A stretch of 64,000 nucleotides of DNA. Origin: Desulforapulum autotrophicum. GTDB lineage: Bacteria > Desulfobacterota > Desulfobacteria > Desulfobacterales > Desulfolunaceae. Location: positions 1 to 64,000 of the forward strand of contig DYJE01000029.1 in NCBI GenBank assembly GCA_020723285.1, given 5' to 3'. A program made the position numbers and the translations under genes. Below, one piece after another: positions 1 to 64,000 of this stretch (positions are counted from its first letter, which is position 1; each line of letters opens with the position of its first letter). The notes below the pieces were generated by a model that saw nothing but the letters and a program-made list of their open reading frames with translations, was not told where the DNA came from and made no database searches.

Positions 1-3
1 TCT

Positions 4-51
4 GGCCAAACACTATAACGCCGCATATGGGACTTTTTACGACGCCATCAA
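4..51. repeat. 48-bp dispersed repeat, copy 1
   Basis: These 48 bases recur identically at 18377-18424, next to vgrG, and in inverted, slightly diverged form at 49608-49651. The unit contains the 12-mer GACTTTTTACGA near one end and CATATG near its centre. It does not code for anything recognisable. The copy lies at the window edge, so its outer part may be missing. Apart from this copy and the direct repeat at 247-465, the first 558 bases hold no gene I can support. Confidence 0.75.
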
Positions 52-246
52 CATTCAACATCCAATGGCGGATTGGAGCCAGTTTGGACAATCTTCCGAT
101 CCTTGCAGCCCTTTTCATGACGATGACTCGTAGGGCGGGTTCTCAAAACCCGACAAATGGCCCGATCCTTATAATAATCGGCCGTTCACGATACCGAGAA
201 GCCCGAATGTGTTAAACCTTCCGTTGCTGTACAACGCATTCACCAT

Positions 247-465
247 CGCCGCATGATAAGGATGGGGGCATTTGTCGGCTTTCGTGCCTCAAGCCGACCT
301 ACGATGACCGCCGCCATGCGCAGATCACTAAAAAATGACCCGATCCTTCATTCGATGTTGGGCGTTGGACGTTCGATGTTCATTTTTCCGCATCCCTTCA
401 TCGCACCTTTTTTTATCCAAAACTCCCGCAAACCCTGTTCATTCACTATTCCTTTCGATCCCCTT
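247..465. repeat. Direct repeat flanking TA module, left copy
   Basis: About 200 bp that match 1219-1445 in the same orientation with scattered substitutions and small gaps. Shared blocks include TGTCGGCTTTCGTGCCTCAA and ATGACCCGATCCTTCATTCG. The long open frame that runs through this copy into the toxin gene is not conserved as a protein in the other copy, so I read it as non-coding repeat. The two copies bracket the toxin-antitoxin genes exactly. Confidence 0.8.
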
Positions 466-495
466 TTTTTCATAATCGTTCATGAAAAATCAACC

Positions 496-526
496 TTGAC
501 AAAGATACTGATACCACATACGGTAT
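496..526 (+). promoter_or_regulatory. Candidate promoter/operator of the toxin-antitoxin pair
   Basis: A consensus -35 hexamer TTGACA at 496-501 is followed after 17 bp by TACGGT (519-524), a poor -10. Overlapping it is the inverted repeat ATACC-N6-GGTAT (511-526). An operator over the promoter fits autoregulation by a ribbon-helix-helix antitoxin. This is sequence inspection only; the -10 assignment is weak. Confidence 0.45.
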
Positions 527-558
527 TATTTATACATCAACTAACAGGAGGTGCCGGT

Positions 559-978
559 ATTCACGTTGTCCTTGATACGAATATCGTATATTCAGGACTC
601 TACTCAATCCATGGGGCGTCGTATCGTATTTTAAAGGCCATGACCCATCGATCGATTACCCCTGTATTATCGGTGGCCCTGTTATTTGAATATGAAGATG
701 TCTTGAAACGAAACAGCCGCAAACTCGGTTTTTCACATCCTGAAATTGATTCTTTCCTGGATAACTTGTGCGGTTTGTCTGTCTTTCAGAAGACTCATTA
801 CCTTTGGCGCCCTTTTTTGCCAGACCCTAAAGATGATCTTGTACTGGAATTGGCCGTTGCGTCCGGTGTCGGACTTATTTCGACATTCAACATAAAAGAT
901 TTCAAAGGCAGCGAACAATTTGGAGTAAGGACCGTCGAGCCAAAAAAATTATTGGAGGATATAAAATGGGTGCTTTAA
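559..978 (+). CDS. PIN-domain toxin (putative RNase) of a type II TA system
   Basis: Probable toxic ribonuclease of the PIN family (COG1569-like), expected to cleave RNA with Mg2+ bound by an acidic cluster. Visible signature residues are Asp6 in LDTN near the N-terminus, Glu44/Glu46 in the LLFEYEDVL segment and Asp92/Asp93 in PDPKDD, followed by a typical late-strand segment. The open frame continues upstream to 253 through repeat DNA, but PIN proteins normally begin with M-x-V-V-L-D-T-N. The codon at that place is ATT (559), seven bases after a perfect AGGAGG (546-551). I therefore place the start at 559 as a possible non-canonical ATT start, giving 139 residues; TTG at 496 or an upstream ATG are alternatives. 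The toxin gene comes first and overlaps the antitoxin by 13 bp. Confidence 0.75.
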   Translation: MHVVLDTNIVYSGLYSIHGASYRILKAMTHRSITPVLSVALLFEYEDVLKRNSRKLGFSHPEIDSFLDNLCGLSVFQKTHYLWRPFLPDPKDDLVLELAVASGVGLISTFNIKDFKGSEQFGVRTVEPKKLLEDIKWVL

Positions 979-1202
979 GCCTCAGACTACCGGAATCCAT
1001 TCACCGCCACATCCGTGAAATCGCAAAAATGGAAGGGGTATCGATCAATCAGCTTATTTCTTCGGCCGTTGCTGAAAAAATCTCCGCGATCATGACTGAA
1101 GATTATTTGAAGAGCCGGGCTGAACGAGCGGATATGTCAGATATGATGGCCATTCTGAATAAAGTTGCCGACCGAAAACCGCTGGAAGGAGATGAGTTGT
1201 AA
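966..1202 (+). CDS. Ribbon-helix-helix (CopG/HicB-type) antitoxin
   Basis: A 78-residue protein with an N-terminal ribbon-helix-helix: a short strand (ALSLRLPES), then two helices containing VSINQLISSAVAEKI. It ends in an acidic tail, which in such antitoxins wraps around the toxin. It probably neutralises the PIN toxin and represses the shared promoter. Its ATG lies inside the 3' end of the toxin gene, with GGAGG eight bases upstream, so the two are translationally coupled. Toxin-first order is less common than antitoxin-first but is known for several families. Family assignment is by pattern, not by search. Confidence 0.75.
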   Translation: MGALSLRLPESIHRHIREIAKMEGVSINQLISSAVAEKISAIMTEDYLKSRAERADMSDMMAILNKVADRKPLEGDEL

Positions 1203-1218
1203 TACCTATACGGTCCGC

Positions 1219-1445
1219 CGCCATGCGCAGCATGAGTAAGGATGGGGCCATTGTCGGCTTTCGTGCCTCAAGCCGACCTACGATGACCGCCGTCCTGCGC
1301 CAATCTCTATCAAATGACCCGATCCTTCATTCGATGTTGGGCGTTGGGCGTTGGATGTTCGACGTTCATTTTTCCGCATCCCGGCACCGCACCTTAATAT
1401 ATACCGCCCTCCGCAAACCCCGGCCATTCACCATTCATTTCAATC
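1219..1445. repeat. Direct repeat flanking TA module, right copy
   Basis: Matches 247-465 in the same orientation. It starts a few bases after the antitoxin stop and ends just before the 3' end of the converging comM gene. It fills the whole intergenic gap. No gene is supported here. Confidence 0.8.
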
Positions 1446-1448
1446 TTT

Positions 1449-2984
1449 TCATTTCAATCCTTTCATCCGATCCATGTTCCGATACTGAATCGCCTCGGAC
1501 ACATGTACCGCCCGGATGGCGTCTTCCCCCCCAAGATCGGCGATGGTCCGGGCAATCTTGATCACCCGGTTGTAGGCTCTGGCGGAAAGACCCAGGCGGT
1601 TGATGGCCTGTTCCAGAAGATTTAAGCACTCGCTGTCCATGGCGCAGAAACGCTGGATCATCCGGCTGCTCATCTGGGCGTTGGCGTGCACGCCGAGATT
1701 TTTGAACCGCCGCTGCTGAATCGATCGCGCGGCCATCACCCGTTCCCGCACCGCCGCCGAAGTTTCGGCCGCACGGCCCCGTGTGATTTCCCGGAACGGG
1801 ACGGCGGGAACGTCGATGTGGATGTCGATACGGTCCAGCAGCGGACCGGAAAGCCTTGATCTGTAACGGTCGATCTGAGCCGGAGAACAGGTGCAGGCAT
1901 GGGTTTTGTCGGTCATGTATCCGCAGGGACAGGGGTTCATGGCGGCCACGAGGCTGAAGGCCGATGGAAAGGTCAGGGTGGAGGCGGCCCGTGAAATGGT
2001 GACTTTCCTATCTTCAAGCGGCTGCCTGAGCACCTCCAGAACGTGTTTCTTGAACTCCGGAAGTTCGTCCAGGAAAAGAACGCCGTTGTGAGCGAGGCTG
2101 ACTTCTCCGGGCCGGGGATGATGACCGCCGCCGATGAGACCGGCGTCGGACACGGTATGATGGGGGGAACGAAACGGGCGACGGGTCACCAGGGCTTGGT
2201 CTTTCCCGAGAAGCCCGGCCACGGAAAAAATCTTGGTGGTTTCAATGGCCTCTTCAAAGGACAAAGGCGGAAGAATGGACGAGAAACTTCGGGCCAGCAT
2301 GGTTTTTCCCGAGCCCGGGGGACCTGACATCAAAAGATTATGGGAACCTGCCGCCGATATTTCCAGGGCGCGTTTCACATGCTCCTGCCCCATGATTTCG
2401 GAAAAATCCGTGTCATGGCGGCCGCCGTCCCTGAACAGGGCGTCGATGTCCGTCCGTTCACATTCAATATCCGTATGCCCCAGAACAAACCCCACCACCT
2501 GGGACAGGGTCCGTGCGGGATAGACGTCGATACCCTTGACCACCGACGTTTCCCGCCGGTTTTCAAAGGGCACCACAATCCCTTTGTAACCGGCTTTCCG
2601 GGCGGCCATGGCCATGGGCAACGAACCTTTCACGGCCTTGAGCCGCCCGTCCAGGGACAGTTCTCCGAAAAAAAGATAGGGTTTGACGGCGTCCTGGGGC
2701 GCGGCCCCGGTGGCCACCAGAATGGCCACGGCCATGGGAAGATCGAAGGCCGTGCCGTCTTTCTTCACATCGGCGGGAGCCAGGTTCACGGTGATCCGGT
2801 CGTCGGGGAATGCGTAACCCGAATTCCGGATGGCGGACTGGACCCTCTCCCTGCTCTCTTTCACCGCCGCGTCGGGAAGCCCCACGGTGGTGAAGGCCGG
2901 AAGGCCGTAACGGATATCCACTTCCACATCGATGATGGAACCGTCGATGCCTTCGACGGCGCAGCTTGAAATACGGGAAAGCAC
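1449..2984 (-). CDS. comM: YifB/ComM-family Mg-chelatase-like AAA+ ATPase
   Basis: A 511-residue full-length member of the YifB/ComM family. In Haemophilus and Vibrio, ComM is a hexameric helicase that promotes branch migration during natural transformation. The N-terminal Lon-protease-like region (about 1-170) contains [14 protein letters not shown]. The AAA+ core has Walker A GPPGSGKT at about 221-228, Walker [11 protein letters not shown] at about 302-311, and the family's Cys cluster CPCG...CTC at about 352-366. A C-terminal lid domain follows. The start codon is GTG, preceded by GGAGG at 2991-2995. Its promoter faces that of lpxC across a 253-bp gap. Family is certain; role in DNA uptake in this organism is inferred. 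Confidence 0.93.
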
Positions 2985-3057
2985 GAAAGAGCCTCCTTTT
3001 GGATGTCAAAAAACTGGCTATAGCAGATGAACGGAAAAGGAACAATCCTTTTGTATT

Positions 3058-3085
3058 TTGCAATTTCGGATGTTTCATGTATAAT
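3058..3085 (+). promoter_or_regulatory. Candidate sigma-70-type promoter for lpxC
   Basis: TTGCAA (3058-3063), a 16-bp spacer, then a perfect TATAAT (3080-3085). It sits in the comM/lpxC divergent gap and would give lpxC a leader of about 145 nt. Pattern only. Confidence 0.45.
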
Positions 3086-3237
3086 CCCGCGAAAACCAGG
3101 CGGATTTCTGCCCGCAACCTGAATCATAACCTGCTGAATCAGAACGGTTTAAGCGTGTTACTTCCACACGGAATTTCAGGTCTTTTCGTGAAACAAAACC
3201 CCGGCACAAGCCGGATTCAAGATATGGACACGGATGC

Positions 3238-4158
3238 ATGGATTATAAACCGTTATTCACACGCCAGCGGACCCTGGCCAAAGCTGTTTCCTGTAAAGGC
3301 GTGGGCGTTCACTCGGGGATTTCCGTCGATCTCACCATCAAACCGGCTCCGGCCAACCACGGCATCAAATTCATACGCACCGACCTGCCGGACAGCCCGG
3401 CCATCAGCGCCATTTTCAACAATGTGGTGGACACCAGCCTTGCCACGGTCATCGGCAACGAAGGGGCCATCGTCTCCACCATCGAACATCTCATGGCGGG
3501 GTTCTTCGGTCTTTCCATCGACAACGCCGTGGTGGAGATATCGGGCTATGAAATGCCCATCATGGACGGAAGTGCGGCCCAGTTCACCCGGATGATGCTG
3601 GAGGCGGGAATCACGGACCTTGCATCCCCCCGGACCTTTATCGTCATCACCGACGAACTGGCCATCGAGGAATTCGGCAAAACCGTCAGGGCCACGCCTC
3701 ACCCGAATTTCAAACTCAGCTGTGCCATCGAATTCGATCATCCGCTGATCCAAAAACAGACCTACGTGTTCGACATGTGCGACCGGGCCTTCACCGAAGA
3801 GATCAGCCGGGCACGGACCTTCGGATTCTACAAGGATGTTGAGCAGTTGAGGCTCTACGGCCTGGCCAAGGGAGCCACACTGGACACCGGTATCGCCATC
3901 GACAAGGAAAGCGTCATGAACGAAGACGGCCTTCGTTTCGACGATGAATTCGTCCGTCACAAACTACTGGACTGCCTGGGGGATTTTTCCCTCATGGGCA
4001 TGCCGATCCTGGGCCATATCGAAACGTTCAAATCCGGCCACGCCTTCAACCACGCCTTCCTGAAAGAACTGTTCAGCCGGAAGGACTGCTGGGAAACGAT
4101 GACCTTCGGAAGTCCGGCCGCAGGGGATGTCAAGGCATCAAATTCCCTTGCCATTTGA
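3238..4158 (+). CDS. lpxC: UDP-3-O-acyl-N-acetylglucosamine deacetylase
   Basis: Catalyses the committed zinc-dependent deacetylation of lipid A synthesis in the cytoplasm. Length (306 aa) is normal. Zinc ligands are visible as His84 (TIEHLMA), His241 and Asp245 (RHKLLDCLGD), and the catalytic His268 lies in SGHAFNH. It begins a plus-strand run with a DUF4390 protein, ntrY, ntrX and rsmD, all spaced within about 110 bp. The Shine-Dalgarno sequence before the ATG at 3238 is weak. Presence of lpxC implies a lipopolysaccharide outer membrane. Confidence 0.96.
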   Translation: MDYKPLFTRQRTLAKAVSCKGVGVHSGISVDLTIKPAPANHGIKFIRTDLPDSPAISAIFNNVVDTSLATVIGNEGAIVSTIEHLMAGFFGLSIDNAVVEISGYEMPIMDGSAAQFTRMMLEAGITDLASPRTFIVITDELAIEEFGKTVRATPHPNFKLSCAIEFDHPLIQKQTYVFDMCDRAFTEEISRARTFGFYKDVEQLRLYGLAKGATLDTGIAIDKESVMNEDGLRFDDEFVRHKLLDCLGDFSLMGMPILGHIETFKSGHAFNHAFLKELFSRKDCWETMTFGSPAAGDVKASNSLAI

Positions 4159-4270
4159 GGGGGCCTCGGATATAGATGACCGTTAAACGGGGGCCGGGAC
4201 AATCGGATAATATGGCGAAAACCCATGGATTTTGGCGCTGGCTTCATTCCGGATGCATCTGGGGAAACGA

Positions 4271-4882
4271 ATGCACATGAGATCACCAAGCACACACCTG
4301 AACGCCACCAGAAAGCTGAGCGCCATCGCCTGCGCAGCTGTTATCTTCGTTCTGGCCGTGTTCCTTCCGTCCGGAAAGGCCCACGCGGCTCCGGGTGCGC
4401 GCATCACCAATATGACCCTGAACAGCACACGGGACTCCCTTCTCCTTTATTTCGATGTGGACAACGCCTTCAACGAAAACCTGACAGCGGCGGTAAACAG
4501 CGGCCTGAGCATTTCGTTTTCCTTTCCCGTCACCATCTATCAGTCCCGGAGCCTCTGGCGAGACATCCCGATCACCCAGCTCGATCTCACCAACACCATC
4601 AAATACGACCCTTTGAAAAAAGAATACACCGTCACCCGGTCCTGGAAAAATCCGGAGCCGGTGAAAGTGGCCAGCTTCGATGAAGCCGCCGCACTGATGA
4701 CCCGGATCGACGGGCTGAACCTCACCCAGGTCAAGGGGCTTGTCCGGGGCGGAAAGTACAAGATCAGGGTCAAGGCCCGAATGAACGAGGTTTCAAGACC
4801 CAAATATCTGAAATACGTTCTTTTTTTCCTGAATTCCTGGAAACTTGAAACGCGCTGGAATGCCGTCACTTTCATCTATTGA
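4271..4882 (+). CDS. DUF4390 family exported protein
   Basis: About 203 residues from the ATG at 4271, chosen because GGGGA sits a few bases upstream; the frame is open from a TTG at 4232. A cleavable signal peptide is visible (hydrophobic AIACAAVIFVLAVFLP, then a KAHAAPG cleavage region). The mature part is rich in beta-strand, with segments such as SISFSFPVTIYQ and YKIRVKARMNEV, matching DUF4390. These proteins are usually found directly upstream of an NtrY-like kinase, as here, and may be periplasmic partners of it. That role is an inference; no biochemical function is known to me. Confidence 0.75.
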   Translation: MHMRSPSTHLNATRKLSAIACAAVIFVLAVFLPSGKAHAAPGARITNMTLNSTRDSLLLYFDVDNAFNENLTAAVNSGLSISFSFPVTIYQSRSLWRDIPITQLDLTNTIKYDPLKKEYTVTRSWKNPEPVKVASFDEAAALMTRIDGLNLTQVKGLVRGGKYKIRVKARMNEVSRPKYLKYVLFFLNSWKLETRWNAVTFIY

Positions 4883-4930
4883 TCGATATTCACATGAACA
4901 TCGGTCATTTCCCCCACAGGACGAGAGAGC

Positions 4931-7159
4931 ATGGAACCTGATCCGAACTTAAAGGCGACGTCCCTTTCGTTGGTCGAAAAAAAACACCGGAAATTGGAAT
5001 TCTTCCTCATCGGAGCCATTTTCTGCGCCGTCAGCGCCATCTCCTTTGTAATCAGCCGAGCCACCCCGTTCGGTGACGACGCACCGGCGTCCAACACCAT
5101 CTTGATGTTCATCCTCATCAACCTCAACATGATGCTGTTTCTCCTTCTGATCGTCCTGGTGTTCCGAAACATCATCAAGCTCTACTCCGACAGAAAACAC
5201 AAAATCATGGGGTCCAAACTGAGGACCAAGCTCCTGGTGGCCTTCATCGCCCTCACCCTCCTTCCCACCACGGTGCTTTTTTATTTTTCCATCCAGTTCA
5301 TTTCCACAAGCCTCGACCTGTGGTTCAATCCTCCCGTGGAAAAGGCCCTTGAGAACTCCCTGGCCATCGGGCGCCAGCTCTACACCTATGTGGAAGAGCA
5401 CAGCCGTTTCTTCATGGACAAAGTGGCGTTGCGCGTGGCCGATAACGATTACCTCGCCCCGGCCAAACGGGACGCCCTCAACCGTTATCTGTCGGCAAGC
5501 CGTGAAGAAAACCACCTGAGTTCCATGGAGATTTATGATGAAAAGGGGAACCGGCTGGCGTATTCCGCTGTGGAGGATGTGGATCTTTTCCTTAAAAAAC
5601 CCGTAGAACTTGAAGAACTTGTCAAACCTTCGGACAACGGCCCTGCAAGAACCTATTCGGAGACCGCAGCCGAACGGGAGCTGATCAGGTCCGTGGCCGC
5701 CCTGCCCATGGGCGCTCCACCGGACCGCATCAAAGGATATGTGGTCCTCTCCGTGGTGATCCCGGCAAACATGAGTCAAAGCATGACCTCCATCTCCCTG
5801 GGTTTTCAGGAATACCAGCAGATCAAGCTGTACAAAAGCCCCATCCAGCTCTCCTTTGTCATCGCCCTTTCCGTTGTGGGACTTCTGGCCGTATTCTGTG
5901 CCGTGTGGTTCGCGTTCCACATGGCCAAATCCATAACCATCCCCATCCTGAAGCTTGCGGAAGGCACGCGGCGCGTGGCTGAAGGTGACCTGGGATTCCA
6001 TATCGACATTGTCACCGACGATGAAATCGGAACCCTTGTGGGTTCGTTTAACAAGATGACCCATGACCTCAGCCTCAGCCGGACACAGCTGGCTCTGTCC
6101 GCCCGAATGCTGAGGGAGCAGAACCAGAAAATCGAGGAACGACGCCAGTACATGGAAATCGTGCTTCAAAACGTTTCAGCCGGAGTCATTTCCCTGGACC
6201 CCTGGGGCAATGTGGCCACCCTCAACAAATCGGCGGAACGGATGCTGGGGGTCAAGGCCGAACAGGTTTTGAAAAAAAACTTCAAGGAACTGCTGGACCG
6301 GCAGCATATCGGCAAAGCCGAGGAGGTGGCAGAGAAACTGGAGTTCAGCGGAGCGGGTGTGGATTTCCCTTTAAGCCTCACCCTGAACAACAGGCTCAGG
6401 AGCTTCATGGTTCACTCCAACGCCCTGAAAGACGACGACGGAAACCCGATGGGTACGGTGATCGTGTTCGACGACCTGACGGAACTTGAAAAGGCCCAGC
6501 GTGTCGCGGCCTGGCGGGAAGTGGCCCGTCGCATCGCCCATGAAGTCAAAAACCCCCTGACCCCAATCGCCCTGTCCGCCGAACGCCTGAAACGAAGATA
6601 CTCGGCCAAAGTCGCCGATCCGGTGTTCGACGAATGCACGAGGACCATCATCGACCATGTGGACCTGATCCGCAATCTGGTCAACGCCTTTTCATCCTTT
6701 GCCCGCTTCCCAATGAGCAATCCCGGCCCCTGCGACCTGCCCCTGATCATCGAGGAATCGGTTTCGCTGTACCGGGAAAGCCACAATCATGTGACTTTCG
6801 ACATTGTCCGTGAAACGGATATTCCCCTCATCAACCTGGACCGGCAGCAGATCAAGCAGGCCATGATCAACCTTCTGGACAATGCCATTTCGGCCCTTCA
6901 GAACAACGGGCTTGTCCGGATTGTCATGAACCACGACGCCCATAAAAACATCGTGACCCTCGAAGTGGCGGACAACGGGCCCGGAATTCCCGACCCCATC
7001 AAACCCCGGCTTTTCGAGCCTTATTTCTCGACAAAAAAATCAGGAACGGGCCTCGGCCTGGCCATTGTCAACTCCATCGTCGCCGATCACAACGGCAACA
7101 TCCGTGTACTGGACAACCATCCCCAGGGCGCCCGGTTTATCATCGAATTCCCGGCCTGA
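4931..7159 (+). CDS. ntrY: NtrY-like transmembrane sensor histidine kinase
   Basis: Sensor kinase of 742 residues. The order is: two N-terminal membrane segments (about 25-45 and 57-78), another near 98-118, an extracytoplasmic sensor region, a membrane segment near 310-330, HAMP (about 335-390), PAS, HisKA with the phospho-acceptor His in VARRIAHEVKNPLTPI, and HATPase_c with N box NLLDNAISAL, G1 DNGPGIP and G2 GTGLGLAIV. This is the NtrY/PrsK-type layout. It is followed after 34 bp by its cognate sigma-54-type regulator. The signal sensed is unknown; nitrogen, redox and envelope roles have been reported for the family. The DUF4390 gene just upstream may encode an accessory sensor. Confidence 0.9.
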   Translation: MEPDPNLKATSLSLVEKKHRKLEFFLIGAIFCAVSAISFVISRATPFGDDAPASNTILMFILINLNMMLFLLLIVLVFRNIIKLYSDRKHKIMGSKLRTKLLVAFIALTLLPTTVLFYFSIQFISTSLDLWFNPPVEKALENSLAIGRQLYTYVEEHSRFFMDKVALRVADNDYLAPAKRDALNRYLSASREENHLSSMEIYDEKGNRLAYSAVEDVDLFLKKPVELEELVKPSDNGPARTYSETAAERELIRSVAALPMGAPPDRIKGYVVLSVVIPANMSQSMTSISLGFQEYQQIKLYKSPIQLSFVIALSVVGLLAVFCAVWFAFHMAKSITIPILKLAEGTRRVAEGDLGFHIDIVTDDEIGTLVGSFNKMTHDLSLSRTQLALSARMLREQNQKIEERRQYMEIVLQNVSAGVISLDPWGNVATLNKSAERMLGVKAEQVLKKNFKELLDRQHIGKAEEVAEKLEFSGAGVDFPLSLTLNNRLRSFMVHSNALKDDDGNPMGTVIVFDDLTELEKAQRVAAWREVARRIAHEVKNPLTPIALSAERLKRRYSAKVADPVFDECTRTIIDHVDLIRNLVNAFSSFARFPMSNPGPCDLPLIIEESVSLYRESHNHVTFDIVRETDIPLINLDRQQIKQAMINLLDNAISALQNNGLVRIVMNHDAHKNIVTLEVADNGPGIPDPIKPRLFEPYFSTKKSGTGLGLAIVNSIVADHNGNIRVLDNHPQGARFIIEFPA

Positions 7160-7193
7160 AATTTTTTATGACACCTAATAAAGGAGCAAAACC

Positions 7194-8543
7194 ATGTTTC
7201 CAACCCTTTTGATCGTCGATGACGAGCCTTCCATCATCAGCAGCTTAAAGGGCCTTCTCTCGGATGAAGGGTTCGAGGTCCTCACCGCGGCCAACGGGTA
7301 CGAAGGCCTGAAAGTGGTGGAAAGCGAATCCCCGGACCTGGTGCTTCTGGACATCTGGATGCCCGGCATCGACGGCATCGAAACCCTCAAGGAAATCAAG
7401 AAAACAAACCCCAGGCTTCCGGTGATCATGCTGTCCGGCCACGGGACCATCGAAACAGCGGTGACCGCCACCAAACACGGGGCGTTCAGCTTCATCGAAA
7501 AACCCATCTCCATCGACAAAGTCATCGTGGCCATCAACAACGCCCTGAACTTCAGAAAACTGGAAGAGGAAAACAGATACCTTCGCACCCGGATGATCTC
7601 CCAAAATTCCATCGACGGCATCAGCCCCGCCATCCAGGCCCTCAAACAGAAGATCATGCTTTCAGCGCCCGCGGACTCGTCCATCCTCATCACCGGAGAA
7701 AACGGAACGGGCAAGGAGCTGGTGGCCAAAACCATTCATCAGTTCAGCAAGCGTTCCGACCATCCCATGATCACGGTGAACTGTGCGGCCATTCCCGACG
7801 AAATGTTCGAAAGCGAGCTGTTCGGTCATGAAAAAGGGGCTTTTCCCCAGGCCGTCTCCAAAAACATCGGAAAATTTGAAATCGCGGACAAGGGAACACT
7901 GTACCTGGACGAAATCGGGGACATGAGCCTCGCCAATCAGGCCAAAATCATCCAGGTGATCCAGGAACAGAAATTCACGCGACTGGGCGGAAACCGGGTC
8001 CACGATGTGGATGTCAGGATCATCGCCTCCACCAACAAAAATCTTGAAAAAGCCATTGAAGAGGGACGGTTCCGGGAAGACCTGTACTTCCGGCTGAACG
8101 TGATCCCCATCCATGTTCCGTCACTCAGGGAACGGGCCGGAGACGCGCCTATCCTCATGATGTCTTTCCTTCGGAAATGGGCTGAAAAAACCGGGGGAAC
8201 CTTGAAAACCCTGGCCGCCGACACCCTGGAACTCCTTGCCCGGGAACTCTGGCCGGGCAATGTCCGGGAACTGAAAAACCTGGCGGAACGCCTGGCGGTG
8301 ACCGTTTCATCCGATGTGATCTCCGCCGCGGACCTCATTGCGGTCCTCAGCCGGACCCCTTCCGTCAACCAGGCCGTTCTCTGCCCGCCCTTCGATACCG
8401 TGGACAGTCTCAAAGAAGCCCTTGCCCTGTTCGAGCAGTTGTTTGTCCGTGAAAAAGCAGCGGCACTCGGAAACGACCTGGACAAAGCCGCCAAAACTTT
8501 GGGCATCAGTGTGTCTCACCTGAAAAAAGCGCTGGCCCGCTGA
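7194..8543 (+). CDS. ntrX: NtrX-like response regulator with degenerate GAFTGA loop
   Basis: A 449-residue response regulator: receiver domain with phospho-acceptor Asp53 (LLDIWMPG), AAA+ core with Walker A GENGTGKE (168-175) and Walker B LYLDEIGD (about 236-243), and a C-terminal Fis-type helix-turn-helix that ends abruptly at the chain end. The sigma-54 contact loop reads GAFPQA (215-220) instead of GAFTGA. Loss of the Thr and second Gly normally abolishes sigma-54 activation, so this protein may act as a repressor or as a sigma-70-type regulator, as argued for some NtrX proteins. It overlaps nothing and has GGAG-type ribosome-binding sequence just upstream. Confidence 0.88.
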   Translation: MFPTLLIVDDEPSIISSLKGLLSDEGFEVLTAANGYEGLKVVESESPDLVLLDIWMPGIDGIETLKEIKKTNPRLPVIMLSGHGTIETAVTATKHGAFSFIEKPISIDKVIVAINNALNFRKLEEENRYLRTRMISQNSIDGISPAIQALKQKIMLSAPADSSILITGENGTGKELVAKTIHQFSKRSDHPMITVNCAAIPDEMFESELFGHEKGAFPQAVSKNIGKFEIADKGTLYLDEIGDMSLANQAKIIQVIQEQKFTRLGGNRVHDVDVRIIASTNKNLEKAIEEGRFREDLYFRLNVIPIHVPSLRERAGDAPILMMSFLRKWAEKTGGTLKTLAADTLELLARELWPGNVRELKNLAERLAVTVSSDVISAADLIAVLSRTPSVNQAVLCPPFDTVDSLKEALALFEQLFVREKAAALGNDLDKAAKTLGISVSHLKKALAR

Positions 8544-8563
8544 CGGACGCGGGAGGAAAACGG

Positions 8564-9157
8564 ATGTTGCGAATCATCGGAGGCATGTACAAGAAAAAAA
8601 AACTGTTTACCGTTCAGGGCTTAGGGACACGCCCCACCGCTGACCGTCTCCGGGAAACCCTTTTCAACATCCTGGGCATGGAGGTCAGAAACGCCGTGGT
8701 CCTGGATCTTTTTTCCGGCACCGGCGCACTGGGTCTCGAAGCCCTGAGCCGGGGGGCCGAATCCTGTGTCTTTGTGGACAACAGCCGGGAGGCCCTTTCC
8801 GTGATCCGCAAAAACTGCGAGGCCTGCACCGCCCTGACTGTTCGGACCACGGTCATCAGCCGGGACGCGAGCCGGGATCTTTCCTGTCTCAGGACCACCG
8901 CTCCGTTGTTCAATCTTGTTTTTGCCGACCCGCCTTACGGAAAAGGTCTTGTCCCGCTTGCCCTGGCTGCCCTTGTCAAAGCCGGGTGTCTGGCCGATGA
9001 GGCCCTGATCGTCGCCGAACATGATCCGGCCGACAGCATGACTCCCCCAACGCCCGGTTTTACCCAAACGGACCAGCGTTTCTACGGACGTTCGGCTTTG
9101 ACGTTTTTCAGGTTCCGGTTGCCCGGCTCCGAAGAGAATCCAGCGACCCTACCCTGA
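8564..9157 (+). CDS. rsmD: 16S rRNA (guanine966-N2)-methyltransferase
   Basis: Methylates G966 of 16S rRNA during 30S assembly. The 197-residue protein shows the family N-terminus MLRIIGG, the SAM-binding motif VLDLFSGTGALGLEALSRGA and the catalytic DPPY motif (FADPPYGKG). It closes the lpxC-ntrYX run, 20 bp after ntrX. In many bacteria coaD follows immediately; here coaD is 14 kb away (23497), beyond the secretion island. Confidence 0.94.
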   Translation: MLRIIGGMYKKKKLFTVQGLGTRPTADRLRETLFNILGMEVRNAVVLDLFSGTGALGLEALSRGAESCVFVDNSREALSVIRKNCEACTALTVRTTVISRDASRDLSCLRTTAPLFNLVFADPPYGKGLVPLALAALVKAGCLADEALIVAEHDPADSMTPPTPGFTQTDQRFYGRSALTFFRFRLPGSEENPATLP

Positions 9158-9209
9158 CCAGACGGATTTCGGGAGTACCGGATGAAGCCAGACACGTCAT
9201 GATCCCCAT

Positions 9210-10895
9210 TCACCGGAGCTCGATCCACTCCATGGGCTTGCAGACATGGACCTTGCCGCCAATTTCCACCTCCGCCTCGTCGGTAAACATGAGGGCTTCC
9301 ACATCTTTCGCGTAAAGCTCCATGTTGTCTTCCTTATCGAGAATTTCTTTCCCCTTTTTTTTCTCCACATTGTAAAATGTTTTGGCTTTGACGAATATCA
9401 CCGTGTTGCTGGACAAGGAGGAGGTATCCAAAACGACGTCCTCAGGGAGAAGGATGTTGTCGGGATTGATTTCAACCCGTGAAAGGGTTGTCATGGTGTC
9501 ATCTTCAAAGGTAACCATGTTTAGGGGAGGTACAACGATGGGGTGGCCCTCGATCAGGTATTCTCGGTTTTTACCATGGGTGAAGGCCACGACATTTCGA
9601 TTAAGGTCGTACAAAAGCCTTCCTGCATAGGTTTCCATCGTGATCCATTGATTACGGTAATAAAAAACTTCACTTTTCCACACATGTGTCGACAGGATCT
9701 GCCCGTTTTCATAAAACTGTATGCCGTAAAAATGATCAGAACGGATGGGGATTCCCCTCAAAAATGCAGAACAGGTTTCATCCGGATGAAGATTCTTGAT
9801 CCTTCCGGACGCGTAGAAGCTGATTTCGCTCATGGGTTTAAGAGGGATCGATATGCCAAGATGGGAGTAGGACTGATCGAAGTATGAAGGTGTCTGACCT
9901 TTTTTTATTTGTCCGTTGCTGTAAAATGAGATGGGCTTTTTGTCAAACACAAGCTTCTGGCCATTGACTGTGAGCCTTCCAATATCCGACAGAATACAGG
10001 TATTGATCTGCTCGTTATCGTAAAATGAAATCTCCCCCTTGACCTTCAATGGATGTGTGCCGTTCCTGATCGACGTTTCATCGAAAACACAGGATTTGAG
10101 CCGACCGTTATCATGAAAGTACACAGGTCCGTAAATTGGCCGGAACGTCCCCCGGAAGCGGAGATCCGTTTTTTCATAAGGGGGTGCCTCTGCGAAAACC
10201 AGACGACCCTCCATGGAAAAGCGCAGACGGGTTCGGGCAGGGAATGTGACGGCGTCTCCGGCCACGTTAAATGTTTCCGGTTTCTGTATTACGCATTGCT
10301 CGATGCTCCCATCGCGATGGAACACCGTATTGAAGTGCTTTTCATCATAACCATATGATGCTGTGGTCAGGAATCGTGCTTTCCCCTGGATGGTGAATTC
10401 ACGGCTGATGTCCGGGTTCCGAATTTCCCGGACATAACCGTTGTCGTAGAATGAGACGTCGCCCCACGTTTTTACTGTGGTATTGTCACCAATATATAGC
10501 TCGGTTTCGGTGCCCGTATAACATGACCGCAGTGATCCATTTTTATGGAAACACACATCACCTTCATCCACAAACATGGTTTTTCCACGGATATCGATGG
10601 GTGTCCTGCCAATGATAAAGGCCTTTACTATGCGTCCGTCCTGGTCCCTTTCGATGGGAGATCTGCGGATCATCGCCAGTTTGCCATGAATTCTGATGAA
10701 TTTGAAAAGTAAGTTGTCAACTGCATCTGAGACTGAAGAAACAATGCTGATGGGGATGATAAGGGCAATGATCAGGCAGCCTGCCGCACCGCCGAACATT
10801 CCTTGAGGCCCATCAGCACGGCAGCTGGAAGGTACGCCCATCACGAACGTTGAGCTGATCAGAACAATGAGCAAGATGAGTTTTTTGATTTTCAT
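9210..10895 (-). CDS. Exported protein with MORN-variant-like repeats, unknown function
   Basis: I do not recognise a named family. The start at 10895 is preferred because GGGA lies upstream of it; the frame extends to 10907. A signal peptide is clear (KKLILLIVLISSTFVMGV, then a small-residue/Cys region). The mature chain carries at least eight copies of a motif Y/H-x-N/D-G-x-hydrophobic-K/R (HKNGSLRSC, YDNGYVREI, HRDGSIEQC, HDNGRLKSC, YDNEQINTC, YSNGQIKKG, YASGRIKNL, YENGQILST). The copies are spaced about 25-65 residues apart and resemble the MORN-variant repeats of YwqK-type proteins. It is last in the vgrG-led direction of transcription, so an immunity or accessory role is possible but unproven. 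Confidence 0.7.
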   Translation of the reverse strand: MKIKKLILLIVLISSTFVMGVPSSCRADGPQGMFGGAAGCLIIALIIPISIVSSVSDAVDNLLFKFIRIHGKLAMIRRSPIERDQDGRIVKAFIIGRTPIDIRGKTMFVDEGDVCFHKNGSLRSCYTGTETELYIGDNTTVKTWGDVSFYDNGYVREIRNPDISREFTIQGKARFLTTASYGYDEKHFNTVFHRDGSIEQCVIQKPETFNVAGDAVTFPARTRLRFSMEGRLVFAEAPPYEKTDLRFRGTFRPIYGPVYFHDNGRLKSCVFDETSIRNGTHPLKVKGEISFYDNEQINTCILSDIGRLTVNGQKLVFDKKPISFYSNGQIKKGQTPSYFDQSYSHLGISIPLKPMSEISFYASGRIKNLHPDETCSAFLRGIPIRSDHFYGIQFYENGQILSTHVWKSEVFYYRNQWITMETYAGRLLYDLNRNVVAFTHGKNREYLIEGHPIVVPPLNMVTFEDDTMTTLSRVEINPDNILLPEDVVLDTSSLSSNTVIFVKAKTFYNVEKKKGKEILDKEDNMELYAKDVEALMFTDEAEVEIGGKVHVCKPMEWIELR

Positions 10896-11064
10896 GATGT
10901 ATCCCATTTGGCACTGGTTATTCAGAATAAGTTATTGAAAAAGATGTTAGCGAGGTGCTGTTGACTAATCACGCATCAAAAAACACCAGCTCACAATCCC
11001 ATGACCAGAAGTTGAAAATCCTTCCCGGCGGGCAATGTAATTTCGGTGCATCATGTTTTATGGG

Positions 11065-12249
11065 TTATTTCTTCTTTTCGATCAGCTTTTCCGCTTCGGT
11101 GAAGTCCCACTTCTTCAGCCAGCATTTGCCTTCGTAGCCTTCGCATTCGGACATGACAAGGCCTGATGGATTGCGGGTCATGGCGTCTCCATTTGCATTC
11201 TCTGGACGTGGAACTTCACCAAGATATATGGGTTTTCCTAAGAAATGAGGCAAATCAGGATCAACCGGCATCATGACTAAACTTCTTGGGGCGGTTGTTG
11301 CATCCACAAAGCATAACCACTTCCCATCGTAAGAAAATGTATAACTAAAACTATCTTCGGCCAAAAGTTTAACCATCTTTGGCTTGTCAGACTTCATATC
11401 GTTTTCCCGCCAGGAAATTAACCATACTGACGTTTTACTATTATATGATTCATCGTATTTTTCTTCTTTTATGATTGCAAACGGTAACTTATGGTGGAAT
11501 ATTAATTCAATCGTACTTCCATAATCCTTATGTTTTTCTTTATTGAATGTCGCAACAAGAGGGTGATCAGCTTTTTCAAATTTTGTGTTCATGACATAAA
11601 TTTTATTTTCACTCCAAACAAAAATCAGTTTATCTTTTGTAGCTATTCCACAATCACCCACATCTTTTTCTTTTATTATATCGGAACCTTCAGCACTTAA
11701 ATCCATTATTCGTAAAAATGTGGGGTGTCGTTTCCCAAGATCCCTGATTTTAAAAAGAAATAATTTCTTTTCAGCATCAATAACTTTAATTTGACTAATT
11801 TTATAATCAAATCCCCCTGCAATACTGTAGTAATTGAATTTGCTGTTTTTTATATTAAACAGTAAAAATCCCCGGCCGATAGAATAGCCGATTGTATCTT
11901 CAGAAAATATCGGCATATAGCCATCGTTACCTCCGCTGACATAATCCAAAAAATTTCTTTTTACGGTTTCATATTTTACATTATCACCTTTAAAATGGAT
12001 TAATGTTATGGCGTTTCCGATTTTATTCGTTGCAATAGCGTCATCAACTGGAATATCAAACAGACCCTCGATTTTGTTTCTTTTTGTTGAATAAATTTTT
12101 GGACTGAGTTTTGGCATTAAAGCTTTATTTAATGAATAAACTGGCATCATGGTGTTTTCTCCGAAGGCGCACAAGTGTGAGGATAAAATAGTATTTATCA
12201 GCGTATAAAAAATAATGAATTTTAGTTTTGATTTTATCTTATATTGCAT
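11065..12249 (-). CDS. Exported AT-rich protein next to T6SS effector, possible immunity protein
   Basis: 394 residues from the ATG at 12249, which has GGAAAG five bases upstream. A signal peptide is visible (KFIIFYTLINTILSSHLCAFG). The remainder is beta-rich, with repeated short strand patterns such as SYTFSYDGKWLCFVD and KLIFVWSENKIYVM, suggestive of a beta-propeller. Base composition is far more AT-rich than the genes on both sides. It starts 27 bp after the stop of the 1103-residue putative effector. Position, export and foreign composition fit a periplasmic immunity protein for that effector; this is inference and no family is recognised. Confidence 0.7.
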   Translation of the reverse strand: MQYKIKSKLKFIIFYTLINTILSSHLCAFGENTMMPVYSLNKALMPKLSPKIYSTKRNKIEGLFDIPVDDAIATNKIGNAITLIHFKGDNVKYETVKRNFLDYVSGGNDGYMPIFSEDTIGYSIGRGFLLFNIKNSKFNYYSIAGGFDYKISQIKVIDAEKKLFLFKIRDLGKRHPTFLRIMDLSAEGSDIIKEKDVGDCGIATKDKLIFVWSENKIYVMNTKFEKADHPLVATFNKEKHKDYGSTIELIFHHKLPFAIIKEEKYDESYNSKTSVWLISWRENDMKSDKPKMVKLLAEDSFSYTFSYDGKWLCFVDATTAPRSLVMMPVDPDLPHFLGKPIYLGEVPRPENANGDAMTRNPSGLVMSECEGYEGKCWLKKWDFTEAEKLIEKKK

Positions 12250-12276
12250 AGTATCTTTCCAATTTATCAACGATTT

Positions 12277-15200
12277 TTAAAATAAATCTGATCGTTTGAT
12301 TATTTCAACATTCCTTTCGAGGACAGTATTATTCAAGACAACATTAGTATTTTTTGTAGTTAAACTTTTTTCATCCTCAGCCATTTTTTTCAAGAAAACA
12401 ACCCCCTGCTTCAACCCCTTGGCAAAATTATCCGCAATCCCCCTAATCCCATAGAACTTCATAGGATTGATCCTCGAAAACTTCAGCCACAGATCATCTT
12501 TGATGCCTGTTTCCGTTTCCAGGTCTTTGGTGATTTCATCCAGGGCTTTTTTGGCGTTGTGAACGAATTCATGGATGGTGCAGTCTTCCAGTTCGGTCAT
12601 GTACCAGTCGGTGCCGAACATGATGCGCTCCTTGATGTGGGGATAGGTCTTGATCAGCCATTTGAGCTGTTTTTTATGGTCTTTCACATAATGGTAAGAA
12701 ATGTCCGTGTAGAAGTTTTCATAGGTGGCCATCATGTCGACGATTTCACGGATCCAGCGTTTGGGGTTGCCCACGGCGGGTTTAGCGGCTTCGTCCTGAT
12801 ACCAGCCGGCGATAAACTTTTCCTCCTGCTCCGGGCTGATGGGGGTCATGCCGTCGGGATCGTCCATGATAACCGCCCGTCTTTTATTATGGGTGTCGTC
12901 GCTCCAGTCTTTCCATTCGGAGCTGCCGCCGCCGAAATGGGCCAGGCACAATTTCAGTTTCTTGTAGGTTGAAAGCACCTGGCTTTCCCAGGCGGAGGGG
13001 CGGACAAACTCGTCGTAAAATCCCATCACGCTGTCGAAATTCTCGTATTTTTTCCAGAATTTAATCCAACCCCGTTTATGGGTCATGTACCGTTCCCGGA
13101 ACGGGCGCAGCTCGCGGTCAAAGTAAAAGGTCCGGTCATGGGAATACATGCCGCTGGGCGAACAGTGGCACAAGACCGGGATGCCGTCTTTCTCGCATCG
13201 TTTGTAAAATGCCGTGAGGGTTTTTGATAGTTTCGGATCAAGGGGTTTGTACCCCAGGGCCGTGTACATTTTAAAACCCACAAAGGTCCCGGGCTTAACC
13301 GGCGTTGCGATGTCGAAAAAGGGCTCGTCCCAGTTTCGTGGTTCGTCATAAGGCGGATCGGTTTTTTCTGCCTCATCAGGCGGTGTAGCGCCTGTTTTCA
13401 TCTCCTGATACTGGCCTGGGTAATCCAGGGCGCTCCAGCGCCGGGGCTCATAGTGATACATGGGCATGTAGCGAAGCGGATGCTTGATGGCCGCAGTGAG
13501 GGTCGCCTCCTTCTGGGCGGCCCAGTCTTCGAACAGATCACGTTCCTGATCCGGCAGCCACACCGGTGTGCGTTTCTTGAATTCCTTTGCGGCGTCGTAT
13601 GTCGAAAGCCACGCAATATCCTCATCATCCAGCACGCAGTCTCTGGACCAAAAATAATAATACCCTTCACGGCGAGCCTTTTTGTTTTTTTCTGTGGCAA
13701 TCGGTTTATTGGGATATTTTTTTCTGACTTTGGCTTCCGATAACAGGTCATCACGACCTTGACAAATCTCATCCGGCCAGATCAGGACTTTTTCTTGGGT
13801 GGGCGTCCCATCGGGCAGGGTGACATCCATCATAAAATATTTCCGGTAGGATGTGAGATGGTAAATGGGCTCCCCCTTATACCCGTCAATATGGGCGTAG
13901 GCCATGTCCATGGGCATGGCGATCATGGGCGTGTACAGCTCCCGCCCCTTTGTCCTTACCAGGTCTTTGGCATAGGTTTTCTTGTAAATGGCGTCATTCT
14001 GGGCGATCCCCATATCGGCGATGGCAAGCGTCGACTGCCGCTGGGTCCATGTGCCTTTGATGGTTCCGGCAACCATGGGAATGGGCAGTTTGCCTACGGT
14101 ATAACGAAGTGCCCAGCCCCCGGCTATTTCCAGTCTCGACCGTCTGATTTGAGGTTTTCCAGGTATCTGGTTCCACAAAAGCGGCATGGGCGTACAGTGA
14201 CCGCTCATAAAATGCATATGGCTGTCAAAGGCGATGATGTCCATAAGTTTCATCTCCCCTTCGCAGTCCCGTGCGATGCTGTCGTAAAACGCGCAGGAAA
14301 AGCTGTCGTTGTGCCGGTAGGTGTGCCGGGGATTTTTTCTGTACTGACCGCTTTGTGACCGGCATGGGGCGAGGTCCGTGCCGGAGCAGGGGATTTCAGG
14401 AAGCCGGTTCTGGTCGAAAAGAAAAAACGTGACCCGCCGGTTGTCCTCTTCGGCCCGATCGGTGTCGATGACAGGATTGAACACACCGCATCCCGCGTGT
14501 CTGGGGCCGAAAAAATCGCTTTCCGAAAGGGTCACACCCTCCATCAGGGTGTCCATGTATTTATGAATGACCGCCTTAAGGGCCTGGCCTGTGATGGTTT
14601 TCCTTTGATTAAGCCACCGCCATGGATTTGCGGTATAGGTTTCCAGCTCTTTGGCGGTTCGATCATCCATGGAGTTCGTAAGATCGAGTTTTGCGTCCGG
14701 GTTCAGAAAGTTAAGCATGGCCTGCACCGATTTAAGCCCCCAGTCCTCGTTGTCCGGGATGCTGCCATCTTTGAACAGCGTGAGCCAGTAGTCAGGGTTG
14801 CGGGTCAGAAGGGCGTATGCGCTTTTCGCCCTGCGTTCGCTTAAGGCTTTGTTGAAGTCCTCGGTCCCCAGCTTGTCCGCATGACCGAAAATCATCATCA
14901 TGGACTGGGGATGGGCCGTGACGATCTCTTTGAGTTTTTTAATATAAACCGCCGCATTGGGCCGGATAAACGACATCTGCGTCTCAAAGGTGACGTTGGG
15001 GATACCGGCACAGGCCAGAAACTGAGGCTTGGTCTGGCTCAGGCTCACCAGAATCTCGTGGACCTGATCAATGGCCAGATCCACCCGCCTGATCCGTTTC
15101 GGGATGATCAGGGTGTGGGTTTTTCCGTCCTTCTTGTTGTACTCATAGTTTTTCCAGAAAAAATACCGGGTACAGCCGTATCTGTCACGCATATGCTGGT

Positions 15201-15588
15201 TCGCCACATGGGAGTCCCGCGCCCCTTCGCCCCAGTTGATGGCGGCAATGTCCTCCCAGGTGATTTCGTTGCCGCGTTCCACTTCTCTTTCCGCAATATC
15301 CTGAAGACTGTCCCCGTCCTTGAGAACGTATGTTTCCTTTTCCTCAAGAAGCTCATGGCCCAGCTCGCACTTTAAAAGTTCGCAGAGACCATCCGAAATA
15401 TGGTCGAAATGGGCGCGGCCGCTGTTCCATGTGCTCATCGCGTGGGTGGACTTGTCGCCGAGTTTCACAACGACATTGACGCCCTTGATCAGCTTTCCCG
15501 TGTCCCTGTTCTTGACCCGGAACTCGATAAAATGATTGGCTTTCCTTTGATTAAGCGATGAACCGCCCTGGGTTCCAACATTTGTCAT
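12277..15588 (-). CDS. Putative T6SS effector: LysM - split OmpA-like - amidohydrolase
   Basis: A 1103-residue multidomain protein. Residues 18-75 look like a small transthyretin-type beta-sandwich. Residues 86-120 look like a LysM (TYVLKDGDSLQDIAE...AAINWG). Residues 230-262 are the first half of an OmpA-like peptidoglycan-binding domain (IFGHADKLGTEDFNKALSERRA), whose last strand NRRVTFFLFD reappears at about 383-392 after an insertion of about 120 residues. From about 450 to 1050 is an amidohydrolase_2-type TIM barrel with metal-ligand-like motifs DSHMH (455-459), CHCSPSG (about 807-813), AHFGGG (about 884-889) and FGTDWY (about 991-996). It starts 4 bp after the PAAR-like gene, so it is probably the cargo loaded on it. 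The substrate is unknown; LysM and OmpA parts point to the periplasm of a target cell. Confidence 0.8.
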   Translation of the reverse strand: MTNVGTQGGSSLNQRKANHFIEFRVKNRDTGKLIKGVNVVVKLGDKSTHAMSTWNSGRAHFDHISDGLCELLKCELGHELLEEKETYVLKDGDSLQDIAEREVERGNEITWEDIAAINWGEGARDSHVANQHMRDRYGCTRYFFWKNYEYNKKDGKTHTLIIPKRIRRVDLAIDQVHEILVSLSQTKPQFLACAGIPNVTFETQMSFIRPNAAVYIKKLKEIVTAHPQSMMMIFGHADKLGTEDFNKALSERRAKSAYALLTRNPDYWLTLFKDGSIPDNEDWGLKSVQAMLNFLNPDAKLDLTNSMDDRTAKELETYTANPWRWLNQRKTITGQALKAVIHKYMDTLMEGVTLSESDFFGPRHAGCGVFNPVIDTDRAEEDNRRVTFFLFDQNRLPEIPCSGTDLAPCRSQSGQYRKNPRHTYRHNDSFSCAFYDSIARDCEGEMKLMDIIAFDSHMHFMSGHCTPMPLLWNQIPGKPQIRRSRLEIAGGWALRYTVGKLPIPMVAGTIKGTWTQRQSTLAIADMGIAQNDAIYKKTYAKDLVRTKGRELYTPMIAMPMDMAYAHIDGYKGEPIYHLTSYRKYFMMDVTLPDGTPTQEKVLIWPDEICQGRDDLLSEAKVRKKYPNKPIATEKNKKARREGYYYFWSRDCVLDDEDIAWLSTYDAAKEFKKRTPVWLPDQERDLFEDWAAQKEATLTAAIKHPLRYMPMYHYEPRRWSALDYPGQYQEMKTGATPPDEAEKTDPPYDEPRNWDEPFFDIATPVKPGTFVGFKMYTALGYKPLDPKLSKTLTAFYKRCEKDGIPVLCHCSPSGMYSHDRTFYFDRELRPFRERYMTHKRGWIKFWKKYENFDSVMGFYDEFVRPSAWESQVLSTYKKLKLCLAHFGGGSSEWKDWSDDTHNKRRAVIMDDPDGMTPISPEQEEKFIAGWYQDEAAKPAVGNPKRWIREIVDMMATYENFYTDISYHYVKDHKKQLKWLIKTYPHIKERIMFGTDWYMTELEDCTIHEFVHNAKKALDEITKDLETETGIKDDLWLKFSRINPMKFYGIRGIADNFAKGLKQGVVFLKKMAEDEKSLTTKNTNVVLNNTVLERNVEIIKRSDLF

Positions 15589-15591
15589 GTG

Positions 15592-15972
15592 TTACCCCAT
15601 GGTGTTTTTATCGTTGTGGGTCATCAGATCCCCGTGACGGCAGACATTTTTCCCTTCGATTTTTACATCAAAGGAAAAAGAAACGAACTGCGCCTTGCCT
15701 TTTGTTTTTCCCGAAACCACCCCGCCCGCCGACCCGGCTTCATCCCCGGTGCTGACGCTGTAACTGCATCCCTTGATGGCCACGGATTGCCCGTTGATTG
15801 TGACGGTTTTGCTGCCATCCACAAGCGTGGCGGACTGGGCCATGTTGGTATAGGGTACAGGAACCGGCCCGCCGGGCGCGGGTGTTTTGCACACATCCGG
15901 TCCGACGACGCTCTTGTCACCGCTGCCCTGGTGGGCTATGCCCATGCCGTTTGCGAATACATTGGATCCCAT
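15592..15972 (-). CDS. PAAR-like DUF4150 domain protein (T6SS spike tip)
   Basis: A 126-residue protein of the DUF4150 type: MGSNVFANGMGIAHQGSGDK start, PVPYTNMAQSA, TVTINGQSVAIKGC and a C-terminal CRHGDLMTHN. PAAR-like proteins cap the VgrG needle and carry effectors. His and Cys residues that could bind a metal ion are present. The next gene begins 4 bp downstream, so translation is coupled with the 1103-residue effector. Confidence 0.88.
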   Translation of the reverse strand: MGSNVFANGMGIAHQGSGDKSVVGPDVCKTPAPGGPVPVPYTNMAQSATLVDGSKTVTINGQSVAIKGCSYSVSTGDEAGSAGGVVSGKTKGKAQFVSFSFDVKIEGKNVCRHGDLMTHNDKNTMG

Positions 15973-16045
15973 GGATTATTTCCTTTTTAATATTTGTTTT
16001 TAAAAGCCTCCGGCGGCAATGCCGGGCAATGCTGTTGGCTTAAGT

Positions 16046-16128
16046 GATGGGCACGGCTTTGCCTTTGCCCATCCTACGGGCAACAGACCGGAATCCTGTA
16101 GGATGGGCAAAGCGCCAGCGTGCCCATC
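16046..16128. repeat. Long imperfect inverted repeat (REP-like)
   Basis: Arms 16046-16076 and 16098-16128 are near-complementary: GATGGGCACG...TTTGCCCATCCTA against TAGGATGGGCAAAG...CGTGCCCATC, with a ~21-bp loop. It lies in the 227-bp gap between the ketoacyl-synthase-like gene and the PAAR-like gene. The TAGGATGGGC...GCCCATC type of palindrome is a widespread bacterial intergenic repeat. It could act as a partial terminator or mRNA-stabilising hairpin within the operon. Confidence 0.75.
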
Positions 16129-16199
16129 AGAAACAAACATGCTTAAACCAACAACACTGGCCCTGCCGGGGGACCGGGGGCAAGGTATGTAATGTCAAC

Positions 16200-17285
16200 T
16201 TATGTTTTTATCACCGAGTCTTCTTCCTGATACGGACACAGAATCATAGCCCCTCGTTCTCCATGGTCATCCGAACAGACAATCAGGGCCGTTTTCCCCA
16301 GAATATCCCGTTTGAAACCCTGGATCGCGAGACCCGCAAGAACCGGAACCCAGGCCGCCCCCACATCGCCCATGCAGTCCGCCGGATGGAAAAGTCCGGG
16401 TGAACTATGGGGAAAGCACCTAATATCCGCAAAACCCCATTCCTTGAACCGGTGATGTTCACCGTTCAGATCACAAAGTATGGAATCGATGGCTGACGGC
16501 GGTGTGTTTGTGTTTTCAAGAACGCTTCGGATCACCCGAGTCAGACCGTCTCCCTTGCACGGGCGTTCGGAAACATAGGGCGCGGTTTCGGTGGCGAGGC
16601 TGTGACCGATGATCCGGGCCAGGGGTTGTTTATGTCGTTTCTCAGCGCCTTTTTCCGTTTCAATGATCAGGAATCCTGCTGCATGGGAAGGAAACAACCC
16701 GTGCTGCCTGCCGTGGCTTTCGGAAACAAGACGCCAGTCATTTGCAAGCCATGCCAGGGTGTCTGGGGACAAAAGGGAGTCCACGCCACCGACAATGCAC
16801 ACCGCCAGAGGAGATGCGGTCAAAATCCGGGCGGCGTTTTGAATGCCATGAATCGCCGATGCGTTGCCTGCGCTGAAAAATTCCACATAAATCCTGTCGG
16901 CATACCGTTCCAGTTCTTTTTCGATCCGTTTGGTCCAGACCTGATTCCAATCGGCCATCGACGGGCCGGGCCTGCGGTCGGCGGGAAGCCCGAGAAAAAA
17001 GAACAGGTCCTCCACGCGGTCATGTTCCCCGAAATAACGGCCGCACAAATCGATCAGGGCTGTTTCGGCCATCGTTCCCATGAAACTTCCCTCATCGGGA
17101 TCTCTTTCTCCCAGGTAATCAATCACGGCGGTCTTGACCGGCCGGCCTTTCTCATCCTCGAGGGTTTCATCGTAAGTGATGCGGGTGTTGCCGGAAAAAA
17201 ACGAATCCGCCGTTTCGTCAGCGCTGCCGCCAATGGCCGTCACGCTGTTTGTTTCTGTGATGACAATCTCCGTCATTTTTATCAA
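16200..17285 (-). CDS. Ketoacyl-synthase/thiolase-fold protein of T6SS cluster, catalytic Cys missing
   Basis: 361 residues with a thiolase-like fold: VCIVGGVDSLL, SHAAGFLIIE and the C-terminal FHPADCMGDVGAAWVPVLAGLA resemble beta-ketoacyl synthases. The nucleophile region, normally T-A-C-S-S-S, reads SAGNASA (138-144), so there is no active-site Cys. A structural or acyl-binding role is therefore more likely than condensation. Such proteins accompany DUF2169 and DUF4150 genes in T6SS effector loci. The start is TTG, with AAGGAG six bases upstream; ATG at 17276 is the alternative. It is 13 bp from the DUF2169 gene. What it does in secretion is unknown. Confidence 0.75.
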   Translation of the reverse strand: MIKMTEIVITETNSVTAIGGSADETADSFFSGNTRITYDETLEDEKGRPVKTAVIDYLGERDPDEGSFMGTMAETALIDLCGRYFGEHDRVEDLFFFLGLPADRRPGPSMADWNQVWTKRIEKELERYADRIYVEFFSAGNASAIHGIQNAARILTASPLAVCIVGGVDSLLSPDTLAWLANDWRLVSESHGRQHGLFPSHAAGFLIIETEKGAEKRHKQPLARIIGHSLATETAPYVSERPCKGDGLTRVIRSVLENTNTPPSAIDSILCDLNGEHHRFKEWGFADIRCFPHSSPGLFHPADCMGDVGAAWVPVLAGLAIQGFKRDILGKTALIVCSDDHGERGAMILCPYQEEDSVIKT

Positions 17286-17298
17286 AAGACGCTCCTTT

Positions 17299-18312
17299 TT
17301 ATGTCATGATGTCCACTTCTATCCAGTCCAGGTAGCGCGGTGATTTTCCTGTCCGCTCAGCGGCCCACCAGCTCATGTAAAACCGGTTCAGATCCGGCTC
17401 GATCATCACGGTGTGGAGCTGGGCTTTTTTCACAATCCGCTGTTTCTTGATGATGAAGGTCATCCGGATATCGTATCGGGGCAGTTGAAATTCCCTGAAC
17501 CCGTCCGGGGTGAGATGGGTGAGCGCCACGGTTTCCCCGCCTTGCAAAAAACCGTCTGAGATCAGTTCGGGCTGGGCGCAGTTGAAAAACCGGGCGTCCA
17601 TGTCCTCCGGGTAAAGGGGGCGGCGATGGTTCATCCAGGCCTCATCATGGGTTCCGGCAAACGGCAGGCGATGGGCCGCGCAGGGAAGCGAAAACCCGAA
17701 TGAGACGGGCGCATAGCTTTTCCGGTATGTTTTAATTCTGTTTTTCGGATCTTCAAAATTGGGCAGCCTGAGACCGCCGACGGGATTACCGGCGAAAACA
17801 AAACCGGTTCCCACAGGATTTTCAGCAAACCGGACCTCGTCACCGCCTTTGTTTTTGCTTGTTCCTCCGAAGGTCCGCCGGGTGGAAATCGGCATCTGTT
17901 CAAACGGCAGAGGATCGGTGATCGTGTATCCGGGGCGCAGCAGGCTTTGGGTCCAGTATCTGTCGCCCAGGACAAGGACCTCTTTGTAACAGTCGGCCAC
18001 CCTAACAGACGCGACCAGTTTCTTAACCGGCTTAGCCGTGGGATTGTACACGGTTCCCGCAAGGCCGATATCCGTTCCCTTTTTCCCGGGAATCAGGTCG
18101 ACCGGGTACCTGATCCCCGACGTTTCAGGCTCACCTTCGTATTCATCCCTGGCAAAAACCGCCATCTGTTCCGGGGAAGGCACTGCGGCGTTTCCATTTT
18201 TCGGAAGCTCGAACGTCGCTTTTACGACCGCAACGGCCAGCTCTCCCCCGTCTTGGTCAAAAAGAACCGCTGAATCAGCCATAAACATTGTGTTATTGAT
18301 TATATCGAACAT
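17299..18312 (-). CDS. DUF2169 family protein (T6SS effector adaptor)
   Basis: 337 residues matching DUF2169: N-terminal MFDIINNTMF, VVKATFEL, KKGTDIGLAGTVYNP and central STRRTFGG. DUF2169 proteins are cytoplasmic adaptors that help load PAAR-linked effectors onto VgrG. The gene lies between vgrG and the ketoacyl-synthase-like gene in the same direction. A GAGGA ribosome-binding site precedes the ATG. A ~90-bp inverted-repeat element separates it from vgrG. Confidence 0.85.
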   Translation of the reverse strand: MFDIINNTMFMADSAVLFDQDGGELAVAVVKATFELPKNGNAAVPSPEQMAVFARDEYEGEPETSGIRYPVDLIPGKKGTDIGLAGTVYNPTAKPVKKLVASVRVADCYKEVLVLGDRYWTQSLLRPGYTITDPLPFEQMPISTRRTFGGTSKNKGGDEVRFAENPVGTGFVFAGNPVGGLRLPNFEDPKNRIKTYRKSYAPVSFGFSLPCAAHRLPFAGTHDEAWMNHRRPLYPEDMDARFFNCAQPELISDGFLQGGETVALTHLTPDGFREFQLPRYDIRMTFIIKKQRIVKKAQLHTVMIEPDLNRFYMSWWAAERTGKSPRYLDWIEVDIMT

Positions 18313-18330
18313 CTAATCCTCTTCATGCTG

Positions 18331-18424
18331 TTGGACTCGTAAAAAGTCACCCGATGGCTATGGAAAAAAGCCCAGAGGCCAAACACTATAACGCCGCATA
18401 TGGGACTTTTTACGACGCCATCAA
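18331..18424. repeat. Inverted-repeat element between vgrG and DUF2169 gene (48-bp repeat copy 2)
   Basis: TCGTAAAAAGTC (18337-18348) and its exact complement GACTTTTTACGA (18404-18415) bound about 55 bp. The right half (18377-18424) is identical to bases 4-51 of the window and inverted relative to 49608-49651. The left half shares AAAAGTCACCCGATGGCT with 50300-50317. It runs into the stop codon of vgrG (18421-18423). It looks like a small MITE- or REP-like element that has landed at the end of the gene. Confidence 0.75.
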
Positions 18425-20580
18425 TTTTGATTGATGCTCGTCCCGTTCATGGTGATTTTGCCTGAAGCGTTCACAGACACATTCGCACCGTCAAGCTTGA
18501 TGTCGCCGTTTTTGGTGAGGGTCACGGTAGCGCCCCCGGCACGAATGATCACATCGCCACCGCTGCTCGTGATGGAAACGTTTTTGCCGGCCGTGGTCGT
18601 CACATGTTCCTGTGCGCTCGCCGACATATTTCGATCCACCGTCAGAGACGCATTGCCGCCCACCCTGACCGTCATGTCCTTGCCCACATCCCCGGTGCTG
18701 TTTTCACCGATGATGCTTTTGTGATTTTTGCCAACATCGACGGTCTCATTCCCCTTCACACGGATGTCTGCGTCTTCGCCAATGGTGTTCCGATAATTTT
18801 TCCCCACTTCAACGGTTTTGTCTTCACCGGTGACTTCGTCAAGATTTTTACCGATTTTGACGTTCATGTTCTCGCCGATGGTTTCACTGTGATTTTTCCC
18901 CACGATTATGGTTTTGTCGTTCTTGATGTCATCTTTCTGGTCGTGGCCCACGGTTTTGCTGCGGTCGTTCGTGATATCAAGCTTGTCATCATGTCCGACG
19001 GCCGTTCTTCGGTCGTTCAGAATTTCGGTGTTCATATCCTTCTGGGCGTGGATGTAGATTTCCTCTTTGCCTTTCAGGTCTTCAAACCGCAGTTCATTGA
19101 AACCTTCGCCTTTCACGGTGTGGGTCTTGATGGTGCTTCGAGTTTTATGCACGGGCAGATTGTAGGGAGGTGCGTGTTTGTCGTTGAACACTGTGCCAAC
19201 CACCACGGGCCGGTCAGGATCGCCATCCAGAAAATCCACCAGCACTTCCTGCCCGATCCGGGGGGTAAAGATGGTTTCACAGCCTTTGCCGCTGCCAGCC
19301 CAGATCTGTGACACACGGACCCAGCAGCTGCTGAGTTCCTCCTTGCCGACCAGGTCCCAGTGAAATCTGATTTTGATCCGGCCGAGTTCGTCGGTGTAGA
19401 TCACCTCATTTTCCGGCCCTGAGACCACGGCGCTCTGAAGTCCTTTAACAGACGGTTTTGGAAGCAACTGAGGTCTGAAAGTCACATCCGAGGGAATGCA
19501 GGTGAAGGTGTTCCCATAGGTGGTTCCTTCCCTGGATTCTTCAAGCTCCCTTAGGACCTGGGGCTGCTTTCCCTCGTGAACCACACGTTTGACAATGTAA
19601 TCGGCGTCACTCTCGAATGCATACCGAGGCCGGAGCGTGAATGCGTGTCCGGGGGCCAGCATACGGCAAACACCTTTGCCCGAGCATTCCGCCCGACGCC
19701 AGGTTTCAATCTGAAGACGATTACGGGCCATGCGCTGTGCCGTTTTTTCATCGAGAACGTATCCAGGGTAATCGTATATTTCGTAAAACAGCGGATTTTT
19801 CTCGGTTTCTGCTCGGGCATAACAGGTTTTGACAAGGGTGTAATCATAGTCACGCAGATGAATCTGCTCGGTGACCACCCGTCTCACGGTAGTGAATTCA
19901 GTGATGTGATCCTCGAAATTGACAAGTTCTCCCTTTGCGGCCAGATTCACCGTCCGGGTCTTTCCTTCGATGGGATCATGAAAATGATGGGTGTCGGTGA
20001 TCACGAGAATCGCCTTGTCCTCCTTGAAGCGGTGATAAAAAAACATCCCTTCGTCGGCCATGATCCGCCGCATGAAATCCATGTCCGTTTCACGGTACTG
20101 GACGCAGTAATCCCTGGGCGCGTAGTTTTCTGCAAGCTCCATGGTATAGGTCCCCTCAAAAATCCGCCCACCCTTAAGGACCTCCTCGACAATCTGTGGG
20201 ACGGTCATCTTTTGAAAGATTCGGATGTTACGGCTCCGTGTCAGGGCGAACAGCTCGGGTTCCACAACGATCCGGAACAGACGGTACCGCCCCCTTGACG
20301 GTAGTTCCTCGTATTCGGTGATCAGGCCGTAATAATACCGGATCGAACTCCTGCCCCGGATGCTCCCTTTCACCCGTTTTCGTAAAAGATCGTCAGGTGA
20401 CAGATGCCTTTCCGGTACGATGACGAGTTCCGCCCGATAGGAAGAAAAAAGATCCTCTTCAAGATGAAATTCATAAACATCATGGTTTTGACCGTCGATG
20501 GCGATCTCAAACTGTCGCACGTTCCTGAACAAAAGAAAGGGATCGCCCGACGCAAGGGCCGGGTCACGTTCAAGGGTCAT
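18421..20580 (-). CDS. vgrG: T6SS spike protein VgrG (TssI)
   Basis: A full-length 719-residue VgrG. The N-terminal gp27-like part contains YCVQYRETDMDFMRRIMADEG (about residues 160-180, a family hallmark), the gp5 OB-fold contains TDELGRIKIRFHWD and SCWVRVSQ, and GQEVLVDFLDGDPDRPVV follows. The C-terminus is a triple-stranded beta-helix needle made of many short D-x-T-x-x-V-G-K/E-N repeats from about 540 to 700. No effector domain is fused, which fits the separate PAAR-like, adaptor and effector genes downstream. No other T6SS structural genes lie in the window. The last codon abuts a repeat element. Confidence 0.95.
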   Translation of the reverse strand: MTLERDPALASGDPFLLFRNVRQFEIAIDGQNHDVYEFHLEEDLFSSYRAELVIVPERHLSPDDLLRKRVKGSIRGRSSIRYYYGLITEYEELPSRGRYRLFRIVVEPELFALTRSRNIRIFQKMTVPQIVEEVLKGGRIFEGTYTMELAENYAPRDYCVQYRETDMDFMRRIMADEGMFFYHRFKEDKAILVITDTHHFHDPIEGKTRTVNLAAKGELVNFEDHITEFTTVRRVVTEQIHLRDYDYTLVKTCYARAETEKNPLFYEIYDYPGYVLDEKTAQRMARNRLQIETWRRAECSGKGVCRMLAPGHAFTLRPRYAFESDADYIVKRVVHEGKQPQVLRELEESREGTTYGNTFTCIPSDVTFRPQLLPKPSVKGLQSAVVSGPENEVIYTDELGRIKIRFHWDLVGKEELSSCWVRVSQIWAGSGKGCETIFTPRIGQEVLVDFLDGDPDRPVVVGTVFNDKHAPPYNLPVHKTRSTIKTHTVKGEGFNELRFEDLKGKEEIYIHAQKDMNTEILNDRRTAVGHDDKLDITNDRSKTVGHDQKDDIKNDKTIIVGKNHSETIGENMNVKIGKNLDEVTGEDKTVEVGKNYRNTIGEDADIRVKGNETVDVGKNHKSIIGENSTGDVGKDMTVRVGGNASLTVDRNMSASAQEHVTTTAGKNVSITSSGGDVIIRAGGATVTLTKNGDIKLDGANVSVNASGKITMNGTSINQN

Positions 20581-20627
20581 GGGTTCGTCCTTTCCAAAAG
20601 GTTTGATACAGATTTTGCAAAGACCTT

Positions 20628-20852
20628 TTAACTCAATAATTTATTAGCATCAGGAGCAGCCTTATCGTGAACACAAAATCTATCATTTGAACATATCGGA
20701 TACCTGTGGGGCAATACCACATGAAGGGAATCATGTAAACCACGTTGTTTGGCAAACCTTTTCCGCCAAACCCGGCATGAGGCCATGGAGGGATGTGTGG
20801 AGAGACGGACAAGCGACGGGCCTTCGATCAAAACCAAAATCCCGCGACCCCG
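20628..20852. repeat. ~225-bp direct repeat, copy A (upstream of vgrG)
   Basis: Matches 23182-23408 in the same orientation, very closely in the first ~130 bp and less so further on. Shared blocks include TTAACTCAATAATTTATTAG, GAACACAAAATCTATCATTT and CGGATACCTGTGGGGCAATA. The block contains the small inverted repeat TGTGG-N7-CCACA. Copy A lies 48 bp upstream of vgrG's start; copy B lies upstream of the next minus-strand operon. It is the only feature I see in the 315-bp gap 20581-20895. Short open frames of 69 codons on the minus strand align between copies, but so does the DNA as a whole. Confidence 0.8.
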
Positions 20853-20895
20853 GCTTCAACAGTAATCTGGGTTATAAGGATTTGATAGGGGATTA

Positions 20896-21489
20896 TCATT
20901 TTTCGGAATTTTTTTTTAACAACCTCCGGGCTGATTTGATTGAATTAACATGTTTGCCTTTTAATTTATTTGTCAAATATTCGTCAATCACTAAAGAAGG
21001 GGTATTGATATCTAATTTCAATACAACAGGCACATTTAATTGATCAGAACTTGGTGCGGTCGCAGAATAAAGTGCAATTATTTTAATATTTCCGTCATGA
21101 TAATAATCCATAAATGACATCGCCTCAATATCATCACAGGCCCAAGGCCTTATACTGCCCGCTATACCAAGAGTATCAATAGCACTAACACTTGCATTAT
21201 TATCATTAAATAATAAGACAGAACAAATTGATGGATCGTCTTCGGGTGAGTTTCGAATAGACGGAACTATATAAAATGTCTTTTTATTAATACTAATTTT
21301 AAATGATTGATTATCACTTGGTTCAAGCCCTTTTGTATCTTTATTTCTGTGAGTATTCGTATGATTAACGATAAGCTTTTTTGCCATAGAGACATTAACA
21401 GCAGTTACATGGGCCTTATCTAAACCAAACACTATAGACGTGTTAACAAGAAAAATTGAAAATAACACAATAAATATTTTATTTATCAT
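20896..21489 (-). CDS. Exported protein, probable immunity protein of the muramidase
   Basis: 197 residues with a clear signal peptide ([19 protein letters not shown]). The rest has no family I recognise; it carries an acidic middle and a Lys-rich C-terminus. It overlaps the end of the muramidase gene by 11 bp, so it is co-translated, and it is markedly AT-rich. An exported small protein co-translated with a peptidoglycan-cleaving effector is the standard layout for a periplasmic immunity protein. That role is inferred from context only. Confidence 0.75.
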
Positions 21490-22765
21490 AACGTTTGTAA
21501 GCCTTCTTCATTTTGTTATCGTAATTGTTTTCAGCATAACCTTCACCATTGTAATTTTCTGCAAATATTACCCAATTTTTTTTTATTGCTGCCTGCCTAA
21601 GAATTTCATTCGACTTTACGAAATTTACAAACGCTTTTAAATGTTCTCTTTCTGATCGGCACATACCTTCAACAAAAGAAAAAATGGTTTTGTAACCAGC
21701 GGCAACATAATTGAAGCCCATGATCTGGAATTTACCCCAAGAGCAAGCTTTTAATGCTGCTTCCTTATCTAACGAGTATGCTTTAGCCAATTTGGAATAA
21801 CTATTGCCATATAGGTCATAATCATGCAGCGCCCCAGAAGCGACTAGCTCCTTATTGCCTTTTGATGCTTTTTTATAATGTTTACGGCTTGATATATCAG
21901 GATTGACTTTGTCATATTTCCTTTTCGGTTTTGTTCTTTTTGAGAATTGGTGCCTTTCATAGAGAATTGTTGGTCGATTTCTTTTATCAAAGGATTCAGC
22001 CTTCGTTTCTACTTCGGCTACAGCTTTAATCACTGCCACTTCGCAACCTATACTTTTCGCCGCATTCACATAATCCTCTTCGGTTATTTTTTCTCCAGTA
22101 TAGCCTCCAAGAAAATCCAGCTTCACCTGATCGTTTGTCACTTTTTTAAATGGCAAACCTTTCTCAGTGGTTTTTTTCTTGGTTTTTGGTCCTTTGCCAT
22201 CCCCATAATTTCCGTGTGACTTGCCTTTGGACTTCGTTGTCTCAGGATATTCAGGTGGGGTGACTGGATTTTTATCCGCTCGTTTCGGGTCTACAATCGG
22301 CATGCCATCGGGATCTTTGGGATGTGGCATTGTTTTTCCGGCAAACTTAGTCTTGGGGCTTGCCAGTGTGACCAGCTTATTGCCCCAACCGGAGGTAATT
22401 TCAGTTATTTTTTTCCACGTGCCGTTCAAACGCGCTATGGAAATTTTGACCAGATCTTCGGGAGAGTCTGTCAGTATGGTCGGCAATCGGCCATCGTTTG
22501 TTGTGGATAGTATTTCACTTTTGCCGCTGTAATTCAGGCGCATTTTGGCATTTTTAATAGGGTTTCGTTCACGATCGAGTAGCAGCACGTCCACTTTACA
22601 AACAGCTTCTGCTTTTAAAGCAATGAGTTGGCCCAAGCCTATCCGGTCAGGGTCTTTTATGCCGTTGATGGTTTGCAGTTGCTGGACGGTGGTCCCATAA
22701 CGACGGGCGATTTCACTCAACGTGTCTCCCGCTTTAACAGTATAGAACTTTGTGGGATCAGGCAT
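21479..22765 (-). CDS. LysM - beta-sandwich - N-acetylmuramidase (DUF3380), T6SS effector candidate
   Basis: 428 residues from the ATG at 22765, chosen because GGAGGT precedes it and the longer frame would run deep into the upstream gene. Domains in order: LysM at about 5-50 ([20 protein letters not shown]); a transthyretin-like beta-sandwich at about 55-140; a Lys/Pro-rich linker; and from about 235 a DUF3380-type N-acetylmuramidase with [11 protein letters not shown], whose Glu is the likely catalytic acid, then [13 protein letters not shown] and [11 protein letters not shown]. It should cleave the peptidoglycan glycan chain. It overlaps the upstream gene by 8 bp and the downstream immunity candidate by 11 bp. 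Composition is AT-rich relative to the chromosome around it. Confidence 0.88.
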
Positions 22766-23087
22766 CTTCCACCTCCGGTCCCTCTTCGTCCTCCATGACT
22801 TCGTATTCTTCGGTGATGTCCCATAACCCCGACCGATTGCATGCCCAGGCAACGAGTTCTTCCTGTTTTTTCGTAAATAATCGGTTCGAAATGCCGAATT
22901 TGTCTGTCCTGAGAGTCGTAATATATGTGCCGTCTGGCTTTGTGATCTTAACAGGCATGAGGCTGTAATCTATGCCATTATAGTTTCCGGCTTCATGCAT
23001 TTCGCTAAAATCGAATGCCAGACTGTATTCATCATCCGGTCCCGGCTGATTTTTTTCGGAACTTGTTATTTTTACACCGTTTGCCAT
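22758..23087 (-). CDS. Small acidic protein leading the muramidase operon, unknown function
   Basis: 109 residues, no family recognised. It has no signal peptide, contains [20 protein letters not shown] and [17 protein letters not shown], and ends in a strongly acidic tail. It is the first gene of a three-gene operon (this gene, muramidase, exported protein) with 8-11-bp overlaps. Its place directly before a LysM effector could mean an adaptor or chaperone; this is inference. Copy B of the 225-bp repeat begins 95 bp upstream. Confidence 0.7.
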
Positions 23088-23181
23088 AAAGCCTCCCAGT
23101 TATTTTAAATGAACGGAACTATCTTTGCATGGGCACACATTGAGCGATCGCGCTTTCTTCAGTTGTTGAGGTCTTGATTTA

Positions 23182-23408
23182 TTAACTCAATAATTTATTA
23201 GCAGCAGGAGCAGCCTCATCGTGAACACAAAATCTATCATTTGAATATATCGGATACCTGTGGGGCAATACCACATGATGGGGATCTTGTAAATCACGTT
23301 GTTTGGCAAAACGGTTACGTTTACCCCGGTGTGAGGCCGTGGAGGAATGAAGGGAGAGCCGGGCAAGCGACGATGTTCCATCCTGCCCCAAAATGTCGTA
23401 AACCCGGC
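23182..23408. repeat. ~225-bp direct repeat, copy B (upstream of muramidase operon)
   Basis: Partner of 20628-20852, same orientation. Together the two copies bracket the three-gene muramidase operon (20896-23087). This copy occupies most of the 409-bp gap between that operon and coaD. I see no convincing promoter hexamers in it, although its position upstream of two minus-strand operons would suit a shared 5' regulatory region. Confidence 0.8.
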
Positions 23409-23496
23409 CTCATGGCCGGAAAAACTGTTGTTCGATTGAGAAAAACTATGATAGAGCTTAAGACCATTAAATCAATCATTGAAAAAAGGACCGTTC

Positions 23497-23988
23497 ATGC
23501 CGACCATCGCCATATACCCCGGAACCTTTGATCCGTTGACCTTCGGCCATGTGGATCTCGTGGAAAGAGGGATCAAGATTTTCGACAAAGTCATCGTGTC
23601 TGTTCTGAACAATAAAAAGAAAAAACCTCTTTTTACCGTGGAAGAGCGGGTGGACATGATCCGGGAAAGCCTGAAGAATTACTCCAGGGTGGAAGTGTCC
23701 TCCTTTGACGGCCTGATCATGGATTATGCCATCGAAAAAAACGCTCAGGCCATATTGCGTGGCATGCGGGCTGTCTCCGATTTCGAAAACGAATTCCAGA
23801 TGGCCATGTTCAACCGCCGCCTGAACCGTGAAATCCAGACGGTGTTTCTCATGACCGGCATGCGCTGGATATTCATCAGCAGCACCGGTGTCAAGGAACT
23901 GGCCAGTTTCGGGGGCGAAGTCAAAGGGCTTGTGCCTCCGGTGGTGGAACGGAGACTCAGGGAAAAGTACGAAAAAGGCGGATTCTGA
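23497..23988 (+). CDS. coaD: Phosphopantetheine adenylyltransferase
   Basis: Transfers AMP from ATP to 4'-phosphopantetheine, the penultimate step of coenzyme A synthesis. The 163-residue protein begins MPTIAIYPGTFDPLTFGHVD, with the nucleotidyltransferase T/HxGH-type motif TFGHVD, and has the family motifs LRGMRAVSDFENEFQMA and ISSTGVKELA. The start at 23497 is chosen over 23479 because AGGA lies seven bases upstream and the family starts here. The next gene begins 1 bp after its stop. Confidence 0.95.
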   Translation: MPTIAIYPGTFDPLTFGHVDLVERGIKIFDKVIVSVLNNKKKKPLFTVEERVDMIRESLKNYSRVEVSSFDGLIMDYAIEKNAQAILRGMRAVSDFENEFQMAMFNRRLNREIQTVFLMTGMRWIFISSTGVKELASFGGEVKGLVPPVVERRLREKYEKGGF

Positions 23989-23989
23989 C

Positions 23990-24883
23990 ATGGACCTCTG
24001 GCAGCTGCACATCTTCACGAAAGTCGTCGAACTGAAAAGCTTTTCCAAGGCAGGCGCAGCCATCCACCTGTCACAGCCCACGGTGAGCAGCCACATCAAG
24101 GATCTTGAAGATCATTTTGAATGCCGCCTCATCGACAGGATGGGCAAAGAAGCCCTGCCCACCAAAGCCGGGGCTCTTCTCTACGGATACGCCAGAAAAC
24201 TCCTGACCCTGAAAAATGAAACGGAAACCGCCCTGGCCCAGTTCAAGGGCAAAACCAAAGGTCATCTGGTGGTGGGCGGCAGCACCATTCCCGGCGGTTA
24301 CATCCTTCCCCAGATTATCGGCTCCTTTATCAAAAACTATCCCGAAGTCACCGTATCCCTTGAAATCGGGGACACGGAAGACATCGTCAAGGCCATTCGT
24401 GAAGGACTGATCGAAATCGGTCTGGTGGGTGCACGGTACAGTGACAAGAACCTGATTCAGGAAGAGGTGATCAGGGACAGCATGGCCCTGGTGATCCCCC
24501 CGGACCACACATGGAAAGACCTTCGCCGTGTCACCCTCGACATGCTGAAAGACGAGCCCTTCATCGCACGGGAATACGGCTCAGGCACGTTGAAATCCCT
24601 TACACGGAGCCTTCAGGACGCGGGCTCGGAGAGTTCGGCCTTAAAAATCGTGGCCACCATGGGAAACACAGCGGCCGTCCGCCAGGGCGTAAAAAGCGGC
24701 ATCGGAGTATCCATCCTCTCCACCAAGGCGGTGGAAGACGATCTCGCAAACGGCAAACTCCTGGCCCTTGACGTGGAAGGTGTGGACCTCAGCCGTTATT
24801 TTTTCCTGACCACCCACCGATCCCGGACCCTGTCTCCCCTGTGCCAGAGTTTTGCGGAAGCCATACGGGAGGCCGGTCTTTGA
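23990..24883 (+). CDS. LysR-family transcriptional regulator
   Basis: 297 residues. The N-terminal winged helix-turn-helix has FTKVVELKSFSKAGAAIHLS and QPTVSSHIKDLE; a periplasmic-binding-protein-like effector domain follows from about residue 90 (GHLVVGGSTIPGGYILP). It starts 1 bp after coaD's stop and so is probably co-transcribed. The sequence style is like the CysL/selenium-metabolism-associated LysR subgroup, but target and inducer cannot be read from the sequence. A rho-independent terminator overlaps its 3' end. Confidence 0.9.
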   Translation: MDLWQLHIFTKVVELKSFSKAGAAIHLSQPTVSSHIKDLEDHFECRLIDRMGKEALPTKAGALLYGYARKLLTLKNETETALAQFKGKTKGHLVVGGSTIPGGYILPQIIGSFIKNYPEVTVSLEIGDTEDIVKAIREGLIEIGLVGARYSDKNLIQEEVIRDSMALVIPPDHTWKDLRRVTLDMLKDEPFIAREYGSGTLKSLTRSLQDAGSESSALKIVATMGNTAAVRQGVKSGIGVSILSTKAVEDDLANGKLLALDVEGVDLSRYFFLTTHRSRTLSPLCQSFAEAIREAGL

Positions 24884-24905
24884 AAAGAGAAACCGGCCTT
24901 TTAAT
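24870..24905 (+). terminator. Rho-independent terminator after lysR
   Basis: AGGCCGGT and ACCGGCCT form an 8-bp stem around a ~17-nt loop containing the lysR stop codon, followed by TTTTAATT. It closes the coaD-lysR unit. Confidence 0.75.
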
Positions 24906-24914
24906 TCTGGGCCT

Positions 24915-25118
24915 TCACCCTGAAATCCGGTAGTCCGGCCCCACACTGCCCCAGCGGGTGTGACGCATCCAGTTCCATCTTCGCTCTGTGGGCGCTCGTC
25001 TTTCCATCTTGCTTTTCCGTTTGTCGTAACCCAGGGGCATCACGTTGTACAGCGTCCGCCGGTCATCTTCGTAACGGCGGTCAAAACCGCTGCGCAGATC
25101 CATGGTGTAATCATCCAT
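24915..25118 (-). CDS. Small Arg-rich protein, unknown function
   Basis: 67 residues beginning MDDYTMDLRSGFDRRYEDDRR, with later KMERRAPTERRWNW and RWGSVGPDYRI. I do not recognise a family. It is supported by AGGAGG five bases before the ATG and by its isolated position with nothing coding opposite. The DRRYEDDRR/ERRAPTERR pattern is reminiscent of short proteins common in sulfate reducers. It carries no signal peptide. High net charge could suit nucleic-acid or membrane contact, but this is a guess. Confidence 0.65.
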   Translation of the reverse strand: MDDYTMDLRSGFDRRYEDDRRTLYNVMPLGYDKRKSKMERRAPTERRWNWMRHTRWGSVGPDYRISG

Positions 25119-25318
25119 AGCAACCTCCTGTCATGCTTGGTCTGTAATTCAATCATCGGCCCCGGGAAAAAACATGACTGCAGCATGGAACGGAACGTCA
25201 TCGTCGTTGGGAGGGTGAACTGCCGGGTATCGTAACAGCCGGGGCCACAGGTGATGTGAAAGATACTCCATCTTACCACAACCCCGTCTGAAAATGCAAA
25301 GGCTCCCCTTATAAATTC

Positions 25319-25347
25319 TTGACACAACGGCCGGTTACAAGTATTTA
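25319..25347 (+). promoter_or_regulatory. Candidate promoter for the IHF/HU gene
   Basis: TTGACA (25319-25324), a 17-bp spacer, then TATTTA (25342-25347). It lies about 75 bp before the ihfA start in an otherwise empty 300-bp gap. Confidence 0.45.
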
Positions 25348-25422
25348 TCACTGAATTCTTAAAACCCTGATGATCCATACAATCATTTATATTAATTGCA
25401 ACAAAGCGGAATAAAAGACACC

Positions 25423-25713
25423 ATGACTCTTACAAAAGCCGATATTGTCGACACCGTTACGGAACGGTTGGGATACTCCAAAATCAGATCTTCCGAAGTT
25501 ATTGAAACCGTTCTTGAAATCATGAAAAAATCCCTGGAAAACGGCGAAGATGTCCTGATTTCAGGATTCGGAAAGCTCTGCGTCAAGGACAAGGACGCCA
25601 GGAAAGGCCGGAATCCCGCCACAGGAGAAGACCTGATCCTTGATAAACGCCGCGTTGTCACCTTCAAAAGCTCAACGATTCTGAGAAACAGAGTCAACGA
25701 CAAAAAAGCCTGA
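25423..25713 (+). CDS. ihfA: Integration host factor alpha-type DNA-bending protein
   Basis: 96 residues from ATG 25423, the expected IHF-alpha length. It has the IHF-alpha start MTLTKADIVDTV, then DVLISGFGKLCVKDKDARKG, and the DNA-intercalating GRNPATGE loop with its Pro. IHF bends DNA at promoters, often sigma-54-type ones, and helps recombination. The frame is open nine codons further upstream, but the family start is at 25423. The gene converges with the S24/S26-like gene and overlaps its 3' end by 20 bp. HU is the alternative assignment. Confidence 0.88.
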   Translation: MTLTKADIVDTVTERLGYSKIRSSEVIETVLEIMKKSLENGEDVLISGFGKLCVKDKDARKGRNPATGEDLILDKRRVVTFKSSTILRNRVNDKKA

Positions 25714-26164
25714 TTCTCCGTCTTATCGAAAGAAACGCTGATGAGAACCGGAGGATCAGATTCATGCGGCTGAAAAGGGCGATCCACTTCCGCTCCGGGC
25801 CCAGCCCCGCCCAGACAGGCCGCCCGTTTCTCGTCACGGATTCCAGGATTCCCAGAACATATTTCCCTGGAATCCGTGTGTCGGTCTCCCGGACATGATC
25901 CCCTTTGAACACGGTGTTTCCCTTCCCGACAGCCATGACCCTGTGAATGACAAGACACGATGAAAAAGGATGGAGAAAGGCCAGAACATCCCCAGGATAT
26001 ACCGGTTTTCCTGTGAGTGGGGCAACCGTCAGGGTGTCCCCGTCACGGATCAGCGGATACATGCTGTTCCCTCCGCAGATAAAACGGCACCTTTTTCCTT
26101 CTGAAAGAAGCGGTGCAATAAGATGGCCCATTTCATCCGCCGGAACCGAAACCGTCTGTTTCAA
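25694..26164 (-). CDS. S24/S26 signal-peptidase-like protein of the RiPP operon
   Basis: 156 residues with the type I signal peptidase/LexA-like fold: catalytic Ser34 in GNSMYPLI, then VYPGDVLAF, IHRV (74-77) and VFKGDH (85-90), which carry the His and Lys candidates. No N-terminal membrane anchor is visible; the C-terminus is hydrophobic and Arg-rich (SSAFLSIRRRIRLF). Small proteins of this type recur in RiPP operons, where they may trim the leader or act after export. Its ATG overlaps the stop of the P-loop gene by 4 bp. It is the last gene of the six-gene operon. Confidence 0.82.
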   Translation of the reverse strand: MKQTVSVPADEMGHLIAPLLSEGKRCRFICGGNSMYPLIRDGDTLTVAPLTGKPVYPGDVLAFLHPFSSCLVIHRVMAVGKGNTVFKGDHVRETDTRIPGKYVLGILESVTRNGRPVWAGLGPERKWIALFSRMNLILRFSSAFLSIRRRIRLFCR

Positions 26165-27072
26165 AGTTTCACCCGTCCCTCCCCCAATGCGCGTGATACG
26201 TCCATGATCCTTTGGGTCACATCATGATCCGGCCTGAAATACAGATGATAGCAGGGGATTGCGTCGACTATCCGGCCGCAGAGATCCATCATGGCCGGAA
26301 TACGGTCTCGGTCATACCAGGGAATAGACACAAGAGGAAGCAGATGATGAAGGGCCGTTGACCTTTCACATCGGTCGATCCGGTTTTCCTGGCCGTGATG
26401 AAGAAAGAACACCGCCGAAAGCGGCATGGACGTTGGGTTTGCATCATGGTTGTCGCTGTGCCAGGGAGTTCCGTATATCCGGAAACCCTGCGGATTCTCC
26501 CGGATCACCACACGTTCATCACTCAGCACCGTCACGTCGGATTGCCCAGAAAAAAGGCTGGCCAGCGTACTTTTCCCGGCACCGGATTTTCCTCCGAACA
26601 ACAGACCCCGACCGTCGATCCCCACGCCGGTGCTGTGAAGAAGTCCTCCATTTCGAAAAGCCAGGGCATTGACCAGGATCATCTGGTCCAGAGGATGAGA
26701 CAAGGGGGGAAAAGGTTGGGGTTCTGCGGAGGGATCGATATAGACATCCACCTGAAGACCGTCGCGATCAAACAGAGCGGTCCAGAATGGAACGTCAAAG
26801 CCCGGAGGCTGGAACACCGCGGCCCGGGTTTCACCTTTCCTTCGGATGGTCCAGGCTGCCCCGCTGTTGAATAAAATTTCCCACTCCCCGGTCTGGGGAG
26901 CATTTTCGAAGACGACCCGGACAATGACATCCATGGTGTCTGAGCCTGCCGGTTCTTCAGACAAAAAAGCCCTGATGGCCGGGCCGAGTGCTTCGAAACC
27001 CGGCGTGGCATCCCCAAAAATCACGTACCGGACGCCCCCGACACACAGCACCTTTTCATGACCATGACCCAA
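26161..27072 (-). CDS. HPr-kinase-like P-loop protein of the RiPP operon
   Basis: 303 residues. The C-terminal half carries GLLHSTGVGI and the Walker A GGKSGAGKST (160-169), as in the HPr kinase/PEP-carboxykinase fold; VLSDERVVI looks like the Walker-B equivalent. The N-terminal half is unassigned. Homologues accompany PqqD and radical SAM genes in RiPP clusters, for example ScmC of the SynChlorMet cassette, and HPr-kinase-like enzymes can phosphorylate peptides in some lasso clusters. Here it could modify a Ser/Thr of the precursor, which has several. It starts directly after the precursor stop. Function is inferred from family and context. Confidence 0.82.
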   Translation of the reverse strand: MGHGHEKVLCVGGVRYVIFGDATPGFEALGPAIRAFLSEEPAGSDTMDVIVRVVFENAPQTGEWEILFNSGAAWTIRRKGETRAAVFQPPGFDVPFWTALFDRDGLQVDVYIDPSAEPQPFPPLSHPLDQMILVNALAFRNGGLLHSTGVGIDGRGLLFGGKSGAGKSTLASLFSGQSDVTVLSDERVVIRENPQGFRIYGTPWHSDNHDANPTSMPLSAVFFLHHGQENRIDRCERSTALHHLLPLVSIPWYDRDRIPAMMDLCGRIVDAIPCYHLYFRPDHDVTQRIMDVSRALGEGRVKL

Positions 27073-27246
27073 TCAGGACCCCAATCCGTGGCAGTTGGAA
27101 CCCATGCAGTTAAAGGGATTCAGCCGGGGCACGCCTCCTGACGTGGTTGTCTTGCAGGATGTGCCCAGGACCTCTTCAGCTGCAAGGTCGATGGCCGTGA
27201 GCACCGGTTTGGAGTACGTCCGTTTTTTTTTGCTGTTATCCGTCAT
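27073..27246 (-). CDS. RiPP precursor peptide (57 residues, three Cys)
   Basis: The start at 27246 has GGGAG six bases upstream and lies 1 bp after the radical SAM stop; the frame is open to 27267. The leader is Lys-rich and then carries YSKPVLTAIDL and AAEEVLGTSC, the KPxL...L...AEEVLG-x-x-C pattern typical of precursors handled by PqqD-like proteins and radical SAM/SPASM enzymes. The core is Gly/Ser/Thr/Asn-rich with Cys at 31, 47 and 52 and ends HGLGS. Candidate modification sites are the Cys residues (thioether bridges) and the Thr run TTTS at 33-36. The mature product is unknown. There is no separate signal peptide. Confidence 0.85.
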   Translation of the reverse strand: MTDNSKKKRTYSKPVLTAIDLAAEEVLGTSCKTTTSGGVPRLNPFNCMGSNCHGLGS

Positions 27247-27247
27247 G

Positions 27248-28324
27248 TCACACTCCCAGTCTTGCAATGTATTCGTGCCGCAACTGTCCCATACGGCACA
27301 GGTATTCTGATTTGCTCACGTCCGAACCGGTTTCCAGGCCGGACACCGGCGGACAGTAGCCGCAAAGGGTGATGCGCTCGCATGCCCTGCACGGATGGGC
27401 GGAATCGGCCTCGAAGCGGTCCACAGTCCGGCTCACCTGTTCCCAGGCCGTTGGAAAATCCAGGCTCCTCAAATCGGCCCGGATGCCTGACGTAATCAGA
27501 CAGGGCTGAAGAAATCCGTCTGACGTGATGTGGCCGCAGGTTTTTCCCGCGCCGCATATATAAAGAAACCGGTCCATGGCTGTTTTTGAGCTTTTCTTCC
27601 AGAACTCAGCCCAGTCAGCGGCCCTTTTGGGGTCACCAAACTCGCATGCCACCGCTGTCGCCGGAGAAACCCGATGGTGCAAAGGCGTTTGATCTCCATC
27701 GAGACGGGGCATCACGGCCGCGTCGAACCGGAACCTGACACCCAGGTTCCGGGCCATGGCTTCCATATCGTCAAGCTCGTGCACGTTCAGATCCATAAGA
27801 ACGGTTTTCAGACTGACCCTGACACCATTCTCATGAAGTCTTTTGATCCCGGCCATGGCTCTCTGGCAAGCATCGGCCGAACCGGTCACGCGGCCATAGG
27901 TCTCAGGGTTTGATCCGTAAACCGACACCTCCACCTGAATGGGCGGGTATTCCCTGAACAGGCGGACATGCTCTTCGGTGACCGTGGACCCGTTGGTAAA
28001 CACCACCACCAGCATGCCCCGCTTCCTTGCATGGGTGTAAATGTGGGCGAAATCGCTCCGCAACAGGGGCTCCCCGCCGGTCAGAAGAAGGTACAGACAC
28101 CCCGCATCGGCCAGATCGTCAATGATCGAAATGGCCATGGCTGTGTCTATCCCATCTTTTTTTTTCCTGTCCCCTTCGGGAAGATAGCAGTGGACGCATG
28201 AAAAATTACAGCGCGTGGTCAGTTCAAAGCTGCCCGAAAGGGGAATCCGGTCTCTGGCCACCCGGTTTCTGAACCGCAGGAAAAAATCATCCGTCGAGAC
28301 CTGAGGCGCAATGCAGTTCAGCAC
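27248..28324 (-). CDS. Radical SAM/SPASM peptide-modifying enzyme
   Basis: 358 residues. The SAM-cleaving [4Fe-4S] motif is C39-x3-C43-x2-C46 (TRCNFSCVHC), followed by LLLTGGEPLL. The C-terminal SPASM region has Cys at about 257, 263, 275, 312, 315, 321, 324 and 343, enough for two auxiliary clusters. Such enzymes install thioether or C-C bonds in precursor peptides. It overlaps the PqqD-like gene by 7 bp and is followed 1 bp later by the precursor gene, so its substrate is almost certainly that peptide. The reaction type cannot be told from the sequence. Confidence 0.92.
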   Translation of the reverse strand: MLNCIAPQVSTDDFFLRFRNRVARDRIPLSGSFELTTRCNFSCVHCYLPEGDRKKKDGIDTAMAISIIDDLADAGCLYLLLTGGEPLLRSDFAHIYTHARKRGMLVVVFTNGSTVTEEHVRLFREYPPIQVEVSVYGSNPETYGRVTGSADACQRAMAGIKRLHENGVRVSLKTVLMDLNVHELDDMEAMARNLGVRFRFDAAVMPRLDGDQTPLHHRVSPATAVACEFGDPKRAADWAEFWKKSSKTAMDRFLYICGAGKTCGHITSDGFLQPCLITSGIRADLRSLDFPTAWEQVSRTVDRFEADSAHPCRACERITLCGYCPPVSGLETGSDVSKSEYLCRMGQLRHEYIARLGV

Positions 28325-28614
28325 CCGGCCTCCACAACAAGTCCCGACGATGTGAGCTGCGCCATGAACTCCATCAGGTCCTTTTCCGCCACGGCCTCTT
28401 CCACATCGAATTCAGCCGTGATTCTGTCCCGAAGTTCTTCAAGCGACCGCGTACCGTCGATGCCGTCCCAGATAAACGCCCCCACAGGGTCCACGGTATA
28501 GATGTTCCGCATATCGGCCAGCTGACCCCTTACAGGGACGATGAGTTTTTCTCCGGCAATGATGCGGGTGACCACATCGTCCACCTTGATATATTTGATG
28601 CCATGCGATTTCAT
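28318..28614 (-). CDS. PqqD-like RiPP recognition (chaperone) protein
   Basis: 98 residues with the PqqD winged-helix pattern: IKVDDVVTRII, NIYTVDPVGAFIWDGIDGTRSLEE (start of the recognition helix region) and a C-terminal helix with LMEFMAQLTSSGLV. PqqD-type domains bind the leader and present it to the radical SAM enzyme. It starts 24 bp after the stop of the C25 peptidase gene, and its 3' end overlaps the radical SAM gene by 7 bp. Resembles ScmD-type free-standing PqqD proteins. Confidence 0.88.
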   Translation of the reverse strand: MKSHGIKYIKVDDVVTRIIAGEKLIVPVRGQLADMRNIYTVDPVGAFIWDGIDGTRSLEELRDRITAEFDVEEAVAEKDLMEFMAQLTSSGLVVEAGC

Positions 28615-28638
28615 GGTTTTTCCTTTTTAATACAACCT

Positions 28639-31600
28639 TCAGTCCGCGAACCGGAGGGCAGGATCGCCCATCAGCACAAACACATCCGTCAGATCCGTGT
28701 CCCCGATCTTGGTCGTGTAGTTGCGGCAGGCCAAACGCACCGCTTCACCCAGGGTTCCATTACGATGGGCAAAGACCGCGCGCATGAATTCCTGGTCGAG
28801 TACCGTGGCCAGGGGAGCTGCGGAGAGGCCGGAGGGAGCCCACACCGCAATGGCACCTTTGCCTGCAGCGGTCACCAGATTTTCGGCGATGGAATCGTAA
28901 CCGGGAACGGCGAACAGAGACGTGGCGCAGGTCATCAGCGCCATGACCGGCTGCCGGTTGCCATTGGCCAGCGTGGAAATATCGGCGGATTCCAGAAGCC
29001 CTTCCTCGGCCAGCCGGTCGATACCGCCGTGACCCAGATAATTGAACAGGAACGCGCCCTGGTTCAACGCCTGGATCATGCGGGTTTTCACCGTATCGAA
29101 GCTGCTCTGGCCCAGAGTGAACCTAAGCCTTTCCAATCCCTTCGGAATGCATGCCTCCACTTTTATGTTGAATTCCGGGAAATTACCGCCCTGGTCCGCA
29201 TCGTCCACCGCCATGATCACCCGGTCTGTCCAGGAACCGCCGCTTTTTTCGTAAGCTTTGATCTTTTCGACCATGACCAGCATGTCCTCGCTGCTGTGGA
29301 CGGGGAATCGGCCGATGGCCATGTCGGGCTTGCCGTCATCACCCGCCACATCCACCAGCTGGTTGTCCGAGGGAAACAGGCCGTCCGGTGTGCCGGTCAT
29401 GAGTGGCGGAATCAGGCAGTCGTTATACCCCCTGATATTCTTGTAATCGTAACTTCCGTCGCCCACAAGGGCCACAAAACCCGGCCTGATCCGCCAGTTG
29501 TTGTAGGCGTAATCCAGAAAATCCTTGATGGCTTCGGGATGGGATGTTCCGTCATTGAACTCGTTCATGATGTCGTCCAGAACCACAGTTTTGACACTGT
29601 AACCCCGGCTTTTTCTGTACTCCGCAAGGGCCAGGGCACCTTCAAGGAGGTTTTTCGGCGTGATTACCAGATAGGTCGCCCCATTCATTCGCGACTTGAG
29701 GTTCGAGCGGGACACACCGTCCCAGTCAAACGGCGCACCGCACTCCGCCGTATCCACCGCCAGATAGCGGTCTTCCGAATTCCGGCTCCTGAAGCTCACA
29801 CAGGTCTTCCCGTCCACCTGTTCCTTGAACGTATCGGTGATCAGGACCGGTTTCTTTTTATCCGTGATGTCGAACACCTTCACATCGCTGCCGGTGAATC
29901 CCGCCACCCGGATCAGATCCTGACCGCGGCCGGTCGCCGAAAGGACTCCGCCTGCCGCTGTGTAGCTCCGGGGGTATGTTAGATCCACGGAATCGAAATA
30001 GAAGATGCTGTACGGCGCGCCATGGGCGAGAACCCCGGTGAGGGTCACGGTGTTGGTGACGTCCAGAATGGCCGGGGAAACCCTGAAAGCCAATTCGGCT
30101 TTCTGTGTGCCGTCAAACGCTCCTTGTCCCACGGATACACCGTTAACCGCCACGTTGACCGTATGATCCGGGAACGCCGTGGTCAGGGAACCCCCTTTGA
30201 GAGTCACCGTCAGAAGAGCGTCGCCACCGCTCCGGTCAAGGCCCGGTGAAGGGACCTCAACCGTCAGTGTTCCCAGGCTCGCGTCACCGGCCACCACATA
30301 TTCGCCCACCCAGTAATCGTCGTAAGGATCGGTGTAGTACGCGGTCAGGGGATAGAGATCTTCCTCCACATGGACGGTATCCATGAACGTGTAAGCTCCG
30401 GCAGCGCTTCCCGCCGACGTTCCTCCGCCTGTCACCGCCTGAGTCATGATGCTGCCTTTGCCGGGCTTCAGCATGTAAACGCTCTGATCCGTGTAATTGC
30501 TGTTGGGGGATTCGCCGTAAAAATAAATCCCCTGGTTGCCTGTTGCCGGAAGATACGCCACGGTAAAACCCTTGTTCGTGAGAACCAGATTGCCGGTTCC
30601 GATCAGGGCAGCCACGCGGCTTTCCGTGTAATTCAGGCTTGAAGCGATTTCCGATGCCGGAACATAGCAAAGCCCTTCTTCCGTCACGGTGATTTTCATC
30701 CGGGCCCTTGCGCCCTGCCCGTAACCGGAATAAAAAGCCGCAAGATCGCTTTTCAGTTTAGCCGTGTTCCAGCGGGCCAGGATTTTTGACGCAGAAACCC
30801 TTTTTTTCACATGGGGTGAGCGGCTGAAACTTCCAGCTTTCAAAAACACGGACCGGCTTTTTTTTGCAGCGGTTCCTGATTCGGACAGCGAGGATAACGA
30901 TCCGCCCGCCGTGACCTTGAACGGACCGTAATCCCTTCTCCGGCCTTTCACTTCCACTTCCGTCAGCTTGTACGTGTAGGTTTTTCCCGGAACGGCATCA
31001 CTGTCAACCAGCCGGTAGGTTCCGCCCTGGGGAGACACCAGGAGCCCTGTGAGAAGGCCCTGGTGAACCGCCCTGTATTTGCCTTTGGCCGTATCCTTCC
31101 GTTTGAGATAGAAACCCAGGGTTCCCATCTCCGCCGCGGTCTTCCATTCGATAACCACGCTGCCGTTTTCCTCGGTGGCGCTAAACGAGGTGATCAGCGC
31201 CAAAAGGGGAATGTAGACTTCGTCGGAGTAGAGAGTTCCCGATGTGTCCCAGTAATCCACACGGATGCTGTTTTCACCGGCCACCCTGAGGATTCCGCTG
31301 TTGTTTCCCGTTCCCGTTGACGTGGACACCGTGAGGCCGCCAGACGCGTTGGTGAAAACGCCGGTGTTGGCTCCCGTTTCAGTGAGGATCACGGTTTCCG
31401 AATCCCCGGTGACATTGTCCACCACGGTCACCGACACCGTGTTCACGATTCCCGCCGACGTATTGGCAGCGCTGTCCGTCACCTTGATGTAAACCGATGT
31501 TTCCCCGGCGCTCATGTCATAACCGTCCACCGGATTCCCGGCCGGGTCGGTAAATTCCACTTTGCCGCCGCTGGCCACGGTGAACACATCCACCACGCCG

Positions 31601-34600
31601 GTGGGCACGGCGGTCATCTGAGCGCTCAGCGTCGATCTGGGCGTGAACGACGACGGCATCACCACCGCTGTCCAGGTTCCGTATGCCGCCGTGTCCGAGC
31701 TGTTGTCATAAGAGCTGTAGAAAAAACCGCTTCCGCTGCTGCACGACGCTGTATCCGTGGAAACCAGATTGCCTCCGGCGTCGTAATACGCGGTGGTGTA
31801 GCAGGTGAGGGGGGCAAAACCGTATCCGCCGGTGTAGATGGTGTCGTTCAGGCCGGAGCCTTCAAGATCCCGGCAGAACAGGTTGTCTTCGTAATAAAAC
31901 GCCGAACTGTTGGCCGACATGTAGCCCGGAATGTAATCCGTCGCTGATGCGGAAACCCCGACGGAAGCAGGAATTTCACTGCTGTAGGCAAACACGGAGT
32001 TGGTGATCAGCGATTCATCGGGTGTCGCCGTGTCGATGATGTAGGTGTAACTCACCGTCATGCTTTCATGGATGGCAAGGGTCGTGGGACAGACCGTGGT
32101 GGTCACGTCACTGAAATCCACACCCTGAACCCAGGCCGCGAAAGCAGTTCCCGAACGCTGCCGTGAAAGAAGCACGGAACTGCCGCTCTGATACCGGGCT
32201 GACAGCATGGGCATCGGGTAAACTGTGTCGGTGGATCTGCATCCGTTCGACACAATCGCCATGCGCTGAGATCCCGCGCTGTCCACGGTCACCGAAACTG
32301 CCGAGCTGATCGCGTCGCCTTGGGTTTTAAACCGGTAATCCACATGCAATTGAGGATGGGTCAATGTGTAGACCTCGAAATTCACACTGTTGTTCGCGTA
32401 TTCAAGGCCTACAGCCACCGTGTTTTCCGTGGCGTTCTGGGCAACACCGTTGCCCAGGGTGATCAAAACACCTTCTGCGGCATCCCCTGCCCCGTTATCG
32501 TTGGTATGGCCTGTTCCCCAGACAAAGGTGTGATCTCGGGATACCGACGTTCCAAGACTTGCGGTATTATACTCGGTCGTGGCATTGACACCATTACCAC
32601 CGTTGTTACCGGTCACCTGGACCCGCTGGACCGTCCATGCCGTTCCCCATTCCACAACCATCACTGTACTTGTAGCAGTGGCAAGGGTGGCACCGCCGCT
32701 GTCCCGGCTCCAGCTGATGGTTCCTGAACCTGTGGGGTATATTCTGGCATGACAGGTTTTGGTGTTGGCGGCGGTGCCTTCGGATGTGTCACACCCGGCC
32801 CCGTTGTATCCGCCCATGAGCATGATCCGGCTGAGATTCGTCCATCCGGAGGCAAAGGTGTCGGTCCCTGTTGTGGCCGTTCCCGTGTGCGCCACACGTT
32901 CCACACCCAGAAGTTTGAATCCGTTAACCGCCTGATCGTTCAGACATTCCACCACGGTGATGACTCCGGCCCATCCGTTCACGGATGCGCCCCGTGTGAA
33001 TCCGAGCCGGTTGGCTGCCGAGGAAACGGCAAGATCACCTGTCCCCGTGGGGTCGGATGTCAACGCGATGTAACAGGAATTGGGGCCCAGATTGGTGGAG
33101 CCAGAACCGTCACTGCCCTGTACCATGACGAAATAGTTGGCGGCCAGATTCTGGTTCAACGTCAGTTCATAAGTCGTTCCGGAGAACTGGGCGGCGGTCA
33201 CCGGATATTCCGTGACCCGGAATGGATTCGTCACGCAGGTTCCCCCCTGCATGGCTCCGCCGTTCACCACGATCCCGGTCAAAGGTACGGAACCGACACT
33301 GGTCAGGGTGGCTGAATACGTCAGGCTGTCCCCGGCTTTGGCAAGCCCCCGTGCCGATGAACTCAGGCTGGCGGTCATGGCTGCGGCATCCGTTATGACG
33401 CTGACACTGTTGTTGCCCTGATGGTTGTCAAAAGTGGACCCGCCCACGGTAAACACAGATGTGACCTGCCCACCTTCATCCAGGGCCTGGACATCCACAG
33501 CCGCGTTGAACACCAGATCCGGCAGGGTTGCGCCGGACGCCACGGGCAGAGATCCGGTGTAGGTGAAAACCACTGTGGACCCCGATTCATCATCGGTCGA
33601 AACACCTTCCCAGACACCACTTGGCGTGTTCACATAGGCCAGCCCCGCGGGCAGGGCGGCGGTCACCTGAACGCTCCCGGCCGTACTGGGTCCGTTGTTC
33701 GTCACCGACACCGTGTAGCTTCCGTTGGCTCCGGCAACAAAGGGGCCGTTTCCTGTGGCGGTCACTGAAAGATCCGCCACGTTGGAATTGGTCACCGATA
33801 AAACTTCCGCGTTCAGAAGCACCATGTCCGTTCCGGTCTGGTATCGTGTTGAAACAGAGGTGTCCCCGGCGCTCAGGTACTGGCTTACATCATAAAAATC
33901 CAGATCCATGGCAAGAGCGTTGCTGTCGTTCCCGGCTGTGGAGGACAGGCCTGAGTTGGGATCTCCCGACGGTAATGTCCGCGTGGAATTGTACTGATTG
34001 TTCAAGGGATTTGCTGTGGAGGTGATGCTGTGGCCGTTGAAATAAAGATTTTCGTAGCTGTTGGAATTCCCCACATCGCCTTCCCAGCTCAAATGCCCGT
34101 GTTTGCCGCTGATATTGCTTGAAGGAATCTGGAAATTGGACGGGGTCAAATCGATATGATCGCTCCCCGAAGCGCTGTAGTAAAGCTTGAACCCGTCGTA
34201 GACATTCACTACGCGCAAGGGCTGAGTGGACGACTCCGGGTATTCATACACCACAATCATCGCCCAGCCCGCCACAATGGTGGAGACGGACGAATGGGGC
34301 GTGTTGGTCCAGACACTGAGGTTTGAAACCGTGTATGTCCCCGCACCGCCGCTTTGGACATACGCGGTCACATCCTTGAAACCACCGAAGTAATCTTCAT
34401 TGGAATCCGTACCGCCGTCAAACCGGGCAAAATCCTCGGTGAAGCTTCTGTCCGCGCTGGTAATATTCAGGGCTGAACTTCCGGTGCGGGTCAGGGTGAT
34501 GGCGTAATCCGGAGCTGAAGTTCCGATCTGGCTGTTCCAGGACCCGGCCCAATAAAGGTAAGCGGCTTTTACCGTGGTCCCCGCAGGAAGGGCCAGCGTG

Positions 34601-34776
34601 CTGCTGCCCGATGAGGCCACGGCTGTGTCCGAGGTTTTAAGTGACCGCCCGGTGGCCGTGAAATCAACCTTCCCCGCAAAGCTGTTGTACAGTGTGATGT
34701 CCGTGTAGGCACTGCCATTATCAGGCCAGATGATCCAAACAAGAGTCGCCAGCAGCAAGGGCAGAACCCGTCTCAT
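28639..34776 (-). CDS. Giant secreted C25 (gingipain-like) cysteine peptidase
   Basis: 2045 residues from the ATG at 34776, which has GGGGGGA just upstream; the frame is open to 34863. The signal peptide is MRRVLPLLLATLVWIIW.... Next comes a DUF3344-like adhesive region (about 20-340) with AAYLYWAGSW, then DUF11-type beta-repeats (NVADLSVTATGNGPF, YTVSVTNNGPS), further Ig-like modules, a fibronectin-like domain near NGSVVIEWKTAAEMG, and the C-terminal C25 catalytic domain. The catalytic His is in NYLGHGG (about 1916) and the catalytic Cys in MTCATSLF (about 1950). No known C-terminal sorting signal follows. It is the first gene of the RiPP operon, 24 bp before the PqqD-like gene. It could process the RiPP or its target, or be an unrelated surface protease. 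Confidence 0.9.
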   Translation of the reverse strand: MRRVLPLLLATLVWIIWPDNGSAYTDITLYNSFAGKVDFTATGRSLKTSDTAVASSGSSTLALPAGTTVKAAYLYWAGSWNSQIGTSAPDYAITLTRTGSSALNITSADRSFTEDFARFDGGTDSNEDYFGGFKDVTAYVQSGGAGTYTVSNLSVWTNTPHSSVSTIVAGWAMIVVYEYPESSTQPLRVVNVYDGFKLYYSASGSDHIDLTPSNFQIPSSNISGKHGHLSWEGDVGNSNSYENLYFNGHSITSTANPLNNQYNSTRTLPSGDPNSGLSSTAGNDSNALAMDLDFYDVSQYLSAGDTSVSTRYQTGTDMVLLNAEVLSVTNSNVADLSVTATGNGPFVAGANGSYTVSVTNNGPSTAGSVQVTAALPAGLAYVNTPSGVWEGVSTDDESGSTVVFTYTGSLPVASGATLPDLVFNAAVDVQALDEGGQVTSVFTVGGSTFDNHQGNNSVSVITDAAAMTASLSSSARGLAKAGDSLTYSATLTSVGSVPLTGIVVNGGAMQGGTCVTNPFRVTEYPVTAAQFSGTTYELTLNQNLAANYFVMVQGSDGSGSTNLGPNSCYIALTSDPTGTGDLAVSSAANRLGFTRGASVNGWAGVITVVECLNDQAVNGFKLLGVERVAHTGTATTGTDTFASGWTNLSRIMLMGGYNGAGCDTSEGTAANTKTCHARIYPTGSGTISWSRDSGGATLATATSTVMVVEWGTAWTVQRVQVTGNNGGNGVNATTEYNTASLGTSVSRDHTFVWGTGHTNDNGAGDAAEGVLITLGNGVAQNATENTVAVGLEYANNSVNFEVYTLTHPQLHVDYRFKTQGDAISSAVSVTVDSAGSQRMAIVSNGCRSTDTVYPMPMLSARYQSGSSVLLSRQRSGTAFAAWVQGVDFSDVTTTVCPTTLAIHESMTVSYTYIIDTATPDESLITNSVFAYSSEIPASVGVSASATDYIPGYMSANSSAFYYEDNLFCRDLEGSGLNDTIYTGGYGFAPLTCYTTAYYDAGGNLVSTDTASCSSGSGFFYSSYDNSSDTAAYGTWTAVVMPSSFTPRSTLSAQMTAVPTGVVDVFTVASGGKVEFTDPAGNPVDGYDMSAGETSVYIKVTDSAANTSAGIVNTVSVTVVDNVTGDSETVILTETGANTGVFTNASGGLTVSTSTGTGNNSGILRVAGENSIRVDYWDTSGTLYSDEVYIPLLALITSFSATEENGSVVIEWKTAAEMGTLGFYLKRKDTAKGKYRAVHQGLLTGLLVSPQGGTYRLVDSDAVPGKTYTYKLTEVEVKGRRRDYGPFKVTAGGSLSSLSESGTAAKKSRSVFLKAGSFSRSPHVKKRVSASKILARWNTAKLKSDLAAFYSGYGQGARARMKITVTEEGLCYVPASEIASSLNYTESRVAALIGTGNLVLTNKGFTVAYLPATGNQGIYFYGESPNSNYTDQSVYMLKPGKGSIMTQAVTGGGTSAGSAAGAYTFMDTVHVEEDLYPLTAYYTDPYDDYWVGEYVVAGDASLGTLTVEVPSPGLDRSGGDALLTVTLKGGSLTTAFPDHTVNVAVNGVSVGQGAFDGTQKAELAFRVSPAILDVTNTVTLTGVLAHGAPYSIFYFDSVDLTYPRSYTAAGGVLSATGRGQDLIRVAGFTGSDVKVFDITDKKKPVLITDTFKEQVDGKTCVSFRSRNSEDRYLAVDTAECGAPFDWDGVSRSNLKSRMNGATYLVITPKNLLEGALALAEYRKSRGYSVKTVVLDDIMNEFNDGTSHPEAIKDFLDYAYNNWRIRPGFVALVGDGSYDYKNIRGYNDCLIPPLMTGTPDGLFPSDNQLVDVAGDDGKPDMAIGRFPVHSSEDMLVMVEKIKAYEKSGGSWTDRVIMAVDDADQGGNFPEFNIKVEACIPKGLERLRFTLGQSSFDTVKTRMIQALNQGAFLFNYLGHGGIDRLAEEGLLESADISTLANGNRQPVMALMTCATSLFAVPGYDSIAENLVTAAGKGAIAVWAPSGLSAAPLATVLDQEFMRAVFAHRNGTLGEAVRLACRNYTTKIGDTDLTDVFVLMGDPALRFAD

Positions 34777-35211
34777 TTTCCCCCCGTTTTTCAGAACATT
34801 GAATATGATTCCCCATAAAAAGCCGACAAGTTGATGGGCGTAAAGTCGCCCGGCAAAGTTCATCCCTTGCGGCTTAAGCCATCACGTTCAATTGACGTTT
34901 CATGGCACTGAATTTTTATGGATTTATATTTTTCCCGATAAAGTCTTTTCACAGTTTCACCCTGATTTCCAGCCTTTTTTCCATCTTTTTTCATCATCAT
35001 GGACGTAGCAGATTCCCCAAAATGCCGAGTTGGACATGTCTGACGTGAATGGGCCTGTCTGTTCTAACCGTCACGGCATGGCAAATCACAGGGTGAACAT
35101 ACCCCACTTCGGGCATTTGTCGTCCCATATCTTCGATCGGTACGAAAGGATTTTAAAATCGGGATATCTCTGAATATATTGAAGCAGGTGAACTGCGGCT
35201 TGGGCGGGTAA
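34777..35211. other. Intergenic region upstream of the C25/RiPP operon
   Basis: About 435 bp between the C25 peptidase start and the terminator of the qmo operon. It is AT-richer than its flanks. I see no gene and no promoter with good hexamers at proper spacing; the RiPP operon promoter must lie here. Confidence 0.5.
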
Positions 35212-35240
35212 ACAAAAAAGGAGAGGGTTTCCCCTCTCCT
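35212..35240 (-). terminator. Rho-independent terminator of the apr-qmo operon
   Basis: On the minus strand AGGAGAGGG-GAAA-CCCTCTCCT forms a strong stem, followed directly by TTTTTTG. It lies about 32 bp after the qmoC stop. Confidence 0.9.
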
Positions 35241-35272
35241 TCTCGTTCCAGAATCCGGATTACAGCTGAAGA

Positions 35273-36457
35273 TTACTTCCTGTTGGCGTATTCCGCATAC
35301 GTCATGGCTGCCAGTCTGTAAACCGCATGGGCGAGTTTGGAGAACGGCAGGTAGGCGAACAGATGGAACACGGCGATCAGATGGATGTAGTAAATCGCGT
35401 AGGTGGCGATTTCCATTCCGGCAAGTCGGGCCATCTGGGTCAGGAGACCGGTTGCACCCAGGGTCAGAACAAGACCCAGGAGATACCAGTCTTTGTAGGC
35501 GTTGAGATCGGGTTTGCCGAGGCGTTCCTTGATCATCAGAACAGCACCGAAAACAATGGCTATACCGGAGATATTTCCGAGCCATTTGAACGGCCACCAC
35601 TGGCTGTACGGACCGGGTTTGCCGAGAACGTAAAGGAAACCGAAACCGATGGTGGTCACGATGAGGCAGCCGATGAAGCCGAAAAGCACCATCATATGGG
35701 CTGTGCCACGGTTTTTGTTTTCACCGCATTCGTTGAACTGGGTGTGTTTGAGCACTTTTTTCAGAACCGTAGGGATGGTGTTGAAGTAGGCTTTGTAATC
35801 CAGGGTTTCCTTGTCGGTTTTGCCTTCGGCCAGCGCGTTGGCGTGCATGTCGCTGAGCATCTTATATAAGGTATAAGCAAAGATCAGCAGACTGATGTTG
35901 AACACCGGAACGAACGTCATGTCCACCAGCCAGGTGGAGATGAAACGGGCCTGGGCGATGGGCGCATCGGTCACATGGTACCAGTGGAGACCGATCACAT
36001 GGAAGATTTTTTCCATGACGCCGCCCATGAACATCGTAATGATGGCCATGAGAGCCAGCCACGCTGCGGGAATCGCCGTAAGAAGGGCGAGTTTTTTCGG
36101 ATCTGTGACCATTTTGGAGAGTTTTCCAACCACGGGCACCGAGCTTGAGTATTCGCTGATGGCGTAAGAACGGATGGCGGAAAGGGTCTGGCCGGGTTTG
36201 GCACCTCTGGGACACAGGGCCGTACAGTCGCCGCACTCATGGCAGAGCCAGATATCCGCGCTGCCCACCAGTTTGTCTTTCAGGCCCCAGCTTGCCGCGA
36301 TCATTTCCTTGCGGGGAAAAGGGCTGTTTTCAGGAGCGATGGGGCATGCTACGGAGCATGTGGCGCACTGAAAACATTTTTTTAACGTATCGCCGCCAAG
36401 ACCCACGACCTCGTTAATAAAGGTCAGATCCGGCTGTATGATATATTGATTCGACAT
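35273..36457 (-). CDS. qmoC: Quinone-interacting membrane-bound oxidoreductase subunit C
   Basis: 394 residues from ATG 36457, preferred because GGGAGG lies seven bases upstream; the frame extends to 36478. It is an HdrC-HdrE-type fusion. The N-terminus holds two [4Fe-4S] motifs (CFQCATCSVACP and CHECGDCTALCP). The C-terminal half has about six membrane helices of a cytochrome-b type with His residues for haem. It links the menaquinone pool to QmoAB and so to APS reductase. The gene is separated from qmoB by a hairpin and followed by a strong terminator. Confidence 0.95.
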   Translation of the reverse strand: MSNQYIIQPDLTFINEVVGLGGDTLKKCFQCATCSVACPIAPENSPFPRKEMIAASWGLKDKLVGSADIWLCHECGDCTALCPRGAKPGQTLSAIRSYAISEYSSSVPVVGKLSKMVTDPKKLALLTAIPAAWLALMAIITMFMGGVMEKIFHVIGLHWYHVTDAPIAQARFISTWLVDMTFVPVFNISLLIFAYTLYKMLSDMHANALAEGKTDKETLDYKAYFNTIPTVLKKVLKHTQFNECGENKNRGTAHMMVLFGFIGCLIVTTIGFGFLYVLGKPGPYSQWWPFKWLGNISGIAIVFGAVLMIKERLGKPDLNAYKDWYLLGLVLTLGATGLLTQMARLAGMEIATYAIYYIHLIAVFHLFAYLPFSKLAHAVYRLAAMTYAEYANRK

Positions 36458-36498
36458 GTTCATGCCTCCCAATTTCAAAAAATTTCTTTGTTTTTAAA

Positions 36499-36525
36499 CC
36501 CGCACCGGGAAAATTCCGGTGCGGG
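36499..36525 (-). other. Intercistronic hairpin between qmoB and qmoC
   Basis: CCCGCACCGG and CCGGTGCGGG form a 10-bp perfect stem around AATTTTC. On the minus-strand transcript it is followed by TTTAAAAA, a poor U-tract. It could be a partial terminator or an mRNA-stabilising element that sets qmoC level relative to qmoAB. Confidence 0.7.
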
Positions 36526-36557
36526 CTGTTATCATAACCAGTCTCTTTTTCGAAAAA

Positions 36558-38882
36558 TCAGAAGCCTTTGAAGGGGTTGGGACCCATGGCCACGACTTTT
36601 TCAACGAAGGCGTTGATCACGCCGGGAATCTTGTCGTAATCGTCGATGGCTGCTTCGAACTGGGCCACGCGTTCCGTTTCAAGGGCAAGGCTCGCAAGAG
36701 CGTCACCGATCTTGCTCATACGCACGTTTGCAAGCTCGCTGCCTTTTACGAAATGGCACTGGTAATCGTCGCCGTGCTTACATCCCAGGAGGAATACGCC
36801 GTCCATACCCTGAGCCAGGGCGTCCTTGATCCAGATGGTATTGACGGAACCGAGGCAGCGTACAGGAATGAAACGGACCTGCGGGTCGATCTGGGCTTTT
36901 TTCATGGCAGCCATTTCAAGGGCCGGCATGGCGTCGTTTTCACAGTACAGACAAAGGATACGCATGGGAGGATTGTAATAATCGTCTTCAGAGGGTACCC
37001 AGATGGATTTGACCATGGAACCGATACTGTCGATGTTGTAATCCGCGAATCCGATAATACGTTCGGGGCAGGCACCCATACAGGTACCGCAACGGCGGCA
37101 ACGTGTGGGATTGGGTTTCGGCGTCCCTTTTTCATCGTCGTCCAGAGCGCCGAAGGGGCATTCCTGGGTGCAGCGTTTGCACTGGGTGCAGCGCTGGAAG
37201 AAGAAGTCGGGGAAGGTCATGTCGCCGGACCTGGGATGAACAGCCACACCCCGGTTCACGGAGTCGATGCACTGGATGGCTTTGAGGGCCGCGCCGGTGG
37301 CGTCTTCCATGGATTCTTCGATGGTCATGCTGCGGCGGACGCAACCTGCGGCGTAGATACCGGTTCTCTGGGTTTCGTAGGGAAAGCAGATGAAGTTGGA
37401 GTCCGCGTATTCATCGAAAATTCCGTTGTCGCGGAAAGCGGGGCCCTGGCGGTAAGCCATGTTCACCACGGGGTCGTCGGCTGTGGCAGGAACCATACCT
37501 GCGGCGAGAACCACCATGTCGGCCTTGATGCCGATGCTTTCGCCGAGAAGAGTATTCTTGGCGGAAACAACGAAGCCCGATCCTTTTTTCTCAACGGCGG
37601 TCACTTCACCTTTGGTAAGGAAGATGCCGCTGTCCTGCTGCATGTTCTTGTAGAAACCTTCGGTTAACCCAGGGGTTCTCATGTGCTGGTAAATCACATA
37701 GGCTTTTCCGTCCTCGTAATCTTCGCGAACGTATTTGGCCTGTTTCAGGGCCACCATGCTGGTGACGGAACCGGCGTAATTGAAATCCCGGTCGTCTCCG
37801 TTTGCGGGGCTCTGGATGAACACCACGTTCTTGGCTTCTTTTCCATCGGAAGGACGGACGATTTTGCCTTTGGCGGCGATTTCCTCGAACTGGGCGTTGG
37901 TCACCACGTCAACATCGCCCACTCCCAGATGTTTGAAAGCGTCGCCTTCGATCACATCGGGTCTCCAGCCGGCGGCCAGAATCACGGCACCGAAAAGTTC
38001 GCCGTTGGGGTCCAGGGTGAGAACGTCGTTCTTTCCTTTGTTGTATTCCTTGTAGAGTTCAAGGAGTTTTTCCGCGTCGTACTCTTTTCCGTTTTCATCC
38101 ACTTTCATGGAATCGGGCAGAGGATAGGGAACGTCGAATTCGTTGGTTTCGCCGGGTTTCTTGAGGGTCACGGTGAATTCACCGGGCTGGCCTGCAATAC
38201 GGGCCACCACGGTGTTTGTTTTCACGGTGATGTTTTTTTCGGCCTGGACTTCCTTGATCTTGTCGGCCACCATGGGAGGAATCAGACTGTCGTAAGGTTC
38301 GGCAACAGGCATCTGTTTTCTCATTTTGGCGGCGTAGCCACCCAGAGCGCCATCCTTTTCCACGATGGTCACTTCATAACCGGCCTTGGCAGCGTCAATG
38401 GCTGAAGACATACCGGTCATACCGCCGCCGATCACCAGGATTTTCTTGGAGATGGAAGGAAGCTGGAACGGTTCGGGAAGTTTCACTTTTTCAAGGCGGG
38501 CCAGACTCATGCGGATGTAATCGTCAGCGGCAAGCTGGACGTTATCCACAAAGTAATCGTCGTCGTTTTCCGTTTTCTTGGGATATTTTTCCCGGGAGAT
38601 GGTCCAGGCCACATTTTCACGAAGGGCCACACGGTCCACCATGCAGTTTTCAAACTGGAAAATATCGGAGTTGACACGTTTGGAGCAGCCCACGATGGAA
38701 ATGAAGTTGATGCCTTCAGCCACACCTTTTTTGATGGTGGCCACGCCGTCGGCGCTGCACAGGCAGTCATGAACCACGGCGGGAGCGCGTTTTTCGGAAG
38801 CCACGTTCACCAGCTGGTCACAATCGATGGATTCGCCGATTCCACATCCTTTACATATATATACACCGAATTTATTGCTCAT
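36558..38882 (-). CDS. qmoB: Quinone-interacting membrane-bound oxidoreductase subunit B
   Basis: 774-residue HdrA-like flavoprotein. An N-terminal Cys-containing region (YICKGCGIGES) precedes the FAD-binding motif ILVIGGGMTGMSSAIDAA (about 150). Two [4Fe-4S] motifs follow near 580-620 (CTQCKRCTQECP and CRRCGTCMGACP). The C-terminus is an MvhD-like domain with LCLYCENDA and LGCKHGDDYQCHF. It forms the cytoplasmic part of the Qmo complex with QmoA. It starts 6 bp after qmoA. Confidence 0.96.
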   Translation of the reverse strand: MSNKFGVYICKGCGIGESIDCDQLVNVASEKRAPAVVHDCLCSADGVATIKKGVAEGINFISIVGCSKRVNSDIFQFENCMVDRVALRENVAWTISREKYPKKTENDDDYFVDNVQLAADDYIRMSLARLEKVKLPEPFQLPSISKKILVIGGGMTGMSSAIDAAKAGYEVTIVEKDGALGGYAAKMRKQMPVAEPYDSLIPPMVADKIKEVQAEKNITVKTNTVVARIAGQPGEFTVTLKKPGETNEFDVPYPLPDSMKVDENGKEYDAEKLLELYKEYNKGKNDVLTLDPNGELFGAVILAAGWRPDVIEGDAFKHLGVGDVDVVTNAQFEEIAAKGKIVRPSDGKEAKNVVFIQSPANGDDRDFNYAGSVTSMVALKQAKYVREDYEDGKAYVIYQHMRTPGLTEGFYKNMQQDSGIFLTKGEVTAVEKKGSGFVVSAKNTLLGESIGIKADMVVLAAGMVPATADDPVVNMAYRQGPAFRDNGIFDEYADSNFICFPYETQRTGIYAAGCVRRSMTIEESMEDATGAALKAIQCIDSVNRGVAVHPRSGDMTFPDFFFQRCTQCKRCTQECPFGALDDDEKGTPKPNPTRCRRCGTCMGACPERIIGFADYNIDSIGSMVKSIWVPSEDDYYNPPMRILCLYCENDAMPALEMAAMKKAQIDPQVRFIPVRCLGSVNTIWIKDALAQGMDGVFLLGCKHGDDYQCHFVKGSELANVRMSKIGDALASLALETERVAQFEAAIDDYDKIPGVINAFVEKVVAMGPNPFKGF

Positions 38883-38888
38883 CGACTT

Positions 38889-40160
38889 CTACCTCCCCAT
38901 CACGGTTTGAATCGCTTTCAGGGCCATGCCTGTCGCATTCTGGTTTGAAGACATAACGTCAGCGGGTTTATTGGCGCAACCAGCCGCGAACATACCGCCT
39001 TTTGTGAAATCGTTCACGATGAAACCGTCTTCGTTGAACGTGAGATCAGCCTGGGGTTTGTCGGACGCCATGGTGGGTTCCATACCGGTGGCAAGAACCA
39101 CGAGATCCACAGTCTGGTTCACTTTTGCGCCGGTCACGGCGTCTTCGGCGGTCACGGTGATGCTGCCGTTGTCACCTTCGGCCACGGCGGCCACTTTGCC
39201 TTTGACAAAAGTGACCTTCTTGTCTTCTTTGAGTTTTTTGTAGAATTTTTCGTATTTCTGACCCGGTGTGCGGATGTCGATGTAGTAAATGGTCATTTCC
39301 GCGTCGGGATACTGTTCACGCACGTAGGTGGCGTGTTTCAACGACGCCAGACAGCAGATGTATGAGCAGTAGGGAAGATGGTTTTCATCACGGGAACCGG
39401 CGCACTGAACGAAAGCGATGGTTTTGGGTGCCTGGTCGTCTGAAGGACGGAGGATCTTGCCGGCCGTGGGGCCGTTCAGAGAAGCCATACGCTCCAGCAT
39501 CATGTTGGTGATGATGTTCTGATGGCGGCCGAAACCCAGATTGTCGATTTTCGTGGCATCGTAAGGTTTCCAGCCGGTAGCCCAGACCACGGATTTCACT
39601 TTGACCGTCAGGGTTTTTTCAGCCATGGAGAAATCCACGGCTTTGTACTTGCAAGCTTCTTCAACACGTTTCTTGTCATCGGCTCCGATTTCGGGGGAAA
39701 TCACGTAGCGCGCAGGAAAAGCCATTTCACACGGAAGGTAAGCCGCTTTGGTCCTGTTCATGCCGAAGTTGAAATCACTGTCGATTTCACTTTCACAGAC
39801 GTCGGCGCAGGCGCCACAGGCTGTACAGTTTTCGTTGACGTAACGGGGGCTGATTTTAAGGGTCACGTCGTAGTTGCCGGGTGCGCCTTCAACCTTGACC
39901 ACTTCCGTCATGGTCAGAACTTTGATGTTTTTGCTGTCTCTGATGCGTCTGAAGTTGATTTCAAGACCGCAGGTCGGCGGACACAGCTTCGGAAAATACT
40001 GATTGAGCTGAATGACGCGTCCACCCAGATACGGATTCTTTTCAACAAGAAGCACCTCTTGGCCTGCTTCCGCTGCTTCCAGTGTTGTGGTCAGTCCGCT
40101 GATCCCGCCACCAACAACCAAGATACTCGCACTAGCAGGGGCTGCTTTGTCTATTGTCAT
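38889..40160 (-). CDS. qmoA: Quinone-interacting membrane-bound oxidoreductase subunit A
   Basis: 423-residue HdrA-like flavoprotein with an N-terminal FAD motif SILVVGGGISGLTTTLEAAE, CPPTCGLEI, and a [4Fe-4S] motif CTACGACADVC near 136-146. It passes electrons between QmoB/QmoC and APS reductase, which is encoded directly upstream. The 289-bp gap from aprA contains a terminator-like hairpin and a second inverted repeat, so expression relative to aprBA is probably tuned. Confidence 0.96.
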   Translation of the reverse strand: MTIDKAAPASASILVVGGGISGLTTTLEAAEAGQEVLLVEKNPYLGGRVIQLNQYFPKLCPPTCGLEINFRRIRDSKNIKVLTMTEVVKVEGAPGNYDVTLKISPRYVNENCTACGACADVCESEIDSDFNFGMNRTKAAYLPCEMAFPARYVISPEIGADDKKRVEEACKYKAVDFSMAEKTLTVKVKSVVWATGWKPYDATKIDNLGFGRHQNIITNMMLERMASLNGPTAGKILRPSDDQAPKTIAFVQCAGSRDENHLPYCSYICCLASLKHATYVREQYPDAEMTIYYIDIRTPGQKYEKFYKKLKEDKKVTFVKGKVAAVAEGDNGSITVTAEDAVTGAKVNQTVDLVVLATGMEPTMASDKPQADLTFNEDGFIVNDFTKGGMFAAGCANKPADVMSSNQNATGMALKAIQTVMGR

Positions 40161-40281
40161 GCTATCCCTCCATGCATAAAAATTAAAAAAGGTTCACTCT
40201 TTAATGCCTTCAAACCGAAAACGATGGTCTTATTATTTTTGGGCCTTTTTCAGGTTTTTCGCCTAACGTGCCCATATTCCG

Positions 40282-40315
40282 AAGGGTTTTATCATGATCA
40301 TCCAATAAAACCCTT
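40282..40315. repeat. Inverted repeat in the aprA-qmoA gap
   Basis: AAGGGTTTTAT (40282-40292) and ATAAAACCCTT (40305-40315) are perfectly complementary, with a 12-bp spacer containing the palindrome ATGATCAT. It is not followed by a U-tract on the minus strand. It lies between the attenuator-like hairpin and qmoA and may be an RNA processing site or an operator. Confidence 0.6.
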
Positions 40316-40379
40316 AAAAAACTGGACACGGCGTTACGCATAAACGCCCTATTGTTCATCCACCGCCATCCATGTCACG

Positions 40380-40414
40380 AAAAAAGCCTCCAGGCATCGG
40401 TGACACCTGGAGGC
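40380..40414 (-). terminator. Attenuator-type terminator after aprA
   Basis: GCCTCCAGG and CCTGGAGGC form a perfect 9-bp stem around an ~11-nt loop, followed on the minus strand by TTTTTT. It sits 36 bp after the aprA stop, inside what is normally a single apr-qmo operon. It would let aprBA mRNA accumulate above qmoABC. Confidence 0.85.
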
Positions 40415-40449
40415 CTGCATTACAACTCGATCAGAGTGCGATCAAAAAA

Positions 40450-42429
40450 CTAGGAGATGATTTTCACGTAATCCTGTTTTTTGAGGGTCCACTCTTTGGT
40501 GGCTTTATCGTAGCTGGAATTCACGAAGCAGAACCAGTTTGCATCGTCCTGTCCGGGGAAGTCAGCCTGATAGTAGAAACCGGGGTAACGGGTTTCTTTA
40601 CGGAAACGGATGTGGCGAACGTGAGCTTCAACGGTGTAGATTCTGTGATAGATTTCCCAGCATCTCATCAGTTCGTGGAGGTCGCCGGCAGCCAGTTTGT
40701 CCGTATCTTCGTGCATCATGAACAGAAGGTCGTCGATAAGGATGTCAAGAGCCTTGCTGCTTGTCTGATAGTAAGTAGCAGTACCACCGCCGTACTCGTT
40801 GGTGGCTTTCATCAGACGAAGAGCCATACCCGCGGGTTTCGCGTAGTTGGGGTTCAGGTCAACGGCTGTTGTGTAAGCGCAGTTGTCGAGGTAAAGGCGG
40901 ACGGGTTTCCAAACGAGGTTAACCAGCTCATCTTTGGACTCTTTCAGTTCAGGTTTGCGGTCGGGATTGTCTTTAACGAAACGAACCATTTCTTTACCGA
41001 CAATACGGCCTTCAGCGTGTGAACCTGAAGAGAATTTGTGACCGGAGCAACCGATACCGTCACCAGCGGTGAAGAGACCTTCAACGGTGGTCATACGGTT
41101 GTACACTTTGCCATTGGAGGCTTTGATTTTGTATGACTCGGGAACCCAAGCTTCGTCCGGACCGGAAACCCAGATACCGCAGCAGCCTGAGTGAGAACCC
41201 AGGAGGTACGGTTCGGTGGGCATGATTTCGGAGTCTTTCTTTTCAGGTTCGGTGTTGGTGGCGCACCAGAGGTTTGCCTGACCGCAGGTCATGTCAAGGA
41301 AGTCTTCCCAAGCTTCGGATTCGAGGTGCTTGAGTTCTTTCTTGTCCATGGTCTGGCCGAGTTTCTGAAGAGCGGTGGAGGTCTTCATGATGATGGGACC
41401 GCGACCGGATTTCATTTCGAACAGCATCAGATGGTTACGGAGGCAGGTCGGAGTGATGGCTGCGGTTCCGTAAGGAGCGTATCTCTGGAGTTCTGCTTTG
41501 GCTTTGTCGGAAGCTGCATAGTTTTCGCCAAGGCCGTTTTCAAGATGGGCTTTGAACAGGAGGAACCATGCACCAACGGGGCCGTAACCGTCTTTGAAAC
41601 GGGCAGGCGTGAAACGGTTTTCCATCATGGAGAGTTCAGCACCGGCGCGGAGAGCCATGGTGTAGGTAGAACCGGCGTTCCATACGGGGTACCATGCACG
41701 GCCTTTTCCTTCACCGACTGAACGGGGCTGGTAGATGTTAACCGCGCCACCGCATGCAACCATCATGGTTTTGCATTTGATGATGTACACTTTGTTTTCA
41801 CGTGTGGAGAAACCCACAGCGCCAGCGATTTTTTTAGGATCGTTTTTGTCGTTGAGAAGTTCAACGATGAACACTCTTTCAAGGATGTTGTCTGAGCCGA
41901 GAGCTTTTTTAGCGGCTTCAGCAACGATTCTCTTGTAAGATTCGCCGTTGATCATGATCTGCCATTTACCGGTACGAACAGGAGCGGCACCTGATTTCAG
42001 GGTACCGAGTTTCAGACCGGCTTTACCGTCGATGCTTTTGCCTTCGGCGGATTTTTTCCAGATGGGAAGTCCCCATTCTTCGAACAGATGAACGGAGTCA
42101 TCAACGTGACGGCCAAGGTCGTAGATAAGGTCTTCACGAACGATACCCATCAGGTCGTTACGAACCATGCGGACGTAGTCTTCGATGGCGTTGTCACCGA
42201 TGTAGGTGTTGATGGCTGAAAGGCCCTGCGCAACAGCGCCGGAACGTTCCATCGCTGCTTTGTCGCAGAGAAGGATACTGATGTCATCGCTTGCCCATTT
42301 CTTGATTTCAAACGCGGTACCGCATGCAGCCATACCACCGCCAACGATGAGAATATCAACTTCTTTTTCAATAACTTCAGGATCTCTAACGGCTTTAAGC
42401 TCTCCCAAAGGTTTGTTTGGTAATGACAT
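40450..42429 (-). CDS. aprA: Adenylylsulfate (APS) reductase subunit alpha
   Basis: Catalytic flavoprotein that reduces APS to sulfite and AMP, the key step of dissimilatory sulfate reduction. Length (659 aa) is typical. The FAD-binding start VDILIVGGGMAACGTAFEI, the conserved NIYQPRSVGEGKGRAWYP region, and GIGCSGHKFSSGSHAEGRIV near 470-490 are all present. AAGGAGG sits seven bases before the ATG. It lies 63 bp after aprB; both are followed by qmoABC. High conservation makes this the strongest marker of lifestyle in the window. Confidence 0.98.
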   Translation of the reverse strand: MSLPNKPLGELKAVRDPEVIEKEVDILIVGGGMAACGTAFEIKKWASDDISILLCDKAAMERSGAVAQGLSAINTYIGDNAIEDYVRMVRNDLMGIVREDLIYDLGRHVDDSVHLFEEWGLPIWKKSAEGKSIDGKAGLKLGTLKSGAAPVRTGKWQIMINGESYKRIVAEAAKKALGSDNILERVFIVELLNDKNDPKKIAGAVGFSTRENKVYIIKCKTMMVACGGAVNIYQPRSVGEGKGRAWYPVWNAGSTYTMALRAGAELSMMENRFTPARFKDGYGPVGAWFLLFKAHLENGLGENYAASDKAKAELQRYAPYGTAAITPTCLRNHLMLFEMKSGRGPIIMKTSTALQKLGQTMDKKELKHLESEAWEDFLDMTCGQANLWCATNTEPEKKDSEIMPTEPYLLGSHSGCCGIWVSGPDEAWVPESYKIKASNGKVYNRMTTVEGLFTAGDGIGCSGHKFSSGSHAEGRIVGKEMVRFVKDNPDRKPELKESKDELVNLVWKPVRLYLDNCAYTTAVDLNPNYAKPAGMALRLMKATNEYGGGTATYYQTSSKALDILIDDLLFMMHEDTDKLAAGDLHELMRCWEIYHRIYTVEAHVRHIRFRKETRYPGFYYQADFPGQDDANWFCFVNSSYDKATKEWTLKKQDYVKIIS

Positions 42430-42492
42430 ATTTTTTCCTCCTTAAGATTTGGAATAGTCGTGATATGAACGTTTTTTCAAGCAAATCCAGTC

Positions 42493-42930
42493 TTATGCAA
42501 GCTGAGTGGGCTGGGGCAGCGTAACGCCTTCAGCTTCTTCAGTTGAAAGAAGGCAGCTGTTCAGGTCTTTGCCTTTGAGAGCCGCATATTCGTTTGCAGC
42601 GCCTTCCGGAGTGGTACGGATGGGGAATTTGAAGCGTTTTACAACGCCGTTACGGAATTTGCAGGTCCACATTACGTCTTCGGTACCCATCATGGGCACG
42701 ATGCTGCTTCCCAGAGGAACGAAGTCAGAGTAGCCACGAACTTCAATGGCCTGAGAAGGACAGATTTTTACGCATGAGAAGCATTCCCAGCACGCATCCG
42801 GTTCCTGGTTGTACGCTTTCATCTCGGTCGCATCGAGAACCATCAAGTCATTGGGACAAATGTACATACATGCGGTTTTGTCCCCGCCTTTACAGCCGTC
42901 ACATTTTTCTGCGATTACATAGCTTGGCAT
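42493..42930 (-). CDS. aprB: Adenylylsulfate (APS) reductase subunit beta
   Basis: 145-residue iron-sulfur subunit that relays electrons to the FAD of AprA. Two [4Fe-4S] binding motifs are visible: CDGCKGGDKTACMYICP (10-26) and CWECFSCVKICP (about 47-58). The C-terminal tail embraces the alpha subunit in known structures. GGGAGG precedes the ATG. It is the first gene of the apr-qmo unit. Confidence 0.97.
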   Translation of the reverse strand: MPSYVIAEKCDGCKGGDKTACMYICPNDLMVLDATEMKAYNQEPDACWECFSCVKICPSQAIEVRGYSDFVPLGSSIVPMMGTEDVMWTCKFRNGVVKRFKFPIRTTPEGAANEYAALKGKDLNSCLLSTEEAEGVTLPQPTQLA

Positions 42931-43200
42931 TAATTATACCTCCCTAATTCGGTGCTGACCTCAGCAAAAGATCAACACCCGCGTTAACTGTTTGGCGGCA
43001 CCGGCCATACGCCCTGCCGCCCCTCACAACAAGTCGCCGGAAGAGTGTTCTTCTCCAGGCAGTTTCCAAAAACAATAAACTGAATTTTTATTCATCGGGG
43101 ACCGCGTTTGTCCAGCCCCCCTTTTCCCGACTCTAAAAGCTTGATTATGTTGATAAAGACGCAGTTCCAAACAGTTCTTCCCTACAATAATCAAAGCGCA

Positions 43201-43229
43201 AAGTTATCATCGGACCCCATCTATGTCAA
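43201..43229 (-). promoter_or_regulatory. Candidate promoter of the apr-qmo operon
   Basis: On the minus strand TTGACA (43229-43224), a 17-bp spacer, then TAACTT (43206-43201). It would give a leader of about 265 nt before aprB. The rest of the 423-bp gap 42931-43353 shows no gene. A plus-strand TTGACA at 43266-43271 could serve the divergent gene. Confidence 0.5.
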
Positions 43230-43353
43230 GATATTTAAAGAGAGACGGGCCACCTAAAAAAAGAATTGACATACCTGTGGGACATGGTAGCTGTTCTTCA
43301 TTAAAAAACACGGAAACTCAAGGACGATAATTTATAAGGGAGTTTTTTTCATC

Positions 43354-44088
43354 ATGAGTGTTGAACCAGAATACATCGGCATTGAAGATTCGTTTACATT
43401 CACCTGCCACCCCGGGGTGACCTGCTTCAATCAATGCTGCAGGGATGTGAACCAGTTTCTCTATCCCTACGACATCCTCCGCCTCAAGAATCATCTGGGC
43501 ATGTCATCAACGGAATTTCTTGACACATACACCGTGACATACAGCGGTGATACCACGGGACTGCCCATCGTTTCCTTTAAAACAAGCGGTGTTGACGGCA
43601 ACGCCTGTCCTTTTGTCACGGATCAGGGTTGCGGCGTTTACGATAACCGGCCCGCCTCCTGCCGGATCTTTCCTCTGGCCCGGGCCATTTCACGATCCCG
43701 GCAGACCGGGGCCATCACTGAACACTTTGCGCTCATCAAGGATCCGGTATGCTCGGGCTTCGATGAAGGCCGGTCCATCAGGGTCAGGGACTGGGTGATC
43801 AGCCAGGGCCTTGATGAGTACAACAGGGCCAACGACCGGATGATCGAGCTGATCAGCCTCAAGCAGCAGATCATGCCCGGCCCTTTGAGCGGTGAACAGA
43901 GGGATAAATTCGTGCTTGCCTGTTATGACGTGGACCGTTTCAGAAGCCTGATCAAAAATGACAATCTGGTGAGTGAAGGCGATATCGGAAAGGGCCGTTA
44001 TCATCAGATCATGGCCAGTGATTTCAACCTTCTTGATTTCGGTCTTGAATGGATTGCCATGGAACTTTTTGGAAAAAAATCCCGGTGA
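43354..44088 (+). CDS. YkgJ-family Cys-cluster (zinc/iron-chelating) protein
   Basis: 244 residues. It has the C-x-x-x-CC-type cluster CFNQCCRDV near residue 25, then GNACPFV, GCGVYDNRPASCRIFP and PVCSGF, the eight-Cys arrangement of the YkgJ/FliB-like family thought to bind Zn or an Fe-S cluster. The biochemical role is not established. It is transcribed divergently from apr-qmo, with AGGGAG before its ATG, and is followed 7 bp later by an SDR gene. Confidence 0.8.
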   Translation: MSVEPEYIGIEDSFTFTCHPGVTCFNQCCRDVNQFLYPYDILRLKNHLGMSSTEFLDTYTVTYSGDTTGLPIVSFKTSGVDGNACPFVTDQGCGVYDNRPASCRIFPLARAISRSRQTGAITEHFALIKDPVCSGFDEGRSIRVRDWVISQGLDEYNRANDRMIELISLKQQIMPGPLSGEQRDKFVLACYDVDRFRSLIKNDNLVSEGDIGKGRYHQIMASDFNLLDFGLEWIAMELFGKKSR

Positions 44089-44095
44089 GGGGCGT

Positions 44096-44908
44096 ATGAA
44101 TGAACAGCGTGTGGCCCTGGTTCTGGGCGCTGTCAAAGGAATCGGCAAGGCCATCGGCCTTTCCCTGGCCGGAAAGGGCATACGAACAGCCCTGACCTGG
44201 TACGACTGGGAGGAAAGCTCCTCAGACATGGTCCGGGATTTTGCCCTGACCGGGACGGACCACATGATCATCCGTCAAGACCTCCGGAATACGGACGAGA
44301 TCCCCGGCATGATCGAGCGCGTTGTCCGGCAGTTCGGCCGCCTGGACATCCTGATCAACAATATCGAGCGGGGCGGCATGCCCGTGGTTCACGGCGCATA
44401 CACGCGGGATCAGTGGGATCTTGAAATGGTGACAACGTTCACCGCCAAACGGTGGGTTTTCGAATCGGCGCTTCCCTACCTGAAACAGTCGGGCAACGGT
44501 GTGGTGATCAACATTTCATCCATCGCCGCCCTGGTCGGTCGATCGGGCCCCTGCAGCCTTCTTTTCAACGAAGGTTACTCCGCGCTCAACCGGGGAATAT
44601 CGCTGTTCACGGAAACATGGGCGCGAATGGGCGCTCCGGAAGTCCGGGTGAACGAACTGATGCTGGGTATTGTGGACACCCGCCATGGCGATAAAACCCG
44701 CGGGTGGGGGCTTCTTTCCGAAACCGAACGCCAGGCTGTGAAAGACCATACCCTTCTTGGCCGGACCGGAAGCCCTTCTGACGTGGTGAAAGCCTGTGAA
44801 TTCATCATTGACGGCGCACCGTTCATGACAGGCAGCGTCATCCGGCTGGACGGGGGTTATGTTCTCGGAGGAGACGCCGTTCGGCCGATGCCCCCCGGCG
44901 TGGTGTGA
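44096..44908 (+). CDS. Short-chain dehydrogenase/reductase-fold protein lacking the catalytic Lys
   Basis: 270 residues from ATG 44096, preceded by GAGGGG; an in-frame longer start would lie inside the upstream gene. The Rossmann motif is G11AVKGIG17, NN at 88-89 is the SDR NNAG position (INNIERGG), and Ser141/142 and Tyr161 match the catalytic triad. The Y-x-x-x-K motif, however, reads YSALN, so Asn165 replaces the Lys. The C-terminal SVIRLDGGYV is FabG-like. It may bind NAD(P) without normal oxidoreductase activity, or use another proton relay. Substrate unknown. Confidence 0.82.
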   Translation: MNEQRVALVLGAVKGIGKAIGLSLAGKGIRTALTWYDWEESSSDMVRDFALTGTDHMIIRQDLRNTDEIPGMIERVVRQFGRLDILINNIERGGMPVVHGAYTRDQWDLEMVTTFTAKRWVFESALPYLKQSGNGVVINISSIAALVGRSGPCSLLFNEGYSALNRGISLFTETWARMGAPEVRVNELMLGIVDTRHGDKTRGWGLLSETERQAVKDHTLLGRTGSPSDVVKACEFIIDGAPFMTGSVIRLDGGYVLGGDAVRPMPPGVV

Positions 44909-45013
44909 GGCCTGTTATCCCGGCATCCGGCCCGGCCTTGTGCCATGCCACGAAAATCTCTTGAAAAGTCGCTATGTTTTTGTCATTTAAATAATTCTGA
45001 TGTCCATTTCATA

Positions 45014-45025
45014 ACATACGTATGT
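45014..45025. promoter_or_regulatory. Perfect 12-bp palindrome upstream of pqiA1
   Basis: ACATACGTATGT, 50 bp before the first pqi gene. It could be an operator site. There is no further support. Confidence 0.3.
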
Positions 45026-45075
45026 CAAAACCGGCGGTCGACCGGCGACGCAGTTCTTTCGGCATGGGATAAAAC

Positions 45076-45702
45076 ATGATTCACGGAGGCGTTCAAAACA
45101 GCGAGGGACTCATCGGATGTCCGGACTGCGATCTCCTTATTCTGAAGACGCATCCGGTCAAAGGTTTTTCGCTGGCCTGCCCCCGGTGCGGAGCCCAGAT
45201 TCTCCGATTAAAAACGGACAGCATGGACAGGACTCTGGCCTTCAGTCTTTCAGGACTTTTTCTATTTTTCCCTGCATGTTTTCTTCCGCTCCTGAACTTC
45301 AGCGTCCTCGGATTCTCCGGCCGGTGCACCATGGTAAAAGCAGTGATCCAGATGTTTTCAAGCGGTTACTGGTGGATGGGATTCCTTGTGCTGTTTTGCA
45401 GCATCCTTGCCCCGTTTCTGGTTCTTACCATCTTATTCGCGATCTCGTTTTCCGTCAGAGCGGGGAAAAACAAGCGGTTTGTTGTCAAAGCCCTGAAAAT
45501 GTACCATCATCTTTCCGAATGGGCCATGCTCGACGTATACTTGATCGGAATCCTTGTTTCCCTGATTAAAATGCGGGATTACGGTGAGGTGATCAGCGGA
45601 CTGGGGCTCTACAGTTTCATCGGCCTGCTGGCCATGGTGATATTCTCGATGATCTGCTTCGACATTCAAAAAGCCTGGGACGTCATGGAGAAAAAACCAT
45701 GA
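45076..45702 (+). CDS. PqiA-type membrane protein, first half-size paralogue
   Basis: 208 residues. An N-terminal zinc-ribbon-like motif (CPDC ... CPRCG, within about residues 14-36) is followed by four membrane helices (about 50-70, 95-120, 150-170, 175-200), one PqiA domain. E. coli PqiA carries two such domains in one chain; here they are two genes overlapping by ATGA. PqiA-type proteins are inner-membrane partners of MCE proteins that move lipid between the membranes. Confidence 0.85.
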   Translation: MIHGGVQNSEGLIGCPDCDLLILKTHPVKGFSLACPRCGAQILRLKTDSMDRTLAFSLSGLFLFFPACFLPLLNFSVLGFSGRCTMVKAVIQMFSSGYWWMGFLVLFCSILAPFLVLTILFAISFSVRAGKNKRFVVKALKMYHHLSEWAMLDVYLIGILVSLIKMRDYGEVISGLGLYSFIGLLAMVIFSMICFDIQKAWDVMEKKP

Positions 45703-46346
45703 CCCGGAATGCCGTCACACTCAAAAAAGCGGGCTTCGCCCTCTGCCTGACCTGCAATAAAATCATCGATGTTAAAAACGCCCCCCCCGTCGGCCCTCGC
45801 CGCTGCACACGCTGCGGATCCCGCGTGGAATCCAGGATCGCATCAAGCGTTTCTCATACCTGGGCCCTTGTGCTCACCGGTTTTTTTCTGCTGATCCCGG
45901 CCAACATCTGCCCCATCACCCAGGTGGTGAGGTTCGGATCGGGTTCGCCGGACACCATCATGTCGGGCATCCTGGGCCTGATCCGAAGCGGCATGTTCCC
46001 CATCGCCGCCATCATCTTTGTCGCCAGCATCGTGGTTCCGATATTCAAACTGGCCGGCCTTGCCTTTCTTCTTTTGTGCGTCCGTTTTCAATGGACGTTC
46101 AGTCCTGTTCACTGCACGCGGATATACCGCTTCATCGGCCTGATCGGCAAATGGTCCATGCTCGACCTATTTATGATCGCCATTCTCGCCGCCCTGGTGG
46201 ACATGGGGGCGGTGTCGTCCGTCGTTCCCGGCCCAGGCGCAACGGCCTTCGCATCGGTGGTGGTCGTGACACTGTTTGCATCGTTAAGTTTCGATCCCAG
46301 GCTGATCTGGGATCTGGAGGAAGCCCCCCATGGCAGAAAATCCTAA
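45699..46346 (+). CDS. PqiA-type membrane protein, second half-size paralogue
   Basis: 215 residues: zinc-ribbon-like CLTCNK ... CTRCGS at the N-terminus, then four membrane helices ending in FASVVVVTLFASL. It overlaps the first pqiA gene by 4 bp and the pqiB-like gene by 17 bp, so the three are translationally coupled. It presumably forms a heterodimeric equivalent of two-domain PqiA. Confidence 0.87.
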   Translation: MTRNAVTLKKAGFALCLTCNKIIDVKNAPPVGPRRCTRCGSRVESRIASSVSHTWALVLTGFFLLIPANICPITQVVRFGSGSPDTIMSGILGLIRSGMFPIAAIIFVASIVVPIFKLAGLAFLLLCVRFQWTFSPVHCTRIYRFIGLIGKWSMLDLFMIAILAALVDMGAVSSVVPGPGATAFASVVVVTLFASLSFDPRLIWDLEEAPHGRKS

Positions 46347-48801
46347 GCCCGGCCCCGTGGACAACCCAGGGGAAAGGAACGACGAAACACCCACCGGCAG
46401 TCCCGAAATCAGCGACGTGACAGTTGCAGAAGTCAAAGAGACGGAACCGTCCCCTGCCTCCCCCGCCCTTCCGGATGACGTTTCTGTTTTCAAGGCACCT
46501 GAAGCCCACGAGGCCGCAGTGATCCCCCAGCGTCGCTTTTCCTTTATATGGCTGCTTCCCCTGGTGGCCCTTGGCATCGGTGCCTGGCTGATCTACAACA
46601 ACTTCATCGAAAGGGATTACACCATCCGCATCCGGTTCGAGTCCGGCGCAGGTCTCATGGCCGGAAAAACCCAGGTGAAGCACAAAGGCGTCATCATTGG
46701 TGAAATCAAGAAACTGAGCCTTAGCGACAATCTGGAAGGCGTCGTGGCCACGGTCTCCATCAGCCGAACCGCCGGAGCGGCCCTTCGTCAGGGGACCCAG
46801 TTCTGGATCGTGGAGCCCCGGATCTCGCTTCTCGGCATATCCGGCCTTGAAACCCTGGTCTCGGGAAGCTATATCGAAATGAGAGCGGGCCAGGGAGAAC
46901 CGTCCTTCGATTTCGTCGCCCTTTCCAGTCCGCCCCCCATTCTGGACTCCGAACCGGGCCTGCATCTCGTTTTAAAAACGGCCAACCTGGGTTCCATCCG
47001 GCCTGGATCGCCGGTTTTATACCGCAAAGTGGTGGTGGGTTCGGTCCAGAGTTACGATTTTAACGCCGACAACACGGGCGTGGATGTCAAAATCCATATC
47101 CAGAGCCCATACGCCCATCTGGTGACGCCCTGCTCCCGGTTCTGGAACTCCAGCGGCATCACACTTTCCGGGGACCTGGGCGGTCTCACGTTCCAGGCCG
47201 AATCCCTGGCCTCCATCGTGGCCGGGGGCATCTCGTTCTTCAATCCCGACCCTGAATCAAGGAAAGCCCTCAAACAGTGCAGCAACGGAGACACCTTCGT
47301 TCTTTACGACGATTACAAAAGCGCCGATGCCGGAATTTCGGTTAACATCCGTTTTGAAACAGCCACAGGCCTTGTGCCGTCAAAAACCAAAGTGTACTAC
47401 AAAGGCATTGAAGTGGGGGTATTGAAGTCCATTGACATCAACAAGGATCTTTCAGGTGTGACCGGTGAATTTCTTTTCGTGCCGAGTTCAGAACCGGCTC
47501 TCAACGAATCCACACGGTTCTGGACTGTAAAACCCCGCTTGTCCCTGACGGAGATATCGGGCCTCGACACCCTTTTATCAGGCATATACCTTGAAATGTC
47601 ATTCACGCTGGGAAGTCCGGCCAAACGGGACTTCGACGTGATGAAAGACGCCCCTCTGCGCCTGGACCAGAGCTCCGGCCTCAACATCGTCCTGGCCAGC
47701 GAGGACCTGGGTTCCATCAACCGGGGCACGGCGGTGTTCTACAGAAAAATGAAAGTAGGCTCCGTCCTTTCCTACCATCTTTCCAAAGAACGAAACATGG
47801 TGCTTATCGATGTCAACATCGAAGAACCCTACACGTCGCTGATCCGCTCCAGTTCCAAATTCTGGAACACCAGTGGCATCTCGGTCAAAGGGGATATCAA
47901 CGGTGTGGACGTCCGTACCGAATCCATAGAATCCATCATATACGGCGGCATCGCTTTTTTCACTCCGGAACAGGGAGGCAAGGCCATTGCCAACGGCCAC
48001 GAATTCCCCCTTCACAAAGATTATGACGCCGCCCGTGAAAACGGCATTCCGTTACGGATCCGTTTCGGGAGCGGCCACGGACTGAAAAAAGGATCCCAGG
48101 TTCGGTACCGGGATGTTCATGTGGGTACCGTCTCCCGTGTCCGCCCTGACAAAGGCATGGCGTCGGTGGTGGTGGAGGTGATGCTTTCCAGAGAATCGGA
48201 AGAGCTCGCCGTTGAAGGCTCCCAGTTCTGGGTGGTCAAACCCAGGCTCGGTATTGTTGAAACCTCCCACCTTGAAACCCTGATCAGCGGGAATTACATT
48301 GCCGTTCTTCCCGGCCGGGGGGATGTCCAGACTGATTTTCTGGGCGTTGAAGAACCACCGACCCTTTCAGTGTCTCCTGACGATCTTTCCCTGATCCTGA
48401 CGACGGCCCGTCTGGGTTCCATCAAAAAAGGCGTGCCGCTGTATTACCGGGAAGTCCCGGTGGGCCGTGTCACAGGATACCGACTGGCGGATTCAGCGGA
48501 CAAAGTTCAGGTTTCCGTGTCCGTCAAAGCTTCTTTCGCCCCTCTTGTCCATAAGAACAGCAAGTTCTGGAATGCCAGCGGCATGTCCATGGATTTCGGC
48601 CTGTTCAAAGGGGCAAGGTTCCAGATGAACAGTGTGGAATCCCTGGTTGAAGGCGGCATTGCCTTTGCCACACCTCCATCACCGGACATGGGTGATCCCG
48701 CAAAACCTGGAGATACATTCATACTGCACGACAAAGCGGATAAAGACTGGCTGGCCTGGTCTCCGGCCATCACCCTTTACCCGGACAACCCCAAACCCTG
48801 A
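46330..48801 (+). CDS. pqiB: PqiB/YebT-type protein with six MCE domains
   Basis: 823 residues. A Pro/Glu-rich cytoplasmic N-terminus precedes one membrane helix (about 66-86, FIWLLPLVALGIGAWLIYNN). Six MCE domains follow in alternating types: IRFESGAGLMAGKT, LKTANLGSIRPGSP, IRFETATGLVPSKT, LASEDLGSINRGTA, IRFGSGHGLKKGSQ and LTTARLGSIKKGVP. MCE rings stack into a periplasm-spanning lipid tunnel; E. coli PqiB has three domains and YebT seven, so six is intermediate. It works with the two PqiA-type proteins upstream. No pqiC-type lipoprotein gene follows. Confidence 0.92.
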   Translation: MAENPKPGPVDNPGERNDETPTGSPEISDVTVAEVKETEPSPASPALPDDVSVFKAPEAHEAAVIPQRRFSFIWLLPLVALGIGAWLIYNNFIERDYTIRIRFESGAGLMAGKTQVKHKGVIIGEIKKLSLSDNLEGVVATVSISRTAGAALRQGTQFWIVEPRISLLGISGLETLVSGSYIEMRAGQGEPSFDFVALSSPPPILDSEPGLHLVLKTANLGSIRPGSPVLYRKVVVGSVQSYDFNADNTGVDVKIHIQSPYAHLVTPCSRFWNSSGITLSGDLGGLTFQAESLASIVAGGISFFNPDPESRKALKQCSNGDTFVLYDDYKSADAGISVNIRFETATGLVPSKTKVYYKGIEVGVLKSIDINKDLSGVTGEFLFVPSSEPALNESTRFWTVKPRLSLTEISGLDTLLSGIYLEMSFTLGSPAKRDFDVMKDAPLRLDQSSGLNIVLASEDLGSINRGTAVFYRKMKVGSVLSYHLSKERNMVLIDVNIEEPYTSLIRSSSKFWNTSGISVKGDINGVDVRTESIESIIYGGIAFFTPEQGGKAIANGHEFPLHKDYDAARENGIPLRIRFGSGHGLKKGSQVRYRDVHVGTVSRVRPDKGMASVVVEVMLSRESEELAVEGSQFWVVKPRLGIVETSHLETLISGNYIAVLPGRGDVQTDFLGVEEPPTLSVSPDDLSLILTTARLGSIKKGVPLYYREVPVGRVTGYRLADSADKVQVSVSVKASFAPLVHKNSKFWNASGMSMDFGLFKGARFQMNSVESLVEGGIAFATPPSPDMGDPAKPGDTFILHDKADKDWLAWSPAITLYPDNPKP

Positions 48802-48813
48802 CAAGGAAATCCC

Positions 48814-49605
48814 ATGCACCTTTTCGATCACGACACCGATTTTGAAATGATAGACGATCAGACATCCGAAGGACGTCTGACCGACGAATGGTCCATCAAC
48901 GGAAACCCCAACGGCGGATACCTCATGGCCATTCTCCTTTCCGCCATGCTCAAAAGGTCGGATAAAAAGCATCCCGCCATCGTCACGGCCAACTTCCTTG
49001 CCCGAACCCTCATCGACGACGCCAGAGTGCATGTTGAATCCATTACACAGGGAAGCAGTTTCAACCGCCTCCAGAGCCGGCTGCTCCAGGACGGGCGTGA
49101 AAAAGTCAGGGCCTGGGGCACCTTTTCACCTGAAGGCATCTGCTACGGTGACAAGCGGTACGAAACGACGGAACCCCCCGTGGCACCGCTTGAAGACTGC
49201 ATCGCGATCCCTGAATTCGGTTCATACACCCTCTACAAAAACATGGATGTACGCCTCGACCCAGAATGCGCCGGATGGTTTCAGGGCCAATTGTCAAGCA
49301 CATCGGTCCACAAAGGCTGGATCCGGTTCAAAGATGACCGGCCGCTGGACGGACTGGCGCTGGTGCTCATGGCCGACGCCTTCCCCCCTCCGGTGCTCGC
49401 AACCCACGGCCCGGTGGCCTGGGTCCCCACCATTGAATTCTCCGTGAATGTCCGGGCCGTTCCCCGTTCCAAATGGCTGAAAGCCCATTTCAGATCCCGG
49501 TTCATCACCTGCGGTCTTGTGGAAGAAGACGGCGAGCTTTGGGATGAAAACGGAGAACTGGTGCTCATCTCACGTCAAATCGCCCAGTTCCGTCAGACCA
49601 CCTAA
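48814..49605 (+). CDS. TesB-like acyl-CoA thioesterase family protein
   Basis: 263 residues with the double-hotdog layout. The first half has GNPNGGYLMAILLSAML and VESITQGSSFNRLQSRLLQDG; the second has LALVLMADAFPPPV and VPTIEFSVNVRAV. It probably hydrolyses acyl-CoA thioesters. It starts 12 bp after pqiB and is likely co-transcribed, a pairing that may connect acyl-chain turnover to lipid transport; that link is inference. Confidence 0.82.
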   Translation: MHLFDHDTDFEMIDDQTSEGRLTDEWSINGNPNGGYLMAILLSAMLKRSDKKHPAIVTANFLARTLIDDARVHVESITQGSSFNRLQSRLLQDGREKVRAWGTFSPEGICYGDKRYETTEPPVAPLEDCIAIPEFGSYTLYKNMDVRLDPECAGWFQGQLSSTSVHKGWIRFKDDRPLDGLALVLMADAFPPPVLATHGPVAWVPTIEFSVNVRAVPRSKWLKAHFRSRFITCGLVEEDGELWDENGELVLISRQIAQFRQTT

Positions 49606-49607
49606 CG

Positions 49608-49651
49608 TTGATGGCGTCGAAAAAGTCCCATATGCGGCGTTATAGTATTTG
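49608..49651. repeat. 48-bp dispersed repeat, copy 3 (inverted)
   Basis: Reverse complement of bases 4-51 with a one-base deletion and one or two substitutions. It begins 2 bp after the thioesterase stop, as copy 2 begins at the vgrG stop. A related short block, AAAAGTCACCCGATGGCT, lies at 50300-50317 beyond the PEP-CTERM-like gene. The rest of the 338-bp gap holds the sigma-54 promoter. Confidence 0.75.
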
Positions 49652-49871
49652 ATTCAGGATGAACGGCTTTCACCTGGAGGGTCCGAAATTTAGGGGGGCT
49701 GTCCAGGCGTTTTATTTTCCATATGTACAATATTCAGACAGGTAAACCGTGTAATTCACTTCAGTCCATTCGCACCTGAACACCGGTTGAATTGTGGAAT
49801 TCATTTCACATCGGCCGAATATCTATTCAACATCATCATTATATCCAGCACGTTACAAAACACACTCCCTC

Positions 49872-49887
49872 TGGCACACCGTTTGCT
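49872..49887 (+). promoter_or_regulatory. Sigma-54 (-24/-12) promoter
   Basis: TGGCAC (49872-49877), five bases, then TTGCT (49883-49887), with GG and GC exactly 12 bases apart. This matches the sigma-54 consensus and places transcription start about 45 nt before the PEP-CTERM-like gene. Activation would need a GAFTGA-containing regulator encoded elsewhere. Confidence 0.85.
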
Positions 49888-49943
49888 ATAAAGATGGCAA
49901 CACTAAAAAAACGAGCGGCATCAACCGCTGGAGGATATGGAAC

Positions 49944-50198
49944 ATGAAAACACTTTTATTATTATGCGCATTTTTATTGATTGCATCCATGACACAGGCT
50001 TTTGCAGAGGCTCAGAAGTCTCTGGACAAATCAGCCATCGCCGTCACTGTCCAGACGTCTCAGATCCAGCATTCCATAGTTTCAGCGGAAGGAGTTTCAG
50101 GCAGCGGTCTTATCCAGCTGACGGAACCCGCCGCCCTGATTCTTCTGGGCTCCGGCCTGATCAGCTTCGCCACAGGCATAAGGCGCAAGCTGAAGTAA
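49944..50198 (+). CDS. Small exported PEP-CTERM-like protein
   Basis: 84 residues from ATG 49944, preceded by GGAGG. It has a signal peptide (KTLLLLCAFLLIASMTQAFA) and a short Ser/Val/Gln-rich mature part. The C-terminus EPAALILLGSGLISFATGIR followed by basic residues has the proline motif, hydrophobic helix and Arg/Lys tail of exosortase-sorted proteins. The motif is EPA rather than PEP. It is transcribed alone from a sigma-54 promoter and closed by a terminator. Sigma-54 control of PEP-CTERM genes through PrsK/PrsR-type systems is known. Likely fate: exopolysaccharide-associated surface or secreted peptide. Confidence 0.8.
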   Translation: MKTLLLLCAFLLIASMTQAFAEAQKSLDKSAIAVTVQTSQIQHSIVSAEGVSGSGLIQLTEPAALILLGSGLISFATGIRRKLK

Positions 50199-50244
50199 AC
50201 ATCTCACATTCGAATCCCTGGAAAGTACTCCTTCCTTTTGGTTT

Positions 50245-50275
50245 GGGCGGTCCTGTGGGCCGCCCTCTTTTTTTG
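50245..50275 (+). terminator. Rho-independent terminator after the PEP-CTERM-like gene
   Basis: GGGCGG (50245-50250) pairs with CCGCCC (50260-50265) around a 9-nt loop, followed by CTTTTTTTT. Confidence 0.88.
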
Positions 50276-50317
50276 CCTTTAAACAAGATGACCGCATAGA
50301 AAAGTCACCCGATGGCT

Positions 50318-51265
50318 TCAGATCGGAGTTTTTTCACCCGACTCATTTTCATTCCGCTTCATATACCGGCTGAACAACACCGACGAGCAGATGGTAAGGA
50401 ATTTGGACCGGTCGGTGTCGCTCCGGGACGAGATGATCAGAGGCACCTGGGCTCCGGGCACCACGTTGGCCACGGTGCCACCGCAGGTGGCGATCCAGCT
50501 TTTGTAAATCACGTTACCGCTGACGATATCCGGCGCGATGAGAATGTCCGCCTGACCGGCCACGGGATCGTCGTCCATCCCTTTCTTCCGGGCAAACTGG
50601 GGATAGAGGGCGATGTCGTAGGACAGGGGACCGGACACAAGGGCCTTGTCCCAGGGCATGCGGGACAGGGCCTGGGCGTGAAGGGACGAGGGAACGGAAG
50701 CAGACGGGATTTCGTTGGCACCCAGAATGGCGACCCTGGGCACCTCCATCCCGATGCTCCGGGCCACATCCAGAGCATTGTGGATGACATCGAATCCGCT
50801 TTCCGGAGTGCCTGCTGAAAAGAGCCGGGGATTGATGCCGGGATCGGTAAGGATCACCAGCCGGTCAAGGCCGGGAATCTCGAAAATGCAGACCAGGGAC
50901 AGCCTGCGGCTGGAGGGGAGCCCATCATTTTTGTCCAGCACCGACTTGAGAAACACAGCTGTGTTGATTTCCCCTTTCATGACCATCCGGGCGTCGTTAT
51001 GTTTCACAAGCCGGATACCCGAGAGACAGGCTTCTTCCTCGCTCCCGGCATCCAGGATTTCGCAGCGCGACGAATCAATCTCGGACAGTTTGGCCAGCGA
51101 GGATATTTTCACGGCGTCCCCCACCAGATAGACCCGGTTTACAATGCCCTCGGCCATGGCCCCGGAAACAGCGCTCACGGCCTTGTTGTCCGGGCAGATC
51201 ACCGCCAGCGGGGCTCCTCCTGTATTTTTGGCTTCCTTTACCAGAGATTCCATAAGTGCGACCAT
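50318..51265 (-). CDS. ptb: Phosphate butyryltransferase/acetyltransferase family enzyme
   Basis: 315 residues of the Pta/Ptb family: PLAVICPDNKAV, ARMVMKGEINTAVFLKSVL, the VILTDPGIN segment, and ADILIAPDIVSGNVIYKSW. It interconverts an acyl-CoA plus phosphate with acyl phosphate plus CoA. The next upstream gene is butyrate kinase, 14 bp away, so butyryl or another short/branched acyl group is the likely substrate. The pair would give ATP from acyl-CoA or activate fatty acids. Substrate range is inferred. Confidence 0.9.
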   Translation of the reverse strand: MVALMESLVKEAKNTGGAPLAVICPDNKAVSAVSGAMAEGIVNRVYLVGDAVKISSLAKLSEIDSSRCEILDAGSEEEACLSGIRLVKHNDARMVMKGEINTAVFLKSVLDKNDGLPSSRRLSLVCIFEIPGLDRLVILTDPGINPRLFSAGTPESGFDVIHNALDVARSIGMEVPRVAILGANEIPSASVPSSLHAQALSRMPWDKALVSGPLSYDIALYPQFARKKGMDDDPVAGQADILIAPDIVSGNVIYKSWIATCGGTVANVVPGAQVPLIISSRSDTDRSKFLTICSSVLFSRYMKRNENESGEKTPI

Positions 51266-51279
51266 AGCTCAACGTCCTT

Positions 51280-52353
51280 TCACACGGTGGTATTGGAATA
51301 AATTTTCACCGCTTCACCGTGTTCTGTCACTCGCCGTGCCGCATCGATCAGGGCCTCCAGCTCATGTTCCCCCGGCTGCACCAGAATCGGGCCGATAAAC
51401 CGTATTTTCGATGAAATCCTCTCGACCACCGTTTCGCTTCGGGCAATGCCCCCGGTGATCACCACACCGTCCACGGCCCCGTCAAGGGCCGCCGCAAGAC
51501 CGCCGATTTCCTTGGCGATCTGGTAGACCATACCGGAAAGCACGAGCTCCGCCTGATCGTCTCCGGACTCCGCCCGGCCCACAAGTTCGCGGATATCGGT
51601 GATGCTCAGATAGGAATACACACCGCCCTTGCCCGCCGCCGTGCGAACCAGAGTCTCCGGGGTGTATGCGCCGGAACGGATAAGTTCCGCCACGCCGCTC
51701 ACAGGCAATCCCCCGGTACGCTCCGGTGAATAGGGGCCGTCTCCGCTCAGGGCGTCGTTCACGTCCACCACCCGGCCTTTTTTATGAGCGCCGATGGATA
51801 TGCCGCCGCCCAGATGGGCCACGATCAACGTGACGTCGTCATAGCTCCGCCCCAGGCTTTCCGCTGCTTTTCGGGCCATGGCCTTCTGATTCAAGGCATG
51901 GAAGATGCTTTTCCGTTCAACACCGGATAACCCGGATAACCGGGCCACGGCGTCCATCTCATCCACCACCACCGGATCGGCGATGTAAGCGGGACAACCG
52001 TGACTGTCGGCGAATTCACGGGCGAGAATCCCGCCCAGGTTGGAGGCATGCCGCCCACTGAATCCGTCTTCCAGATCTTTGATCAGTGCGTCGTTCACCG
52101 CGAACACCCCGCCTTCCACAGGCCGGATCAGTCCGCCGCGTCCGATGACGGCGCGAAAGGGAAGATCCGAAAAACCATGGACACCGAGCCAGGATACAAT
52201 GGTTTTGTACCTCATGTCTTTCTGGTCCATAATATCTTGAAACTGTTCTAAATCCTTACGGTCATGGTCAAAATTCCCCTTAATAAACTTACCGTTCCAG
52301 TAAACGGCAACTTTTGTGGACGTGGAGCCTGGATCAATGGCAAGGTATGTCAT
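51280..52353 (-). CDS. buk: Butyrate kinase
   Basis: 357 residues from ATG 52353, with GAGGAAA upstream; the frame is open to 52398. The ASKHA fold is shown by LAIDPGSTSTKVAVYW at the start, LIVAHLGGGISIGAHKKGRV, and DGVVITGGIARSE near the C-terminus. It phosphorylates butyrate, or makes ATP from butyryl phosphate, working with Ptb. It is transcribed divergently from a chemoreceptor gene. Confidence 0.95.
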   Translation of the reverse strand: MTYLAIDPGSTSTKVAVYWNGKFIKGNFDHDRKDLEQFQDIMDQKDMRYKTIVSWLGVHGFSDLPFRAVIGRGGLIRPVEGGVFAVNDALIKDLEDGFSGRHASNLGGILAREFADSHGCPAYIADPVVVDEMDAVARLSGLSGVERKSIFHALNQKAMARKAAESLGRSYDDVTLIVAHLGGGISIGAHKKGRVVDVNDALSGDGPYSPERTGGLPVSGVAELIRSGAYTPETLVRTAAGKGGVYSYLSITDIRELVGRAESGDDQAELVLSGMVYQIAKEIGGLAAALDGAVDGVVITGGIARSETVVERISSKIRFIGPILVQPGEHELEALIDAARRVTEHGEAVKIYSNTTV

Positions 52354-52681
52354 ATATCTTTCCTCGTGCTGCGGGTTCAAATCAGGGTCAAGCGACATTG
52401 ATATTGCATTTAAGCTGTTGATCGGATATGATTTATATCATTTCACCGAAACTTGAAAGCCATTCAAAACGCATCATCAAAAAAAACTTGAAAATAATGA
52501 TAAACGTTTGACGCCGCTCTACCGATATGATCATCGAGGCGTCATTTCCGACCATTAAAGCCATACGGTTTTAAGCATAAACGTCACACAGAAATCATAA
52601 CATTTGAATAAGGTTGTCATGAAAACCTCCCGCCGGTTTTCATCAATCCATCGGCCATCATCGTTCAACAGGGAGCACATT
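52354..52681. other. Divergent intergenic region, buk / chemoreceptor
   Basis: 328 bp with no gene. It contains the inverted repeat ATGAT-TTAT-ATCAT at 52428-52441 and AT-rich stretches that must hold both promoters. No hexamer pair stood out. Confidence 0.4.
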
Positions 52682-54364
52682 ATGTGGAAATCACTCAGTA
52701 TCGGCAAAAAAATCTGGTGCAGCATCAGCATCCTGATCCTCGGCTACTTCATCTCCATGGCCTTTGGCATGATCAACGGATCCAAAACCCAGGATCAGCT
52801 GCTCATGGTGTCGGAATACCTTTTCCCGGCCAGCCAGGATTCTAAAACAGCGCTCACCGCATTCAACGACCAGATCAAGCTTTACAACGACGCGGTGCTC
52901 ATGGGTGATTCGGAAGTCATCAAAACGGCCCAGACCAAAGCCGATGAAGCGGACAAGGCTCTGTCAAACATCCTCGCCATGGGGAAAGTCACCGAAGAGG
53001 ACACCGCAAGACTAAACAACATCAAGGAACGTTTGAAAAACTACACAACCCGGGCCCAGCCGGTCTACACCGCCCTCAGCCAGTCTGAAAACGCCGAAGG
53101 AGGCTCTGCGGACTCCGGCAACACGGACAAAGCCCTGGCTCTGGCCACGGAAATGAAAACCATCGTGGCGGACCTTGAAAACAATTCCAATCTCTATTCG
53201 GAAAACCTGAGAAACCAGCTCGCGGCCACCGGTAAAGCCATCAAGACCCAGCAGAACGCCAACCTGGTCCTGTTCCTGGTGGTGGTGATCTGCTCCAGCG
53301 CCCTGGTGTCCATCATCATTTCCGGCGCGGTGACCAAACCCCTGAACAACACCGTGTCCATGCTGAGGGATATTGCCCAGGGCGAAGGCGACCTCACCCG
53401 GCGTCTTGACGTGGATACCCGTGACGAGGTGGGTGACCTGGCCAAATGGTTCAACACCTTCATCGAAAACCTTCACGACATGGTCTCCAAAATTGCCACC
53501 AATTCCCAGACCCTTACCCAGTCGTCGGTGGATCTGTCCCGGCTGTCCTCCCAGATGGAAAACGGATCGGGGGAAATGTCGCGCCGGGCGGACACCGTGG
53601 CTTCGGCCGCCCATGACATGCGGGTCAACATGGATTCCGTGTCGGCCTCCATGCAGGAAGCCTCTTCCAATACCGGGATCGTCGCCGCCGCCACCGAGGA
53701 AATGACCGCCACCATCAACGAAATCGCCAGCAATTCAGAAAAAGCCCGATCCATCACAGACAGGGCCGTGTCCCAGGCCAGAACGGCATCGGAGCGTGTC
53801 AGGGAACTGGGCATCGCCGCAGATGACATCGGGAAAGTCACGGAAACCATCACGGAAATTTCCGAACAGACCAACCTTCTGGCCCTGAACGCCACCATCG
53901 AAGCGGCAAGGGCCGGAGAAGCGGGCAAAGGCTTTGCCGTCGTTGCCAATGAAATCAAGGAACTGGCCCGCCAGACCGCCGAAGCCACCAAGGACATCAA
54001 AACCAAGATCGAGGGAATTCAGGGGTCCACCGCAGGAACCGTTTCGGATATCGGCGAAATCTCCAAGGTCATCAACGATGTGAACGACATCGTGTCCACC
54101 ATTGCCACGGCGGTGGAGGAGCAGTCCGCCACCACCAAGGAAATCGCCAGCAACGTGGTCCGCGTGTCCCAGGTCATCAACGAAATCAACGACAATGTGG
54201 AGCAGAGCACATCTTTCTCCGCCCAGATCGCCAACGACATCTCGGAAGTCAACAGCTCGACCAAAAGCATGTCCGACAATTGCAGTCACATGAACGACAG
54301 CACGGACCAGCTGAAACAACTGGCCAACACCCTGAAGGACATGGTGGGCAAGTTCAGGATCTGA
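52682..54364 (+). CDS. Methyl-accepting chemotaxis protein
   Basis: 560 residues from ATG 52682, preceded by GGGAG; the frame is open to 52604. Membrane helix at about 10-30, a mostly helical periplasmic sensor domain, second helix near 190-215 ([20 protein letters not shown]), HAMP ([12 protein letters not shown]...), then a long cytoplasmic signalling coiled coil with the near-invariant hairpin tip [19 protein letters not shown]. It signals through CheA/CheW. Ligand unknown. The unit ends in a strong terminator. Confidence 0.94.
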
Positions 54365-54386
54365 TACTGTTTATTTGCAAGAATGA

Positions 54387-54419
54387 AGCCCACCGGCAGA
54401 ACCTCGGTGGGCTTTTTTT
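54387..54419 (+). terminator. Rho-independent terminator after the chemoreceptor gene
   Basis: AGCCCACC pairs with GGTGGGCT around an 11-nt loop, followed by TTTTTTT. It overlaps nothing and lies next to the converging M16 peptidase gene; the stem may serve both directions. Confidence 0.9.
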
Positions 54420-54421
54420 AT

Positions 54422-57307
54422 TCAGGGTTTTCTGGCGGGAACGATCACCACCGTGGCGGCCCGGCTGTTGTCAAGATACCTTGCGGCCATAGCCTTAATG
54501 TCCGCCGCCGTGATGGAGGCGTAATCGTTTTCCATGGTCCGCGCCCAGTCCAGTTTCTGGGCGTAGCGCCCCGATCCGCTCATGACGCTGTTCAGCCAGT
54601 AGCCGTTGGTCCGCCTCATGTCCTTGATACTGGTGACAATGGGGTCCACGGCCCGTTTCAGTTCATCGGCGGTGATGCCGTTTTTCCTTATGTCTTCGGC
54701 GATGTCCTTGATTTTGGTCACGATCCGACCCGAATCCTTGGGGTCCAGACTCACCACCGCCTGAAAGGTTCCGTAACCGGGGTAGGCCAGACTGGCCTGG
54801 TTGTAAGCGTAGGGTGAATAGGCCGCCCCCAGTTCCTCGCGGACCACGTTCCGCAGTTTTTCAGAAAAAACCGCGCCAAGAACCGACAATCGGCGGGTCT
54901 GGGAGATATTCCAGAAATCGTCCGTGGGATAAACGACCTTGACCTGACCTTTGGGAATTTCCGTGGGAACCTCAAGATTCAGAACCTGGGACGCAGGAAA
55001 CGCGGGAAGGGCGTCCGTTCCTTTGATCAGAGGCCTTGGCGGCTTGCGGCCTGCGGGCAGGGATCCCAGATAGCGGGCCGCCGATTCAATGACCGCGTCG
55101 ATGTCCATGTCGCCGGCCATGGACAGTTCAAGCCCCCCGTGTTCCAGCGCCGCTCCCACCCAGGTTTCCACATCCGCAGCCGAATTCCGGCTGTAAATGT
55201 CATAGGGCGGCAGTCCGAACCTGGAATCGCCACCCGCAAGAAAACGGTCCGCATGAAGGGCTTCCACACCTTCCACGGTTTTCTCCATTTCGTCGTAGTC
55301 CTGCTTCATGCGCTTCATGACCAGATCGTAAGACTCCTGACGGAAGCCGGTATCCCTGATCTGGGCTTCCAGCAGCTGGAACGTCAAGGGGATTTCAGAC
55401 GGTGTGGTGCTTCCGGAAAAGGCGAAGCTGTCTTCAAGCACCATGAAACCCATCTCCGTGTTACGCCCAGAAAGAGCCCTTTTCAGGGTTTCATTGTCCA
55501 TGGATTTGAACCCGCTTTCGTTGACAAGATTCATGGCAAGGGATGACAGTCCCGGTTTGTCCAGGGGTTCACGGGCTGTGCCGTCGCCGAAAATCATTTT
55601 AAAGACAATCCGGCTGGCTTCGAAATCCGTTTTCTTGAGATTGAGCCTGACGCCGTTTTCAAACTCCACACAGGTCAGCCCCAGATCGTCCACGGTTTTC
55701 CTGACCGCAATCTTCCCTGGTGTTTCAGGTTCCGGCAGATAGGGAAACACCGCTTCTTTTTCCTCGATTCGCGGGGCTACAGCCACAGAGAGGCTTTTTT
55801 CGTATGCGTCGAGAACGCGTTTGTCCGGCGTCACGTCCTTGCTTTGAAGATCGGCGTTGCCGGTGACGAGGATCAGAAGATGCTCTGGTGACCAGGCTTT
55901 TCTGAAGGCGGCGTTGACGGTTTCAATGGAGAGGGATTCCACCATGGGCTTGAGTAGCGCGAGAGACGCTTCAGGTGAAAGAATGATCTTGTCCATGAGA
56001 AGTGTACGGATGATGCCTGTGCTCAAAGCCCCGCTGTCACGGGTGGGGGCTTTTTTAACCGCCAGTTCCAGATCCGAGACCACGTTTTTTTTCACCCGGT
56101 TCAACTCCGCGTCACTGAAACCGTAGGTCAGGGCCTGACGGAGGTTCTGGTCGATAAATGCCACGGCCTGTTCCCATTTGTCCGGGCTGGCTTCCGCAGC
56201 GAAATTGGCGTAACGCACATGCTTGAGGAAAACACCCGACGTTGCGGAGGCCCCTGTCACAGGGCAATCGGGATTGCGGACCAGAGCGTCCAGTCGGCTT
56301 TGCATCATGGCGTTGGCCATCTGTTCCACCAGCGCGGCGTATCGTTCCTCCGGGCTGTCGGCCCGAACCACTTCCTTTGTGAGCTTCTCGAATGAAATCT
56401 CGGTTTTTCCGCTTTCCTTTTCATAATGGTAAAAGGCCTTAGTACCCGTGTGATTTATACTTCCGGGATCGGGCTCCGAAACCGCCGGAGCTCTTTGCAC
56501 AAGATCTGAAAATGAAGTTTTGACCATGGTTTCAGCCTGGTCCATATCAAAGTCTCCGACCATGACCAGAATCATGTGATCGGGCCTGTACCAGGTGTCG
56601 TAAAATTCCTTGAGGGTGTTCCGGGTAACGGACTCGATGACCTTTTCAGTCCCGATGGGCAGGCGTTTGGCCAACAGCATCTCCGGCAGCTCAAAGGCGA
56701 GAACCGCCTCGAAAGTTCGGTAGGACGCGGAGTCCCGGTCCCTTTTCTCGGCAAGGATGATGTTTTTTTCACGCTGGACCTCGGTTTCAAGCAAAAGAGC
56801 GCCTTTGGCATAGTCTTTCATGACCTTGAGACCGTCTTCGAGATTTTTTTTGTCGCCCAGAGGCAGCAGCACATCGTAAACCGTTTCCGTAAACCCGGTG
56901 TGGGCGTTGGCGTCATCGCCGAACTGCATGCCGATGTTCTGAAAATATTTGACCAGCTCACCCGGCGGAAAATTTTCCGACCCGTTGAACAGCATATGTT
57001 CCAGATAATGGGCCACGCCCCGCTGGTCTTCCCGCTCCTGAACCGAACCGGCCCGGATCACCAGGTGCATGCTGACCCGGTCTTTGGGTTCCTGATTTTT
57101 CCTGAGCACATAGGTCAGCCCGTTTTCAAGTTTTCCAATGTGAAGGGCAGGGTCATGGGTGAAAAGCCGGGGATCCGGTTTGACCGTTTCTCCCGCCGGG
57201 TGCGTTCCGACTGTGGCGCAACCGGCTGAAAGCCCCAGGGCGAGAATCAGCAGAGCCATGGACTGGCCCAGATAGCGGCGCATTAAAAATTTTCTGAATG
57301 AAATCAT
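54422..57307 (-). CDS. M16 zinc metalloprotease, lipoprotein (PqqL-like)
   Basis: About 961 residues from ATG 57307, with GGAG six bases upstream. The signal peptide ends in the lipobox LSAGC, so it is probably anchored to a membrane. The first M16 domain has the inverted zinc motif HYLEH (within RGVAHYLEHMLFNGSE, about residue 93) and the downstream Glu in the EKRDRDSASYRTFEA region. A second M16 half follows, and the C-terminal third contains LGAAYSPYAYNQ typical of the substrate-binding half. Such proteases degrade peptides in the periplasm. Not obviously linked to the RiPP cluster 20 kb away. Confidence 0.92.
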   Translation of the reverse strand: MISFRKFLMRRYLGQSMALLILALGLSAGCATVGTHPAGETVKPDPRLFTHDPALHIGKLENGLTYVLRKNQEPKDRVSMHLVIRAGSVQEREDQRGVAHYLEHMLFNGSENFPPGELVKYFQNIGMQFGDDANAHTGFTETVYDVLLPLGDKKNLEDGLKVMKDYAKGALLLETEVQREKNIILAEKRDRDSASYRTFEAVLAFELPEMLLAKRLPIGTEKVIESVTRNTLKEFYDTWYRPDHMILVMVGDFDMDQAETMVKTSFSDLVQRAPAVSEPDPGSINHTGTKAFYHYEKESGKTEISFEKLTKEVVRADSPEERYAALVEQMANAMMQSRLDALVRNPDCPVTGASATSGVFLKHVRYANFAAEASPDKWEQAVAFIDQNLRQALTYGFSDAELNRVKKNVVSDLELAVKKAPTRDSGALSTGIIRTLLMDKIILSPEASLALLKPMVESLSIETVNAAFRKAWSPEHLLILVTGNADLQSKDVTPDKRVLDAYEKSLSVAVAPRIEEKEAVFPYLPEPETPGKIAVRKTVDDLGLTCVEFENGVRLNLKKTDFEASRIVFKMIFGDGTAREPLDKPGLSSLAMNLVNESGFKSMDNETLKRALSGRNTEMGFMVLEDSFAFSGSTTPSEIPLTFQLLEAQIRDTGFRQESYDLVMKRMKQDYDEMEKTVEGVEALHADRFLAGGDSRFGLPPYDIYSRNSAADVETWVGAALEHGGLELSMAGDMDIDAVIESAARYLGSLPAGRKPPRPLIKGTDALPAFPASQVLNLEVPTEIPKGQVKVVYPTDDFWNISQTRRLSVLGAVFSEKLRNVVREELGAAYSPYAYNQASLAYPGYGTFQAVVSLDPKDSGRIVTKIKDIAEDIRKNGITADELKRAVDPIVTSIKDMRRTNGYWLNSVMSGSGRYAQKLDWARTMENDYASITAADIKAMAARYLDNSRAATVVIVPARKP

Positions 57308-57421
57308 AATCATCTCCGGATATCATGTGAGTCTGTCGATGTTTGAAAAAAAAGAATCATCCGAAACTTTTCGTTCATTTCCCGGATGATTTCAAGGCTT
57401 GTGTGGGTCAGTGGCATTTTT

Positions 57422-59830
57422 TTATTCGACGGGGGTTACCCATCGGGTGATCATATCGTACACTTTTTCCTTCTGAATGGGCTTGCTGATGTAGTCGTTC
57501 ATGCCTGCCTCAATACACTGTTCACGGAAACCCTTCATGGCGTGGGCGGTCATGGCGATGATGGGGATCCTGGCATGACCGGCTTCCCTGATGGCCCGTG
57601 TGGCTGTGAGCCCGTCCATATCCGGCATATGGACGTCCATGAAAATCAGCTGATAGGCCTCAGGTTCGGCAAGGAACCTGGCCACCGCTTTCGCCCCGTT
57701 TTCAGCCACGTCCACACGGTAACCTTCGCGTTTCAGCAGCGCAACGGCCAGTTTCTGGTTCACCGGATTGTCTTCGGCCAGAAGAATGGTCACTGACCGG
57801 GTGTCGTCCATGATGACCCGCCGTTCAACCTGTGTCCGGCCCTGATTTTCCTGAGGAGTTTCGGAAACGTTTTCAGCGGACAGAAGCCGGGCCGCCATGC
57901 GGCAAAGTTTGTCTCGCCTCACAGGCCATGGAAGAAAAGCGTCGAACCCTGCGTTTTCGCAGTGGCTTGGCATCAGTTCCGTCACCGAGGAAAGGGCGAT
58001 CATGGCCATTCGCCGATGGGACGGTTCTGCATCACGGAATGCTTTCACCGCGCCCAGCAGTGGACTGGCCGCGGACCGGATACAGGCTATGAAAAGATCC
58101 GCCAAATCTGCATCCGGAGTTTTAAAAACATCGGATTCCAGGGTCAGCCCTGTGACCGCCATCCCTTCTTTTTCAAGCATAGCCGAGATCATGTCAAGGC
58201 TGGCCCTGTGAGAATCGACAACCATAACTTTTTTCCCTGAAAGTACGGTGAACGAAGGCCGTGGAGCTGAGGCGGTCATGGATTTTCCCAGCAACACCCT
58301 GAAATGAAAGGAACTGCCATGATTCACCCTGCTTTCGACCCAGAGTCTGCCGTTCATCAATGAGACGATCTGACGGCAGATGGAAAGACCTAGACCCGTT
58401 CCGCCGAAACGCCGCGTGTCCGAGTTGTCGGCCTGCTGGAACGGTTCAAAAATCACCGCCAGTTTGTCGGCCGGAATGCCGGTCCCCGTATCACGGACCA
58501 CACCGTGAATCATCATTCCGTTGTCCCGTTCTTCTTCCGGAAAAATCCGGAGTTCGATTTCACCCTGCTCCGTGAATTTTGAGGCGTTGCCCATGAGGTT
58601 GGTCAGAACCTGCCGCAGCCGGTTGGGGTCACCCATCAGGCGTTCGGGCACCGCGTCGCTGACATCGCAGATCAGCGTCACGGGTTTTGAGCCGATGCGC
58701 GGACGCATGAGATCGCACACGTCGTAGCACAGGGACTCGATATCGAATTCAATGTTTTCAAGGGCCAGCTCACCCGCTTCGATTTTGGAAAAATCAAGAA
58801 TGTCGTTGAGAAGCGAAAGCAGGGAATCCCCGCTCTGCTTGATGGTCCGCACATAATCCTTCTGGTCTTCGCTGAGAACCGTTTCCGACAGTAGATCGGT
58901 AAACCCGATCAGACCGTTCATGGGCGTTCTGATTTCATGACTCATGTTGGCGAGAAAGGCGCTTTTGGCGATACTTGAACTTTCCGCTTTTTCCGCGAGC
59001 TGGCGCACACGGTCAAGGGCCTTTTCAAGGTCCAGTGTCCGTTCCAGAACCCTATTTTCCAGCTGGGTGTTGAGATGTTCGAAGTTTTCATGGGACCTGA
59101 CAAACTGGTTGAGCAGCATATACGTCATATGGACGATGATGATCAGATAAAAATACTCCATCAGATACACCGAGGCATACACGTTGGCGGCCACCAGGGT
59201 GTCATTGAACGCGGCTCCGATGAAAAAGCAGATGGAAAAAAAAAGGAATCCCGATCCGTGGTAATTCTTCTGTCGGGCAAAACGGTAAGTTTTGATGAGG
59301 AGCAGCAGCAGGACCACCATCTGAACGAAAAGAGCGATCTGAAAGACCGCTCCGGGCTCGGCTTCGTAGTATATCAAAGAACCCAGCTTACCCAGTTCGA
59401 TGGTTTTTATGGCCGGCCGGTCGATGGACACCGTGAGAGCACCATGATCCACGATGGCAAAAACGAACAAGACCGCCAGAAAAGCCGATAGGGCTGTCAT
59501 GGTTTTACGGATTTTCATCTGGGTAAGGTGGTAGATGAACCAGCTGAAGGCCGCAAACATCACCATGGACGCCTCGATCTGGAGTTTTTGCCAGAAGACG
59601 CCCTGTTCAAGGGCCTGCGAGTTGTAAAGACCGGCGCAGAACACATCGTACAGTGCCACTCCCAGACATGTGGCTGAAAACGCGAAATTGACGCTGGGGT
59701 TCACCCGCCTGACCGCGACCCAACCGTGATAAAACGCCACGAACGCGCAGATTCCGGCCATGACCAGCGGCGGAACCGCCATGGCGTCGATGGTCGTACC
59801 TGATATCAACGGCGAGGGGGAAAGATCCAT
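57422..59830 (-). CDS. Hybrid sensor histidine kinase with one degenerate and one active receiver
   Basis: 802 residues. About seven membrane helices (residues 15-245), a coiled coil, HisKA with phospho-acceptor His in FLANMSHEIRTPMNG (about residue 300), HATPase_c with DTGTGIP and GGTGLGLSI. A first receiver-like domain (KKVMVVDSHRASLD) has no Asp where one is expected, reading LFIACI. A C-terminal receiver with ILLAEDNPVNQKLA and phospho-acceptor Asp in IFMDVHMPDMDG follows. It likely senses a membrane or lipid-phase signal. No output gene is adjacent. Confidence 0.92.
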   Translation of the reverse strand: MDLSPSPLISGTTIDAMAVPPLVMAGICAFVAFYHGWVAVRRVNPSVNFAFSATCLGVALYDVFCAGLYNSQALEQGVFWQKLQIEASMVMFAAFSWFIYHLTQMKIRKTMTALSAFLAVLFVFAIVDHGALTVSIDRPAIKTIELGKLGSLIYYEAEPGAVFQIALFVQMVVLLLLLIKTYRFARQKNYHGSGFLFFSICFFIGAAFNDTLVAANVYASVYLMEYFYLIIIVHMTYMLLNQFVRSHENFEHLNTQLENRVLERTLDLEKALDRVRQLAEKAESSSIAKSAFLANMSHEIRTPMNGLIGFTDLLSETVLSEDQKDYVRTIKQSGDSLLSLLNDILDFSKIEAGELALENIEFDIESLCYDVCDLMRPRIGSKPVTLICDVSDAVPERLMGDPNRLRQVLTNLMGNASKFTEQGEIELRIFPEEERDNGMMIHGVVRDTGTGIPADKLAVIFEPFQQADNSDTRRFGGTGLGLSICRQIVSLMNGRLWVESRVNHGSSFHFRVLLGKSMTASAPRPSFTVLSGKKVMVVDSHRASLDMISAMLEKEGMAVTGLTLESDVFKTPDADLADLFIACIRSAASPLLGAVKAFRDAEPSHRRMAMIALSSVTELMPSHCENAGFDAFLPWPVRRDKLCRMAARLLSAENVSETPQENQGRTQVERRVIMDDTRSVTILLAEDNPVNQKLAVALLKREGYRVDVAENGAKAVARFLAEPEAYQLIFMDVHMPDMDGLTATRAIREAGHARIPIIAMTAHAMKGFREQCIEAGMNDYISKPIQKEKVYDMITRWVTPVE

Positions 59831-59980
59831 GCTTCATTCTCGAATGGGTTCACGTGACACACTTAAGGACAGGCGCCCTGAGGCTGAAGAAAAGGCGGAT
59901 GAAGATGAATAACGGCCTGTCATGATTTTCGGGTGGGTCAAGTATGCTACATATGGCGGTGAAAGTAAATGGCCGGAATA

Positions 59981-60382
59981 TCAAACAACCCAGTTCTCGA
60001 CAACAAGAGACGGAATGCGCCTGAATTCCTTTTCGTTGTTCGTGATCAGAATCATGTTCAGACTGAGGGCATGAGCCGCGATGAGCATATCAAGGGGACC
60101 TATGGTGAGTCCCTGAACCTGAAGTTCCGCCCGGATGGCCCCGTAGCATCGCGCGGCCTGATCGTCGTAGGACAATATTTCAAACGGCATCAGGAATTCT
60201 TCAAGCCGTTTTTCATTCCTGATTTTATCACGGCTTTTTGAGACACCGTAGAAAAGCTCGGAAACGGTGATGCTTGAAATACCGACCTGGCCCACCTCCA
60301 TCTGTTTGAACTTGCGAATCACCGAAGGGGGTCTCTCGTTCATGATGTAAATGCAGATGTTCGTGTCAATCAAACAGGTCAT
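59981..60382 (-). CDS. vapC: VapC-type PIN toxin
   Basis: 133 residues of the VapC family: Asp6 in LIDTNICIY, Glu in TVSELFYG, Asp in GPLDMLIAAHAL and the final acidic position in TNNEKEF. It would act as an RNase, often on initiator tRNA or rRNA. The gene overlaps vapB by 17 bp, with the antitoxin first, the usual order. It differs clearly from the PIN protein at 559-978. Confidence 0.92.
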   Translation of the reverse strand: MTCLIDTNICIYIMNERPPSVIRKFKQMEVGQVGISSITVSELFYGVSKSRDKIRNEKRLEEFLMPFEILSYDDQAARCYGAIRAELQVQGLTIGPLDMLIAAHALSLNMILITNNEKEFRRIPSLVVENWVV

Positions 60383-60614
60383 CCAGACCCTCCCGAACCT
60401 GATGAACGTCCGGCTGTTCCCTGTCCGAAATGATCACGTCATCGTATTTGTTCAGATTTTTTTCCCAGATGTCCCAGATTGAGTGGCCTTTGGCCATCAG
60501 CAAAACACCTTCCGGCGTTTTTTTTATAAAGACTTCCGTGCCCTCGAACCTGTATGCCAGAGGCAGACGCACCGCCTGACTTCGCCCGTTGATGAATAAT
60601 TTGGCTGTTTCCAT
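60366..60614 (-). CDS. vapB: VapB-type AbrB/SpoVT swapped-hairpin antitoxin
   Basis: 82 residues: the AbrB-type DNA-binding N-terminus AKLFINGRSQAVRLPLAYRF followed by EVFIKKTPEGVLL, and an acidic C-terminus that binds the toxin. AGGAG precedes the ATG by six bases. A perfect palindromic operator lies 18 bp upstream of the ATG. Confidence 0.92.
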   Translation of the reverse strand: METAKLFINGRSQAVRLPLAYRFEGTEVFIKKTPEGVLLMAKGHSIWDIWEKNLNKYDDVIISDREQPDVHQVREGLDDLFD

Positions 60615-60631
60615 ATCCGGCTCCTCTTTGT

Positions 60632-60665
60632 TTTTGGATATATATTATCCAGTATATATCCAAAA
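60632..60665 (-). promoter_or_regulatory. Perfect palindromic operator of vapBC
   Basis: TTTTGGATATATA (60632-60644) and TATATATCCAAAA (60653-60665) are exact complements with an 8-bp spacer. It lies immediately upstream of vapB and contains AT-rich promoter-like sequence, as expected for VapBC autorepression. Confidence 0.85.
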
Positions 60666-60777
60666 TGGTCAAGGACTAATCCAGCGTCCGATTATCCATC
60701 ACCTTCCGGTTCCGCTCAAACGTTCCCGGTTCCACCATGCGCACCGGAACATCCCAGCCGAACAGCTTAGTCGTATC

Positions 60778-62205
60778 CTATCTGTCGATCTGTCTGTCCT
60801 GTCTCTTATAGTATTCCATCAAAGTTTTTGAGCCAATCCACCTGTAAGGTTCCGGCGGAATAAAGCCTTGAATCCCTGAATGAGTGCCATAATAGGGTGT
60901 ATCTTCCCAACCGTGAGTTTTGCCGCTGTAAACGGAAGCGATCACATCACCAAACATATAGGACATATTCACACCCTGCCCATTGTATGCCAGGCCATAG
61001 TATATATTCTTGTGCTTTCCGGTCACACCCACCTTTGGAATCTCATCCGAGGTCATGCCCAATAATCCGTCCCAGATATATTCAAGTCTGATTCCCTTCA
61101 AACCTGGATAAACCGTGACAAGTTCATTCAGCGTCAATTCATGAATTTTTTGGATATCCCCTTTGTATTTCAGATCGCCTCTAAAATAGTAATCAGCATC
61201 TCCCCCGCCAATGACGATGCGATTGTCATCACGCAAGACCATGTGAAAGAGATAGTTTTTTGAATCATAAAATGGCAAACGGCTGTCCCATCCGATGTTT
61301 GCCAGCTGTTCTTCTGTAAGCGGCTCTGTAACCGCCGTCTGGGCATGAACGGGGATCATGCTGTAAGTGAAATAGCCTAATTTGGATGTGAAGGCATTGG
61401 TTGCAAGGACGATATCCCTGGCCTTGACTTCATGATTGTCATCACCGACTTTAAGGACGATGGTTTCGCCTTCTGAAATATCATTGACTTGACTGTTTTC
61501 ATAAATGACCGCTCCTGCTTTTTCAGCCACAATTTTCAGAGCGTTGATTAATTTGACGGCATGGACGCTGCCGCCATTGGGATCGAAAACTGACGCTGAA
61601 TAACGATCGGTTCCAAGCTTATCTTCTGTTTGATCGGCGTTCCAGAATTCCAGGGGGATGCCCATATCGTTGGCGTCTTTCACATATTCTTTGTAATATG
61701 GGATATCTTCCTCATCAATGATTGTATGGACAAAGCCATTTAACTTTAAGTCGCACTCAACACCACTTTCTTCACACATGCTTTTCATGGATTTCATATT
61801 CCGGGTCGTCAATTCGTAAGTTTTTTTGTGAAGATTGTCATCAAAGGCTATTTCAAAAGATTCTGTCGGGGGCTGCGGCAACACCATGCCGCCATGTCTT
61901 CCCGAAGCCCCGCTGCCTACTTGTTTGGCTTCCAGAACCACAACATGAAGCCCAGGGTTGTATTTCATCAAATGGTACGCAGACGAAAGGCCCGTGTATC
62001 CTCCGCCAATAATCGCCACGTCCACGTCGATATTCTTGTTCAACGCCGCATTGGCGGGCATCATTTCTTTTGCCCAGAAGCTGTCGTTTTTTTCGAAAAC
62101 CGCTTCTTTTTCGCCCAACAACCAAAACATAACGGACAGGACGATAACTGCGACTGTTATGGACAATGTTATACCCGCTGTCTTTTTCAATATCATTTTC
62201 TTCAA
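60778..62205 (-). CDS. Membrane-anchored FAD-dependent oxidoreductase (DAO family)
   Basis: 475 residues. An N-terminal membrane helix (about 10-30) is followed by the FAD motif VDVAIIGGGYTGLSSAYHLM (about 61-80), GSGASGRHGG, and the C-terminal GVTGKHKNIYYGLAYNGQGV. The family includes glycine/D-amino-acid oxidases and gamma-glutamylputrescine oxidase; the substrate cannot be read. An N-terminal anchor is unusual for the family. A paralogue begins at 63658 on the same strand, with an MFS transporter between them. Confidence 0.88.
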   Translation of the reverse strand: MKKMILKKTAGITLSITVAVIVLSVMFWLLGEKEAVFEKNDSFWAKEMMPANAALNKNIDVDVAIIGGGYTGLSSAYHLMKYNPGLHVVVLEAKQVGSGASGRHGGMVLPQPPTESFEIAFDDNLHKKTYELTTRNMKSMKSMCEESGVECDLKLNGFVHTIIDEEDIPYYKEYVKDANDMGIPLEFWNADQTEDKLGTDRYSASVFDPNGGSVHAVKLINALKIVAEKAGAVIYENSQVNDISEGETIVLKVGDDNHEVKARDIVLATNAFTSKLGYFTYSMIPVHAQTAVTEPLTEEQLANIGWDSRLPFYDSKNYLFHMVLRDDNRIVIGGGDADYYFRGDLKYKGDIQKIHELTLNELVTVYPGLKGIRLEYIWDGLLGMTSDEIPKVGVTGKHKNIYYGLAYNGQGVNMSYMFGDVIASVYSGKTHGWEDTPYYGTHSGIQGFIPPEPYRWIGSKTLMEYYKRQDRQIDR

Positions 62206-62292
62206 CCTTTTAAATTAATTAAAATTTTTCTTAATATAACCTGAACACACCCGGCAATCAACACTGAAGTCCAGAGTGTCATTGACCTCATT

Positions 62293-63528
62293 TCAGCTTT
62301 GAAAACGTCCAGATAACCGGCAGGGAAATGCAACACCGTGAGGGCTATGCCTGTTTACAGAGGCCATCAGCTGTTTTGCCGCGATAAAACCGCTAACAAA
62401 AAAAACGATCCCCCCGGCGAACAATACGGATGAAAGACCCTGCTTTTCGACGGACCAACCCAGAACAGGCCCTGCAACAACAAACGTAAGCCGTATGATC
62501 ATGTTTCGAATGGAGAGAACGGTTGCGCGAATCACTGAAGGCGTTACGCGGTTGATGTGATTGTTTAACACCGGTGCTGCCACCCCCCTGACCATGGATG
62601 CGATCATGAGAAATATAAGCCCCCATGTTGCATCAATCCACCCGATGGCAAGGTAGACAAGGGATATTCCCATGGTGATACAGAAAAGGGTTGATTCGAA
62701 CCCCAGTTTTTTTTCAATGGCATGGGCATACCGTGAAAACGTTCCGGCCGTAAGATTCAAGACTGGAATAAAACACCCGTACAGAGGCAAAGGAAGCGTG
62801 TAATGGGCAAACAGTGGCTGGACAAACCATGTCATGGCAAGGGCAGCGGTCCCTGTTGTGGCGGAAAACAGAATATTCCAAAGCATCTGTTTGTTTTGAA
62901 TGCATTCGGCATGAAGTATATTCCCCAGACACCCTTTAACATTGCCGGACGATAACGGGATGTGCACGGGCTCACGGAGTGTTAGGGCTGCCGGTATGGC
63001 AGAAAAAGCGATCAACGCCTGAACGACATAAGGAGTGCGAAGACTTGCCGCGGCAAGCAATACTCCGAGGGGCGCAGCGATGGCCTCGGCGTAATTGCCC
63101 ACCGAGATCAAGCGACCTTCGGTTTCAAGGAAGAGCGGTTCTTTTTTTGCTTCAACAAGGGAATCATAGAGCAGGGCGGAATCGGAGCCTGAAATAAAAC
63201 TCTGCCCCACGCCCAGGACAATCTCGGCTACAAGAAATCCGTTAAACCCTCGCGCAAAACAATAGATCCCAAATCCGACGGTTCCCAGCACGGCCCCGAC
63301 AATCATCGCATTTTTTCTTCCCCAAGCGTCTCCGATATAACCCGAAGGGATTTCAAAAACAACGATGACAAAAGAATAAACCGCTTTCAACACAAACAGT
63401 TCCTGAGTTCCAAGACCATTCTCCCGATAAAAAAGAAAAACGATGGGCATGGTCAGCATCAACCATTTTGAAAGCTTGATCATGTATAATTGTGGAATAT
63501 TTTGAACCCGGCCGGATGTCAGCGTCAC
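62293..63528 (-). CDS. MFS transporter
   Basis: 411 residues with about twelve hydrophobic helices and the loop 2-3 motif GYIGDAWGRKNAM typical of the major facilitator superfamily. It lies between two related FAD-dependent oxidoreductases on the same strand and may import or export their substrate or product. Which solute is not evident. Confidence 0.88.
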   Translation of the reverse strand: MTLTSGRVQNIPQLYMIKLSKWLMLTMPIVFLFYRENGLGTQELFVLKAVYSFVIVVFEIPSGYIGDAWGRKNAMIVGAVLGTVGFGIYCFARGFNGFLVAEIVLGVGQSFISGSDSALLYDSLVEAKKEPLFLETEGRLISVGNYAEAIAAPLGVLLAAASLRTPYVVQALIAFSAIPAALTLREPVHIPLSSGNVKGCLGNILHAECIQNKQMLWNILFSATTGTAALAMTWFVQPLFAHYTLPLPLYGCFIPVLNLTAGTFSRYAHAIEKKLGFESTLFCITMGISLVYLAIGWIDATWGLIFLMIASMVRGVAAPVLNNHINRVTPSVIRATVLSIRNMIIRLTFVVAGPVLGWSVEKQGLSSVLFAGGIVFFVSGFIAAKQLMASVNRHSPHGVAFPCRLSGRFQS

Positions 63529-63617
63529 GTCACATTCCTTAGGTGTTTCCGGCTGGTGCTTTCACATAAAAAAGCAGTGCCATTCAAAATATCACATCCT
63601 TATGACATTCAACCGGA

Positions 63618-63647
63618 GATGGGGAGGCCCGGTAAGCCGCCCCCATC
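63618..63647. other. Hairpin between the second oxidoreductase and the MFS gene
   Basis: GATGGGG (63618-63624) pairs with CCCCATC (63641-63647), with further G/C pairing in the loop. A T-rich run follows on the plus strand only, so for the minus-strand genes it is an mRNA hairpin rather than a classical terminator. Confidence 0.45.
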
Positions 63648-63657
63648 ATCATTTTTC

Positions 63658-64000
63658 TTAATGGGTATAAATCTCAAGCAACCTATGATTTTCGCCGTTG
63701 TAGAGCCTCGACACAAGCTCGCCGAAGAGGAAAGCCACATTCACACCCTGCCCCCCATTATACCCGACAGAATAATAGATATTCTTATTCTTCCCGGTGA
63801 CACCAATCCTCTCCCCCTTGCTCTTGGTTTCGCAAATGATTCCGTCCCAAGTGTTTTCAATACGGACATCTTTAAGCGAGGGGTATATCTCGGAGAGTCG
63901 TTTGGCAATCTGGGTTTCGATCTTGCCGAGGTTGCCTGGGTAAAGGAGGCTTTCGTCTTCATTGTACTCCACACTTCCGCCGCCGATAACGATGCGACGG
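63658..64000 (-). CDS. FAD-dependent oxidoreductase (DAO family), C-terminal part, cut by window end
   Basis: The frame is open to the window edge and reads RRIVIGGGSVEYNEDESLLY at its N-terminal side. It aligns with the C-terminal third of the protein at 60778-62205: RIVIGGGDADY, VTGKHKNIYYGLAYNGQGVN and FGDVIASVYSG in that protein correspond here to RIVIGGGSVEY, VTGKNKNIYYSVGYNGGQGVN-type sequence and FGELVSRLYNG. The two are paralogues. The 5' end lies beyond the window. Confidence 0.85.
   Translation of the reverse strand, partial: RRIVIGGGSVEYNEDESLLYPGNLGKIETQIAKRLSEIYPSLKDVRIENTWDGIICETKSKGERIGVTGKNKNIYYSVGYNGGQGVNVAFLFGELVSRLYNGENHRLLEIYTH

Follow-up and report, generated by a model that had tools for sequence, protein, structure and literature searches.

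Six genes follow one another on the minus strand of the window (the whole stretch of 64,000 nucleotides that was analysed), and they encode a C25 peptidase, a PqqD-like protein, a radical SAM enzyme, a precursor peptide, an HPr-kinase-like protein and an S26-like peptidase. The junctions along this run are +24, −7, +1, 0 and −4 bp, and every gene and spacing of the one-direction, six-gene operon described in the original prediction was recovered. The C25 gene (28639..34776) begins with a signal-peptide-like segment; its frame extends open to an ATG at 34863, and the start at 34776 lies immediately 5' of the signal-peptide-like stretch. The 24 bp that separate it from pqqD (28615..28638) contain a purine-rich, ribosome-site-like stretch, and a consensus scan of this gap returned no minus-strand promoter-like or terminator-like site. 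A plus-strand terminator-like match was obtained at 28600-28617, in a scan for which shuffled sequence is equally rich in such matches. Rfam gave no match within the window, and no peptide exporter is found among the six genes. Since the order is found again in other genomes, the arrangement is not a matter of chance.

The C25 protein matches PF01364 (Peptidase_C25) at 275.9 bits, against a cut-off of 23, and its variable N-terminal part contains DUF11 (47.9 bits). The last ~850 residues (28639..31212, minus strand) comprise an Ig-like part, a PorU-like region, a CBM35/36-like domain and the catalytic domain. The catalytic His (codon 29029..29031), which aligns with the gingipain GHG motif, and the catalytic Cys (codon 28927..28929) correspond to H728 and C762 in module numbering; both codons were checked, both residues are invariant in an alignment of 20 C25 proteins, and the active site is intact. 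Of 17 further C25 proteins, 11 align in one piece over the region from residues ~1206-1238 to 2042-2072, and the remaining 6 align piecewise. The predicted structure of the module (pLDDT 83.6) matches gingipain R (Z 36.8), PorU (Z 23.7) and CBM35/36 domains (Z ~10), the PorU match being the longest at 543 residues. In front of this module, the C25 proteins linked to related gene sets carry DUF11 (window), LTD (L052), subtilase and PKD (L146) or SdrD_B/GEVED (L139), and paralogues located elsewhere carry C1 and lectin (L170) or laminin G (L188) domains. As judged from these alignments, the C25 part is a constant, PorU-like C-terminal module of ~850 residues behind differing N-termini. Inspection of the alignment by eye places an Asn at the position of Asp163 in gingipain R (RgpB), a position which we take to have a role in Arg specificity; a gingipain-R-type specificity for Arg thus appears unlikely. 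A C25 domain at the extreme C-terminus was considered as a marker of linkage and set aside, because many unlinked C25 proteins end alike. A search for SprA of type IX secretion gave no match in 22 genomes, and none in control genomes either.

The PqqD-like protein (28318..28614), a RiPP recognition element, matches PF05402 at 61.9 bits (cut-off 23.4), and the radical SAM maturase (27248..28324, GTG start) matches PF04055 at 88.5 bits (cut-off 29.5). Ten cysteines of the latter (C39, C43, C46, C257, C275, C312, C315, C321, C324 and C343) are invariant in 10 homologues, so that both the CxxxCxxC motif and C-terminal cysteines are present, fitting a radical SAM/SPASM RiPP maturase. The Pfam SPASM model itself found no match in the window protein. 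Among solved structures, SkfB is the best relative for the family profile. Among the 25 NCBIfam matches listed, none exceeds its cut-off; the top scores, all far below cut-off, belong to the mycofactocin maturase and to radical SAM models of heme synthesis.

The precursor gene (27073..27246) encodes 57 residues with YSKPVL in the leader, and its conserved C-terminal part, CKTTTSGGVPRLNPFNCMGSNCHGLGS (27076..27156), is the putative core and terminates in Ser. It is the only precursor match in its genome and belongs to a family for which 12 members were aligned and 61 distinct relatives were found, with no match to any NCBIfam family. A [YW]xxPx[LIV] leader occurs in 60 of these 61 precursors, ending in L in 43. 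The C25-linked precursors, a set that includes L143 (G499) whose linkage rests only on a contig-end reading, end in [GA]S in 20 of 20 cases and have a YxxPx[LIV] leader in 19, the ending being one towards which the search is biased because the profile includes the C-terminus. The terminal Ser, hinting at a kinase target by analogy with lasso peptides, may be a site of modification. Where precursors were found in cassettes lacking C25, they are similar and likewise Ser-terminal; the peptide thus has uses without C25, and the Ser is no pointer to C25. The idea that kinase and C-terminal Ser form a strict pair is weakened by type 3 cassettes, which encode a P-loop kinase-like protein and precursors without C-terminal Ser, and by L017 and L057, where the kinase-like gene is present and the precursors terminate in I and Y.

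The HPr-kinase-like protein (26161..27072, TTG start) scores 14.6 bits with Pfam Hpr_kinase_C, below the cut-off of 33.3, and its predicted structure (pLDDT 91.7) has the HPr kinase/PEPCK fold, with Z 12.1-12.4 and rmsd 3.1-3.2 over 126-130 residues against HPr kinases. Across 30 such proteins, H146, G161, G166, K167 and D185 are invariant. Lasso kinases are reported to be HPr-like, to act on a C-terminal Ser and to share the motif H-G-G-G-K-S-D-D (PMC10368454). The window protein has E at the last motif position, and the middle Gly varies in some of its relatives. With an HPr-kinase fold and a largely matching motif, it is a putative peptide kinase. The same source describes BsfK, a deltaproteobacterial HPr-like lasso kinase that targets Ser3 and not the C-terminus (PMC10368454), which counts against a C-terminal Ser kinase in the window. 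In multi-SAM relatives, absence of the kinase was considered and rejected, since the kinase part is embedded in the long radical SAM frame.

The last gene (25694..26164, TTG start) encodes a putative leader peptidase of the SEC11 (Ser-His) kind. It scores 17.9 bits with Pfam Peptidase_S24 (cut-off 23.3), and 35.6 bits with both TIGR02228 and TIGR02754, below their cut-offs of 51.85 and 63.25. S34 and H74 are invariant in 8 S26-like proteins, and the family profile finds SEC11C (E 1.7e-07).

We refer to PqqD, radical SAM enzyme, Cys-Lys precursor, HPr-kinase-like protein and, often, S26-like peptidase as the cassette. In an Acidobacteria-like phylum (we infer this name, as well as the phylum of the sulfate-reducer-like bacterium of the window, the latter from qmoC and relatives), a C25 domain lies within 15 kb at at least 16 of 27 loci scoring over 380 bits, against a chance expectation of 0.29. 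In the next score band this was so at 0 of 22 loci, among the C25 matches listed, and 9 of 12 loci examined there were multi-SAM. Of the 91 radical SAM rows listed, 71 entered these counts (27, 22 and 22 per score band), the other 20 being second or third matches of clusters already counted. The counts also rest on the listed C25 matches of the same genomes, which may miss weak C25 genes. Distances were measured from domain to domain, and the profiles used for mapping were derived from the same loci to which they were applied. Outside this phylum, 4 of 8 close genomes have C25 next to their cassette (the window, L011, L052 and L053), and other cassette types carry it as well. The original prediction placed the C25 gene directly upstream; it does recur at cassettes, upstream in the window, L138 and L145-L148, and downstream in L012, L132, L137 and L140. 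The linkage has thus outlasted rearrangement.

The closest relative by radical SAM (G007, 56%) has a cassette without C25; in its stead, a C1 and lectin gene lies divergent to pqqD, and a 1163-aa ORF near this cassette matches nothing in Pfam. Its two C25 genes fall at other positions of the tree, so that it does not hold a C25 of the same clade elsewhere. The linkage is therefore frequent, not obligatory. No C25 was found at the cassettes of G115, G046 and G082, at L014, at six related loci of a single clade (L149, L150, L152-L154 and L156), or in the stretches examined of 25 lower-scoring genomes, some of which stop at contig ends. Of 40 further C25 loci, a non-random sample taken near the top of the lists without those known at cassettes, 29 show no partner. 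Homologous clusters consistently devoid of C25, which would have told against the original prediction, were thus not what we found: C25 recurs, though not everywhere.

C25 and radical SAM distances co-vary (Mantel r 0.80, 19 pairs, 0 of 5000 permutations), also within the Acidobacteria-like phylum alone (r 0.795, n=12, 0 of 5000). The two trees yield matching clades, namely clade 99* of the C25 tree (14 rows, 10 linked) and clade 100* of the radical SAM tree (11 rows, 9 linked). In the window's C25 clade, 3 of the 4 unlinked rows lie on contigs of 3.8-5.8 kb, with their neighbourhood largely outside the contig. Together, the 16 or more of 27 loci, the 4 of 8 close genomes and the co-varying distances support the earlier inference, which places the C25 protein within the RiPP system.

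The peptide encoded by the cassette is probably chemically modified, and the data suggest that it works together with the C25 surface-type protease in a manner not previously described. The recurrence in at least two deep groups, the co-variation, the intact active site and the varying N-termini are the basis for this in sequence. We propose, at a probability of about 0.5, that the PorU-like module is a client of the modified peptide, and that the operon makes a peptide and its surface partner. PqqD would hold the YSKPVL leader, and the radical SAM enzyme would cross-link the three-Cys core (CK...C...C...GS). The C-terminal Ser might be phosphorylated by the HPr-like kinase, in line with most known lasso-peptide kinases, and the S26-like enzyme could cut off the leader within the cytosol. 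The C25 protein would leave by the Sec route and, outside the cytoplasm, the peptide may restrain or license the protease or become joined to it; one cassette could possibly serve several C25 proteins in trans. More tentatively, this may be an undescribed surface-protein system, in which a radical SAM-cross-linked peptide phosphorylated on its C-terminal Ser is the dedicated regulator or covalent attachment group of PorU-like C25 modules with interchangeable adhesin or protease N-termini.

Alternatively, the C25 protein could be the maturation protease, trimming outside the cell a peptide exported with some of its leader, which we regard as rather unlikely. The active site is intact in all 20 proteins, and no S26-like gene was found in the stretch at 5 of 20 linked cassettes (L011, L144 and L146-L148) or at 5 of 6 type 2 loci, where C25 may be the only protease. 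However, a profile search finds an S26-like gene at the other 15 linked loci, the window included (at L134 some 6 kb away on the opposite strand, at L151 as a weak match), and cassettes without C25 retain similar precursors. Nor would a leader peptidase need paralogues or changing adhesin and protease N-termini; a constant module behind differing N-termini argues against a plain role of this kind, as does the Asn at the gingipain R Asp163 position. We favor the C25 protein as the surface client of the peptide over a role as its leader peptidase, a step that is itself inferred.

Less probably, the peptide is a covalent anchor, with C25 acting as a PorU-like sortase that joins its passenger to the modified peptide or to an envelope glycan. 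The extent of the PorU match (PorU being itself a C25 sortase), the CBM35/36-like domain within the constant module, the changing N-termini in front of it and the polysaccharide-export domains beside some related cassettes (L068, L149 and L150) are in line with this reading; the PorU equivalog model NF033707 scores 242.5 bits, below its cut-off of 420, and the boundary between passenger and module has no known cleavage site. Least probable is an independent antibiotic or signal peptide next to a merely co-regulated exoprotease. In its favor, cassettes without C25 and C25 genes without cassettes do occur; against it, the linkage recurs, rearranged, in two deep groups and across several types of cassette, and the distances co-vary.

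No description of a C25 protein paired with a radical SAM RiPP cassette was found in the open-licence PMC literature; the original prediction likewise knew of no such pathway. The titles among the matches listed for gingipain/RiPP, SPASM/HPr kinase and lasso-kinase searches contain no such pairing. RiPPs are mostly regarded as free antibiotics, signals or cofactors. If the client reading is correct, a RiPP tied to a large surface protease across deep groups would help to build or control the cell surface. It would also give PorU-like C25 proteases beyond Bacteroidetes a substrate or ligand that can be tested, and extend C-terminal Ser phosphorylation from lasso to radical SAM peptides. The terms C25, gingipain, signal peptidase and S26 do not occur in a review of RiPP leader proteases (PMC10885120), nor do C25, HPr or S26 in a survey of Bacteroidales RiPPs (PMC10352776).

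Among known systems, SynChlorMet likewise combines PqqD, an HPr-like protein and radical SAM enzymes. The comparison made in the original prediction stands as kinship only, since the window has a single radical SAM gene and all four models score far below cut-off (ScmC 26.8/125, ScmD 33/100, ScmE 76.6/400 and ScmF 71.6/400 bits). NTP_transf_5, present in paeninodin clusters, occurs in sister cassettes. ThcoK-type and BsfK lasso clusters share with the window a PqqD-type recognition element, a YxxPxL-type leader, an HPr-like kinase carrying most residues of the H-G-G-G-K-S-D-D motif and a C-terminal Ser (PMC10368454), and an HPr kinase is noted for some lasso clusters in a survey of anaerobes (PMC4289311). 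In contrast, neither a lasso cyclase nor a B2 protease was found in the six-gene set or in the few flanking genes that were scanned; the window has the radical SAM enzyme, the S26-like peptidase and C25 in their place. The SkfB/AlbA sactipeptide maturases resemble the system through SkfB and a Cys-containing core, whereas the precursors fall in no NCBIfam family and thioether chemistry is a candidate. The S26-like protein shares Ser and His, and similar scores, with the Ni-SOD maturation protease and SEC11-type signal peptidases, while staying below both model cut-offs. Finally, PorU and the gingipains share with the window protein the C25 fold with its His and Cys and the PorU-like N-terminal region; unlike PorU, the window protein ends at the C25 domain, without the later PorU regions, and belongs to a group with varying N-termini in front of the module.

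All six genes of the operon in the original prediction were found, all on the minus strand, and the claimed junctions of +24, -7, +1, 0 and -4 bp were confirmed. The 24 bases from the C25 stop to the pqqD start contain a purine-rich, ribosome-site-like stretch. A transcription start and terminator separating these two genes had been named as the observation that would speak against the union; the scan of the window gave no minus-strand promoter-like or terminator-like match in this gap. Terminator-like matches occur on the plus strand at 28600-28617 and, as a hairpin between qmoC and the C25 gene, on the minus strand at 35236-35221; such matches are equally common in shuffled sequence (15 versus 14.1). 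The electron-transfer gene of sulfate reducers, qmoC, adjoins the operon (433.8 bits, cut-off 300), and a convergent HU/IHF-protein-like ORF (25423-25701, judged by eye without a family scan) stands at its downstream end. A LysR regulator of selenium metabolism is encoded at 23888-24883 (NF040786, 292.1 bits against 250). The genome comprises 5.44 Mb in 92 contigs.

Relatives of the cassette were sought through its radical SAM enzyme. At 1e-20, five of the eight genomes of the family match. G007 alone matches closely, at 56% along the length, and the rest at about 30% along a part of it. A scan of genome contigs yielded six loci. L011 (Deltaproteobacteria MAG, 46%) and L012 (Acidobacteria MAG, 38%) are the nearer two; the other four are distant, and the two of them that were mapped, L013 and L014, have no C25. 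Profiles built from four (1e-45) and ten (1e-60) sequences match 31/395 genomes of the window's phylum and 56/297 of L012's phylum, respectively.

We consider the cassette and the C25 peptidase to be partners, with a probability of roughly 0.85. The claim that C25 belongs to the RiPP system is well supported by its presence at 4/8 cassettes in one group and within 15 kb of at least 16/27 in the other, where a consistent lack of C25 had been named as the outcome that would refute it, and by co-varying distances. Outside L012's phylum, the close cassette occurs in eight genomes: the six exceeding 390 bits with the four-sequence profile (the window's G000, G115, G046, G340, G286 and G082), G007, and the genome of L011. 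Four of these carry C25 at the cassette, namely at the window, L052 (G340), L053 (G286) and, twice, L011. The remaining 25 genomes of that search show no C25 in the fetched stretches, several of which end at contig ends; in G018 and G092, C25 lies 14-15 kb from the cassette. The share of a genome's C25 genes found at the cassette is 2/2 for L011's, 1/1 for L012's and G286, 1/3 for G000, 1/4 for G340, where a second C25 stands at a type 3 cassette (described below), and 0/2 for G007.

In L012's phylum, at least 16/27 loci above 380 bits lie within 15 kb of a C25 domain, against 0.29 expected by chance for 27 loci from C25 number and genome size; for at least 12/27 the distance is under 5 kb. 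The 16 include G445, whose non-adjacent C25 is 11 kb away. Four of the 11 loci without C25 (G433, G669, G603, G499) end at a contig edge; in G499 the cassette runs to the contig end and a C25 frame opens at base 1 of that contig, in a circle-like manner. Among the matches listed, C25 occurs in 21/26 genomes with such a locus versus 106/297 overall (odds ratio 9.2, p 1e-6, a statistic that still contains species kinship). The next score band has C25 linked in 0/22 loci among the matches listed (12 fetched, 9 multi-SAM), and the lowest in at least 6/22, every one of type 2, that is, radical SAM followed by C25, usually preceded by HprK or PqqD.

Radical SAM and C25 domain distances correlate across 19 loci (r 0.80), across 16 without near copies (r 0.755) and across 12 within L012's phylum (r 0.795), with 0/5000 permutations reaching these values in each case. 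Shared species history contributes to this correlation. In each of the two trees, the window's clade has members from both phyla (support 99 for C25 and 100 for radical SAM, in quick trees made without bootstrap) and contains the window, L011, L052, L138, L145, L146-L148 and L155; the radical SAM clade also includes L017 and L068, both without C25. Four unlinked C25 proteins fall in this clade, L170 (G340, 98-kb contig), L215 and L221 (G471) and L216 (G446), the last three on contigs so short (3.8-5.8 kb) that a cassette could lie beyond them. Because a radical SAM match exists in each of these three genomes, and because L188, in G677, is an off-cassette paralogue of L134, several C25 proteins may be served by a single cassette. 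A weak clade (support 81) holds 12 unlinked C25 proteins from genomes with no radical SAM match among those listed, some being type 4 loci.

The window's C25 protein has a signal-peptide-like start, then DUF11, and Peptidase_C25 at its C-terminal end. Compared with it, 17 other C25 proteins gave 11 one-piece alignments, from about residues 1206-1238 to 2042-2072, and six piecewise ones. The N-termini differ, L011 having the sole shared stretch (631-1007, 51%). Named N-terminal domains at cassettes are DUF11 (window), LTD (L052), subtilase and PKD (L146) and SdrD_B/GEVED (L139), and in off-cassette paralogues C1 papain and lectin (L170) and laminin G (L188); C25 is the sole named domain in others, such as L145, L132 and L140. 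In G007, a C1 and lectin gene divergent to pqqD is 31% identical to the L170 N-terminus. Structural matches of the predicted C25 module (pLDDT 83.6) are gingipain R with Z 36.8 over 319 residues, latent PorU with Z 23.7 over 543 residues and, for the region of about 276-415, CBM35/36 domains with Z near 10. The catalytic His and Cys are invariant (20/20). The domain stops 3-8 residues from the C-terminus in 20/21 linked type 1 proteins, L053 excepted, and is C-terminal in many unlinked proteins too. Two proteins, L017:6677-8581 (C1 and lectin) and L053:6117-11120 (C25), end in GGCFIT-like tails that are similar to the C-terminal sorting motif named CFI-box.

Of the roles conceivable for the peptidase, that of client, a partner of the modified peptide rather than its leader peptidase, is favored, because a constant C25 module is found behind varying N-termini, because C25 paralogues exist off the cassette, and because an S26-like gene is already present in 15/20 linked loci. 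The operon is a RiPP pathway of known parts recurrently united with PorU-like surface proteases. Searches of open-licence PMC papers gave no account of this union, in line with the original prediction.

Other cassettes also surround C25. Type 3, defined as C25 with at least three of PqqD, radical SAM, HprK-like and S26, was found at L173 (G340) and, among 40 further C25 loci, at L189, L191, L192 and L193. L225 has radical SAM and S26 near C25, L222 and L228 an HprK-PqqD-SAM set a few kb from it, L219 and L223 weak PqqD and HprK matches, and L212 and L213 one partner each; 29/40 have no partner of note. Type 3 precursors, whose C-terminal residue is not Ser, resemble YEKPxxxTYTEEEI...IGPAQT, a second family found at L189, L191, L192, L193, L173 and L225, while four type 2-like precursors (L175, L177, L222, L228) end in Ser. 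In type 4, C25 lies near a protein in which a PqqD domain is combined with an export-signal-like segment and a Cys-rich tail, possibly a fusion of recognition element and precursor (translations read at L185:16256-17119, L187:8466-8954, L219:12398-12883 and L223:4896-5414); NTP_transf_5 occurs at L186, L187, L219 and L223. Related cassettes without C25 (L149, L150, L152, L153, L154, L156) belong to one radical SAM clade; near them, the scanned ORFs include NTP_transf_5 (L149, L152) and polysaccharide-export domains (L149, L150).

Among the operon's enzymes, PqqD exceeds its cut-off. The radical SAM enzyme scores highest with heme-synthesis and mycofactocin NCBIfam models, all far under cut-off, and SkfB is the best match of its family profile among solved structures. 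The S26-like protein resembles SEC11, with Ser34 and His74 kept in 8/8. The six genes include no recognizable peptide exporter. The HPr-kinase-like protein has a predicted HPr kinase/PEPCK fold (pLDDT 91.7), matching HPr kinase structures with Z 12.1-12.4 (rmsd 3.1-3.2, 126-130 residues) and PEPCK structures with Z up to 13.7 (rmsd 5-6, about 250 residues). A kinase-like part inside long, fusion-like radical SAM frames occurs at mostly multi-SAM loci (L056, L059, L060, L063, L157, L159-L162, L164, L166, L167).

The 57-residue precursor matched no Pfam or NCBIfam model and is the sole match of its family in its genome. Among 61 distinct precursors, [YW]xxPx[LIV] occurs in 60 and CK in 59; 56 end in S, two in T, and one each in Y, I and K, the last of these truncated at a contig edge. 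In the 20 residues before the end, Ser accounts for 9.4%. All 20 precursors taken as C25-linked end in GS or AS, 19 carry YxxPx[LIV] (L137 has A at the last motif position), and 19 have three Cys counted from the first CK (L151 two). Read by eye, the 121-aa ORF at L144:5405-5770 may be a further RiPP precursor; its leader is nitrile-hydratase-like and its tail Cys-rich. PMC10368454 describes phosphorylated lasso peptides with a YxxPxL leader, an HPr-like kinase and a C-terminal Ser, the earlier phosphorylations all being at that Ser and that of BsfK at Ser3. Since these features are matched, we infer that the kinase would act on the C-terminal Ser of the precursor. This is weakened by L017 and L057, where the kinase is present and the precursor ends otherwise, and by type 3 cassettes, which combine a P-loop protein with precursors lacking the C-terminal Ser.
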